From positions 1 through 34,942 of the forward strand of contig JAFSVL010000027.1 of assembly GCA_017445015.1 (NCBI GenBank): 34,942 nt of DNA, written 5' to 3'. This stretch comes from Bacteroidales bacterium (GTDB lineage Bacteria; Bacteroidota; Bacteroidia; Bacteroidales; UBA932). Positions 1 through 34,942 of this stretch are shown one piece after another. The translations under genes were made by a program, and so were the position numbers. The notes beneath the pieces were generated by a model. The model was not told the origin of the DNA. It ran no database searches and saw only the letters and a list, made by a program, of their open reading frames with translations. Position 1 is the first letter of the stretch; each line of letters begins with the position of its first letter.

Positions 1-107
1 AAGATTTTATGGAATTATTTTTTAGATATTTTTTAGGTATGATGAAGGAGTGTAGCAGCAGCTACATGACTGAAGAATGGCTGAAAAAGAGCAAAAAAGA
101 ATCATAA
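1..107 (+). CDS. 3' end of an unidentified ORF (partial)
   Basis: A reading frame is open from the window edge and ends at a TAA at 105-107. It encodes about 34 residues ending in a Lys/Ser-rich tail (MTEEWLKKSKKES). It is convergent with the FabG-like gene that ends at 139. The stretch is AT-rich compared with the following genes. No domain can be recognised from so short a tail, and it could also be chance open frame in intergenic DNA. Confidence 0.35.
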   Translation, partial: DFMELFFRYFLGMMKECSSSYMTEEWLKKSKKES

Positions 108-138
108 AAGATATTTTGGAATAATTCAAAACAGCTTC

Positions 139-864
139 TTAATACAGGCCGCCATCGATACCGATACACTCGCCGGTAATATAGCCGGCTTCCTCCGAGA
201 CGAGAAAGGCGACAAGCGCCGCCACTTCCTCCGGCTCCCCGAAGCGCGCCGCCGGAATATTCCTGCGCAGTTCCGTCTCATCCAGCCCGTCCACCATATC
301 AGTACGGATAAAACCCGGCGCAACGGCATTGACCGTCACCTTCTTGCGGGCCACTTCCTGCGCAAGCGCCTTGGTAGCGGCAATCAGGCCTCCCTTGGCC
401 GCACTATAATTCGTCTGCCCGGGAAGCCCCTTCAAGCCGGAAAGCGACGCCATATTGACAATGCGCCCGAACTTGGAAAGGAGCATGGGCTGCAGGACGG
501 CGCGGGTCACGTTATAAAAGCCGTCGAGGGTAGTAGAAAGCACCTTCTGCCAGGCTGCGGGTTCCAGCCAGATCAAAAGGTTGTCATCACGCACGCCGGC
601 ATTGTTCACCAGGGCGGCAATCACATCTTCCGGATGGGCTTCCTGCCATCCGCGCACGGCGTCATCAACCGCCTCGGCATCCGTCACATCAAAGGGCAGC
701 AACTCCCCTTTCACGCCGCATGACAGCACTGCCGAAAGCGTCTCCTGCGCCTTGGCGGCATTCGACGCATAATTAATCAGGATATTCCATCCCTGCGATG
801 CCAACTTCAGGCACACCGCCCTTCCGATGCCACGGCCGCCGCCGGTAACAAGTGCATACCTCAT
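139..864 (-). CDS. FabG-like 3-oxoacyl-[ACP] reductase (SDR family)
   Basis: This is a 241-residue short-chain dehydrogenase/reductase. It shows the nucleotide-binding TGGGRGIG motif at residues 7-14, an NNAG motif near 87-90, and the catalytic Ser140, Tyr153 and Lys157 (YSAAK). The family reduces 3-ketoacyl-ACP with NADPH in fatty acid or polyketide chain extension. Its ATG overlaps the stop codon of the upstream desaturase-like gene (ATGA), so translation is probably coupled. The position usually occupied by the active-site Asn of the SDR tetrad appears to be Thr (in STTLDG), a divergence from housekeeping FabG. With a ketosynthase and a desaturase-like flavoprotein in the same run, it more likely serves a specialised lipid or aryl-polyene/flexirubin-type pathway than housekeeping synthesis. 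The pathway is inferred; the family is clear. Confidence 0.88.
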   Translation of the reverse strand: MRYALVTGGGRGIGRAVCLKLASQGWNILINYASNAAKAQETLSAVLSCGVKGELLPFDVTDAEAVDDAVRGWQEAHPEDVIAALVNNAGVRDDNLLIWLEPAAWQKVLSTTLDGFYNVTRAVLQPMLLSKFGRIVNMASLSGLKGLPGQTNYSAAKGGLIAATKALAQEVARKKVTVNAVAPGFIRTDMVDGLDETELRRNIPAARFGEPEEVAALVAFLVSEEAGYITGECIGIDGGLY

Positions 865-2222
865 ATTCCCAACTGCTTCTTGACAAACGGCATCCCCGAT
901 ATTTCCGCGCAGGTATAAAGCGCAGTCATGGAGACGCCCAAAACTCCGTGCAAGTTAAGATTCTGTCCCGTCAAAAACAAATTTTCCAGCGGAGTACGCG
1001 GGCTGAGCACAGTGGAAAGGGGGTGCGAGAAATCCTTGGCGATGCCGTACGCGCTCCCCTGCGGCAGTCCCAGATATCTTTCCCAAGTCTGAGGGGTACT
1101 GACAATGACTTCTTCCACGGCCTCCGCAACCCCCGGCAAGACAGCGTCAAAGGCCGAAAGCCATCGCCCTGCGCCCCCGGACTCCGCGCCGGGCACGAGG
1201 ATATCGGCGGTAACGGCAAAATCACCTTCCGGCGGAACGGCGAAAAACAGTCCCGCGGAAGCGGCTCCGTCCCATACCGTACCCCTTTCCGGCGCCAGGA
1301 AAAGATTGCGCCGCAGATACGGGAAAGCCCCCTCGCGAAAACGCAGCGAAAATCCGGTAAAACCGCCGGTCTGCCGCAGCGAGGCAATCCTTTTCCGATA
1401 TGCGGGACGAAGCGCCTGCGGCGAAAGCAGGGCATTGGTCAGCGCAGGATGAATATCCGAGACAAACACATCCGCCTCCATCGTGCGGCCATCCGACAGC
1501 ACTGCCCGTTTCACCCGTCCGCCCTCCGCCTCCAGGGCCGACACTCCGGCCCCGCAAAGCAGCGTACCGCCTTCGGCCTCAAAGGTGCTGACCAGTGCAC
1601 GGACCAGCGTCTCTCCCCCGCCGGCAAGTCGCGCCGCGCCCCGGAGAAACGAAGCGTTGATCTGCGCAAAACTGTATAGCGGCAGTTCCGGCGCATACGG
1701 CAGCCGAGTCGAGGCGCCGCACAATACCTTGCGCAACAGCGGATCGGGAATCGTCCTCTCCAGATATTCGCATGCGCTGCGGGAAAAAAGGTCCATCGCC
1801 CGCCCCTCGCCAAAATGGGAAAGCGGCATTTGCACGACTTCCGACAGGAACTTCGTATAGGAAAGCAAGGACGCCTGGCAATGCGGAAACGCCTCGGAAA
1901 GCGCATCTGCATAAGCGTCAAAACCGAAGGGAAGAAAAAAACGGCGCCCTTCGGCAATCACCTCTTCCCCTTCCAGGGGCTTCCAGGGCAAATCATCCAG
2001 TCCCAGGCCCTTTAAAATCACATCCAGCGTCTCACCCGGGCCGACGCTTCCCGCATAATGAAAGCCGGTATCAAAATACGCTCCGCCGCGCCGGTATCCG
2101 GCAATACAGCCCCCGGGAGCGGCATTCCGTTCCAAAACCGTAACGCGGTATCCCGCCTTTGATAACAGAATACCGCATTCCAGGCCACCCAGCCCGGCGC
2201 CGATGATGATTGCCTGTTTCAT
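861..2222 (-). CDS. Phytoene desaturase / retinol-saturase-like FAD oxidoreductase
   Basis: A 453-residue protein starting MKQAIIIGAGLGG, an N-terminal Rossmann FAD-binding motif (GxGxxG) followed by VTVLERN and a PGGCIAGY segment, as in CrtI/CrtN and retinol 13,14-reductase relatives. A C-terminal segment (LFLTGQNLNLHGVLGVSM) fits the second FAD-contact region of this family. The frame stays open further upstream, but that extension runs through a palindromic repeat, and the FAD motif begins right at the ATG at 2222, so this start was chosen. Such enzymes saturate, desaturate or isomerise conjugated hydrocarbon chains. Next to a ketosynthase and a ketoreductase it could act on a polyene-type pigment or lipid. 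The substrate cannot be told from sequence. Confidence 0.82.
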   Translation of the reverse strand: MKQAIIIGAGLGGLECGILLSKAGYRVTVLERNAAPGGCIAGYRRGGAYFDTGFHYAGSVGPGETLDVILKGLGLDDLPWKPLEGEEVIAEGRRFFLPFGFDAYADALSEAFPHCQASLLSYTKFLSEVVQMPLSHFGEGRAMDLFSRSACEYLERTIPDPLLRKVLCGASTRLPYAPELPLYSFAQINASFLRGAARLAGGGETLVRALVSTFEAEGGTLLCGAGVSALEAEGGRVKRAVLSDGRTMEADVFVSDIHPALTNALLSPQALRPAYRKRIASLRQTGGFTGFSLRFREGAFPYLRRNLFLAPERGTVWDGAASAGLFFAVPPEGDFAVTADILVPGAESGGAGRWLSAFDAVLPGVAEAVEEVIVSTPQTWERYLGLPQGSAYGIAKDFSHPLSTVLSPRTPLENLFLTGQNLNLHGVLGVSMTALYTCAEISGMPFVKKQLGI

Positions 2223-2261
2223 TCCCTGTTTATCTATTCTGATCTCGAAGACGTCACCACG

Positions 2262-2382
2262 CTTTCGGCGGGAAGGGGCGGAATCGGTGTGGCCGCCCGT
2301 GGCCACATGAACGGGAGGGGCCCACGAAGTGGGAGGGATAGCCTCGAAGAGGCGTACCGATTCAGCCCCTTCCCGCCGAAAG
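2262..2382. repeat. 121-bp palindromic element with cloverleaf-like nested hairpins
   Basis: The outer arms 2262-2279 and 2365-2382 are perfect 18-bp reverse complements. After one mismatch the pairing continues for 8 bp (2281-2288 with 2356-2363). The interior contains three smaller hairpins: TGTGGCC/GGCCACA, CCCAC-gaa-GTGGG and GCCTC-gaa-GAGGC. The element fills most of the gap between the ketosynthase stop and the desaturase start, so it would lie inside their common transcript. Confidence 0.75.
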
Positions 2383-2408
2383 ACAAGGATTCGGGGGCAT
2401 ATAACAAA

Positions 2409-3629
2409 CTATACATTCCGGATAACAAGTGCGGAGTTCGTGCCGCCGAAGCCAAAGGAATTGGAGAGGAAGGTATCGAAGCGCCGTTCCAGCCGCCGGG
2501 CCGGAATCCAGAGATGCGCCGAATCCTCGTCCGGCGTCTCGAAATTCAGGTTCGGCGCGATAAATCCGCCCTGCATCATAAGCAGCGAATACACCACCTC
2601 GCTGGCTCCCGCCATCCACATCTCATGCCCCGTCTGGCTCTTGGTACTGGTTACCGGAACGCTGCGTTCGCCAAACACCGTATAAAGGGCTTTCGCCTCA
2701 TTGCGGTCTCCCACAAGGGTGGAAGTCGCGTGGGCATTGACATAGCCGATATCCGAGGCCTTCAGTCCCGCACTGGAAAGTGCCGCGCGGAGCGCCCGGA
2801 CCGGACCGTCCACATTCGGCGTAGAAATATGCTCGCCGTTGCCGGAAAAGCCATAACCCAGCACCTCGGCAAGGATGGTCGCTCCACGGCTTATGGCTGA
2901 CTCATAACTTTCGAGCACCAAGGTCGCAGCACCGCCTCCGGGCACCAGACCGTCACGTCCGGCATCGAAGGGCCGGCTGGCCGCGGCAGGCGCATCCTCA
3001 CGGGTAGAAAAGGCTGCGATACCGTCGAAAGAGCCGGTCGCCTCAGGATTCACCTCCTGCGCGCCTCCGCAGACCACAATATCCTGCAGCCCGTCCCGGA
3101 TCAGCAGCGCCCCCAGGCCGATGGCGTGCGAACCGCTGGCACAGGCGCCGGAAATGGTCAGATTGATCCCCCGCAGATGGAAAATCACCCCGAGGTTCAT
3201 CGTCACCGTCGAATTCATCGACTGGAAAATGGCGCCGGAGCCGCATAGCATCGTATCTTTCTTTTCGAGAATCGTCTGCACGGAACGGTGCACCGCCTCC
3301 GCGGTAGAGTCATTGCCATAGAGCAGCCCCACCTCATGCGAGGCAAGGTAGCCGTCATCCAGGCCGGCCATCTGCAAGGCGTCCCGCGTGGCACAATAGG
3401 CGTACTGCGCCATCTGGGGCATAAACACCCGCTGCGCACGGGGCAATTCCCCTTTGAGTTCGGGCGTCGGTACCGCGGCGGTCAGGCCGGAACGGAAGCC
3501 CATCTCCTTACGGAGCGGGTCGAGCACAATCCCGGAACGTCCGGCATACAAAGCATCCCGGACCTCATCCAGGGTCTGCCCCAGACAGGACCAGATGCCC
3601 ATTCCCGTAATTACTACCCTTTTCTGCAT
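2409..3629 (-). CDS. Beta-ketoacyl-[ACP] synthase (FabF-like ketosynthase)
   Basis: A 406-residue condensing enzyme with the complete Cys-His-His triad of decarboxylating ketosynthases: Cys163 (SGACASG), His300 (NAHATST) and His335 (KSQTGHE). A Gly-rich FGFGGTNSALV segment closes the fold. The family condenses an acyl-thioester with malonyl-ACP. Its ATG lies 8 bp after the stop of the upstream diaminopimelate dehydrogenase, so the two are probably co-transcribed, and the desaturase-like and FabG-like genes follow. The sequence is clearly of the KAS-II/polyene subgroup type, but whether it is housekeeping FabF or a specialised aryl-polyene/flexirubin ketosynthase is inferred only from context. 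No acyl carrier protein gene is seen in the window. Confidence 0.88.
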   Translation of the reverse strand: MQKRVVITGMGIWSCLGQTLDEVRDALYAGRSGIVLDPLRKEMGFRSGLTAAVPTPELKGELPRAQRVFMPQMAQYAYCATRDALQMAGLDDGYLASHEVGLLYGNDSTAEAVHRSVQTILEKKDTMLCGSGAIFQSMNSTVTMNLGVIFHLRGINLTISGACASGSHAIGLGALLIRDGLQDIVVCGGAQEVNPEATGSFDGIAAFSTREDAPAAASRPFDAGRDGLVPGGGAATLVLESYESAISRGATILAEVLGYGFSGNGEHISTPNVDGPVRALRAALSSAGLKASDIGYVNAHATSTLVGDRNEAKALYTVFGERSVPVTSTKSQTGHEMWMAGASEVVYSLLMMQGGFIAPNLNFETPDEDSAHLWIPARRLERRFDTFLSNSFGFGGTNSALVIRNV

Positions 3630-3637
3630 AGCCGTTT

Positions 3638-4537
3638 TTAAACAAGATGACTGATCAAATCTTCCCTGTTACCGGCAAGATAATCAATCACGGGGATTTC
3701 GATCATCGTATAGCACCCCGCCTTCTGCTTCATGGCGGCACGGGCCGCACAGACCAGCACCTGCCCCGTCAGCGCGGGATTATTGATCTTCATATCAAAA
3801 CTGAGAAGTTGATTGTGCGTCGCTCCGGAAACGCCCTTGCGGACCATGTTCACGCCGTGGCCGACGTCATTGAGCGCCTCGACGGAACTGACCTGCATCA
3901 CGTGCGTCTCATCGGAAGCAAAATACGGATCCGCGTGGATCGCCGCTTCGACGGCGGCGAAATCCGCACCCTTCTCCAGTTCGACATAGACCATCCGGCG
4001 ATGGATGCCCGTCCCGAGCGGAATCGTCATGCTCAGCGCATCCTTCACGCCGTCGATGGCCTTCGCCGCCACCGAATGCCCCATCGAGCGGCCGGGGCCG
4101 AAATTGGTATAGGTCACACCATTGGGGGCCATCGCCTGCATCAGCGCACGGACCACGGAATCACTGCCCGGGTCCCACCCGGCGGAAATGATGCTGACGG
4201 CGCCGCCGGCGACAGCCGCCTTCCCGAGCGTTTCACGCAGGTCGCAGATCTTCGTGTGGATGTCGAAACTATCAACCGTGCTGATTCCCTGCGAGAGATA
4301 CTTGAGCGCCGTCTCTTCCACTTTGCGGGAAGGCGTAGCAAGGATGGCCACATCCACACTTCCCAATTCCCGGACATCCGAAACCACTTTATACGGAGCC
4401 AGTTCGGGAAATCCCTCTTTAGAAGCGTTGCGGCGAACGATGCCCGCACATACCATATCCGGGGCAGCCTCGACCGCCTCCAACGCATACTTGCCTATAT
4501 TGCCATACCCTACGATGGCTACTTTGATCTTTTCCAT
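3638..4537 (-). CDS. ddh: meso-Diaminopimelate D-dehydrogenase
   Basis: A 299-residue protein with an N-terminal NADP-binding fold (VAIVGYGNIGKYALEAV) and the diagnostic Ddh segments SAGWDPGSDSVVRAL and FGPGRSMGHSVAAKAI. The enzyme interconverts tetrahydrodipicolinate and meso-2,6-diaminopimelate, giving a one-step route to DAP for peptidoglycan and lysine. It is cytoplasmic. The gene begins ATG GAA AAG after a leader of about 130 nt that holds a nested, alternatively pairing RNA structure and a candidate promoter (described separately), so regulation at RNA level is plausible. It is the first gene of a run continuing into the ketosynthase; a functional link between the two is not obvious. 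Confidence 0.93.
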   Translation of the reverse strand: MEKIKVAIVGYGNIGKYALEAVEAAPDMVCAGIVRRNASKEGFPELAPYKVVSDVRELGSVDVAILATPSRKVEETALKYLSQGISTVDSFDIHTKICDLRETLGKAAVAGGAVSIISAGWDPGSDSVVRALMQAMAPNGVTYTNFGPGRSMGHSVAAKAIDGVKDALSMTIPLGTGIHRRMVYVELEKGADFAAVEAAIHADPYFASDETHVMQVSSVEALNDVGHGVNMVRKGVSGATHNQLLSFDMKINNPALTGQVLVCAARAAMKQKAGCYTMIEIPVIDYLAGNREDLISHLV

Positions 4538-4562
4538 AATCCTTGATGGTTAATCCATTTCA

Positions 4563-4659
4563 GTAAATGCGGGATAAACGGACAGCCGAAAACATAAGGA
4601 TGCATTTACCCGGATAGGGTTGCGAAGCAACAAGCATCCGTTGTTGCAGGCTGTCCGTT
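4563..4659 (-). promoter_or_regulatory. Structured 5' leader of ddh with alternative pairings
   Basis: On the mRNA (minus) strand, AACGGACAGCC (4659-4649) pairs with GGCTGTCCGTT (4587-4577), an 11-bp closing helix. Inside it GGATGC pairs with GCATCC, and GTTGC-TTC-GCAAC forms a hairpin (4631-4619). A competing helix GCAACAA/TTGTTGC uses the same bases. An 8-bp stretch GTAAATGC (4609-4602) can also pair with GCATTTAC (4570-4563), between the closing helix and the start codon, as a pseudoknot or switch. It does not match any riboswitch consensus I recognise, including the lysine class. It could instead be a dispersed palindromic repeat. Confidence 0.5.
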
Positions 4660-4674
4660 CCGTATTTATTGAAA

Positions 4675-4682
4675 CAAACATA
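4675..4682 (-). promoter_or_regulatory. Candidate -7 promoter element for ddh
   Basis: The minus-strand octamer TATGTTTG matches the Bacteroidota -7 consensus TAnnTTTG. It lies just downstream of the asnA stop codon and would start transcription near 4668, so the structured leader would be fully transcribed. No clear TTG was found at the usual upstream distance. Confidence 0.45.
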
Positions 4683-4685
4683 TTG

Positions 4686-5696
4686 TTATACTAAAGTTAT
4701 TCCGGCATTTGAACACGCATCGCGCATCTCATCCGGCCAGATACTGCTCTGAATTTCGCCGATGTGCGCCTTGCGCAGCAAGAACATACACAGACGGGAT
4801 TGTCCGATTCCTCCGCCGATCGTCTGCGGAAGACGGTCCTCCAGCAGCGCACGGTGATAGAGCAACCCGCATTTGGACAACTCGCCCCTGGCTTCCAACT
4901 GCCGCAGCAGCGCCGCCTTATCGACACGGATGCCCATGCTGGAGAGTTCCAGCGCCCGCCCAAGCACCGGATTCCACACCATCAGGTCCCCGTTCAGCGT
5001 CCAGTCATCATAGTCGGCGGCCCTGCCGTCATGCGGAAGGCCGTCCGAAAGCGGCGCGCCGATTCCGCTGATGAACACGGCGCCGTACTCGCGCGCAACG
5101 GCATCTTCCCGTTCGTGCGGGCCCATTCCGGGATAACGGTCCAGCAGTTCCTGAGAACTGATAAAGAAGATCTCTTCGGGCAATTGCGGAACGATCTGCG
5201 GAAATTCCACGAACAATTTGTTTTCCGTCACCTTAATCGCCTCATAGATACGCCTCACGGTTTTGTGAAGGAAGTCCATGTTGCGGTCGGCGGCGGTAAT
5301 GACCCGCTCCCAGTCCCACTGGTCCACGTAGATGGAGTGGATATTGTCAAGTTCTTCATCCGGCCGCAGGGCGTTCATGTCCGTGTAGATACCCCGCCCC
5401 GGAGCCACCTGCATTTCGGCGAGTTTCATCCGTTTCCATTTGGCGAGCGAATGGACCACCTCGGCACCGCGGTCGGCAAGTTCCTTGACAGGGAACCGTA
5501 CGGGACGCTCGACACCGTTAAGGTCATCGTTGATTCCTGTGCCGGAAAGCACGATCATCGGCGCGGTGACGCGAAGCAGGGAAAGTTGCGCGGAGAGATT
5601 GTCCTGAAACATATCCTTGACGGCCTTGATGGCCTTCTCGGTGTTTTCGGGACCTCCCAGCAAATCCTTGTAATGTTCTGGTATGATAAGTTTCAT
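4686..5696 (-). CDS. asnA: Aspartate-ammonia ligase (asparagine synthetase A)
   Basis: A 336-residue protein of the usual AsnA length. AsnA-typical segments include LSGTGINDDLNGVERPV near the N-terminus, the VVHSLAKWKR segment, IYVDQWDWE in the middle and the C-terminal GGGIGQSRLCMFLL loop, consistent with its class-II aminoacyl-tRNA-synthetase-like fold. The enzyme makes asparagine from aspartate, ammonia and ATP in the cytoplasm. Its start is separated by a single base from the stop of the upstream REC/PEP-synthase-like gene, so the two look co-transcribed. With gdhA further upstream on the same strand this forms an ammonia-assimilation neighbourhood. Identification is secure. Confidence 0.95.
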   Translation of the reverse strand: MKLIIPEHYKDLLGGPENTEKAIKAVKDMFQDNLSAQLSLLRVTAPMIVLSGTGINDDLNGVERPVRFPVKELADRGAEVVHSLAKWKRMKLAEMQVAPGRGIYTDMNALRPDEELDNIHSIYVDQWDWERVITAADRNMDFLHKTVRRIYEAIKVTENKLFVEFPQIVPQLPEEIFFISSQELLDRYPGMGPHEREDAVAREYGAVFISGIGAPLSDGLPHDGRAADYDDWTLNGDLMVWNPVLGRALELSSMGIRVDKAALLRQLEARGELSKCGLLYHRALLEDRLPQTIGGGIGQSRLCMFLLRKAHIGEIQSSIWPDEMRDACSNAGITLV

Positions 5697-5697
5697 A

Positions 5698-8631
5698 TTA
5701 CTTTTTGATGATGGCGCGGTTCCCCCTGCCGTCTATACAAATATCCAGCGGAGCATCAAAGCGGACATGCCGCAGATATCCGGTTTCAAATACGGCGGGA
5801 AGGGCCTGCAGCGCCTCATAGTCAAAACTGTCGCCGTCCCGTGCAAACGGGTCCACATTGATGAAGCCCACATTGAAGGAGGTCAGGTTCTGGAAGAAAT
5901 GCGTCCCCTGGCTGGGGTCCACACGGAAATCTTCCAGCGAACACTCCACCAGCACCTCGACCGAGGAGATGTCGCTCCACTTGACGGGGACGCCCAGCGA
6001 AGAGATAGCGGACCCCCAGCGGCCGTAGCCGATCAGGACGTATCCCCTGCCCTCCCCTCGGAACTGCGCGTTGAGTTTCGAAATTTCTTCCGCCATCTCT
6101 ACTGTCCGGAGCCGGTCGAAACTCTCCTTCTTCAGATAGACCACATCCTGTACGCCGCTAATCCAGCCCGTTCCCAGGGCACTTTCGGAGGTCAGCAGCG
6201 CCCCTTCCGTCGAAATGCTCTGCCAGTCCACGTCCGAACGGCGGCTGTCGGTCGATATCGGCCGTACCTGGAGTACGTTAAAAATCGCGGGGGCGCCGTC
6301 GGCGGGGATTTCCGCCGCAAACTCAATCTCGATATCGCAGCGCGTCTCTTCCCGCATGATGTCCAGCAGCCGACGCGTAATCGATGCGATGGGGAAAGTG
6401 CCGAACTTGAGCATCGGCGCAAAGGTCACGAATTTCGGACCTTCCGGCCAGGGAGAATCGACGATGCGGCCATTGGCTTCATCCCAGGTCGAAACGACCT
6501 TCCGGAAAGAAGCAAACTTCCCGCAGTCCGATATGGGGATGCGCTCGAAGTTGACGGAATCGTCCACCGAGGTCTTGAAGCGCTCCGGACTGAGGCTGAG
6601 CGCGAACATCGCCTTCTGCGTTTCCGTCATCACCAGGTCCGGCGTCGAGGTCTGGATGACATGCTTGGGATAGTTGGGTGAGAAACGCAGTACCTGCTCC
6701 CCTTCCACCACGGCTTTCCCCAGCCCGTAAGCCAGTTTGACGATGCCGTCTTCCGCCTTTTCGTTGCCGACAGGATAGAAGTTGAGGGAACGTGCCACGC
6801 CAGAGAGGGTCGGGAAATAAAGCCCGTCTTCCTCCGAGCCGCAGACTTCCTCGATGATGATGCCCATCTTCTCCTCGGAAATCACATTGCCGCTGGCCGT
6901 GATATACGCCTTTGAAGAAGAGAAATACACGCTCGCATAGACGCTCTTGATGGCTTTCGTCAACAACCGCAACTCCTGGTCTTCATTCTCCGTATGGGGA
7001 ATCATATAGGTGGAGTAAACTCCGGCAAACGGTTGATAATAAGAATCTTCCAGTACAGACGAAGAGCGGACGGCAAGAGGCTTGTGGACCATGCGGATGA
7101 AGGTTCTCAGCGACTCCACCAGGTCCCGCGGCAGGGTGGAGGCCACGAATTCGGAAAGGATTTCCTCATCGGAACTGTCCGAATCAATCACGTACTGGAG
7201 GCCGTTCCCGACAATGAATTTGTCGAAATACTCGGTAGTGACCACCAGTGTACGCGGCACCAGCACGCGCACGCCATCCCATTCCGAATACAGGTTGTGT
7301 TTCTGCAGGATGTGGTTGAGGAACGCGAGGCCGCGGCCCTTTCCGCCCATCGACCCGCTGCCGAGCCGGGAGAACCAGATGGCGTCATTGAAACTGTCCG
7401 CATGGAAACTGGCCACTGCGCCCAGCCCTTCCCGGATGCGGTAGGAATGGATGCAGTCCGCACAGGCCTGACGCGCCGCATCGATATCTCCGCTGGGGCC
7501 GATATCCATCCGGCTGATTTCCCGGCCGAGGTCGAACAGTCCCCGCGCGAACATCCACTTGGAAAAATAGTTGTGCTTTGCGATGCCCACCAGGTCTGCG
7601 GCGGACATGCTGCGCACGATGCGCTCCAGGTCGCTGAGGTTCGATGCGCGGTCCTTTTCCTCTCCGGTCTTGCGGTCGAACACCACGAAATCGCCGAAAC
7701 AGAATTCCCGCTCGATATAGGCGGCAAGTTCCATCATCAGCACCTTCGAGGATTTGTGGATGAAACCGACTCCGAGTTTTTCCGCAACGGCACGCATGCT
7801 CTCCTGCGAAGACTGCATCAGGATGGGCATTTTGGGATTGTCCTCCTTGATGCGCCGGCAAAGGTCAACCCCCGCGTCGATTTTCTCGTCTTCCGGCTTG
7901 TCCCCCTTATGCAGCACAAAGCCCACATCGGAAATGACACCCAGCAGATTGCCTTTGTAATGCTCGTAAAGGGCGATGGCGTCATCATAATTGGTAGCCA
8001 TCAGCACCTTGGGGCGGGAACGTTTGCGGATGACCTGCTGCCGTTCGTTCAGGGCGTCCTTGATGGAGGAGTTGTTCTGGTGGAAAATCAGGGTATAGAG
8101 CGCAGGCAGGTAGGACGAATAGTAACGGATGGAATCTTCCACCAGCAGGATGGCCTGAACGTCGCATTCGAGGATATCGTGCTCCGCATTGAGCGAATCC
8201 TCAAGCAGTTTGATGATGGCGATAAGCAGGTCCGTGGAGTTGTTCCAGCAGAAGACATAATCGATGCAGGAACGGTCCTTGTCCGCAATCTGCCTGCGGA
8301 CTTCACGGGAAAAGGCGGTCAGGAGGACGATGGGCACGGACGCATCCAGCGCCTTCGCCTGACGGGAGAAGGAGAATACGTCCAGTTCACCTACATTGTA
8401 CATGGTGATGACAAGGTCGAAGCGCTGCCCCGCTTCCAGCAGGGCCAGCGCATCCACCGTCGTTTCCGCCCTCACGATGGCGGGAGGATTGCTCAGGTTC
8501 AGCTCAGCGTATTCATTGGCGATGAGCGTCTCCATGTTGCCGTCCTCTTCCAGGACGAAACTGTCATAATTATTACAAACAAGGAGAATTCGGCGAATTC
8601 TCCTGTTCATCAATGTAGCATGGTCCTCCAT
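5698..8631 (-). CDS. Tandem receiver plus PEP-synthase-like (PPDK_N) protein
   Basis: A large 977-residue cytoplasmic protein. Residues 13-145 resemble a receiver domain, but the phosphoacceptor position (VITMYNV) lacks Asp, so it appears degenerate. Residues 158-308 form a second receiver with acidic ED at 165-166, a putative acceptor Asp235 (VISDVGF) and Lys293 (HKSSK). From about residue 415 onward it resembles the nucleotide-binding N-terminal domain of PEP synthase/PPDK: MGGKGRGLAFL, then AVRSSSVLEDS and FAGVYSTY. The swivelling phosphohistidine domain and the C-terminal PEP-binding barrel of true PPDK/PEP synthase are not evident. The family is found in Bacteroidota, but its function is, to my knowledge, undefined. 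It sits 30 bp after gdhA and 1 bp before asnA. No partner histidine kinase is present in the window. Confidence 0.8.
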   Translation of the reverse strand: MEDHATLMNRRIRRILLVCNNYDSFVLEEDGNMETLIANEYAELNLSNPPAIVRAETTVDALALLEAGQRFDLVITMYNVGELDVFSFSRQAKALDASVPIVLLTAFSREVRRQIADKDRSCIDYVFCWNNSTDLLIAIIKLLEDSLNAEHDILECDVQAILLVEDSIRYYSSYLPALYTLIFHQNNSSIKDALNERQQVIRKRSRPKVLMATNYDDAIALYEHYKGNLLGVISDVGFVLHKGDKPEDEKIDAGVDLCRRIKEDNPKMPILMQSSQESMRAVAEKLGVGFIHKSSKVLMMELAAYIEREFCFGDFVVFDRKTGEEKDRASNLSDLERIVRSMSAADLVGIAKHNYFSKWMFARGLFDLGREISRMDIGPSGDIDAARQACADCIHSYRIREGLGAVASFHADSFNDAIWFSRLGSGSMGGKGRGLAFLNHILQKHNLYSEWDGVRVLVPRTLVVTTEYFDKFIVGNGLQYVIDSDSSDEEILSEFVASTLPRDLVESLRTFIRMVHKPLAVRSSSVLEDSYYQPFAGVYSTYMIPHTENEDQELRLLTKAIKSVYASVYFSSSKAYITASGNVISEEKMGIIIEEVCGSEEDGLYFPTLSGVARSLNFYPVGNEKAEDGIVKLAYGLGKAVVEGEQVLRFSPNYPKHVIQTSTPDLVMTETQKAMFALSLSPERFKTSVDDSVNFERIPISDCGKFASFRKVVSTWDEANGRIVDSPWPEGPKFVTFAPMLKFGTFPIASITRRLLDIMREETRCDIEIEFAAEIPADGAPAIFNVLQVRPISTDSRRSDVDWQSISTEGALLTSESALGTGWISGVQDVVYLKKESFDRLRTVEMAEEISKLNAQFRGEGRGYVLIGYGRWGSAISSLGVPVKWSDISSVEVLVECSLEDFRVDPSQGTHFFQNLTSFNVGFINVDPFARDGDSFDYEALQALPAVFETGYLRHVRFDAPLDICIDGRGNRAIIKK

Positions 8632-8661
8632 TGAAAGGATGTGTTACTATGTTACTATAGG

Positions 8662-10017
8662 TCAGACGAGCCCCTGGTCCATCATGGCGTTGGCCACCTT
8701 GATGAAACCGGCGATATTCGCACCCTTGACGTAGTTGATATAGCCGTCAGGTTCGGTACCGTATTTGAGGCAGGCGTCGTGGATGTCATGCATGATGCGG
8801 TGCAGCATGTTGTCCACTTCTTCCGCGGTCCACTTCTGGCGGATGGAGTTCTGGCTCATTTCAAGACCGGAAGTCGCCACGCCACCGGCGTTGGACGCCT
8901 TGCCCGGGGAATAGAGGATCTTCGCCTTCTGGAAGAGGGCGATGGCCTCGGGCGTCGTCGGCATATTGGCGCCTTCGGTGACGCAGAAGCAGCCGCCGTC
9001 GAGCAGCATCTTCGCTTCCTCCGCGTTCAGTTCGTTCTGGGTGGCGCAAGGCATCGCGATGTCGCACTTGATGCACCAGGGACGCTTGCCCTCGAAGTAC
9101 TGAGCGGTAGGATATTGTTTTACATATTCTTTGATCCGGCCGCGGATGACGTTCTTGAGTTTGAACACATAGGCCAGTTTTTCTTCGGTAAAGCCGTCCG
9201 GGTCGTAGATGAATCCGTTGGAGTCGGACAGGGTGACGACCTTGGCGCCCAGGCGCATGGCCTTCTGGGCTGCATACTGGGCCACGTTGCCGGCGCCGGA
9301 GATGACGACGGTCTTGCCCTCGAAGGATTCGCCGCGGGTGGCGAGCATGGACTGGGCAAAATAGCAGGCGCCATACCCGGTGGCTTCCGGACGCATCAGG
9401 GAGCCTCCCCAGGTCTGGCCCTTTCCGGTCAGGGTGCCGGTGAATTCGTCACGCAGGCGCTTGTACTGGCCGAACATGAAGCCGACCTCGCGGCCGCCCA
9501 CGCCGATGTCACCGGCAGGTACGTCCGTATCAGGGCCGATATGGCGCTGCAGTTCGGTCATGAAGGACTGGCAGAAGCGCATCACCTCCGCGTCGGACTT
9601 GCCGCGCGGGCTGAAATCGGAACCGCCCTTGGCGCCGCCCATAGGCAGGGTGGTCAGGCTGTTCTTGAATGTCTGTTCGAACGCGAGGAACTTCATGATG
9701 CTGAGGTTCACGCTGGAATGGAAGCGGATGCCACCCTTGTAAGGGCCGATGGCACTGTTCATCTGAACCCTGTATCCTTTATTGATGTGGATCTCCCCCT
9801 TGTCGTCCATCCAGGGAACGCGGAACATGATTACGCGCTCCGGCTCGACAATCCGCTCCATAATCTTCTGCTCGATGAGATTGGGATACTGTTCGAGATA
9901 AGGTGCCACACTCTCGAGAACTTCCCTTACCGCCTGGTGGAACTCTTTCTCCCCCGGGTTTTTTGCCTCGAGTTCCGCCATGAAACTCTTGACATACTTC
10001 TGAACGAATTCTTCCAT
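8662..10017 (-). CDS. gdhA: NADP-type glutamate dehydrogenase
   Basis: A 451-residue hexameric-type glutamate dehydrogenase with the substrate-binding motifs YKGGIRFH and LPMGGAKGGSDF (catalytic Lys region), the DVPAGDIGVGGRE loop, the NAD(P)-binding segment VVISGAGNVAQYAA and the C-terminal ANIAGFIKVANAM. It aminates 2-oxoglutarate to glutamate in the cytoplasm. Length and motifs fit the assimilatory GDH of enteric and Bacteroidota type. A candidate promoter lies upstream at 10050-10080, and the REC/PEP-synthase-like gene and asnA follow on the same strand with short gaps. Identification is firm; cofactor preference is inferred from the subfamily. Confidence 0.95.
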   Translation of the reverse strand: MEEFVQKYVKSFMAELEAKNPGEKEFHQAVREVLESVAPYLEQYPNLIEQKIMERIVEPERVIMFRVPWMDDKGEIHINKGYRVQMNSAIGPYKGGIRFHSSVNLSIMKFLAFEQTFKNSLTTLPMGGAKGGSDFSPRGKSDAEVMRFCQSFMTELQRHIGPDTDVPAGDIGVGGREVGFMFGQYKRLRDEFTGTLTGKGQTWGGSLMRPEATGYGACYFAQSMLATRGESFEGKTVVISGAGNVAQYAAQKAMRLGAKVVTLSDSNGFIYDPDGFTEEKLAYVFKLKNVIRGRIKEYVKQYPTAQYFEGKRPWCIKCDIAMPCATQNELNAEEAKMLLDGGCFCVTEGANMPTTPEAIALFQKAKILYSPGKASNAGGVATSGLEMSQNSIRQKWTAEEVDNMLHRIMHDIHDACLKYGTEPDGYINYVKGANIAGFIKVANAMMDQGLV

Positions 10018-10049
10018 AAGAATACTAACTTTAATAATTAACCGGGATG

Positions 10050-10080
10050 CAAATTATGGAAAAAATCCGTAAAAATCCAA
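10050..10080 (-). promoter_or_regulatory. Candidate gdhA promoter
   Basis: On the minus strand a TTG (10080-10078) is followed after 20 bp by ATAATTTG (10057-10050). This is an imperfect version of the Bacteroidota TAnnTTTG element. It lies about 33 bp upstream of the gdhA ATG. Confidence 0.35.
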
Positions 10081-10084
10081 TAAA

Positions 10085-11509
10085 CTATTTGATTTTTTTG
10101 CGCTTGGAAATGCATAAAAGGCCGAAAACGGTCAAAATCGCATTGAGCGGGAGGATTTCGTAACTGAAGGTGTATCCCGCGAACCATGCCGCCGAATTGA
10201 GTTGGAGCAGCAGGCAGAGCAGCGGCGCGACGACGGCCACGAGCGGAACCAGACGGTCCCGCACCTGCCTTTGGCTGAAGATTCCGAAGGCGAAAAGCCC
10301 CAGCAGCGGCCCGTAGGTATAACTGGCTATCTTATAGACGGCATCGACGGCGCTGGTCGAGTTCAGCGCATTGAAAATCAGAATCGTCAGCACCATCCCG
10401 GCCGCCATGGCGGCATGCACCCGCCTGCGCGTTCGCTCGCTCTTCGCGGCACCGAGGATATCGACGGTAAAGGACGTCGTGAGCGCCGTCAGGGCCGATC
10501 CGCCCGCGCCATAGGCCGCCGACACCAGTCCCAGCACGAACAGGATACCGACCGCCGCAGGCAGTTGGGGCGATGTGGCGACCGCCGGGAAAAGCAGGTC
10601 TCCGCGCTCGGAAATCCCGGCCGCATCAGCGTACAGGTAAAGCACCGCACCCAGGAAAAGGAACAGGGCGACCACGATCGTCTGCAGCACCGTGGAGACC
10701 ATCATGTTTTTCTGCGAACTGCGGAAATCCGTGCAGTTCAGCGCACGCTGCATCATGTCCTGGTCCAGTCCGGTCATGCCGACCACGGTGAACAGCCCGC
10801 CGAGAAACTGCTTCCAGAAGAACTGGGGATGCTTGAAATCGTCGAAGAAAAATACCCGGGACATTTCAGAACGGCTTACCGCATCCCCCAGCGCGGGCAG
10901 GGAGAGTCCGAGTTCGCGGGCGACAAAGACCAGCGTCAGCACCACCGCGACGACCATGCAGGCCGTCTTAAGGATATCCGTCCAGATAACGGCACGGACA
11001 CCGCCGCGGAAGGTATAGGCAAAGACCACCGCCACATTCAGCAGCACGTTCACGGCAAAAGGCAGTCCCAGCGGCCCGAACAGGAGCATCTGTTCAATGA
11101 GGCACACGAGGAACAGGCGCACCGAGGCGCCGAGCATCTTGGAAATGAAGAAAAACCAGGCGCCGGTCCGATGGCTGCGCAGTCCGAAGCGCCGGTCCAG
11201 ATACTCATAGATCGATACCACCTGAAGGCGGTAATATAATGGAATCAGCACGAAGGCGATGACTACGTAACCCGCCATGAACCCCAGGTTCATCTGCAGG
11301 TAGCCCATCCCGCTCGTCCCCACCATGCCGGGCACCGACACAAAGGTGACGCCGGACATCACGCCGCCGATCATGGCAATCGCCACAAGGGGCCAGGGGG
11401 TTTTCCGGGTGCCGAAGAAATCATTTCCGCCGCGCCGTGACAGCCGCGACAGCAAAATCATCATCACGAAATAGGCCGCGATAACGGCCAGTACAGTCAT
11501 AGGAGCCAT
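10085..11509 (-). CDS. Sodium:solute symporter (SSS family)
   Basis: A polytopic membrane protein of about 474 residues with roughly a dozen hydrophobic segments. It has SSS-family signatures: an early GGVMSGVTFVSVPGMVG region, the YRLQVVSIYEYLDRRFG loop, and GLDQDMMQRALNC in the middle. It ends in a short basic tail (SKRKKIK). The family couples sodium influx to uptake of sugars, amino acids, sialic acid or vitamins; the substrate cannot be assigned. The frame remains open across the antisense of the next genes. The ATG at 11509 (MAPMTV) or the one at 11500 is the likely start because a TATCTTTG promoter element lies directly upstream. It is divergent from rlmH. Confidence 0.87.
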   Translation of the reverse strand: MAPMTVLAVIAAYFVMMILLSRLSRRGGNDFFGTRKTPWPLVAIAMIGGVMSGVTFVSVPGMVGTSGMGYLQMNLGFMAGYVVIAFVLIPLYYRLQVVSIYEYLDRRFGLRSHRTGAWFFFISKMLGASVRLFLVCLIEQMLLFGPLGLPFAVNVLLNVAVVFAYTFRGGVRAVIWTDILKTACMVVAVVLTLVFVARELGLSLPALGDAVSRSEMSRVFFFDDFKHPQFFWKQFLGGLFTVVGMTGLDQDMMQRALNCTDFRSSQKNMMVSTVLQTIVVALFLFLGAVLYLYADAAGISERGDLLFPAVATSPQLPAAVGILFVLGLVSAAYGAGGSALTALTTSFTVDILGAAKSERTRRRVHAAMAAGMVLTILIFNALNSTSAVDAVYKIASYTYGPLLGLFAFGIFSQRQVRDRLVPLVAVVAPLLCLLLQLNSAAWFAGYTFSYEILPLNAILTVFGLLCISKRKKIK

Positions 11510-11517
11510 AGCGGCTG

Positions 11518-11525
11518 CAAAGATA
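11518..11525 (-). promoter_or_regulatory. Candidate -7 element of the symporter gene
   Basis: The minus-strand TATCTTTG matches TAnnTTTG exactly and ends 8 bp before the ATG at 11509. A transcript starting there would have almost no leader, or would use the ATG at 11500. No upstream TTG at the standard spacing was seen. Confidence 0.5.
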
Positions 11526-11547
11526 ACAAGGAAATATCGAAATATAT

Positions 11548-11555
11548 TATATTTG
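11548..11555 (+). promoter_or_regulatory. Candidate -7 element of rlmH
   Basis: TATATTTG matches TAnnTTTG and ends 5 bp before the rlmH ATG at 11561, implying a near-leaderless transcript. It is arranged back-to-back with the symporter promoter within about 40 bp. Confidence 0.55.
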
Positions 11556-11560
11556 CAGCG

Positions 11561-12031
11561 ATGAAAGTGACATTGATGACAGTCGGGAAGACCGACGTGC
11601 CGTGGGTGCGGCAGGGGCTGGAGTTGTATGCTTCCCGGCTGTCGCATTATATCAAGTTCGGGATGATGGAGATTCCGGAACTGAAGGGCGTATCGGCGCT
11701 GGATGAGGCGCAAATCAAGGAGAAGGAAGGCAGGCTGATTTTGAAGGCGGCTGGCGATGCGCGGCTGGTTCTTCTGGACGAGCGCGGAAAGGAGTTCCGT
11801 TCGCTGGAATTCGCCGCCTGGCTCCAGGAGGCCCTGGGACGCGGCGGAAAGGACCTCGTATTCGTGATCGGCGGAGCCTATGGTTTCAGCCAGGAGGTGT
11901 ATGACCGCGCTTCCGCCCTCATTTCCCTGTCCCGCATGACCTTCTCCCATCAAATGGTCCGGGTGATTTTCACCGAACAACTCTACCGGGCCTGCACCAT
12001 CCTCAAAGGCGAACCTTATCATCATGAATAG
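11561..12031 (+). CDS. rlmH: 23S rRNA (pseudouridine1915-N3)-methyltransferase RlmH
   Basis: A 156-residue SPOUT-class methyltransferase of standard RlmH length. It shows the SAM-binding knot segment FVIGGAYGFSQEVYDRA followed by SLSRMTFSHQMVRVIFTEQLYRACTILKGEPYHHE, the conserved C-terminus that ends in the catalytic-region YHHE. The enzyme methylates pseudouridine 1915 in helix 69 of 23S rRNA on the assembled ribosome. The last 8 bp overlap the nitroreductase start, indicating an operon. The start is supported by the promoter element 5 bp upstream. Identification is secure. Confidence 0.96.
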   Translation: MKVTLMTVGKTDVPWVRQGLELYASRLSHYIKFGMMEIPELKGVSALDEAQIKEKEGRLILKAAGDARLVLLDERGKEFRSLEFAAWLQEALGRGGKDLVFVIGGAYGFSQEVYDRASALISLSRMTFSHQMVRVIFTEQLYRACTILKGEPYHHE

Positions 12032-12563
12032 CATGGACAACCTTGTACTGAAGGCGCTCCGTGAGCGCAGGAGCATCCGCCGTTTCAAGGCGGAACAGAT
12101 CCGGAATGAAGAACTGACCGCCGTGCTGGAAGCCGGCACCTGGGCCCCCACCGGGAAGGGCCTGCAGGATCCCTGGATCGTTGCCGTCCAGAATCCGGAA
12201 CTGATGCACCGGATTTCAGAGATGAACCGCAAGGTCTGGGGCACGGATACTGACCCCTTCTATGGTGCGCCCACCTATGTGCTGGTCTTCTGTTCGCGCC
12301 CGGAGAAATGGCCCAACGGCATCTGCGACGGCAGCCTTGTCCTTGGCAATATGATGCTCGCCGCCCACGCCATCGGGCTCGGCTCCTGCTGGATCAACCG
12401 CGAGCGGGAAATGTTCGACACCCCGGAAGGCAAGGCGATGATGCAGGAAATGGGCCTTCCCGAAGGCCTGATGGGCGTAGGCGCCCTCGCCCTCGGCTAC
12501 CCCGCCTCCTTCCCTCCCTCGGTCAAGCCCCGCAAGGAAAACTACTACCGCATTATTCGGTAA
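12024..12563 (+). CDS. Nitroreductase family FMN oxidoreductase
   Basis: A 179-residue protein with the nitroreductase fold signature RERRSIRRFK at the N-terminus (FMN phosphate contact), the WAPTGKGLQDPW segment, and GSLVLGNMMLAAHAIGLGSCWI in the middle. It ends with ALGYPASFPPSVKPRKENYYRII, the usual C-terminal pattern of small nitroreductases. These flavoenzymes reduce nitro, quinone or similar electrophiles with NAD(P)H; the physiological substrate is unknown. It overlaps rlmH by 8 bp, so translation is probably coupled. It converges with the MsrA-fRMsr gene, the two coding ends overlapping by 11 bp. The alternative start at 12033 is also possible. Confidence 0.88.
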   Translation: MNSMDNLVLKALRERRSIRRFKAEQIRNEELTAVLEAGTWAPTGKGLQDPWIVAVQNPELMHRISEMNRKVWGTDTDPFYGAPTYVLVFCSRPEKWPNGICDGSLVLGNMMLAAHAIGLGSCWINREREMFDTPEGKAMMQEMGLPEGLMGVGALALGYPASFPPSVKPRKENYYRIIR

Positions 12564-13470
12564 AAGCATCCACCGCCCCGGCAATCATTTCCAGCCAGGC
12601 GGCATCGACGGCGTCGAAAGTGCCGGGTTCCTCAGAATCGACATCCAGTACGGCGGTCACCGCGCCTGAGCGCAGGAGAGGGACGACGATTTCGGAGCGG
12701 GAACGGCTGCTGCAGGCGATGTGGCCGGGAAATTTTTCGACATCCGGGACCACCAGGGTCCGCCGTTCTTTCCAGGCACTGCCGCAGACGCCTTTCCCAT
12801 AGCCGATGCGCATGCAGGCTGTCTCCCCCTGGAAGGGGCCGAGCACAAGTTGCTCCCCGCAGACCCGGTAAAACCCCGTCCAGAAAAATTGCATCCGTTC
12901 CTGAATCAAGGCTGCGGCATTGGCCATTCGCGCCAGCGGATCGCGCTCATCTCCGAGAAACAATTTCAGGTCCTGATACAGACGCAGATAACGGAAGGTC
13001 TTGAGCGGAAGATGGCAATAGCCAGCGGGATGCCGGTCGAGGTAGTCGCGATGGAAAGCCTCCGCCGGATAAAAGCAACGCAGCGGTTCCAACATGGTAA
13101 CGACCTTCTGCCCGATCCGGCGCTCCGCTTCGGCGAATGCCGCCTCGATGACGGGACGCTCCGCCTCGTCGGCATAAAAAACAGCCGTGCGATAGCGCGT
13201 ACCGACATCTCCTCCCTGACGGTTCAGGGAAAGCGGGTCGATGATGGTAAAGTATTAGCGCAGAATCTGTTGCAGGCTCAACATTTCCGCGTCATAACGA
13301 ATCCTGACCGTTTCTGCATGACCGGTAGCATCCGTATAAACCGCCTCATAAGAGGGATTTTCCAGCGTGCCGTTGGCATAACCGGGCATCGTCTCCAAGA
13401 CGCCTTCCACCCCTTTGAAGAAGTGTTCCACGCCCCAAAAGCATCCTCCGGCAAGATAAATGGTATTCAT
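12553..13470 (-). pseudogene. msrA: MsrA-fRMsr fusion interrupted by an in-frame TAA
   Basis: One continuous frame encodes peptide methionine-S-sulfoxide reductase (MsrA) fused to a GAF-type free methionine-R-sulfoxide reductase. MsrA features are Cys10 in GGCFWG, then IIDPLSLNRQGGDVGTRYR, FYPAEAFHRDYL and GYCHLP. The GAF part shows WTGFY, LGPFQG, ACMRI, GKGVCG and FPGHIACSS, with the three cysteines of active fRMsr, and ends VLDVDSEEPGTFDAVD. A TAA at 13257-13255 (codon 72) sits between LQQILR and YFTIIDP, where MsrA relatives usually carry an aromatic residue or His. Sequence on both sides is otherwise intact. It is therefore a recent nonsense mutation, a sequencing error, or read-through. 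The two open parts are 13470-13255 and 13095-12553. The start overlaps the metF stop by one base (TGATG), making it the last gene of the methionine operon. Confidence 0.82.
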
Positions 13471-14381
13471 CAGAAAACTTCGGAAAGGACTTTCACGACG
13501 GCGGAGGGGGCACCGACGGTGTAGAAGTGGATGGCGGGAACGCCGGCGGCAAGCAGATCGCGGCACTGGCGTATGCACCAGTCGATTCCCGTCTGTGCAA
13601 AGGCGGCCCTGTCGGTCCCGCAGTCGCGCAGTTGCGCCTCGAATGCTTTGGGGATATCGATGGAAAATGCTTCCGGAAGCAGTTCAAGTTGGCGGGGGGT
13701 CGTCAGCGGTTTGATGCCGGGAAGGATGGGGACCCCAATCCCCTGCTGCCGGCATAACGACACGAATTCCAGATATCTGGCATTGTCGAAGAACATCTGG
13801 GTGATGATATAATCGGCTCCGGCGTCCACTTTGGCCTTGAGATGTTCAATATCCGTAGCGAGGTTCGGCGCTTCGAAATGCTTCTCGGGATAGGCTCCGA
13901 CGCCGATGCAGACTTCCCCGTCCTGCGCACGCAGGGCCGCCACAAGTTCCGATGCGTGCGCATAACCGTCCGGCGATGCGGAAAAGCGTTTCTCCCCCAC
14001 CAGCGAATCCCCGCGCAGGGCCATGATATTGTCTATGCCCATGAAACGGAAATCCTGCAACTGGCTTTCGGCATCCCAGCGGCTGAAGCCTCCGCAAATC
14101 ATATGCGGAACGACTTCTACCGGATAACGCGACTGTACTGCGGCACAGACCGCCACCGGAGACACACGGCTGCGTACCACCCTCCGGGCGAAACTGCCGT
14201 CCGGCTGCAGGTCATAGCGATACTCGTCGCGATGTGTGGTGACATTGATGAAAGGCGGGGCGAATTCCATCAGCGGAGCGATGTTTTCCAGCAGCGACGC
14301 CTTGGTCATGCCGGCCAGGGGCGGCACGATTTCCAGCGACGGAAAGGGCTTGCGGGCGTTCAGGATGTCGATGATTTTCAT
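13470..14381 (-). CDS. metF: Methylenetetrahydrofolate reductase
   Basis: A 303-residue TIM-barrel flavoprotein. Family features are the N-terminal SLEIVPP, the FINVTTHRDEY segment, VPHMICGG, the DNIMALRGD motif and a C-terminal VPAIHFYTVG. It reduces 5,10-methylene-THF to 5-methyl-THF, the methyl donor for the adjacent MetH. Its ATG overlaps the metH TGA (ATGA) and its stop overlaps the MsrA-fRMsr start, so the three are probably translationally coupled. Length matches bacterial MetF. Identification is secure. Confidence 0.95.
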   Translation of the reverse strand: MKIIDILNARKPFPSLEIVPPLAGMTKASLLENIAPLMEFAPPFINVTTHRDEYRYDLQPDGSFARRVVRSRVSPVAVCAAVQSRYPVEVVPHMICGGFSRWDAESQLQDFRFMGIDNIMALRGDSLVGEKRFSASPDGYAHASELVAALRAQDGEVCIGVGAYPEKHFEAPNLATDIEHLKAKVDAGADYIITQMFFDNARYLEFVSLCRQQGIGVPILPGIKPLTTPRQLELLPEAFSIDIPKAFEAQLRDCGTDRAAFAQTGIDWCIRQCRDLLAAGVPAIHFYTVGAPSAVVKVLSEVF

Positions 14382-17300
14382 AAGAGTTGGGAAAGATAGA
14401 GCCGCGCTTCATCGGGGGTAAACCCCCTTGCAGCGGCATAAGATTCATACTGTGCGCGGGTGATACGGCGGATCTGAGGGTAGGAAGCTTCCGGATGCAG
14501 GATGACGAACCCGCAGACGGAGGCATCCGGAATCATCGCGCAACTTTCCGTCAGGGCGATCCCAAGTCCGGACGGCAGCTGCGCAAGGATATCGCGCTTG
14601 AGGGAATGGTCCGGGCAGGCAGCATAGCCCGCGGCGGGTTTAAGGACGCGGAAGCCCTCGGGCAGGGCGGGCTGAAGGCGGGCGTCCAGCCAGGCGGAAG
14701 CCGCTTCGGCCAGGGTGACTCGCACGCTGCGGCGCAGCATGGAATGGTAATCATCCCGGCAGGAAGGGCAGTTGCAGCCCTCTCCAGACAGGGAGTCGTG
14801 GACGACCAGGGCAAACAGGCCCAGCACTCCCCGGCCCGCGGAAGGCAGGAAGTCGATGAGACTTTCCCCGTCTCCGGCCTGGCGCAGAAAAGGCAGGATG
14901 AAAGCATCGCAGCGAAGAAGGTCTCCCTCCCGGACAACCTGGAAAAAGCGGCAGGCACAGCGCACGGACATGCCGCCGCTGCGGGAGAGTCCTTCCAGCA
15001 GGTCCTGCGCCTCCGCTGTCGTCTCCGGGGTGCATTTCCCGCCCCAGGCGGCCTGGAAATCCTTCCAGCTGAAAAGCGGGAGCAGTTCGTCCAAAGGAAT
15101 TTGCGTAAACGGGAGGTCCGGCGGCGGGGTACGGAGGAAGGAGGAAGGCGCGAAATCGCGCCGCCGCGGAAGCGGCGTTGCGGCGGCCTCGCGGAGGCGC
15201 CGCAGTTCCTCCTGCCGTTCCCACTGGGCACGCTCGAACTCTGCGGGATCCACCAGGTATTTCCCAGCCATCACGGCTCCGGAAGAAGCATCCGCCGAAT
15301 GGAAGACATGCTTGTAGAGGGGAGCCAGTTTCACGGCGGTATGCAGGTCCGACGTAGCGGCCCCTCCCACAAAAAGCGGAGTCTCCAGCCCCCGCCGGTC
15401 CATTTCCCGGCAGAGTTCTTCCATATGGTAGAGCGAAGGCGTAATCAGGCCGCTCACCCCGATCAGGACGGCATTTTTCTCCCGTGCCGCCTCAAGGATG
15501 GCTTCATTTTCCACCATCACCCCCAGGTCAGCCACATCGAACCCGTTGCATCTGAGAACGATGGCCGCGATATTTTTCCCGATGTCGTGGACGTCGCCTT
15601 TTACCGTGGCGAACACCGCCACGGGGCGCCTGACGGCGCCGCCTTCCTCTGAAGGCATAAAAGGCTCCAGCACCGCTACCGCTTCCTTCATCACCTGCGC
15701 GGACTTCAGGACCTGGGGAAGGAACATCTTCCCAGCTCCGAAACGCTCTCCGACGGCTTCCATCCCCCGCATCAGGGGACCTTCTATCACCGCTGCGGCA
15801 CCGCCGCACGGCTCGATACAGGCCTTTGCCAAAGCCTCCAGCCCTTCCGTCCGCCCCTGCAGCAAAGCCTCTTCCAACTGCTCCGGCAAGGGCTTCTCCG
15901 GTTCAGACTCCTGTACAGGCACGGCACTTGGCACGGCACCGGAGAGCAGATGTTCCGCCAGTGCGGAAAGACGCCCGGAAGCATCGGCACGCCGGCACAG
16001 AAGCACATCTTCAATCGCCTCGCGCAGTTCCGGATCCAGCGCCCCGTAAGGCGGCAGCGCCGCCGGATTGACGATCGCCATATCCAGCCCGGCACGCACC
16101 GCATGATACAGGAACACGGAATGCATCGCGCAGCGCAATGCATCATGGCCCCTGAAGGCAAACGAAAGATTCGATACGCCCGCCGAACAGCGTGCACCGG
16201 GCAGATTCGCCTTGATCCAGCGCACCGCCTCGATAAAATCCAGGGCATAACGGTCGTGTTCGGGGATCCCCGTTGCCACCGTCAGCACATTGACATCAAA
16301 AACAATATCGCTGGCGGGAATGCCCGCCCCGGTAAGCAGGCGGTAAGCCCGGCTGCAAATTTCGATTTTCCTTTTAAAGGAAGTCGCCTGGCCCCTTTCG
16401 TCGAAGGCCATCACCACCATGGCCGCCCCGTAAAGCCGGATTTCCCGGGCCTTCGCCAAAAACGCTTCCTCCCCGTCTTTCAGGCTGATGGAGTTCACGA
16501 TGCAGCGCCCCTGGGCACTTTCCAGTCCGGCAAGTACCGTTCCCCAGTCCGACGAATCTATCATCAGCGCAGCCTTCGCCGCCGCGGGTTCATTTTCCAG
16601 GCAACGGATAAACGCACGCATCGCGGAGGGGGCATCCAGCATCGGATCGTCCAGATTGATATCGATGACCGAAGCGCCGTCTTCCACCTCTTTAACGGCA
16701 ATGCCCAGCGCCGTATCCCAATCCCCCGCCGCCGCAAGACGGGCGAATTTGCGCGAGCCGGCGACATTCGTCCGTTCGCCGATGAGCAGCAACATTCCTC
16801 CGACCTTGCAGGGCTCCAGGCCGCTTAGTTTCAGCGTATTGCGAACTTCAGGCAGTTTTCGCGGCTTTAGGTCCGGCAGCGCGGCGATATGCTCCGGACC
16901 GGTTCCGCAGCAGCCGCCGGCGATATTTACCAGACCGTCGAAGGCTCGCATCTGTTCCGCCATCATTGCCGGGGTCTGCGTATAATTTCCGAAGGCGTCC
17001 GGCAGCCCCGCATTGGGATAGCAGATCACCGGCACTTCGCAATACCGGTCGAGTTCCCGCAGGAGAGGCAGCAGTCCCCCGGCACCGAAAGAACAGTTCA
17101 GACCGAACGCCGTCAGGCCGAAAGGGAGGACGGCATCATAAAAGGCCTCCAACGACTGCCCCGTAAGCAGCCTGCCCCCTTCTCCCGGCGATACCGACAC
17201 GATGACCGGGAAATCCGCATCGACGGTGCGGATGGCACTGAGCGCCGCTTTCGCATTCAGCGCATCGAAGCAGGTCTCAAGGAGCAGCAGGTCCGCACCG

Positions 17301-17725
17301 CCGCGAAGCAGCGCTTCCGCCTGTGCGCGGAACGCCGAGCGCATCTGCGCAAAACTCAGAGGATGCGAAAGGTCCTTGGAAAGTGCGAGCGATTGCGAGG
17401 TCGGTCCCATGCTGCCGGCGACCCAGACCTTGCGCGGAGCGGCATCGGCGGCATTCCGGGCCAGTCTCGCCGCGGCTTCCGCCATCGCCGGAGCCTCCTG
17501 TGCATAACCGTATTCCTGCTGGGAAATGGCGTTCGCACCGAAACTGTTGGAGGAAAGGATATCGGCCCCCGCATCGACGTATGCACGGTGGATGCCCAGA
17601 ATCGCCTCCGGAGCCGTCAGGTTCAGGAGTTCATTGTCCCCCTGCAGCCCCAGCTTCTGGATCTGCGTACCCATCGCCCCGTCCAGGCGGAGAAAGCTGT
17701 CCGCTATCGAATCGCTAAGCCTCAT
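14378..17725 (-). CDS. metH: Cobalamin-dependent methionine synthase
   Basis: A 1115-residue four-module MetH. The homocysteine-binding domain shows the zinc ligands Cys211 (GLNCSFG) and Cys272-Cys273 (GGCCGTG). The methyl-THF (pterin) domain shows IGERTNVAGSRKF. The cobalamin domain shows the base-off ligand motif GDVHDIGKNI. A C-terminal reactivation region contains AAGYAACPDHS, related to the SAM-binding motif. It transfers the methyl group of 5-methyl-THF through methylcobalamin to homocysteine. It is somewhat shorter than the E. coli enzyme, mostly in the reactivation domain. The first 11 bp overlap the 3' end of the upstream DUF1295 gene, and the stop overlaps metF. No cobalamin or SAM riboswitch was recognised upstream of the operon. 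Confidence 0.95.
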   Translation of the reverse strand: MRLSDSIADSFLRLDGAMGTQIQKLGLQGDNELLNLTAPEAILGIHRAYVDAGADILSSNSFGANAISQQEYGYAQEAPAMAEAAARLARNAADAAPRKVWVAGSMGPTSQSLALSKDLSHPLSFAQMRSAFRAQAEALLRGGADLLLLETCFDALNAKAALSAIRTVDADFPVIVSVSPGEGGRLLTGQSLEAFYDAVLPFGLTAFGLNCSFGAGGLLPLLRELDRYCEVPVICYPNAGLPDAFGNYTQTPAMMAEQMRAFDGLVNIAGGCCGTGPEHIAALPDLKPRKLPEVRNTLKLSGLEPCKVGGMLLLIGERTNVAGSRKFARLAAAGDWDTALGIAVKEVEDGASVIDINLDDPMLDAPSAMRAFIRCLENEPAAAKAALMIDSSDWGTVLAGLESAQGRCIVNSISLKDGEEAFLAKAREIRLYGAAMVVMAFDERGQATSFKRKIEICSRAYRLLTGAGIPASDIVFDVNVLTVATGIPEHDRYALDFIEAVRWIKANLPGARCSAGVSNLSFAFRGHDALRCAMHSVFLYHAVRAGLDMAIVNPAALPPYGALDPELREAIEDVLLCRRADASGRLSALAEHLLSGAVPSAVPVQESEPEKPLPEQLEEALLQGRTEGLEALAKACIEPCGGAAAVIEGPLMRGMEAVGERFGAGKMFLPQVLKSAQVMKEAVAVLEPFMPSEEGGAVRRPVAVFATVKGDVHDIGKNIAAIVLRCNGFDVADLGVMVENEAILEAAREKNAVLIGVSGLITPSLYHMEELCREMDRRGLETPLFVGGAATSDLHTAVKLAPLYKHVFHSADASSGAVMAGKYLVDPAEFERAQWERQEELRRLREAAATPLPRRRDFAPSSFLRTPPPDLPFTQIPLDELLPLFSWKDFQAAWGGKCTPETTAEAQDLLEGLSRSGGMSVRCACRFFQVVREGDLLRCDAFILPFLRQAGDGESLIDFLPSAGRGVLGLFALVVHDSLSGEGCNCPSCRDDYHSMLRRSVRVTLAEAASAWLDARLQPALPEGFRVLKPAAGYAACPDHSLKRDILAQLPSGLGIALTESCAMIPDASVCGFVILHPEASYPQIRRITRAQYESYAAARGFTPDEARLYLSQLL

Positions 17726-18662
17726 ATTTCTTTCCCGGGAAGAACCGGGGAACGCTTCTGCAATACTTATCGTACTCCGGATACTTTCCGCCGCTGATTT
17801 CCTCGGCGAGCGAGGAACTTCCCTGGAAAAGGACCAGGATCAGCAGCGCACCGATGACGCTCCAGTTCAATATGCCGATTCCTGCGCCGATGGAGAAAAG
17901 ATAGAAACATACCCAGATGGACTGCTCCGCAAAATAGTTGGGATGTCGGCTGCGCCCCCAGAGTCCCGTGGTATTGAAGCCCTTGTCGTAGGGGGCGGGC
18001 AGTTCATCCAGCGTTTTTCCGGACTTGAGCATGGCCCACTTTACAGACTGGAATTTCCACTGCTGTACATCTGCTACGGTCTCATAAAGGATAAAAAACA
18101 GCATCAGGGCCGCAGCGATTCCGTCCACCGGGCCGAAGGGGATATCGGACCGCATGGCCACCAGGGCCGGGAATGTCGTCATCAGCACCAGTGCATTCTG
18201 GTAGATGGAAATGAAAAACAGGTCAAAAAGTGCCCAGGTCCAGCGCCTTTTGAATGCGGTTCCGGAACGCAGGACCGACCAGCGGTAGTCCTCTTCGCCT
18301 TCCCAGAATTTCAGCCGGTACGCCCCTTTCAGGCCGAAGTTGACGGTCAGCCTTATCCCCCACATCGTGGCCAGGACGGCCATGACCACCAGCCGGACAT
18401 TCATCCCGCCTTTGGCGGCGATCACCCAGGTATAGGCAATGGGCAGCAGGCTCCAGAGCTTGTCCATCTGTGAATTATTGCCTGTCGCCTCCCCCACGAT
18501 GAAGCAGAACGCCGCACTGCACGCGGCGATGACGCCCAAGATTTTAAGCGTTTCCCATTGCGTCGGGTCCAGTTCAGGGCCGACCGTAAAATATAAAATC
18601 GGACACACCACGACGGACAATACGAGCAGCGTGCCGATCAGGGGGATATTCATCTTTTTCAT
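17715..18662 (-). CDS. DUF1295 membrane protein (steroid 5-alpha-reductase-like fold)
   Basis: A 315-residue integral membrane protein with about eight hydrophobic segments. The C-terminal region GLWGRSRHPNYFAEQSIW is the hallmark of DUF1295 and related steroid-reductase or isoprenylcysteine-methyltransferase-like families. It ends in the basic RSVPRFFPGKKYEA. The physiological reaction of the bacterial members is not established to my knowledge. It is the first gene of the overlapping set DUF1295-metH-metF-msrA, sharing 11 bp with metH, and has its own -7 promoter element upstream. A direct role in methionine metabolism is not evident; the overlap may only reflect expression coupling. Confidence 0.82.
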   Translation of the reverse strand: MKKMNIPLIGTLLVLSVVVCPILYFTVGPELDPTQWETLKILGVIAACSAAFCFIVGEATGNNSQMDKLWSLLPIAYTWVIAAKGGMNVRLVVMAVLATMWGIRLTVNFGLKGAYRLKFWEGEEDYRWSVLRSGTAFKRRWTWALFDLFFISIYQNALVLMTTFPALVAMRSDIPFGPVDGIAAALMLFFILYETVADVQQWKFQSVKWAMLKSGKTLDELPAPYDKGFNTTGLWGRSRHPNYFAEQSIWVCFYLFSIGAGIGILNWSVIGALLILVLFQGSSSLAEEISGGKYPEYDKYCRSVPRFFPGKKYEA

Positions 18663-18683
18663 AACCGTATTTTTGATAACCTA

Positions 18684-18691
18684 CAAAAATA
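18684..18691 (-). promoter_or_regulatory. Candidate -7 element of the DUF1295-metH-metF operon
   Basis: The minus-strand TATTTTTG matches TAnnTTTG and lies about 21 bp upstream of the DUF1295 ATG. The leader is too short to hold a SAM or cobalamin riboswitch. Confidence 0.45.
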
Positions 18692-18720
18692 CGATTTTTT
18701 CCGTCATTTCCTCAGCCGGC

Positions 18721-18753
18721 AAATAAAAAGAGCCGTTCACAGGGAGCGGCTCT
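18721..18753 (-). terminator. Rho-independent terminator of the DUF308 gene
   Basis: On the minus strand a 7-bp stem AGAGCCG/CGGCTCT (18753-18747 with 18735-18729) with an 11-nt loop is followed by a T-rich run (18728-18721). It begins about 22 bp after the stop codon of the DUF308 gene. Confidence 0.8.
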
Positions 18754-18775
18754 AAAACGAATGTGCATTTGTCTC

Positions 18776-19333
18776 TTACAGATTCAAGACCTGCTTCACC
18801 TGTTTCTCGAAACGGTTCACACCGGACAGGGCGACCAGATATCCCAGACCGATCAGGCAGATGGCGATGCCGATGAACGTAGAAAGCGTCACTGCGGAAA
18901 CATCCGGATTTCGGAGGCCGTAGATACCAAGAACAATACCGGCGATACCCAGAAGCAGGATGCACCACCAGCCGGAAAACCCGACCTTCTTGTAATCAAA
19001 ACTCTCGATGGTAATCACCACGCTCTCCACCAATACCCAGAGGACGAAAATCACCGGTAGGGAAACGGCAAGGAAAAGATTGTTTGCCAGAAAGATGCAG
19101 CCGACGATGATTTGCAGCAGGGCACTGAGCATACGGCTTCCGCTATTGGGCAGGAAAGCCTGGGTACGGAAAGTGAAAATCAACTTGGAGAAACCGGAAA
19201 TGAGCGTAAAGACACCGATCATCCAAGCGGTAGCAAAAAGCGTTGCGGCGGGTTTGCAGATGCACATCACGCCAAGGGCCACGAGAAGGATTCCCGAAAT
19301 GGCCAGCCAGATTTTAGAACTTGATTTCATCAT
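18776..19333 (-). CDS. DUF308 / HdeD-like membrane protein
   Basis: A 185-residue protein made of six predicted membrane segments in three pairs. The recurring G-I-x-L-x-x-x-G pattern (ISGILLVALGV, LLLGIAGIVLGIYGL) is typical of DUF308/HdeD proteins. In E. coli the family is linked to acid resistance; a role here is not known. It is monocistronic, with a well-formed TTG-N20-TAAATTTG promoter upstream and a terminator downstream. It starts with two consecutive ATG codons, and either may be used. Confidence 0.85.
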   Translation of the reverse strand: MMKSSSKIWLAISGILLVALGVMCICKPAATLFATAWMIGVFTLISGFSKLIFTFRTQAFLPNSGSRMLSALLQIIVGCIFLANNLFLAVSLPVIFVLWVLVESVVITIESFDYKKVGFSGWWCILLLGIAGIVLGIYGLRNPDVSAVTLSTFIGIAICLIGLGYLVALSGVNRFEKQVKQVLNL

Positions 19334-19352
19334 AAACAGCTTATTAACTCCG

Positions 19353-19383
19353 CAAATTTAGTCATTTCCCTATTTTGTTGCAA
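19353..19383 (-). promoter_or_regulatory. Bacteroidota-type promoter of the DUF308 gene
   Basis: Minus strand: TTG (19383-19381), a 20-bp spacer, then TAAATTTG (19360-19353), matching the Bacteroidota -33/-7 pattern. It lies about 19 bp upstream of the ATG. Confidence 0.7.
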
Positions 19384-19464
19384 CAATTCTGAAAAAATGC
19401 CCGGTAGTATTCTCTAAGAGGTACCGCTGCCGGAATATACGCCCACCGGCGGCGGAAAAGCTGA

Positions 19465-19526
19465 GCGGAAGTTGCCCCTGAGGCGACTAAGCTCCTGCGT
19501 AGTAGGAGCTGAAGGGGCACTTCCGC
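19465..19526. repeat. 62-bp palindromic element upstream of hrpB
   Basis: GCGGAAGT (19465-19472) pairs with ACTTCCGC (19519-19526), and GCCCCT pairs with AGGGGC after one unpaired base. An inner hairpin AGCTCCT-N7-AGGAGCT (19490-19510) is enclosed. It ends exactly at the hrpB -33 element, in the gap between two divergent promoters. The design resembles the element at 2262-2382, though the sequence differs. Confidence 0.65.
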
Positions 19527-19556
19527 TTGCAATTTGCGGGAAAAGCCGTAAATTTG
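19527..19556 (+). promoter_or_regulatory. Bacteroidota-type promoter of hrpB
   Basis: TTG (19527-19529), a 19-bp spacer, then TAAATTTG (19549-19556). It places the transcript start a few bases later and supports the ATG at 19578 as the start codon, rather than the in-frame TTG at 19527, which is part of the promoter itself. Confidence 0.7.
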
Positions 19557-19577
19557 AAAATCACAGGAGATGAACAG

Positions 19578-22052
19578 ATGAAACGACTGGCCGCGGAATT
19601 GGAACGTGCCTTGCGGGAAAAGGGGGCGGCGGTGGTCTGTGCGCCGCCAGGCGCCGGAAAGTCCACCCTGCTGCCCCTGGCCCTTATCGGCGCCGGACCG
19701 CTTACGAACGCCCCCTCCCGGGCAGCACAGAACCCCGAAACAGGTCAACGCCCTTACGGCCGCATCCTGATGCTGGAACCCCGGCGCATCGCCGCGCGGC
19801 AAATCGCCCACAGGATGGCGTGGCTGCTCGGAGAAAGTCCCGGGGAGCGCGTCGGTTACCGCATGCGTTTCGAAAGCCGCGTATCGGCCAAAACACAGAT
19901 AGAAGTCGTTACGGAAGGAATTCTGACGCGGATGCTTTCAGACGATCCGGGGCTGGAAGGCATCTCGACGGTCATCTTCGATGAAATCCACGAAAGGAGC
20001 CTGAACGCCGACGTCGCCCTGGCCCTGACACGCGCCTCCAAAGCCCTTCTGCGGCCGGATCTGCGCATCGTCCTGATGTCCGCCACCCTCGACACCGAAG
20101 CCCTCTGCAAGACGCTCGATGCGCCGCTGGTCGCAGGCGAAGGGCGTATATACCCCGTCGAATTGCACTACAGTCAGTTCGATCCGCGGATGGACAGCCT
20201 AGAAGAAGAAGTCGCCAAAAAGGTGAGAGAAGCGCTCCGTTCATCAGAAGGAGACCTTCTTGCCTTCCTTCCGGGAGAGCGGTCGATCAGACGCTGCGCC
20301 GCCCTGCTGGGCAGCCTGCCGGAGTCCGTCCGCGTCCTGCCGCTCTACGGCATGCTCCCCTTCCAGGCGCAGCAGGAAGCCATAGCCCCCTCCGCTCCGG
20401 GCAGCCGGAAAGTCGTTCTCGCCACTCCCGTAGCCGAAACCTCGCTCACCATCGAAGGCGTACGCACCGTCATTGATTCAGGGCTCTGCCGCCGGCCGGT
20501 CTTCGATGAGCGAAGCGCCCTGAGCCGCCTGGAGACGGTCCGGATCAGCGCCGATATGGCCGAGCAACGCTGCGGACGCGCGGGCCGGACCGCCAGCGGA
20601 ACCTGCCACCGGCTCTGGTCCAAGGCCAGCCAGGAACGGCTGGCCCCAACCCGCCAGCCCGAAATCCTTGAGGCGGACCTGACGGGAACGGTGCTGGACA
20701 TCGCCGCCTGGGGCGAATCTCAGCCGGATCGCCTGTCCTGGCTGACACCCCCTCCGCCGGAACGCATCGCCGCCGCAAAAAAACTGCTTGTCGCGCTGGG
20801 CGCCATAGACGGGAAAGGGAACATTACCCGCCACGGCAAAGCGATGACCGCGCTCCCCTGCCATCCCCGCATCGCCAATATGATATTGCGGGCGGAAACG
20901 CCCGAGAACAAATCGCTTGCCACTGATATCGCCGCCCTGCTGGAGGACCGGGATCCTATGCCCCAGTGCAGCGAAGCGGGCATTGACCTGCGCCTTCAGG
21001 GACTGCGCCGCGCCCGAAGGCAGAAGGGCGAAGGCGGCGCCTGGGCTACGCTCATCCGCAGCGCGCAGCAATACCGCAGCATCGCCGGGGCAAAAGAGGA
21101 CAACGGCGGCGTCGATCCCTTCGAATGCGGGAGCCTGCTCTGCGCGGCCTACCCCGAACGCATCGGCAAAAGGATGGAAGATGGGCACGGAAAATTCCTG
21201 CTCGCTTCCGAAGGCAGCGCAAGCGTGGACAGCGCGGACCCGCTTGCATCGGCGGACTGGATCGTAGCGGCCAGCCTCAATGCGGCAAAAGGAAGCACAG
21301 GACGCATTTTTCTCGCCGCTCCGGTCGATAAGGAAGACCTCCGTGCGATGGCCCGGCAACGGGACTGCATCGGCTGGAACCATAGGGTCGGGGCAGTGAA
21401 CGCACGGCGGGAATGGCGCATCGGCCACCTGCTGATCGAGCAGCAGCCCCTTTCCGACGTTCCCCGAGAACGCCTGCTGGAAGCCCTTTACGAAGCCGCA
21501 CGCAAGGAAGGCCGCTCGCTTTTCGATTTTTCGGACGAAGTGACGCAACTTCAGCGCCGCATCGGCACACTCGCCGCCTGGCATCCGGAGCTGGAACTGC
21601 CTCCCGTCGATACGGATGCCCTGCTCGCCTGCCCCGAAAAGTGGCTTCCCGCCCTGGCGCCGCCTATGCTGAATATTCCCTCCCTGAAAAAGACCGACCT
21701 CTGCGCCGCCATTCTCAGCCTGCTGGATTATAAACAGATGCAGGCGCTTGACCGCCTGGTCCCCAGCCATATTTCCCTGCCCGGCGGCAGACGGATCAGG
21801 CTGGAATACCGACAGGGAGCCGAAGCCCCCGTCCTGCGGGTTCGCTTACAGGAGTGCTTCGGCCTGCTCGATACCCCTACGGTGGACGACGGCAGGAAAA
21901 AAGTGCTGATGGAACTGCTCTCGCCGGGCTACAAACCCGTCCAGTTGACAACCGACCTGCGGAGTTTCTGGAGCGGGACCTATTTCGAAGTACGCGCGGA
22001 ACTGCGCCGCCGCTATCCCAAGCATTCCTGGCCGGAGAATCCGACGGATTAA
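19578..22052 (+). CDS. hrpB: DEAH-box ATP-dependent helicase HrpB
   Basis: An 824-residue superfamily-2 helicase. Motif I (APPGAGKST) lies at about residues 22-30, the DEAH-type motif II as FDEIHERS, motif III as LMSATLD and motif VI as QRCGRAGRTASG. The C-terminal part matches the HrpB-specific extension with a WHPELELPPVDTDALL segment and a terminal PTD...LRSFWSGTYFEVRAELRRRYPKHSWPE pattern. HrpB is a predicted RNA helicase whose substrate is poorly known. The start at 19578 (MKRLAAELE) was chosen because the promoter overlaps the longer open frame. The last 4 bp overlap the end of the convergent lipoprotein gene. Confidence 0.93.
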   Translation: MKRLAAELERALREKGAAVVCAPPGAGKSTLLPLALIGAGPLTNAPSRAAQNPETGQRPYGRILMLEPRRIAARQIAHRMAWLLGESPGERVGYRMRFESRVSAKTQIEVVTEGILTRMLSDDPGLEGISTVIFDEIHERSLNADVALALTRASKALLRPDLRIVLMSATLDTEALCKTLDAPLVAGEGRIYPVELHYSQFDPRMDSLEEEVAKKVREALRSSEGDLLAFLPGERSIRRCAALLGSLPESVRVLPLYGMLPFQAQQEAIAPSAPGSRKVVLATPVAETSLTIEGVRTVIDSGLCRRPVFDERSALSRLETVRISADMAEQRCGRAGRTASGTCHRLWSKASQERLAPTRQPEILEADLTGTVLDIAAWGESQPDRLSWLTPPPPERIAAAKKLLVALGAIDGKGNITRHGKAMTALPCHPRIANMILRAETPENKSLATDIAALLEDRDPMPQCSEAGIDLRLQGLRRARRQKGEGGAWATLIRSAQQYRSIAGAKEDNGGVDPFECGSLLCAAYPERIGKRMEDGHGKFLLASEGSASVDSADPLASADWIVAASLNAAKGSTGRIFLAAPVDKEDLRAMARQRDCIGWNHRVGAVNARREWRIGHLLIEQQPLSDVPRERLLEALYEAARKEGRSLFDFSDEVTQLQRRIGTLAAWHPELELPPVDTDALLACPEKWLPALAPPMLNIPSLKKTDLCAAILSLLDYKQMQALDRLVPSHISLPGGRRIRLEYRQGAEAPVLRVRLQECFGLLDTPTVDDGRKKVLMELLSPGYKPVQLTTDLRSFWSGTYFEVRAELRRRYPKHSWPENPTD

Positions 22053-22498
22053 TCCGTCTCGTGCCAGAACTTCAGTTTCAACTGCTTGCTGCCGTTCTTC
22101 AATGTAGCCTTGTCGCCGTTATCCGTAACGGTAATGCTCCAAGTACCGTTCAGGGCTTTGTAGTCGCTGTCCATTACTATGGTGGCACCGCTACTGCTCC
22201 AGGTCAGTTTCCCGTTCTGGAAGGTATAGATACCCAGTTTATCCTGCTTTCCGGAATATTTATTACCGCTGATCTGTACCTGACAGTCCACGGTTTTACC
22301 GACCTTCTGGCTGCCGAATTTGGATTCCGCGATAATGAAGGCGGTGAAGGCCTTCTCCGCATCGGCATCTCCAAGGGTGCAGGCCCCGTCTTTGCTGTAC
22401 GAGAAACCCTTGATGGTCGGGGAGAGCTTAATCGTAGTGTCGACATTACAGGCAAATAACAGCGGCATAGCAGCCAAAAGAATGAGAAGTTTTTTCAT
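22049..22498 (-). CDS. Small lipoprotein of unknown function
   Basis: A 149-residue protein with a lipoprotein signal peptide: MKKLL, a hydrophobic core, then a LLFAC lipobox with Cys17. The mature part is predicted beta-rich, with alternating polar and hydrophobic residues (TVDCQVQISGNKYSG, GTWSITVTDNGDKATL), suggesting a lipocalin-like or calycin-type sheet, though no family is recognised with confidence. It would be exported and anchored in the envelope. It converges on hrpB with a 4-bp overlap and is divergent from the next lipoprotein gene. Confidence 0.75.
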   Translation of the reverse strand: MKKLLILLAAMPLLFACNVDTTIKLSPTIKGFSYSKDGACTLGDADAEKAFTAFIIAESKFGSQKVGKTVDCQVQISGNKYSGKQDKLGIYTFQNGKLTWSSSGATIVMDSDYKALNGTWSITVTDNGDKATLKNGSKQLKLKFWHETD

Positions 22499-22585
22499 AA
22501 TAAATTAAGGTTTTTAAAGATGTCAGTGCGAATATAGCCGTAATTTTCGAGAACTTTTCCTTGATTTCCCCGTCCCGGCAAATCG

Positions 22586-22654
22586 TTACGAAAATGAGAA
22601 ACGGATTATCAGGAATGAGAATAGCTCCTCCCCGTCATCTATCTATTTTCGTAA
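22586..22654. repeat. 10-bp inverted repeat between divergent lipoprotein genes
   Basis: TTACGAAAAT (22586-22595) and ATTTTCGTAA (22645-22654) are perfect reverse complements separated by 49 bp, in the 168-bp region between the two divergent lipoprotein genes. The right arm overlaps a TATTTTCG that is one base from the -7 consensus. It could be a shared operator or a coincidence. Nothing else was seen in this gap. Confidence 0.3.
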
Positions 22655-22666
22655 AAAATATACAAG

Positions 22667-23338
22667 ATGAAACGCTTCACAATCCTTTTTGCAGCCTCCC
22701 TGCTGCTCTTTGCCTGTGCGAAAAAAGCACCTGTAGTCGATCCTGATGATGTAGAAGATGAAGTGACCGTTCCGGAAGGGGCCGTGGATTTGGGAATCGT
22801 CCTTTCCCGGCCTGACGGCACGACCTATCACGTTTTCTGGGCAGAGTGCAACGTGGGCGCTTCCAAACCGGAGGAATACGGAGACTTTTTCGCCTGGGGA
22901 GAGACGGAGACCAAGTCTTCCTTCACTCCTGCGAATTATAAATGGAAATCGGGATACCCGAATGCGGAACTGGCAGCAGAGGACGATGCGGCCTATGTGA
23001 ATATGGGGCCGCAATGGCGAACTCCTTCCAAGGAGCAGATGAACGCCCTCAGGATGGAATGCCGCTGGGAAAAAGGAAGCCTTAACGGCGTTGCCGGGTA
23101 TTATGTAATCGGTAAGAATGACAATAAAATCTTCCTTCCCTTTGCAGGCTATATGTACCATTCCCAAAATCAGGGCGTCGTGACTTCCGGGAATTTTTGG
23201 TCCCGTTCCAGGAACAGTGAGGAAGGTTCCAATATTTATTATATGGGGATTGATAATGAGCACAGCGTCACCGAGTTCACCAATCATACTGCTCCCCAGA
23301 ACGGATGTTCCGTCCGCGCCGTTTATAATAATGAATAG
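22667..23338 (+). CDS. Lipoprotein with Fib_succ_major paralogous domain
   Basis: A 223-residue lipoprotein with signal peptide MKRFTILFAASLLLFAC (lipobox Cys17). The body fits the Fibrobacter succinogenes major paralogous domain: an EYGDFFAWGETETKSSFT segment, WRTPSKEQMNAL, NDNKIFLPFAGY and a C-terminal CSVRAVYNN. This domain is common in surface proteins of Bacteroidota and Fibrobacteres; its function is not established. A TATTTTCG, one base from TAnnTTTG, lies about 16 bp upstream of the ATG. The kelch-AraC regulator starts 33 bp downstream on the same strand with its own promoter element. Confidence 0.8.
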   Translation: MKRFTILFAASLLLFACAKKAPVVDPDDVEDEVTVPEGAVDLGIVLSRPDGTTYHVFWAECNVGASKPEEYGDFFAWGETETKSSFTPANYKWKSGYPNAELAAEDDAAYVNMGPQWRTPSKEQMNALRMECRWEKGSLNGVAGYYVIGKNDNKIFLPFAGYMYHSQNQGVVTSGNFWSRSRNSEEGSNIYYMGIDNEHSVTEFTNHTAPQNGCSVRAVYNNE

Positions 23339-23357
23339 GACTTTCTGAAAAAAGGTC

Positions 23358-23365
23358 TAAATTTG
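23358..23365 (+). promoter_or_regulatory. Candidate -7 element of the kelch-AraC gene
   Basis: TAAATTTG matches TAnnTTTG exactly and ends 6 bp before the ATG at 23372, implying a near-leaderless transcript. Confidence 0.55.
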
Positions 23366-23371
23366 CGGATA

Positions 23372-24979
23372 ATGATTTCCGCTTTATCTCTCTTGCTCAT
23401 ATTGACTGCCTTCACGCCTGTCGGGGTGGAACGTCTGCCGGATATGCAGGTGCCGCGGGCAGGTCACGCTTTCATTGCGTCGGATGATGACGTTCTGGTG
23501 GCGATAGGCGGGCATACGACGGGATTCGTGCGTACGCAGACAGCGGAAGAATACAAAAACGGTCGTTGGCAAGCCCTTCCTGCCCCTCTCTATCCGCACG
23601 ATTGCGGATTCTGCCTGCGTCAGCGCGACGGCGCTTTTCTTTTGGGCGGAGGCCTGGGAGAGGATTTCGGCATAGGACAGAGTTTTGGGATCGAGCGCTA
23701 TAGGCCGGACTCGAGGCAATTCTCGGCTGTGGGAATCCTGGACCGGGCCAGGGCCTTTGCAAGTGCCATTGAGTTGCAGGACGGCAGCATCGCCGTGTGC
23801 GGGAATCTCCACGCAGAGGATGCGCTCGCCATACTGGATACCGCCACCCTGGGGACCAGGATGGATGCGCCGTTGACCTGTCCGGTCAGTACGGGCAGTT
23901 GCCGTCCCTGGTTGTTTGAAACTTCAGACGGAGATGTGCTGGTGCTGGGCAGGGGTCTGGACGACTATTGCCGGCCCGTTCCCTGTACGCTGAACAGTTG
24001 GCGGGGAAAAACGCCGCCGAGTCCCGTTCCGGACGACTGGATGCCCATAGGGTCGGCAAACGGCAATTCCCGCAGTGAAATTGCCCCGTATTCCTATCTG
24101 GTGCCCCTGATGAAGCGGGACAGTAGCGCCTATGCCGTACTCTTCGTGCGGGATGGGAAGTTCTCCACCCTCGAAACCGACCGGCCTTTCCCTGTGGAAG
24201 GCATAGACGGCGGCAAATGCTGGTGGGAGACGCTTTATGCGGACGAGGACACCCATTGCGCCTGGCTTACCGGACGGGACGTTCCGGGCCGCTTTTATCT
24301 GGCGAAAATTGATTGTGTCCCCGCTTTCGACGGGAAGAAAGCAGCAGTTACATTTTACTGCACGCCGGAAAAGGTTGCAGGCTTACCGCGCGGCGACTGG
24401 AATGTCGCCGTACTTTCCGGCGGAAGGATTGCTATGGCCGGTGGATACAGCAAGTGGGAAGGAGGAAATTTTTCCCCGGTCGCATCGGCGTGGATATTCC
24501 ATACGGAAGTTTCCCAAAAAGGCGGCTTGCCTTGGTGGGCCTGGGCAGCGGGAGCCTTCCTTGCGCTCTGTGCAGTTGTTTTTGCTTTTGTCCGCAGAAA
24601 GACACGATGCAGGAAGCCCGACGCCGGGAATACCTCTTTCACCGATATGATGACCCGCATCCGGTACCTTATGGAGGAAAAGCAGTTTTTCCGCAGGCCG
24701 GATCTGAAGGTGGAAGACATCGCCACGGAACTGGGGACCAATGTGGCCTATGTCCGCGGCTGCATTGTCGGAATGCAGGGGGGCTCGTTCAAGGATTTTG
24801 TGAATGGTTACCGAGTGCGCCACGTTCAGCGAATTCTCCTGGAACACCCCGATGCTAAAATCAATCTGCTCGCTGAGGAAGCAGGTTTCTCCAGTACGGC
24901 TACTTTCTATCGTTGCTTCTCTGCGATATGTGGCTGCTCGCCCACGGAGTGGTTGAACCAACAGAATATTCCGAAATAA
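23372..24979 (+). CDS. Transmembrane kelch-sensor / AraC-type regulator
   Basis: A 535-residue one-component regulator. An N-terminal hydrophobic signal (MISALSLLLILTAF) is followed by about 370 residues with kelch-like repeats (DDDVLVAIGGHTTGF, DGAFLLGGGLG, GRIAMAGGYSKWEGG), predicted periplasmic. A membrane helix (WWAWAAGAFLALCAVVFAFV) is followed by basic residues and a cytoplasmic AraC/XylS-type helix-turn-helix domain (KVEDIATELGTNVAYV, then INLLAEEAGFSSTATFYRCFSAICGCSPTEW). It probably senses an extracytoplasmic ligand and acts on DNA at the membrane. The ATG at 23372 was chosen over an in-frame TTG that is part of the -7 element. Targets are unknown; the adjacent lipoprotein gene is a candidate. 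Confidence 0.8.
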   Translation: MISALSLLLILTAFTPVGVERLPDMQVPRAGHAFIASDDDVLVAIGGHTTGFVRTQTAEEYKNGRWQALPAPLYPHDCGFCLRQRDGAFLLGGGLGEDFGIGQSFGIERYRPDSRQFSAVGILDRARAFASAIELQDGSIAVCGNLHAEDALAILDTATLGTRMDAPLTCPVSTGSCRPWLFETSDGDVLVLGRGLDDYCRPVPCTLNSWRGKTPPSPVPDDWMPIGSANGNSRSEIAPYSYLVPLMKRDSSAYAVLFVRDGKFSTLETDRPFPVEGIDGGKCWWETLYADEDTHCAWLTGRDVPGRFYLAKIDCVPAFDGKKAAVTFYCTPEKVAGLPRGDWNVAVLSGGRIAMAGGYSKWEGGNFSPVASAWIFHTEVSQKGGLPWWAWAAGAFLALCAVVFAFVRRKTRCRKPDAGNTSFTDMMTRIRYLMEEKQFFRRPDLKVEDIATELGTNVAYVRGCIVGMQGGSFKDFVNGYRVRHVQRILLEHPDAKINLLAEEAGFSSTATFYRCFSAICGCSPTEWLNQQNIPK

Positions 24980-24983
24980 TTCC

Positions 24984-24991
24984 TATCTTTG
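24984..24991 (+). promoter_or_regulatory. Candidate -7 element of the yhhQ-queF operon
   Basis: TATCTTTG matches TAnnTTTG. Transcription from it would begin near 24997 and include a small CCCC/GGGG hairpin (25002-25013) and the preQ1 aptamer. No TTG at the standard spacing was found. Confidence 0.5.
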
Positions 24992-25017
24992 CGGCGCGAT
25001 TCCCCAAACGGGGCGTC

Positions 25018-25048
25018 AAGTGTAACAGGCACCACTTAAAAAACTGCA
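25018..25048 (+). ncRNA. preQ1-I-type riboswitch
   Basis: Helix P1 is AAGTG (25018-25022) with CACTT (25033-25037), enclosing the 10-nt loop TAACAGGCAC. P1 is followed by an A-rich tail AAAAAA and CTG (25044-25046), which can pair with CAG in the loop (25026-25028) to form the H-type pseudoknot of class I preQ1 aptamers. The tail ends 3-4 bases before the yhhQ ATG at 25052, so ligand binding would hide the ribosome entry site. The two genes it controls import queuosine precursor and make preQ1, exactly the regulon of this riboswitch class. Confidence 0.8.
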
Positions 25049-25051
25049 AAG

Positions 25052-25723
25052 ATGAATCAAAAACATTCGACGGCATTTCTGCTGCTGGCCATACTCTTCG
25101 TAGTATGCTTCGTATCCTCCAATCTTTTTGCGAGTAAGATTGTCTGCATCCTGGGCGTGAACCTGCCCGGCGCGGTCATCGTCTTTCCCCTCTCCTACAT
25201 CATCGGCGACTGCCTTACGGAAGTCTGGGGCTTCAAAAAGGCGCAACTTGTCATCTGGACGGCGTTCGCGATGAATCTGCTCGTCGTCCTTTTCGGATTA
25301 CTTATCGTGCATCTTCCGGCGGCCTCTTTCTGGGACGGCGGTCCGCATTTTGACTATATGTTTAATCTGGCCCCGCGGATCGCGGCGGCTTCGTTGCTGG
25401 CCTTTTGGGCGGGCTCGACGCTCAATTCGATGGTGCTCAGCAAGATGAAAGTGGCCGACAGGGGAAAACGCTTCGGCGTACGCGCCATCCTTTCCTCCAT
25501 CGTCGGAGAGTTTGCGGATTCGCTGATTTTTATGCCCATCGCCTTCTTCGGCGCCCCTGTCACTTCCCTGCTGCCGATGATGCTGGCGCAGGTCAGTTTC
25601 AAAGTCATTTACGAAATCATCATCCTGCCGCTCTCCAGCCTGATTGTCAGCAGGCTGAAAAAATATGAACAGACCGATACCTTTGACAACGGTATCTCCT
25701 ATAATCCATTTAGTCTCTCATGA
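25052..25723 (+). CDS. yhhQ: Queuosine precursor transporter (YhhQ/QPTR family)
   Basis: A 223-residue inner-membrane protein with about six hydrophobic segments and the family signatures [20 protein letters not shown] and [20 protein letters not shown]. The family imports preQ0, preQ1 or queuine, deazaguanine precursors of the tRNA base queuosine. It follows a preQ1-I riboswitch and overlaps the queF start by 4 bp (ATGA), giving a two-gene queuosine unit. Co-occurrence with QueF suggests that preQ0 may be an imported substrate; this is inference. Confidence 0.92.
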
Positions 25724-26181
25724 ACAACCGCAAAGACGAGGGCCTGAAGGCCCTGGGAAGAAAAACTGAATACAGGACGGAGTACGACCCTTCCGTCCTC
25801 GAAGCCTTTGAAAACAAGCATCCTGAAAACGATTACTGGGTCCGCTTCAACTGCCCCGAATTCACCAGCGTCTGCCCCATCACCGGACAGCCGGACTTTG
25901 CGGAAATCCGCATCAGTTACCTTCCCGGCCGCCGGATGGTCGAAAGCAAGAGCCTGAAACTCTACCTGCTCAGTTTCCGCAATCACGGCGCCTTCCACGA
26001 GGACTGCGTCAATATGATTATGAAGGACCTCATCGCCCTGATGCAACCCAAATACATCGAGGTTACGGGTTTCTTCTCCCCCCGCGGCGGCATCAGCATC
26101 CACCCCTACGCCAACTACGGCATCCCCGGCACCAAGTACGAAAAACTCGCCGAACAGCGCCTCTTCAACTACGAGCCCTAG
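25720..26181 (+). CDS. queF: NADPH-dependent 7-cyano-7-deazaguanine reductase
   Basis: A 153-residue single-domain QueF. It has the catalytic Cys52 in [14 protein letters not shown] with Asp59 nearby, the [21 protein letters not shown] substrate and NADPH motif, and a C-terminal [18 protein letters not shown]. It reduces the nitrile of preQ0 to the amine preQ1, the only known biological nitrile reduction of this type. It is translationally coupled to the transporter (4-bp overlap) and lies under the preQ1 riboswitch, giving product feedback. Identification is secure. Confidence 0.95.
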
Positions 26182-26199
26182 GCCCTGAGACCGCCTTCC

Positions 26200-26230
26200 T
26201 TGCGAAAACGGAATATTATTGCTAACTTTC
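26200..26230 (+). promoter_or_regulatory. Candidate promoter of the TIR operon
   Basis: TTG (26200-26202), a 20-bp spacer, then TAACTTTC (26223-26230), one base from the TAnnTTTG consensus. It lies about 19 bp upstream of the GTG start of the TIR gene, so the four-gene operon probably has its own promoter separate from yhhQ-queF. Confidence 0.5.
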
Positions 26231-26249
26231 GCGGTTAATTTGATTATCC

Positions 26250-27191
26250 GTGCATTACGACGTTTTCATCAGTTATTCCCGCAAGGACAGCAAGGCCGCC
26301 AACGCCATCTGCGACGCGCTGTCGAATGCCGGGCTCAGTTACTTCATTGACCTTGAAGGCATCAGCGGAGGGGCGAATTTTCCGGACGTACTGGCCAAAT
26401 CCATCGACGCCTCTTCCGTCTTCCTGCTGCTTGCCGGAAAAAATTCATACGCTTCCAAATTCACGATGTCCGAGGTGCTCTATGCGTTCAATCACAAACG
26501 CATCGGTTGCATCATCCCCTGGCTGCTCGACGATGAGCCTATGCCCGCCGACATTGAATTCCTCCTCGGGAACGTCAACTGGCTGGACTGCCGCAAAAAT
26601 ACGCTGGACGAACTGGTGGAGGCCATCCAACAGGCCATTGCCAATCCCTCGATGGGCATCGGAAAATGGAAAAAGGACAGCCACTGGCAAAAATGGCTAT
26701 TTCTCCTTGCCATTCCGTTCATCCTGGGAGGCATCGGCATCTACTCCCAGAGACAGAAGAAACGCGCGGAAAACGCCTTTATCGCGGATGTCAGTACCTA
26801 TCAGGGACGCATTGCCCGGGCCGATTCGCTGATTCGGCATTCCGCGTCCCTCAATGACCTGCCCAATACCGTTGAGACCACCCCGGAGCAGATTGCATCC
26901 CTCAAAGAAGCGGACGCCTGTCTCGATGTGTCCGACAGTATCGCCGCCTGCTACCGCGGGACGCCTGATTCCTACCGCTTCAGCGAATCGACGACCGGGC
27001 GCCACCGGACCATCAAAACCCGACTGGATTCGATGTACGCGGTTTGGCTGAATCAGGCCCGCGACGCCTACGGATTCTGGCAGGACAGTCCCGCAGAAGC
27101 CGAGTATGCACTGATGTGCGCCGAGTATGCGCTCTCCATCAAGGAAAGCAGCGAAATGCGCGAAATGAAAAACAAACTGGACAAAATATGA
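26250..27191 (+). CDS. Membrane-anchored TIR-domain protein
   Basis: A 313-residue protein starting at GTG; an in-frame stop lies just upstream, so no earlier start is possible. Residues 1-130 form a TIR domain: YDVFISYSRKD (3-13), the BB-loop region YFIDLEGISGG (31-41) and SKFTMSEVLYAF with Glu75 in the position of the catalytic NADase Glu. One membrane helix follows at about 149-165 (WLFLLAIPFILGGIGIY) with a basic stop-transfer RQKKR. The remaining roughly 145 residues are helical and predicted extracytoplasmic, so TIR would face the cytoplasm. Bacterial TIR domains of this type can cleave NAD+ or cyclise it into signal nucleotides. The stop overlaps the next gene by ATGA. Role in defence or signalling is inferred from the domain and operon. 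Confidence 0.85.
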   Translation: MHYDVFISYSRKDSKAANAICDALSNAGLSYFIDLEGISGGANFPDVLAKSIDASSVFLLLAGKNSYASKFTMSEVLYAFNHKRIGCIIPWLLDDEPMPADIEFLLGNVNWLDCRKNTLDELVEAIQQAIANPSMGIGKWKKDSHWQKWLFLLAIPFILGGIGIYSQRQKKRAENAFIADVSTYQGRIARADSLIRHSASLNDLPNTVETTPEQIASLKEADACLDVSDSIAACYRGTPDSYRFSESTTGRHRTIKTRLDSMYAVWLNQARDAYGFWQDSPAEAEYALMCAEYALSIKESSEMREMKNKLDKI

Positions 27192-29467
27192 CAAAGCGAT
27201 TCGTCATTACCCTGATTACTTTATTCCTGGTGCAGGGCATTTGCCTGGCCGGTATCTTTGAGGACCGCTGCAAACGGGCCGAAGAACTGCGCGCCCAGAA
27301 AAACTGGACCAAGGCGATAGAGATGCTGCTGTCCGCAAAAAAGGTAGCCGGCATCACCCAGGCGCAGATGGATGAAGCCGACCGCCGCATCCGACTGTAC
27401 CGGAATGAAATGTACAAATCCAAGGAACTGCGGCTCTCGGAAACCAGGATTGTCGCGGAAGCCGCAGGGGCGGCGCAGCGGATCGGGGTGACGGCCGGTC
27501 AAAGTTGGAAGATCAGCCAGTGCCCGCAATGGTGCCTGGCCACGGCGGAATCCGACGCCCTGCTCGTTACGGTGGAGCCCAATTCGGAACGCCAGCCGCG
27601 CAGCGGCGAGATTGTCGTTGCGATGGGAAAAATCACGGCAATGCTGGAAGTCGAACAGGCCGAACGCCCGATGATATCCGGGAACGTCGTCATCCGTACC
27701 GTCCCCGAGAAGGCCCTCATCCGCGTTGATGATGAGCAGGCTACGCTGAAAAACAAGTTTACGCTTTCGGAAGGCCGGCACATCATCCGGCTGGAAAAGG
27801 ACGGTTATATGCGCAGGGACACCGTCGTGACCATTGACCCCTCTTCCCCTTCGGATACCACATACCTGTTTAACCTCACGCGGGAGTTCGCCACCCTTTC
27901 CGTCAATATCACGTCGGCTAAGGGCTATGAATTCACGGAACTGCCCGTACTGGAAATCAACGGCAACGTCGTGGACCTGCATCCCCGGAACCTGAATGAC
28001 TTCGACAAGGACCAGCCGATTGCCTGGTACACCCTGTATAAAGGCGACGAAATTCCCCTGCGCTACTCGGACGACCACATCTTGAAAGTGTCTGCCGACG
28101 GGTTCCGCACGCAGACCCGCTCCATTTCCCTGGACCGGGAGCACAATCATCTGTCCCTGTCGTTCGAACTGGAGCCCTTCTGCGGTACCCTTACCCTCAC
28201 GGACGAGGAAAACGCGACGGGGGCACGGGTATTCATCAACGAACAGGACGCCGGAACCGTTCCGTTCTCAGGAAAAGTACTTCAGCGCGGCAATTATACC
28301 GTCAGGCTTGTCAAGCCGGGGTACAGGACGGTGGAGGACGAATTCAACATTACGATTAACGGCGATCAGGAAACGGCGCTGAGAATCAGTATGTTCCCTT
28401 TCAGTTCGTATTACATCACATCGGAACCGGCCTATTGCAAGGTGTTCGTGGACGGCATTCCGGCGGGAACCACTCCCGTCTCCATTCCGATGAAGGAAGG
28501 AGAGCACGTCCTGACCATCACCAAAGATGGGTTCTTTCCTGAAACCAGGACTATCAGCACGGATCTTTCCCTACTTTCCCATCCCGTAGACGTGACGCTG
28601 GAAAAGACCTTCCCGTTGACCGTCCGCTCCGCAAAAGAATCGTATGACCTGATCATTTCCAAAGGAAGCGGGAAAAACAAGAAGGTGTATTACGACACCC
28701 TTGAGACCACGGCTACCGTTCAACTTCCATTGAGCAAAGAACGCTACAGCGTCAAACTCAAGCGTTACGGGAAACGCTGTATGTACCGCGGCAAATTCCG
28801 TTTCAATGACCCGAAGAAAAACCAACTCAACCTGCTGGCCTGGACACCCGGCGTTTCCCTGCTGAGCGCCGACTGGTACCTGATGCGGCCGCCGGTGTTT
28901 TCCTACGAAGATGTAAAGACCGACCCTGCCAATCCCACCACTTTCAATTACAACCGGATCGCCGATATCAGCGTAGGAACCATCCCCATTGTGCGCGGTC
29001 TTTCCACCTCCGTGGCCAAGGGCAGTTTGTTCTGGGAAGACTGGGGAGCACCCCGTGCGGAAACCGATCCCGCCAGCCCGATGGTCGTACCCGCCCTGAC
29101 GGTTCTCTTCCTCAACGGAGACTTCCGGGTGGGCGGCGCCATCTTCCAGTATATGGATGTCAATTTACTCGCCTCCTACGCCTGGTATCCGGATTTGAGC
29201 GGCATCCTGCAATTCTCGCATATGTCCGGACACGATATTTTCCTGGGACTGGAACTCAATTCGCGCATTCCCGTCTTCAACCTGCATCTCAAGGCGGGAC
29301 TTCAGGCCTTCTACGGTCAGGGGAACATCCTGCGACCGGGCACCGGGAAAATCGATATCCAGAAAAATTATACGGTCCCTGTCCAAGACTTCAAGTTCGT
29401 CGTATCCGCCGGCTTTACCCTCGGAACACACAAGACCCGCGGACAAAGCATACTGAGAATCTTCTAA
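27188..29467 (+). CDS. Secreted BACON/PEGA-repeat protein with barrel-like C-terminus
   Basis: A 759-residue protein starting at the ATG that overlaps the TIR stop; the longer open frame upstream lies inside the TIR gene. A signal peptide (MTKRFVITLITLFLVQGICLAG) is followed by a helical tetratricopeptide-like stretch (24-75), a BACON-like domain (about 80-158) and several PEGA-type repeats (about 165-217, 237-327 degenerate, 331-400, 408-470; e.g. KVFVDGIPAGTTPVSIPMKEG). After about residue 540 it has alternating strands and ends in IF, resembling an outer-membrane barrel. It is therefore predicted periplasmic to outer-membrane. PEGA and BACON domains usually bind surface partners or carbohydrate. 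It is joined to the TIR gene by overlap and to the RyR gene by a 3-bp gap. Confidence 0.8.
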   Translation: MTKRFVITLITLFLVQGICLAGIFEDRCKRAEELRAQKNWTKAIEMLLSAKKVAGITQAQMDEADRRIRLYRNEMYKSKELRLSETRIVAEAAGAAQRIGVTAGQSWKISQCPQWCLATAESDALLVTVEPNSERQPRSGEIVVAMGKITAMLEVEQAERPMISGNVVIRTVPEKALIRVDDEQATLKNKFTLSEGRHIIRLEKDGYMRRDTVVTIDPSSPSDTTYLFNLTREFATLSVNITSAKGYEFTELPVLEINGNVVDLHPRNLNDFDKDQPIAWYTLYKGDEIPLRYSDDHILKVSADGFRTQTRSISLDREHNHLSLSFELEPFCGTLTLTDEENATGARVFINEQDAGTVPFSGKVLQRGNYTVRLVKPGYRTVEDEFNITINGDQETALRISMFPFSSYYITSEPAYCKVFVDGIPAGTTPVSIPMKEGEHVLTITKDGFFPETRTISTDLSLLSHPVDVTLEKTFPLTVRSAKESYDLIISKGSGKNKKVYYDTLETTATVQLPLSKERYSVKLKRYGKRCMYRGKFRFNDPKKNQLNLLAWTPGVSLLSADWYLMRPPVFSYEDVKTDPANPTTFNYNRIADISVGTIPIVRGLSTSVAKGSLFWEDWGAPRAETDPASPMVVPALTVLFLNGDFRVGGAIFQYMDVNLLASYAWYPDLSGILQFSHMSGHDIFLGLELNSRIPVFNLHLKAGLQAFYGQGNILRPGTGKIDIQKNYTVPVQDFKFVVSAGFTLGTHKTRGQSILRIF

Positions 29468-29470
29468 ACG

Positions 29471-31396
29471 ATGATGAAAGGAATCTCCCCCTGTTCAAAA
29501 CTGAAACTGCTGATCCAGCGGGCACTCTCCAAGGGCGGCCTTTCCCAGTTCCTTGTTCCCTTCGGAATGGCGGTCCTCACCTGGCTGCTTTTTGTCGCTA
29601 CGCTGCAACTGATGCTCAACGCCGGCGCGACCACGATGCAGGATCTTCAGGCGCTGCGTGACAATCTGGAGGATTACGACATTTTTGAAATCGCCTTCTT
29701 CCATCTTTTCAGCAGCGGTGATATCGACCAGATGACGGTCGGCCCGGGCTGGCTCGTCGTCATTATCGGCGCCCTGCTGGTAGCGGCGGTCACCTCGGTC
29801 TTCACCAACTTCTTCGGAAAACTCGCCGGCGATTACCTGGATGGGCGCTCCGATTACCGGGTCCAAATGCATACCGCCATTTTCGGCTTCAATCCGGCGG
29901 TTCCCGAACTGATTCTCCGATTGATGCAAGAGGGGCGGGAAGGATACTTTCTCGTCCTGACGGGCGATGTTCGCACGGCGCGGAACAACCTGCGGTCGGC
30001 ATTGGGCAAGAAGCGGATGCGGCGCGTACTGCTCCTGAACGGCGATATCGCATCGGCGGAAGATATGAAGCGAATGCAACTGGACCGGGCAGCCGAACTG
30101 CATATTGCGGGCGATGCGTGCGATCCTGCCGATGCGCGGGATGAAAAATGCATCCGCTGCCTGGACAACGCAGGGAAAGCGACAGCGGGCCGAAAAGGGC
30201 TCCCCTGTTTCCTGATGCTGGAAGGTAGCGCGATGCTGCCCGCCTTGCAGGTAATGGATACGGTTCCTTCCTCGCTCGCCCTTTTCCCGATGAACCAGTC
30301 CGGGATGTGGGCGCACAAACTGTTCCTTGGGAAGGAGGCGACTCCGCTGGAGGGTTCCGAAGGAATCCGCCCCGACTCCCCCGACCACGTGCACCTCATC
30401 CTTATCGGGATGTCCGACTACGCACGGGCGCTTGCCCGGGAAGCCGGTCACCTCGCCCATTACCCCAATGCGGCGCTTTCCCCGGAACTACGCACCCGCA
30501 TCTCGTTCATCGATCCTGCCGCTGCAGAAGGGATGAAACGGCTGGAATGCGAACCGGGTGGCCTGTTCTCCGTATGCCGCAGAAGATTTGTTCCTGCCGA
30601 TATGCCCGTGCGGAAAGCCGCGTGGGAAATTCCTTCGCAAACACATCTGGGCGAAGATTTTATGGACCTTGAATGGGAATTCATCGAAGGATCGGCCTGC
30701 GACCAAAACATCCGGCAATATCTGGAAGAATGCGCTGCGGATGCCCATTGCCGCCTGACCGTTGCCGTGTGCCTGCCGGATGACGCCCAGTCGCTGGAAA
30801 CGGCCCTCCATCTGCCGGACTCCGTGCTGGAATCCGCCCTGCAGATCCCGGTACTCCAGAAGCGGGGAGACGCCAGCGTCGCCCTGCTCTCGTCAGGCAA
30901 GACGGTCAATCAACGCAAATTCAAGAAACTCAAGGCGTTCGGAATGGAATCCGTCGCCTGCGACCTGCCCTTCATCCAATCTCTCATCGGGCTTGCCTTA
31001 TCGCTGGACAAGGCCCCGGGAAGCGGCCGGGAAATCCCTTCCAAATCCGAAGCCGCCAAACTGTGGTCCAATCTCTACAACACGGCGCACAGTTACACAA
31101 AGAGGCGGTGTGCCGATGCCTCCCTCGACTGGCAGGGCGACCTGGAAGAGGTGTTGGCCCGCACGGAACACGCCCGGTGGAACGCGGAACAACTGCTGCT
31201 GGGATTCCGGCCCCTGAGCCGCGAAGAACAGGATCATGTCCTTGCCGGTGAAGAATCCTTTGCCAGCCGCAAGGCGGAACTCAAGCGGGAAAAGATGGCC
31301 CATCTGGACATCTGCTCCTGGGAACGCCTGCACGAGATCGACAGGGCTTCCATTGCCTACGATTTCAATCTGGTACGACAACTGCTTAACAAGTAA
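29471..31396 (+). CDS. Two-TM, RCK-like protein with C-terminal RyR domain (candidate channel)
   Basis: A 641-residue protein. Two membrane helices (about 28-49 and 93-113) flank a re-entrant-like segment (FFHLFSSGDIDQM, 77-88) reminiscent of the pore loop of CASTOR/POLLUX-type channels. Two Rossmann-like regions follow: HTAIFGFNPAVPELILRL from 134 and HVHLILIGMSDYARALAREA from 307, as in RCK/TrkA-N regulatory domains, though their glycine motifs are atypical. Residues about 527-640 form a RyR domain: LWSNLYNTAHSY, TEHARWNAEQLLLGFRP, KMAHLDICSWERL and DFNLVRQLL. RyR domains are known from ryanodine receptors. Two start codons occur in tandem at 29471 and 29474. Channel activity and ligand are inferred. 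It lies between the PEGA gene (3-bp gap) and the HD gene (6-bp gap). Confidence 0.78.
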   Translation: MMKGISPCSKLKLLIQRALSKGGLSQFLVPFGMAVLTWLLFVATLQLMLNAGATTMQDLQALRDNLEDYDIFEIAFFHLFSSGDIDQMTVGPGWLVVIIGALLVAAVTSVFTNFFGKLAGDYLDGRSDYRVQMHTAIFGFNPAVPELILRLMQEGREGYFLVLTGDVRTARNNLRSALGKKRMRRVLLLNGDIASAEDMKRMQLDRAAELHIAGDACDPADARDEKCIRCLDNAGKATAGRKGLPCFLMLEGSAMLPALQVMDTVPSSLALFPMNQSGMWAHKLFLGKEATPLEGSEGIRPDSPDHVHLILIGMSDYARALAREAGHLAHYPNAALSPELRTRISFIDPAAAEGMKRLECEPGGLFSVCRRRFVPADMPVRKAAWEIPSQTHLGEDFMDLEWEFIEGSACDQNIRQYLEECAADAHCRLTVAVCLPDDAQSLETALHLPDSVLESALQIPVLQKRGDASVALLSSGKTVNQRKFKKLKAFGMESVACDLPFIQSLIGLALSLDKAPGSGREIPSKSEAAKLWSNLYNTAHSYTKRRCADASLDWQGDLEEVLARTEHARWNAEQLLLGFRPLSREEQDHVLAGEESFASRKAELKREKMAHLDICSWERLHEIDRASIAYDFNLVRQLLNK

Positions 31397-31402
31397 AGTT
31401 CA

Positions 31403-31984
31403 ATGGCAAACAAACCGATGAATACCGAACTGCTGGACCGCGCAATCATCTTTGCGGTCCGCGCACACGCGGGCACCGAGCGCCGCGGAAAGGGTTTTCC
31501 TTATATCGTACATCCGATGGAAGCGGTAGAAATCGTCGCGACGATTACCGCGGACCAGGAACTCCTGGCGGCGGCTGCGCTGCACGATACCGTCGAAGAT
31601 ACGGACGTAAGCGTCGAGCAACTTCGCGCTGAATTCGGCGACCGTATCGCCGCGCTGGTGGCATCTGAAAGCGATACCTTCGAGGCGGGCGTCAGCGAGG
31701 AAGACAGTTGGCACGCGCGAAAGAAAGCGGCCATCGACCGGCTCGCCGCCGCATCGCACGATGCAAAAATCGTCGCTATGGGCGACAAACTTTCGAATAT
31801 GCGCGCCATTGCCCGGGACTATGCGGTCAAGGGCGACGAACTTTGGAAAATCTTCCACGCCAAGGCCCCGAAGGACCACGAATGGCATTATCGCGGCCTG
31901 GCGGATTCCCTGCGCGAACTCTCCGACACCTTCGCCTTCAAGGAATTCGAATCGCTGATCAATCAGGTATTTGGCCCGAAATAA
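31403..31984 (+). CDS. MESH1/SpoT-like HD-domain hydrolase
   Basis: A 193-residue stand-alone HD enzyme of the RelA/SpoT hydrolase group. Metal and active-site motifs are His22, HP (37-38), HD (61-62) followed by TVED (63-66), and VAMGDKLSNM with Asp128. The synthetase domain is absent, so it corresponds to a small alarmone hydrolase or MESH1, which remove pyrophosphate from (p)ppGpp or phosphate from NADPH. It starts 6 bp after the RyR-domain gene, making it the last gene of the TIR operon, and ends 3 bp before the convergent nucleosidase gene. In context it could degrade the nucleotide signal made by TIR; substrate is unknown. Confidence 0.85.
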   Translation: MANKPMNTELLDRAIIFAVRAHAGTERRGKGFPYIVHPMEAVEIVATITADQELLAAAALHDTVEDTDVSVEQLRAEFGDRIAALVASESDTFEAGVSEEDSWHARKKAAIDRLAAASHDAKIVAMGDKLSNMRAIARDYAVKGDELWKIFHAKAPKDHEWHYRGLADSLRELSDTFAFKEFESLINQVFGPK

Positions 31985-31987
31985 GGC

Positions 31988-32611
31988 TCAAAGACGTTCC
32001 AGCAGTTCCCGTAGAATCGCGTAGGAACTGTCCCCCATTTGCTTCCAGAAGTTCTCGTAACTGGCCTTCTGCGCAGTGGCGTCCGTATGCACGTCACTGA
32101 TGAGCCGGAAACTCAGGAACGGGACGCCGTAGTGCAGGCAAACCTGCGCGATGGCGGCCGATTCCATATCCACGGCAAGGGCATCCGGAAAATTCGCAAG
32201 CACTTTCGCATCCTCTTCAATACTTTCGAAAAATCGTTCCCCGCTGCATATCAGGCCGAAATGCATTTTGCGCGACGTGCGCAGGCTGCGGGCCGCCGAA
32301 AGCAGACGGGGGTCGGCGTCAAAGCGCTGAGGAAGCCCCTGCACCTGGCCTGGGAGATTGCCCTCGCCGCACCAGACGTCATGATGCGCCGTCTGCGCGC
32401 CCACAACCACATCGAAAACTTCCATGCCGGGAGACAGCGCCCCAGCACAGCCGGAGTTGATGATACAGTCCGGCCTCTCCGTCAAAATCATTTCAGTAGC
32501 CAGCCGCGCGGCCGATACCTTCCCGATTCCGGAACGCTTTACGCCCTTGATTCCTGCCCGTTGCAACGCATCGTACTCGGAACTCATCGCCACGATTAAC
32601 CCTACATTCAT
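31988..32611 (-). CDS. 5'-methylthioadenosine/S-adenosylhomocysteine nucleosidase family
   Basis: A 207-residue PNP-family nucleosidase. It has MNVGLIVAMSSEYDAL at the N-terminus, INSGCAGALSPGMEVFDVVV, the VDMESAAIAQVC motif and the catalytic-Asp segment LISDVHTDATAQKASYENF. These enzymes split MTA and SAH into adenine and the thiosugar, linking to the methyl cycle. It has its own promoter: TTG-N19-TACATTTG ending 5 bp before the ATG, giving a near-leaderless transcript. It converges on the TIR operon with a 3-bp gap. Whether it is the main MTAN or a futalosine-type relative is not certain; the family is clear. Confidence 0.9.
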   Translation of the reverse strand: MNVGLIVAMSSEYDALQRAGIKGVKRSGIGKVSAARLATEMILTERPDCIINSGCAGALSPGMEVFDVVVGAQTAHHDVWCGEGNLPGQVQGLPQRFDADPRLLSAARSLRTSRKMHFGLICSGERFFESIEEDAKVLANFPDALAVDMESAAIAQVCLHYGVPFLSFRLISDVHTDATAQKASYENFWKQMGDSSYAILRELLERL

Positions 32612-32616
32612 ATCGG

Positions 32617-32646
32617 CAAATGTAGTAAATTAATACCCTTTCTCAA
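32617..32646 (-). promoter_or_regulatory. Bacteroidota-type promoter of the nucleosidase gene
   Basis: Minus strand: TTG (32646-32644), a 19-bp spacer, then TACATTTG (32624-32617). The last base is 5 bp from the ATG, so the mRNA should be leaderless or nearly so. It lies within the 3' end of the helicase fragment. Confidence 0.7.
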
Positions 32647-33979
32647 AAGCACCTGTCCTGGCCGTATCAACGGCGGTATCCCAGAGGCCGATGACAGTGC
32701 CGGTGTGCTTGTCGATTCCGGTGTATTCCAGTGAGGAGTCCTCGTAGCGCTTGAACTTATACACTGCGTCGTTCATGAGTTCGCTGTTGAAGACACCGAG
32801 GCTCACCAGGAGGCTGAAATCCTTGAGGGTGAGGCCGGTGACTTTGCGGAAGAGTTCCGGTTCCAATTGCTCGATGACGTCTTTCAGGCAGTATTCCCGG
32901 TAGTCCGTGAGGTACATAAAGACCGGGATGCGGGTGGCAAACTTGATGAGTTTTTCCTGAATCTCCTTGCGCTTGCTTTTGTACTCTTTCTCTTCCTCAG
33001 TGAGCCGCTTTTTCTCTTTAGGCGTAAGGTCGTCGCCTTTCTCTTTCTTGGTGTTCTTAACGTGCTCGGACTTATTGATAATTGTCTCGATGTCAGAATT
33101 CAGACTGCGGAACCCTTCGATGTTCATCAAGGCTTTCATCGCCTCGGGATTGTTCATCAGGCGCTGGAGGGTTGCATTATCCACATTGACCAGAACAGCG
33201 CTTTCCCACCTGCGAGCCAGCAAGGTGGCCGTGGTGCCGCTCATCGCCATATCATGCACACCTGCGGCATCAATCTCCTTCATCGAAGAACCATCGTAAG
33301 CAAGAATCGGCAGGAACTTAATGAATTCCTCCACCTTCTTCTCCGGGTTGGTTTCTTTGACGTTGAGCTGGCAGCTATACTCTTCCACCTGACGCAGCGC
33401 CCGGTTGGGAGCAAAGTCAAAAACATAGCAAAGGGGTTTAAGGATGACTTCGTCTCCGGATTCGTCCTTCGTGGTCCAGGGAGACTGGACGCGGAAGGCG
33501 GCCTGGAAATAGGTTTCCGGAGACGTGGTATTGCGCAGCATCATAATGCCGGTCCAGGGCTTGACGGTGACGCCGGTGGAGAGTTTACCGCAAGAGAGCG
33601 TAATAGTTTTCGTCCGCTGCGGATCTTCCATTGCATTGTAAACTGGTTCCACTGCCTGAGCGCCCATCCCGGCCGAGTTCCCTGCGGCCACAATCACTTT
33701 GTACTCATCATAGAAACGATTGGAACGCTTCTTCAGGAGCTTAGCCATTGCCCGGCAAGCTGCTACGGACGGCAGGAACCAGTAAGTGTGCTGGAGATAG
33801 CTCAGCAGACGGGCATCGGAGAAAGGCATTGGCGGTTTCTCCGTGCCCAGTTTCAATTCTGTGACGATGTTCTCCGTATAGGCACCGCGAATGAGATCCA
33901 ACCACTTCTGTACGTATTCTTCGTGCAGGAAGTAATCATCTTTCCGCCCGAGGCACCTTGATAGCCCGTAGAGTGAGTT
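32630..33979 (-). pseudogene. N-terminally truncated DEAD/DEAH helicase (restriction-type) fragment
   Basis: An open frame of about 450 codons without a proper start; it opens after a TAG at 33982-33980. The sequence resembles the C-terminal half of a large SF2 helicase of restriction-modification type: AVEPVYNAMEDPQ, TITLSCGKLSTGVTVKPWTGIMML (motif V region), FQAAFRVQSPW (motif VI region) and YVFDFAPNRALRQVEEYS. Walker A and DEAD motifs are absent, so the N-terminal half has been lost. Upstream the frame runs into a hairpin/terminator and a direct repeat. This is best explained as a remnant left by deletion or insertion at an island edge. Translation from the TTG at 33901 is possible, but such a product would lack ATPase motifs. 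Confidence 0.65.
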
Positions 33980-33995
33980 CTACGGGCTGTTTTTC
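33963..33995 (+). terminator. Terminator-like hairpin at island junction
   Basis: A perfect 10-bp stem AGCCCGTAGA/TCTACGGGCT (33963-33972 with 33979-33988) with a 6-nt loop is followed by GTTTTTC. It has the form of a plus-strand rho-independent terminator, but no plus-strand gene precedes it in the window. It therefore looks like part of a mobile-element end. Confidence 0.6.
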
Positions 33996-34000
33996 GTTAG

Positions 34001-34020
34001 TTGGACAACATTTGGACAAC
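34001..34020. repeat. Direct repeat TTGGACAAC x2
   Basis: TTGGACAAC occurs at 34001-34009 and 34012-34020, an 11-bp period, next to the hairpin at 33963-33988 and at the change to AT-rich DNA. It could be a recombinase-binding or attachment-site remnant; this is not proven. Confidence 0.35.
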
Positions 34021-34034
34021 AGCTATGGGTGTGT

Positions 34035-34706
34035 CTACCTTTTGCTAATCGGGACATAGGAAGAATCGTCATCACCATTCTCAGCCCACGGGAAGCAATT
34101 CCGTCCATTCCTGAAGTTAAAGAAGCGAACTTTATATTGATTCTTACTTATGTCGCTCTCGATCAATCCCCAGTTCCGAATAATCTCATTTATATCATCA
34201 AAACTCCTAATCTTAAACTCTATTATTGGTAGGCCAGAATTAATCTTTTCGGGCTCACAACGGTGAGTATACCAAACTTCTACCATGATATCCGGCGCAC
34301 TTCCTTTTGAGTCTCGAAGTAGCAAATCTGCCCGAAAGCCTTGAATAGATTGCTCTATTATGCATTCATCGTAATGCTGTTTTAAATCCACCTTTACAGT
34401 AGGACACTTTGAATACTCATATTTGTGGTATTTTACCCAAAGGCTTTCACGGCTACAAAAACGCTTTTCAAACACTTTTTGAGCGACGAAATGTTCCATT
34501 GACATCCCATCACTAGAGCCCGAAGATGTATTGACATCACGATAAACACGAAAATGACGTTTTTTTCTATCACTAAAAACAGGAACGAGCCTTAATCCCA
34601 ATTCTGCGGTATCGCGAAAAGGACCATCTAATCTTGCCTCGTCTGTATTTCGACAATTATTAATGTTAACTCTCTTTCCGTCTTTATTAATCGCCCAAAT
34701 AAACAT
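34035..34706 (-). CDS. CoiA-like predicted nuclease-domain protein
   Basis: A 223-residue protein from an AT-rich stretch unlike the rest of the window. HFRVYRD, a conserved MSMEHFVAQKVFE segment and FRADLLLRDSKGSAPDIMVEVWYTHRCEPEKINSGLPIIEFKIRS resemble competence protein CoiA and other PD-(D/E)xK-type nucleases: an acidic residue in ADLLL, then a hydrophobic strand MVEV, then EKI. The match is by pattern only, and the active site is not certain. It is 11 bp downstream of the partial ORF at the window edge and probably co-transcribed with it. It is likely part of a mobile island or defence locus. Confidence 0.5.
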   Translation of the reverse strand: MFIWAINKDGKRVNINNCRNTDEARLDGPFRDTAELGLRLVPVFSDRKKRHFRVYRDVNTSSGSSDGMSMEHFVAQKVFEKRFCSRESLWVKYHKYEYSKCPTVKVDLKQHYDECIIEQSIQGFRADLLLRDSKGSAPDIMVEVWYTHRCEPEKINSGLPIIEFKIRSFDDINEIIRNWGLIESDISKNQYKVRFFNFRNGRNCFPWAENGDDDSSYVPISKR

Positions 34707-34717
34707 AATGCTTCTTT

Positions 34718-34942
34718 TTACTTGTCTTCTCCTTTTTTTGTTGATACTGCTAACCCTACTACTTTTTTAATGCTTTCCTTCCATTTTATCTTAGGATTAT
34801 CTTTATACTCTTCGTAAAGTTTTCTTATTAAATCATCAGATTGCCATAGTAATACTTGGTGGGCCGCATCAAGAGATTCTTTATCTCCATGTCCATTTGT
34901 CTTTAGGCGACGCATGGCATAGTTCATTTTGCCGAGCCATAT
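34718..34942 (-). CDS. C-terminal part of an unidentified protein (partial)
   Basis: The frame is open to the window edge and stops at 34718. About 74 residues are visible, charged and helical (RRLKTNGHGDKESLDAAHQVLLWQ is part of it), ending in KKGEDK. An internal ATG at 34927 exists, but the frame continues upstream (IWLGKMNYA), so a longer protein is likely. No family is recognised. It precedes the CoiA-like gene in the same AT-rich region. Confidence 0.5.
   Translation of the reverse strand: MWLGKMNYAMRRLKTNGHGDKESLDAAHQVLLWQSDDLIRKLYEEYKDNPKIKWKESIKKVVGLAVSTKKGEDK

What the first reader, a model, noticed from the sequence alone, without database searches (positions are those of the whole stretch)
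26250..31984. Four-gene TIR / PEGA / RyR-channel-like / HD-hydrolase operon
Four genes are joined by a 4-bp overlap and gaps of 3 and 6 bp, under a candidate dedicated promoter. They encode a membrane TIR protein with a putative catalytic Glu, a secreted BACON-PEGA protein, a two-TM protein ending in a RyR domain, and a MESH1-like hydrolase. TIR domains can turn NAD+ into cyclic ADP-ribose-type signals, and RyR domains belong to a receptor family linked to such signalling in animals. The set reads as maker, sensor/effector and eraser spanning both membranes. I do not recognise it as a named defence system.
Basis: partly seen in the sequence, partly recalled or inferred. Interest (0 to 1): 0.88.

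Follow-up and report, generated by a model that had tools for sequence, protein, structure and literature searches.

The report
TIR sensor coupled to RyR-tipped channel
A gut-type Bacteroidales genome carries a gene set in which a membrane TIR protein, an envelope protein and a channel-like protein ending in a ryanodine-receptor-type domain travel together, which suggests that bacteria may use a TIR-made signal to open a channel, possibly as a defence against viruses.

Summary
The PEGA protein occurs in 14 of 299 family genomes; 12 have a TIR gene beside it. With three further loci there are 15 TIR-PEGA loci, and 14 have a RyR-type gene beside the pair. The HD hydrolase is an independent gene (31 of 61 genus genomes; beside none of these genes in 29 fetched loci).

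Gene 3 is an RCK-type channel homologue (best PDB profile matches CASTOR and DMI1) with a divergent C-terminal RyR domain that Pfam misses. Its likely ligand residues, matching those of the phage cADPR-binding protein RyDEP, are invariant in 46 of 46 aligned homologues (one of 17 in another set lacks the first His). TIR genes lie near RyR-tipped channels in 30 of 80 loci, against 0 of 20 for related channels without RyR. In one genus an MscS-type pore stands beside the TIR-PEGA pair instead.

Best reading: a Thoeris-like module in which an envelope-sensing TIR makes an ADP-ribose signal that the RyR domain reads to gate a channel. Signal, gating and anti-phage role are inferred. New variant of a known kind; my capped literature searches found no description.

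The parts
26250..27191 (+). TIR protein, 313 aa, GTG start: cytoplasmic TIR domain (26262-26609), one hydrophobic segment (residues 149-167), C-terminal part probably outside the inner membrane
   Evidence: (TIR_2 73 bits, cut-off 28)
26472..26474 (+). Glu75, putative catalytic glutamate of the TIR domain
   Evidence: conserved in 14 of 14 aligned TIR proteins; catalytic role from TIR family knowledge, not tested
27188..29467 (+). Secreted BACON-PEGA protein, 759 aa, overlaps the TIR gene by 4 bp; probable envelope sensor
   Evidence: paired with TIR in 12 of 14 genomes
29471..31396 (+). Two-helix RCK-type channel homologue with C-terminal RyR domain, 641 aa
   Evidence: profile matches CASTOR E 2.9e-6, DMI1 4.2e-6; two hydrophobic segments
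31148..31393 (+). RyR domain at the C-terminus (about residues 560-641) with E566, H567, R569, W570, H611, D631
   Evidence: invariant in 46 of 46; hhalign 73%, E 3e-5; Pfam RyR does not hit it
31403..31984 (+). HD_4 (RelA/SpoT-type, MESH1-like) small hydrolase, 193 aa; neighbour, judged not part of the module
   Evidence: 71.5 bits vs cut-off 27.2; independent distribution

Best explanation
A three-gene, Thoeris-like signalling module. Step 1 (inferred): the secreted PEGA protein senses something in the envelope and acts on the outer part of the membrane TIR protein. Step 2 (inferred from family chemistry): the TIR domain turns NAD+ into an ADP-ribose signal, probably a 2' or 3'cADPR isomer. 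Step 3 (inferred from conserved residues and RyDEP biochemistry): the C-terminal RyR domain of the third protein binds that signal. Step 4 (inferred from homology): binding moves the RCK-type ring and opens an inner-membrane pore, so ions leak and the cell stops growing or dies. Anti-phage defence is the likeliest purpose. Shown here: the genes, their domains, the conserved ligand residues, the channel homology, and repeated linkage of TIR genes with RyR genes and RyR-tipped channels.
For: RyR-type gene beside 14 of 15 TIR-PEGA loci. In 149 family genomes the channel co-occurs with TIR_2 (17 of 19 vs 22 of 130) and with PF02026 (15 of 19 vs 6 of 130). TIR within 6 kb of the channel in 5 of 18 non-own genomes, null mean 0.14, reached in 0 of 20,000 simulations. 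TIR near 30 of 80 RyR-tipped channel loci, 0 of 20 loci of RyR-less relatives; same-strand contiguous run with the channel in 23 of 79, with at least 15 changes on the channel tree. Other NAD-enzyme partners: SIR2-TIR fusion plus nSTAND1-WD40. Ligand residues invariant in 46 of 46 and matching RyDEP H75, W78, H100, D117. MscS-type pore beside TIR-PEGA in one genus suggests that permeation is the output.
Against: No activity was measured. Pfam RyR misses the window's domain. In another set of 17 homologues the first His is Lys in one, L038. The filter loop of the window clade is SSGD, not DPGN, so conduction is unproven. Within channel loci TIR is not sharply concentrated next to the channel (24 of 431 genes at +-3, 10 of 261 at 7 or more), unlike RyR (49 of 431 vs 2 of 261). 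One TIR-PEGA locus (L065) has no RyR gene found; the near relative L070 has no TIR beside the channel. 50 of 80 channel loci show no TIR, some on short contigs. The RyR-less controls come from other families, whose TIR frequency I did not measure. PADLOC and NCBIfam name no system here.
Confidence: 0.5

Rival explanations
1. Same wiring, other purpose: an envelope-stress or environmental signalling circuit (PEGA sensor, TIR second messenger, RyR-gated channel for ion or turgor control), not a defence system.
For: PEGA goes with other cytoplasmic signalling domains: kinase, PP2C and FHA genes in L064, and a kinase-AAA gene next to TIR-PEGA in L062. MscS-type partner in one genus. No relative of the channel protein in the viral contigs or plasmids searched, and one weak match in phages.
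Against: Patchy distribution (channel in 19 of 149 genomes); partners such as SIR2-TIR and nSTAND1-WD40 are typical of conflict systems (family knowledge).
Confidence: 0.25
2. The RyR tail is an eraser or sponge: as in phage RyDEP it cleaves or soaks up a cADPR signal and keeps the system quiet; the channel is gated by something else, such as an RCK ligand.
For: Both positions of the RyDEP catalytic dyad (H75, D117) have an invariant counterpart (H567, D631 by alignment).
Against: In that paper only one RyR-domain protein cleaved; six of eight tested homologues bound 2'/3'cADPR and none of the other tested homologues cleaved. Fusion to an RCK-type channel fits a reader better.
Confidence: 0.13
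3. One reading: HD protein as the dedicated eraser of the signal.
For: 6-bp gap to the channel; kept after the channel in L066 and L067.
Against: HD in 31 of 61 genus genomes, beside none of TIR, PEGA, channel or QueF in 29 fetched loci; absent after the channel in L068 and L069. It is 95-97% identical in L066 and L067 while the channel is 88 and 69%.
Confidence: 0.05
4. Chance neighbours with no joint function.
For: Some PEGA and many channel loci lack TIR.
Against: 14 of 15 TIR-PEGA loci with a RyR-type gene, although PF02026 is found in only 21 of 149 genomes; 0 of 20 control loci.
Confidence: 0.02

Closest known systems
Thoeris anti-phage systems (ThsB TIR plus effector)
   Same: TIR enzyme next to a separate effector-like protein with a domain that can bind ADP-ribose-type ligands; the TIR domain is weakly like ThsB models (PADLOC E 3.2e-8; NCBIfam ThcB4 41 bits, cut-off 220)
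   Different: Secreted PEGA partner; the effector-like protein is an RCK-type channel homologue with a RyR domain, without SIR2-SLOG or Macro hit
RyDEP and other phage RyR-domain proteins (PMC13232231)
   Same: Counterparts of the ligand residues H75, W78, H100, D117
   Different: RyDEP is a soluble phage glycosidase or sponge that switches the signal off; here the domain is fused to a channel homologue in the host
CASTOR/DMI1 and other RCK channels
   Same: Best profile matches in the PDB: CASTOR 2.9e-6, DMI1 4.2e-6, TrkA-domain channel 7.5e-5, KCNT1 4.9e-4
   Different: C-terminal RyR domain; filter loop SSGD in the window protein; 21 of 21 relatives found elsewhere in the phylum show no EHxxW motif
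Swarozyc DUF4062 NADases (PMC13174449)
   Same: The channel locus L025 has an nSTAND1 protein whose N-terminus I read as DUF4062-like (Pfam did not call DUF4062)
   Different: Passages searched in that paper mention neither RyR nor channel

Membership tests
Thoeris | TIR-domain signal producer with catalytic Glu | tested here: met
   TIR_2 over cut-off; Glu75 in 14 of 14
Thoeris | Known effector type (SIR2-SLOG, Macro and others) by family models | tested here: not met
   No PADLOC or NCBIfam match for gene 3
Thoeris | cADPR-type signal and phage protection | not testable with these tools
   needs biochemistry and phage challenge
RyR domain (PF02026) | Pfam gathering score | tested here: not met
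   no hit for the window protein up to E 10; one homologue, L038, is over the cut-off (28.3 vs 27.4 bits)
RyR domain (PF02026) | Profile similarity and ligand residues | tested here: met
   hhalign 73%, E 3e-5, shuffles at most 2.9%; residues 46 of 46, 16 of 17 for the first His in A1
RyR domain (PF02026) | Fold | not testable with these tools
   structure prediction switched off
CASTOR/RCK channels | Two pore helices and RCK domain | tested here: met
   hydrophobic segments 27-45 and 93-111; profile matches
CASTOR/RCK channels | D-x-G type filter loop | tested here: not met
   SSGD in the window protein, DPGN or like in most relatives
CASTOR/RCK channels | Second tandem RCK domain | tested here: inconclusive
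   PDB matches cover the first RCK part
SpoT/MESH1 small hydrolase (HD gene) | HD_4 domain over cut-off | tested here: met
   71.5 bits vs 27.2
SpoT/MESH1 small hydrolase (HD gene) | Activity on ppGpp or NADPH | not testable with these tools
   needs enzymology

The most novel reading that the evidence does not exclude
Bacteroidales have a TIR-to-ryanodine-domain signalling axis: an envelope-sensing TIR makes a cADPR isomer that binds a RyR domain and opens an RCK-type channel. It would be a bacterial counterpart of cADPR-RyR calcium signalling, to which phage RyR sponges and glycosidases are counter-measures.
Probability: 0.45. Interest if true: 0.92.

Novelty: new variant of a known kind. 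Interest (0 to 1): 0.78.

Why it matters
A preprint of May 2026 (PMC13232231) shows that phage RyR domains bind or cleave 2'/3'cADPR and raises what cellular RyR domains do. This module offers a direct host test: a TIR gene beside a channel homologue that carries the matching ligand residues. If it works as proposed, it adds a channel-type effector to TIR signalling and bears on the old question whether cADPR acts on ryanodine receptors directly.

Tried and rejected
Viral-contig scan with the channel alignment: 21 pattern matches, none a relative. Phages: one weak match in an unannotated record (E 2e-4, 31% of the protein); plasmids: none. PEGA profile against the PDB: best E 0.11, so my idea of a C-terminal outer-membrane barrel stays untested. 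The four-gene idea was rejected for HD. I first thought HD missing in L066; my crude gene caller had hidden it and tblastn found it. Gene counts are therefore approximate; one search also found a TIR in L062 that one search had missed. A RyR-TIR fusion that I suspected in G052 is two genes. The near/far test inside channel loci did not sharply separate TIR; the RyR-less control came after it. Several loci are on contigs of the same name-length as loci (for example L074, L075, L091, L129), so the surveys overlap. Fisher tests ignore kinship. The 46 sequences of A3 are the window protein plus 45 of the 79 channel ORFs, chosen for ATG start and length.
Full report
What is there. The four ORFs lie at 26250-27191, 27188-29467, 29471-31396 and 31403-31984 on the + strand. 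The spacings are as reported: ATGA overlap, 3 bp, 6 bp. Upstream, after a 68-bp gap, are a QueF-like gene (25720-26181) and a Vut_1 (YhhQ-type) gene (25052-25723). No sigma-70-type promoter was found in the gap.

Domains. Gene 1: TIR_2 (E 3.9e-20), one hydrophobic segment and a C-terminal part; Glu75 in 14 of 14 aligned TIR proteins. Gene 2: three PEGA stretches and BACON, with a hydrophobic N-terminus. Gene 4: HD_4. Gene 3 has no Pfam hit over cut-off. A profile of 46 homologues finds CASTOR (E 2.9e-6), DMI1 (4.2e-6), a TrkA-domain channel (7.5e-5), KCNT1 (4.9e-4) and BK (0.016) in the PDB, so it is an RCK-type channel homologue. CASTOR itself is described as a Ca2+ channel with two tandem RCK domains and without the TVGYG filter (PMC6697748, passages). 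The window's filter loop reads SSGD; most relatives have DPGN or similar.

The RyR tail. Pfam RyR does not find it. Its profile against 30 standalone RyR proteins gives hhalign 73%, E 3e-5. Controls: the two other slices of the protein 7.6% and 0%, TIR and PEGA 0.4% each, 20 column shuffles at most 2.9%. E566, H567, R569, W570, H611 and D631 are invariant in 46 of 46 sequences of A3; in the separate 17-sequence set A1 the first His is Lys in one, L038. L038 itself passes the Pfam RyR cut-off (28.3 vs 27.4 bits). In phage RyDEP, H75 and D117 form the catalytic dyad, W78 stacks on adenine and H100 holds the phosphates (PMC13232231: opening part and sections 4 and 5 read). The pairing of D117 with D631 is my reading of the alignment. 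In that work one protein cleaved 2'/3'cADPR; six of eight tested homologues bound it and these did not cleave. So the residues predict binding, not whether the tail reads or erases. The standalone RyR proteins beside many of these channels are clear PF02026 members (two scanned, E about 1e-33) and match animal RyR and 3nrt (one searched).

Linkage of TIR, PEGA and RyR. The PEGA protein occurs in 14 of 299 family genomes. A TIR gene is beside it in 12 of the 14; in G103 the PEGA gene is cut by contig ends. The exceptions are G289 (L055) and G038 (L064, where kinase, PP2C and FHA genes stand). With L067-L069 there are 15 TIR-PEGA loci, window included. A RyR-type gene is beside 14; L065 is the exception. 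The RyR comes as the channel-RyR protein (window, L066-L069), as 665-738-aa proteins with a RyR tail (L035, L056, L057, L249; two of them scanned by Pfam and below its cut-off), as a standalone gene (L057, L062), or as standalone RyR, MscS-type pore and RyR-tailed protein (L058, L059, L061; L060 is cut by its contig end). In L059-L061 this set faces the TIR-PEGA pair on the other strand. Several loci are from one genus and are not independent.

Linkage seen from the channel. In 149 family genomes the channel is in 19, TIR_2 in 39, PF02026 in 21. Channel and TIR co-occur in 17 of 19 against 22 of 130 (Fisher 6e-10), channel and RyR in 15 of 19 against 6 of 130 (1e-12). TIR within 6 kb of the channel: 5 of 18 non-own genomes, null mean 0.14, none of 20,000 simulations reached 5. 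In the genome collection 235 stretches encoded a relative and the best 80 were kept; nearly all record titles name Bacteroidia or groups within it. My gene caller finds the channel in 79 of 80. RyR genes lie within five genes in 45 of 79 and TIR in 24 of 79; over the whole flanks, RyR in 47 and TIR in 30 of 80. TIR is in a contiguous same-strand run with the channel in 23 of 79. On the channel tree this label needs 17 changes, 15 forced by starred branches; the shuffled mean is 20.1 and 23 of 500 shuffles are as low, so the linkage is only mildly clustered by kinship.

Control. A phylum search found the channel profile in 22 of 395 genomes, one of them the window's own. The 21 others match only the first third of the profile (pore and first RCK part), and none shows the EHxxW motif. 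In 20 of the 21 I fetched about 20 kb: no TIR, RyR, SIR2, DUF4062-like or nSTAND gene by the same models. These genomes belong to other families and I did not measure how common TIR is in them. Against a tight link: within channel loci TIR density near the channel (24 of 431 genes) is not far above that further out (10 of 261), unlike RyR (49 of 431 vs 2 of 261).

Other partners. L021 pairs the channel with a SIR2-TIR fusion and an nSTAND1-WD40 protein; L022 has the same layout. L025 has an nSTAND1 protein with an N-terminus I read as DUF4062-like. Sixteen loci carry a gene of about 190 aa (one scanned, no Pfam match), ten a gene of about 292 aa (one scanned, Peptidase_M48), and one scanned RyR protein of 376 aa also matches Peptidase_C39_2.

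HD gene. It follows the channel in the window, L066 (94.8% identical) and L067 (96.9%), not in L068 or L069, while the channel is 88% and 69% identical in L066 and L067. HD occurs in 31 of 61 genus genomes. In the 29 loci fetched from other genomes none of QueF, Vut_1, TIR, PEGA, channel or the phosphorylase is within the flanks of up to 1.5 kb. I judge it an independent gene that became a neighbour.

Mechanism. Best reading: PEGA senses, TIR makes an ADP-ribose signal, RyR reads it, the pore opens. Shown: genes, domains, residues, linkage. Inferred: every functional step. The MscS-type pore beside the same TIR-PEGA pair in one genus argues that passage through the membrane is the output. Defence is favoured by patchiness and by NAD-enzyme and STAND partners; envelope signalling remains a fair rival.

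Novelty. Nine literature searches showed no description of this module, but most listings were capped at 20 of many papers; only searches listed all that matched. Term searches inside PMC9503650 and PMC13174449 found no RyR or ryanodine. A 2015 comparative-genomics paper on nucleotide-centred conflict systems (recalled; not held) may have noted prokaryotic RyR domains; I could not check. I file this as a new variant of TIR-based signalling.

Noticed in passing
window 32630-33901 (-): 423-aa ORF matches positions 483-804 of a 1359-position type IIG restriction-methylase model (PADLOC E 7.6e-17); looks like a fragment, close to the module.
   Followed up: no
window 23363-24979 (+): 538-aa protein with Kelch-like part and C-terminal AraC-type HTH; also upstream of the module in L067.
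   Followed up: no
L034 (G041:C16:22450-39007): Six TIR_2 matches (five over cut-off) within 17 kb, beginning 5 kb from a RyR-tipped channel; one of them is fused to an FGE-sulfatase domain.
   Followed up: partly
L072:12587-13714; L114:12456-13025; L084:4928-5806: Recurring cassette beside RyR-tipped channels: about 190-aa gene, RyR protein with a C39-peptidase-like part, M48 peptidase.
   Followed up: partly
L021:56-7360: Channel-RyR, SIR2-TIR fusion and nSTAND1-WD40 gene in one run; looks like a separate defence-type system using the same channel.
   Followed up: partly
L062:5403-7184 (-): Protein kinase fused to an AAA ATPase directly downstream of a TIR-PEGA pair.
   Followed up: no
window 5698-8631 (-) and L033:8698-11700: PPDK_N-type proteins (977 and 1001 aa) occur both in the window and next to a channel-RyR gene in L033.
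   Followed up: no
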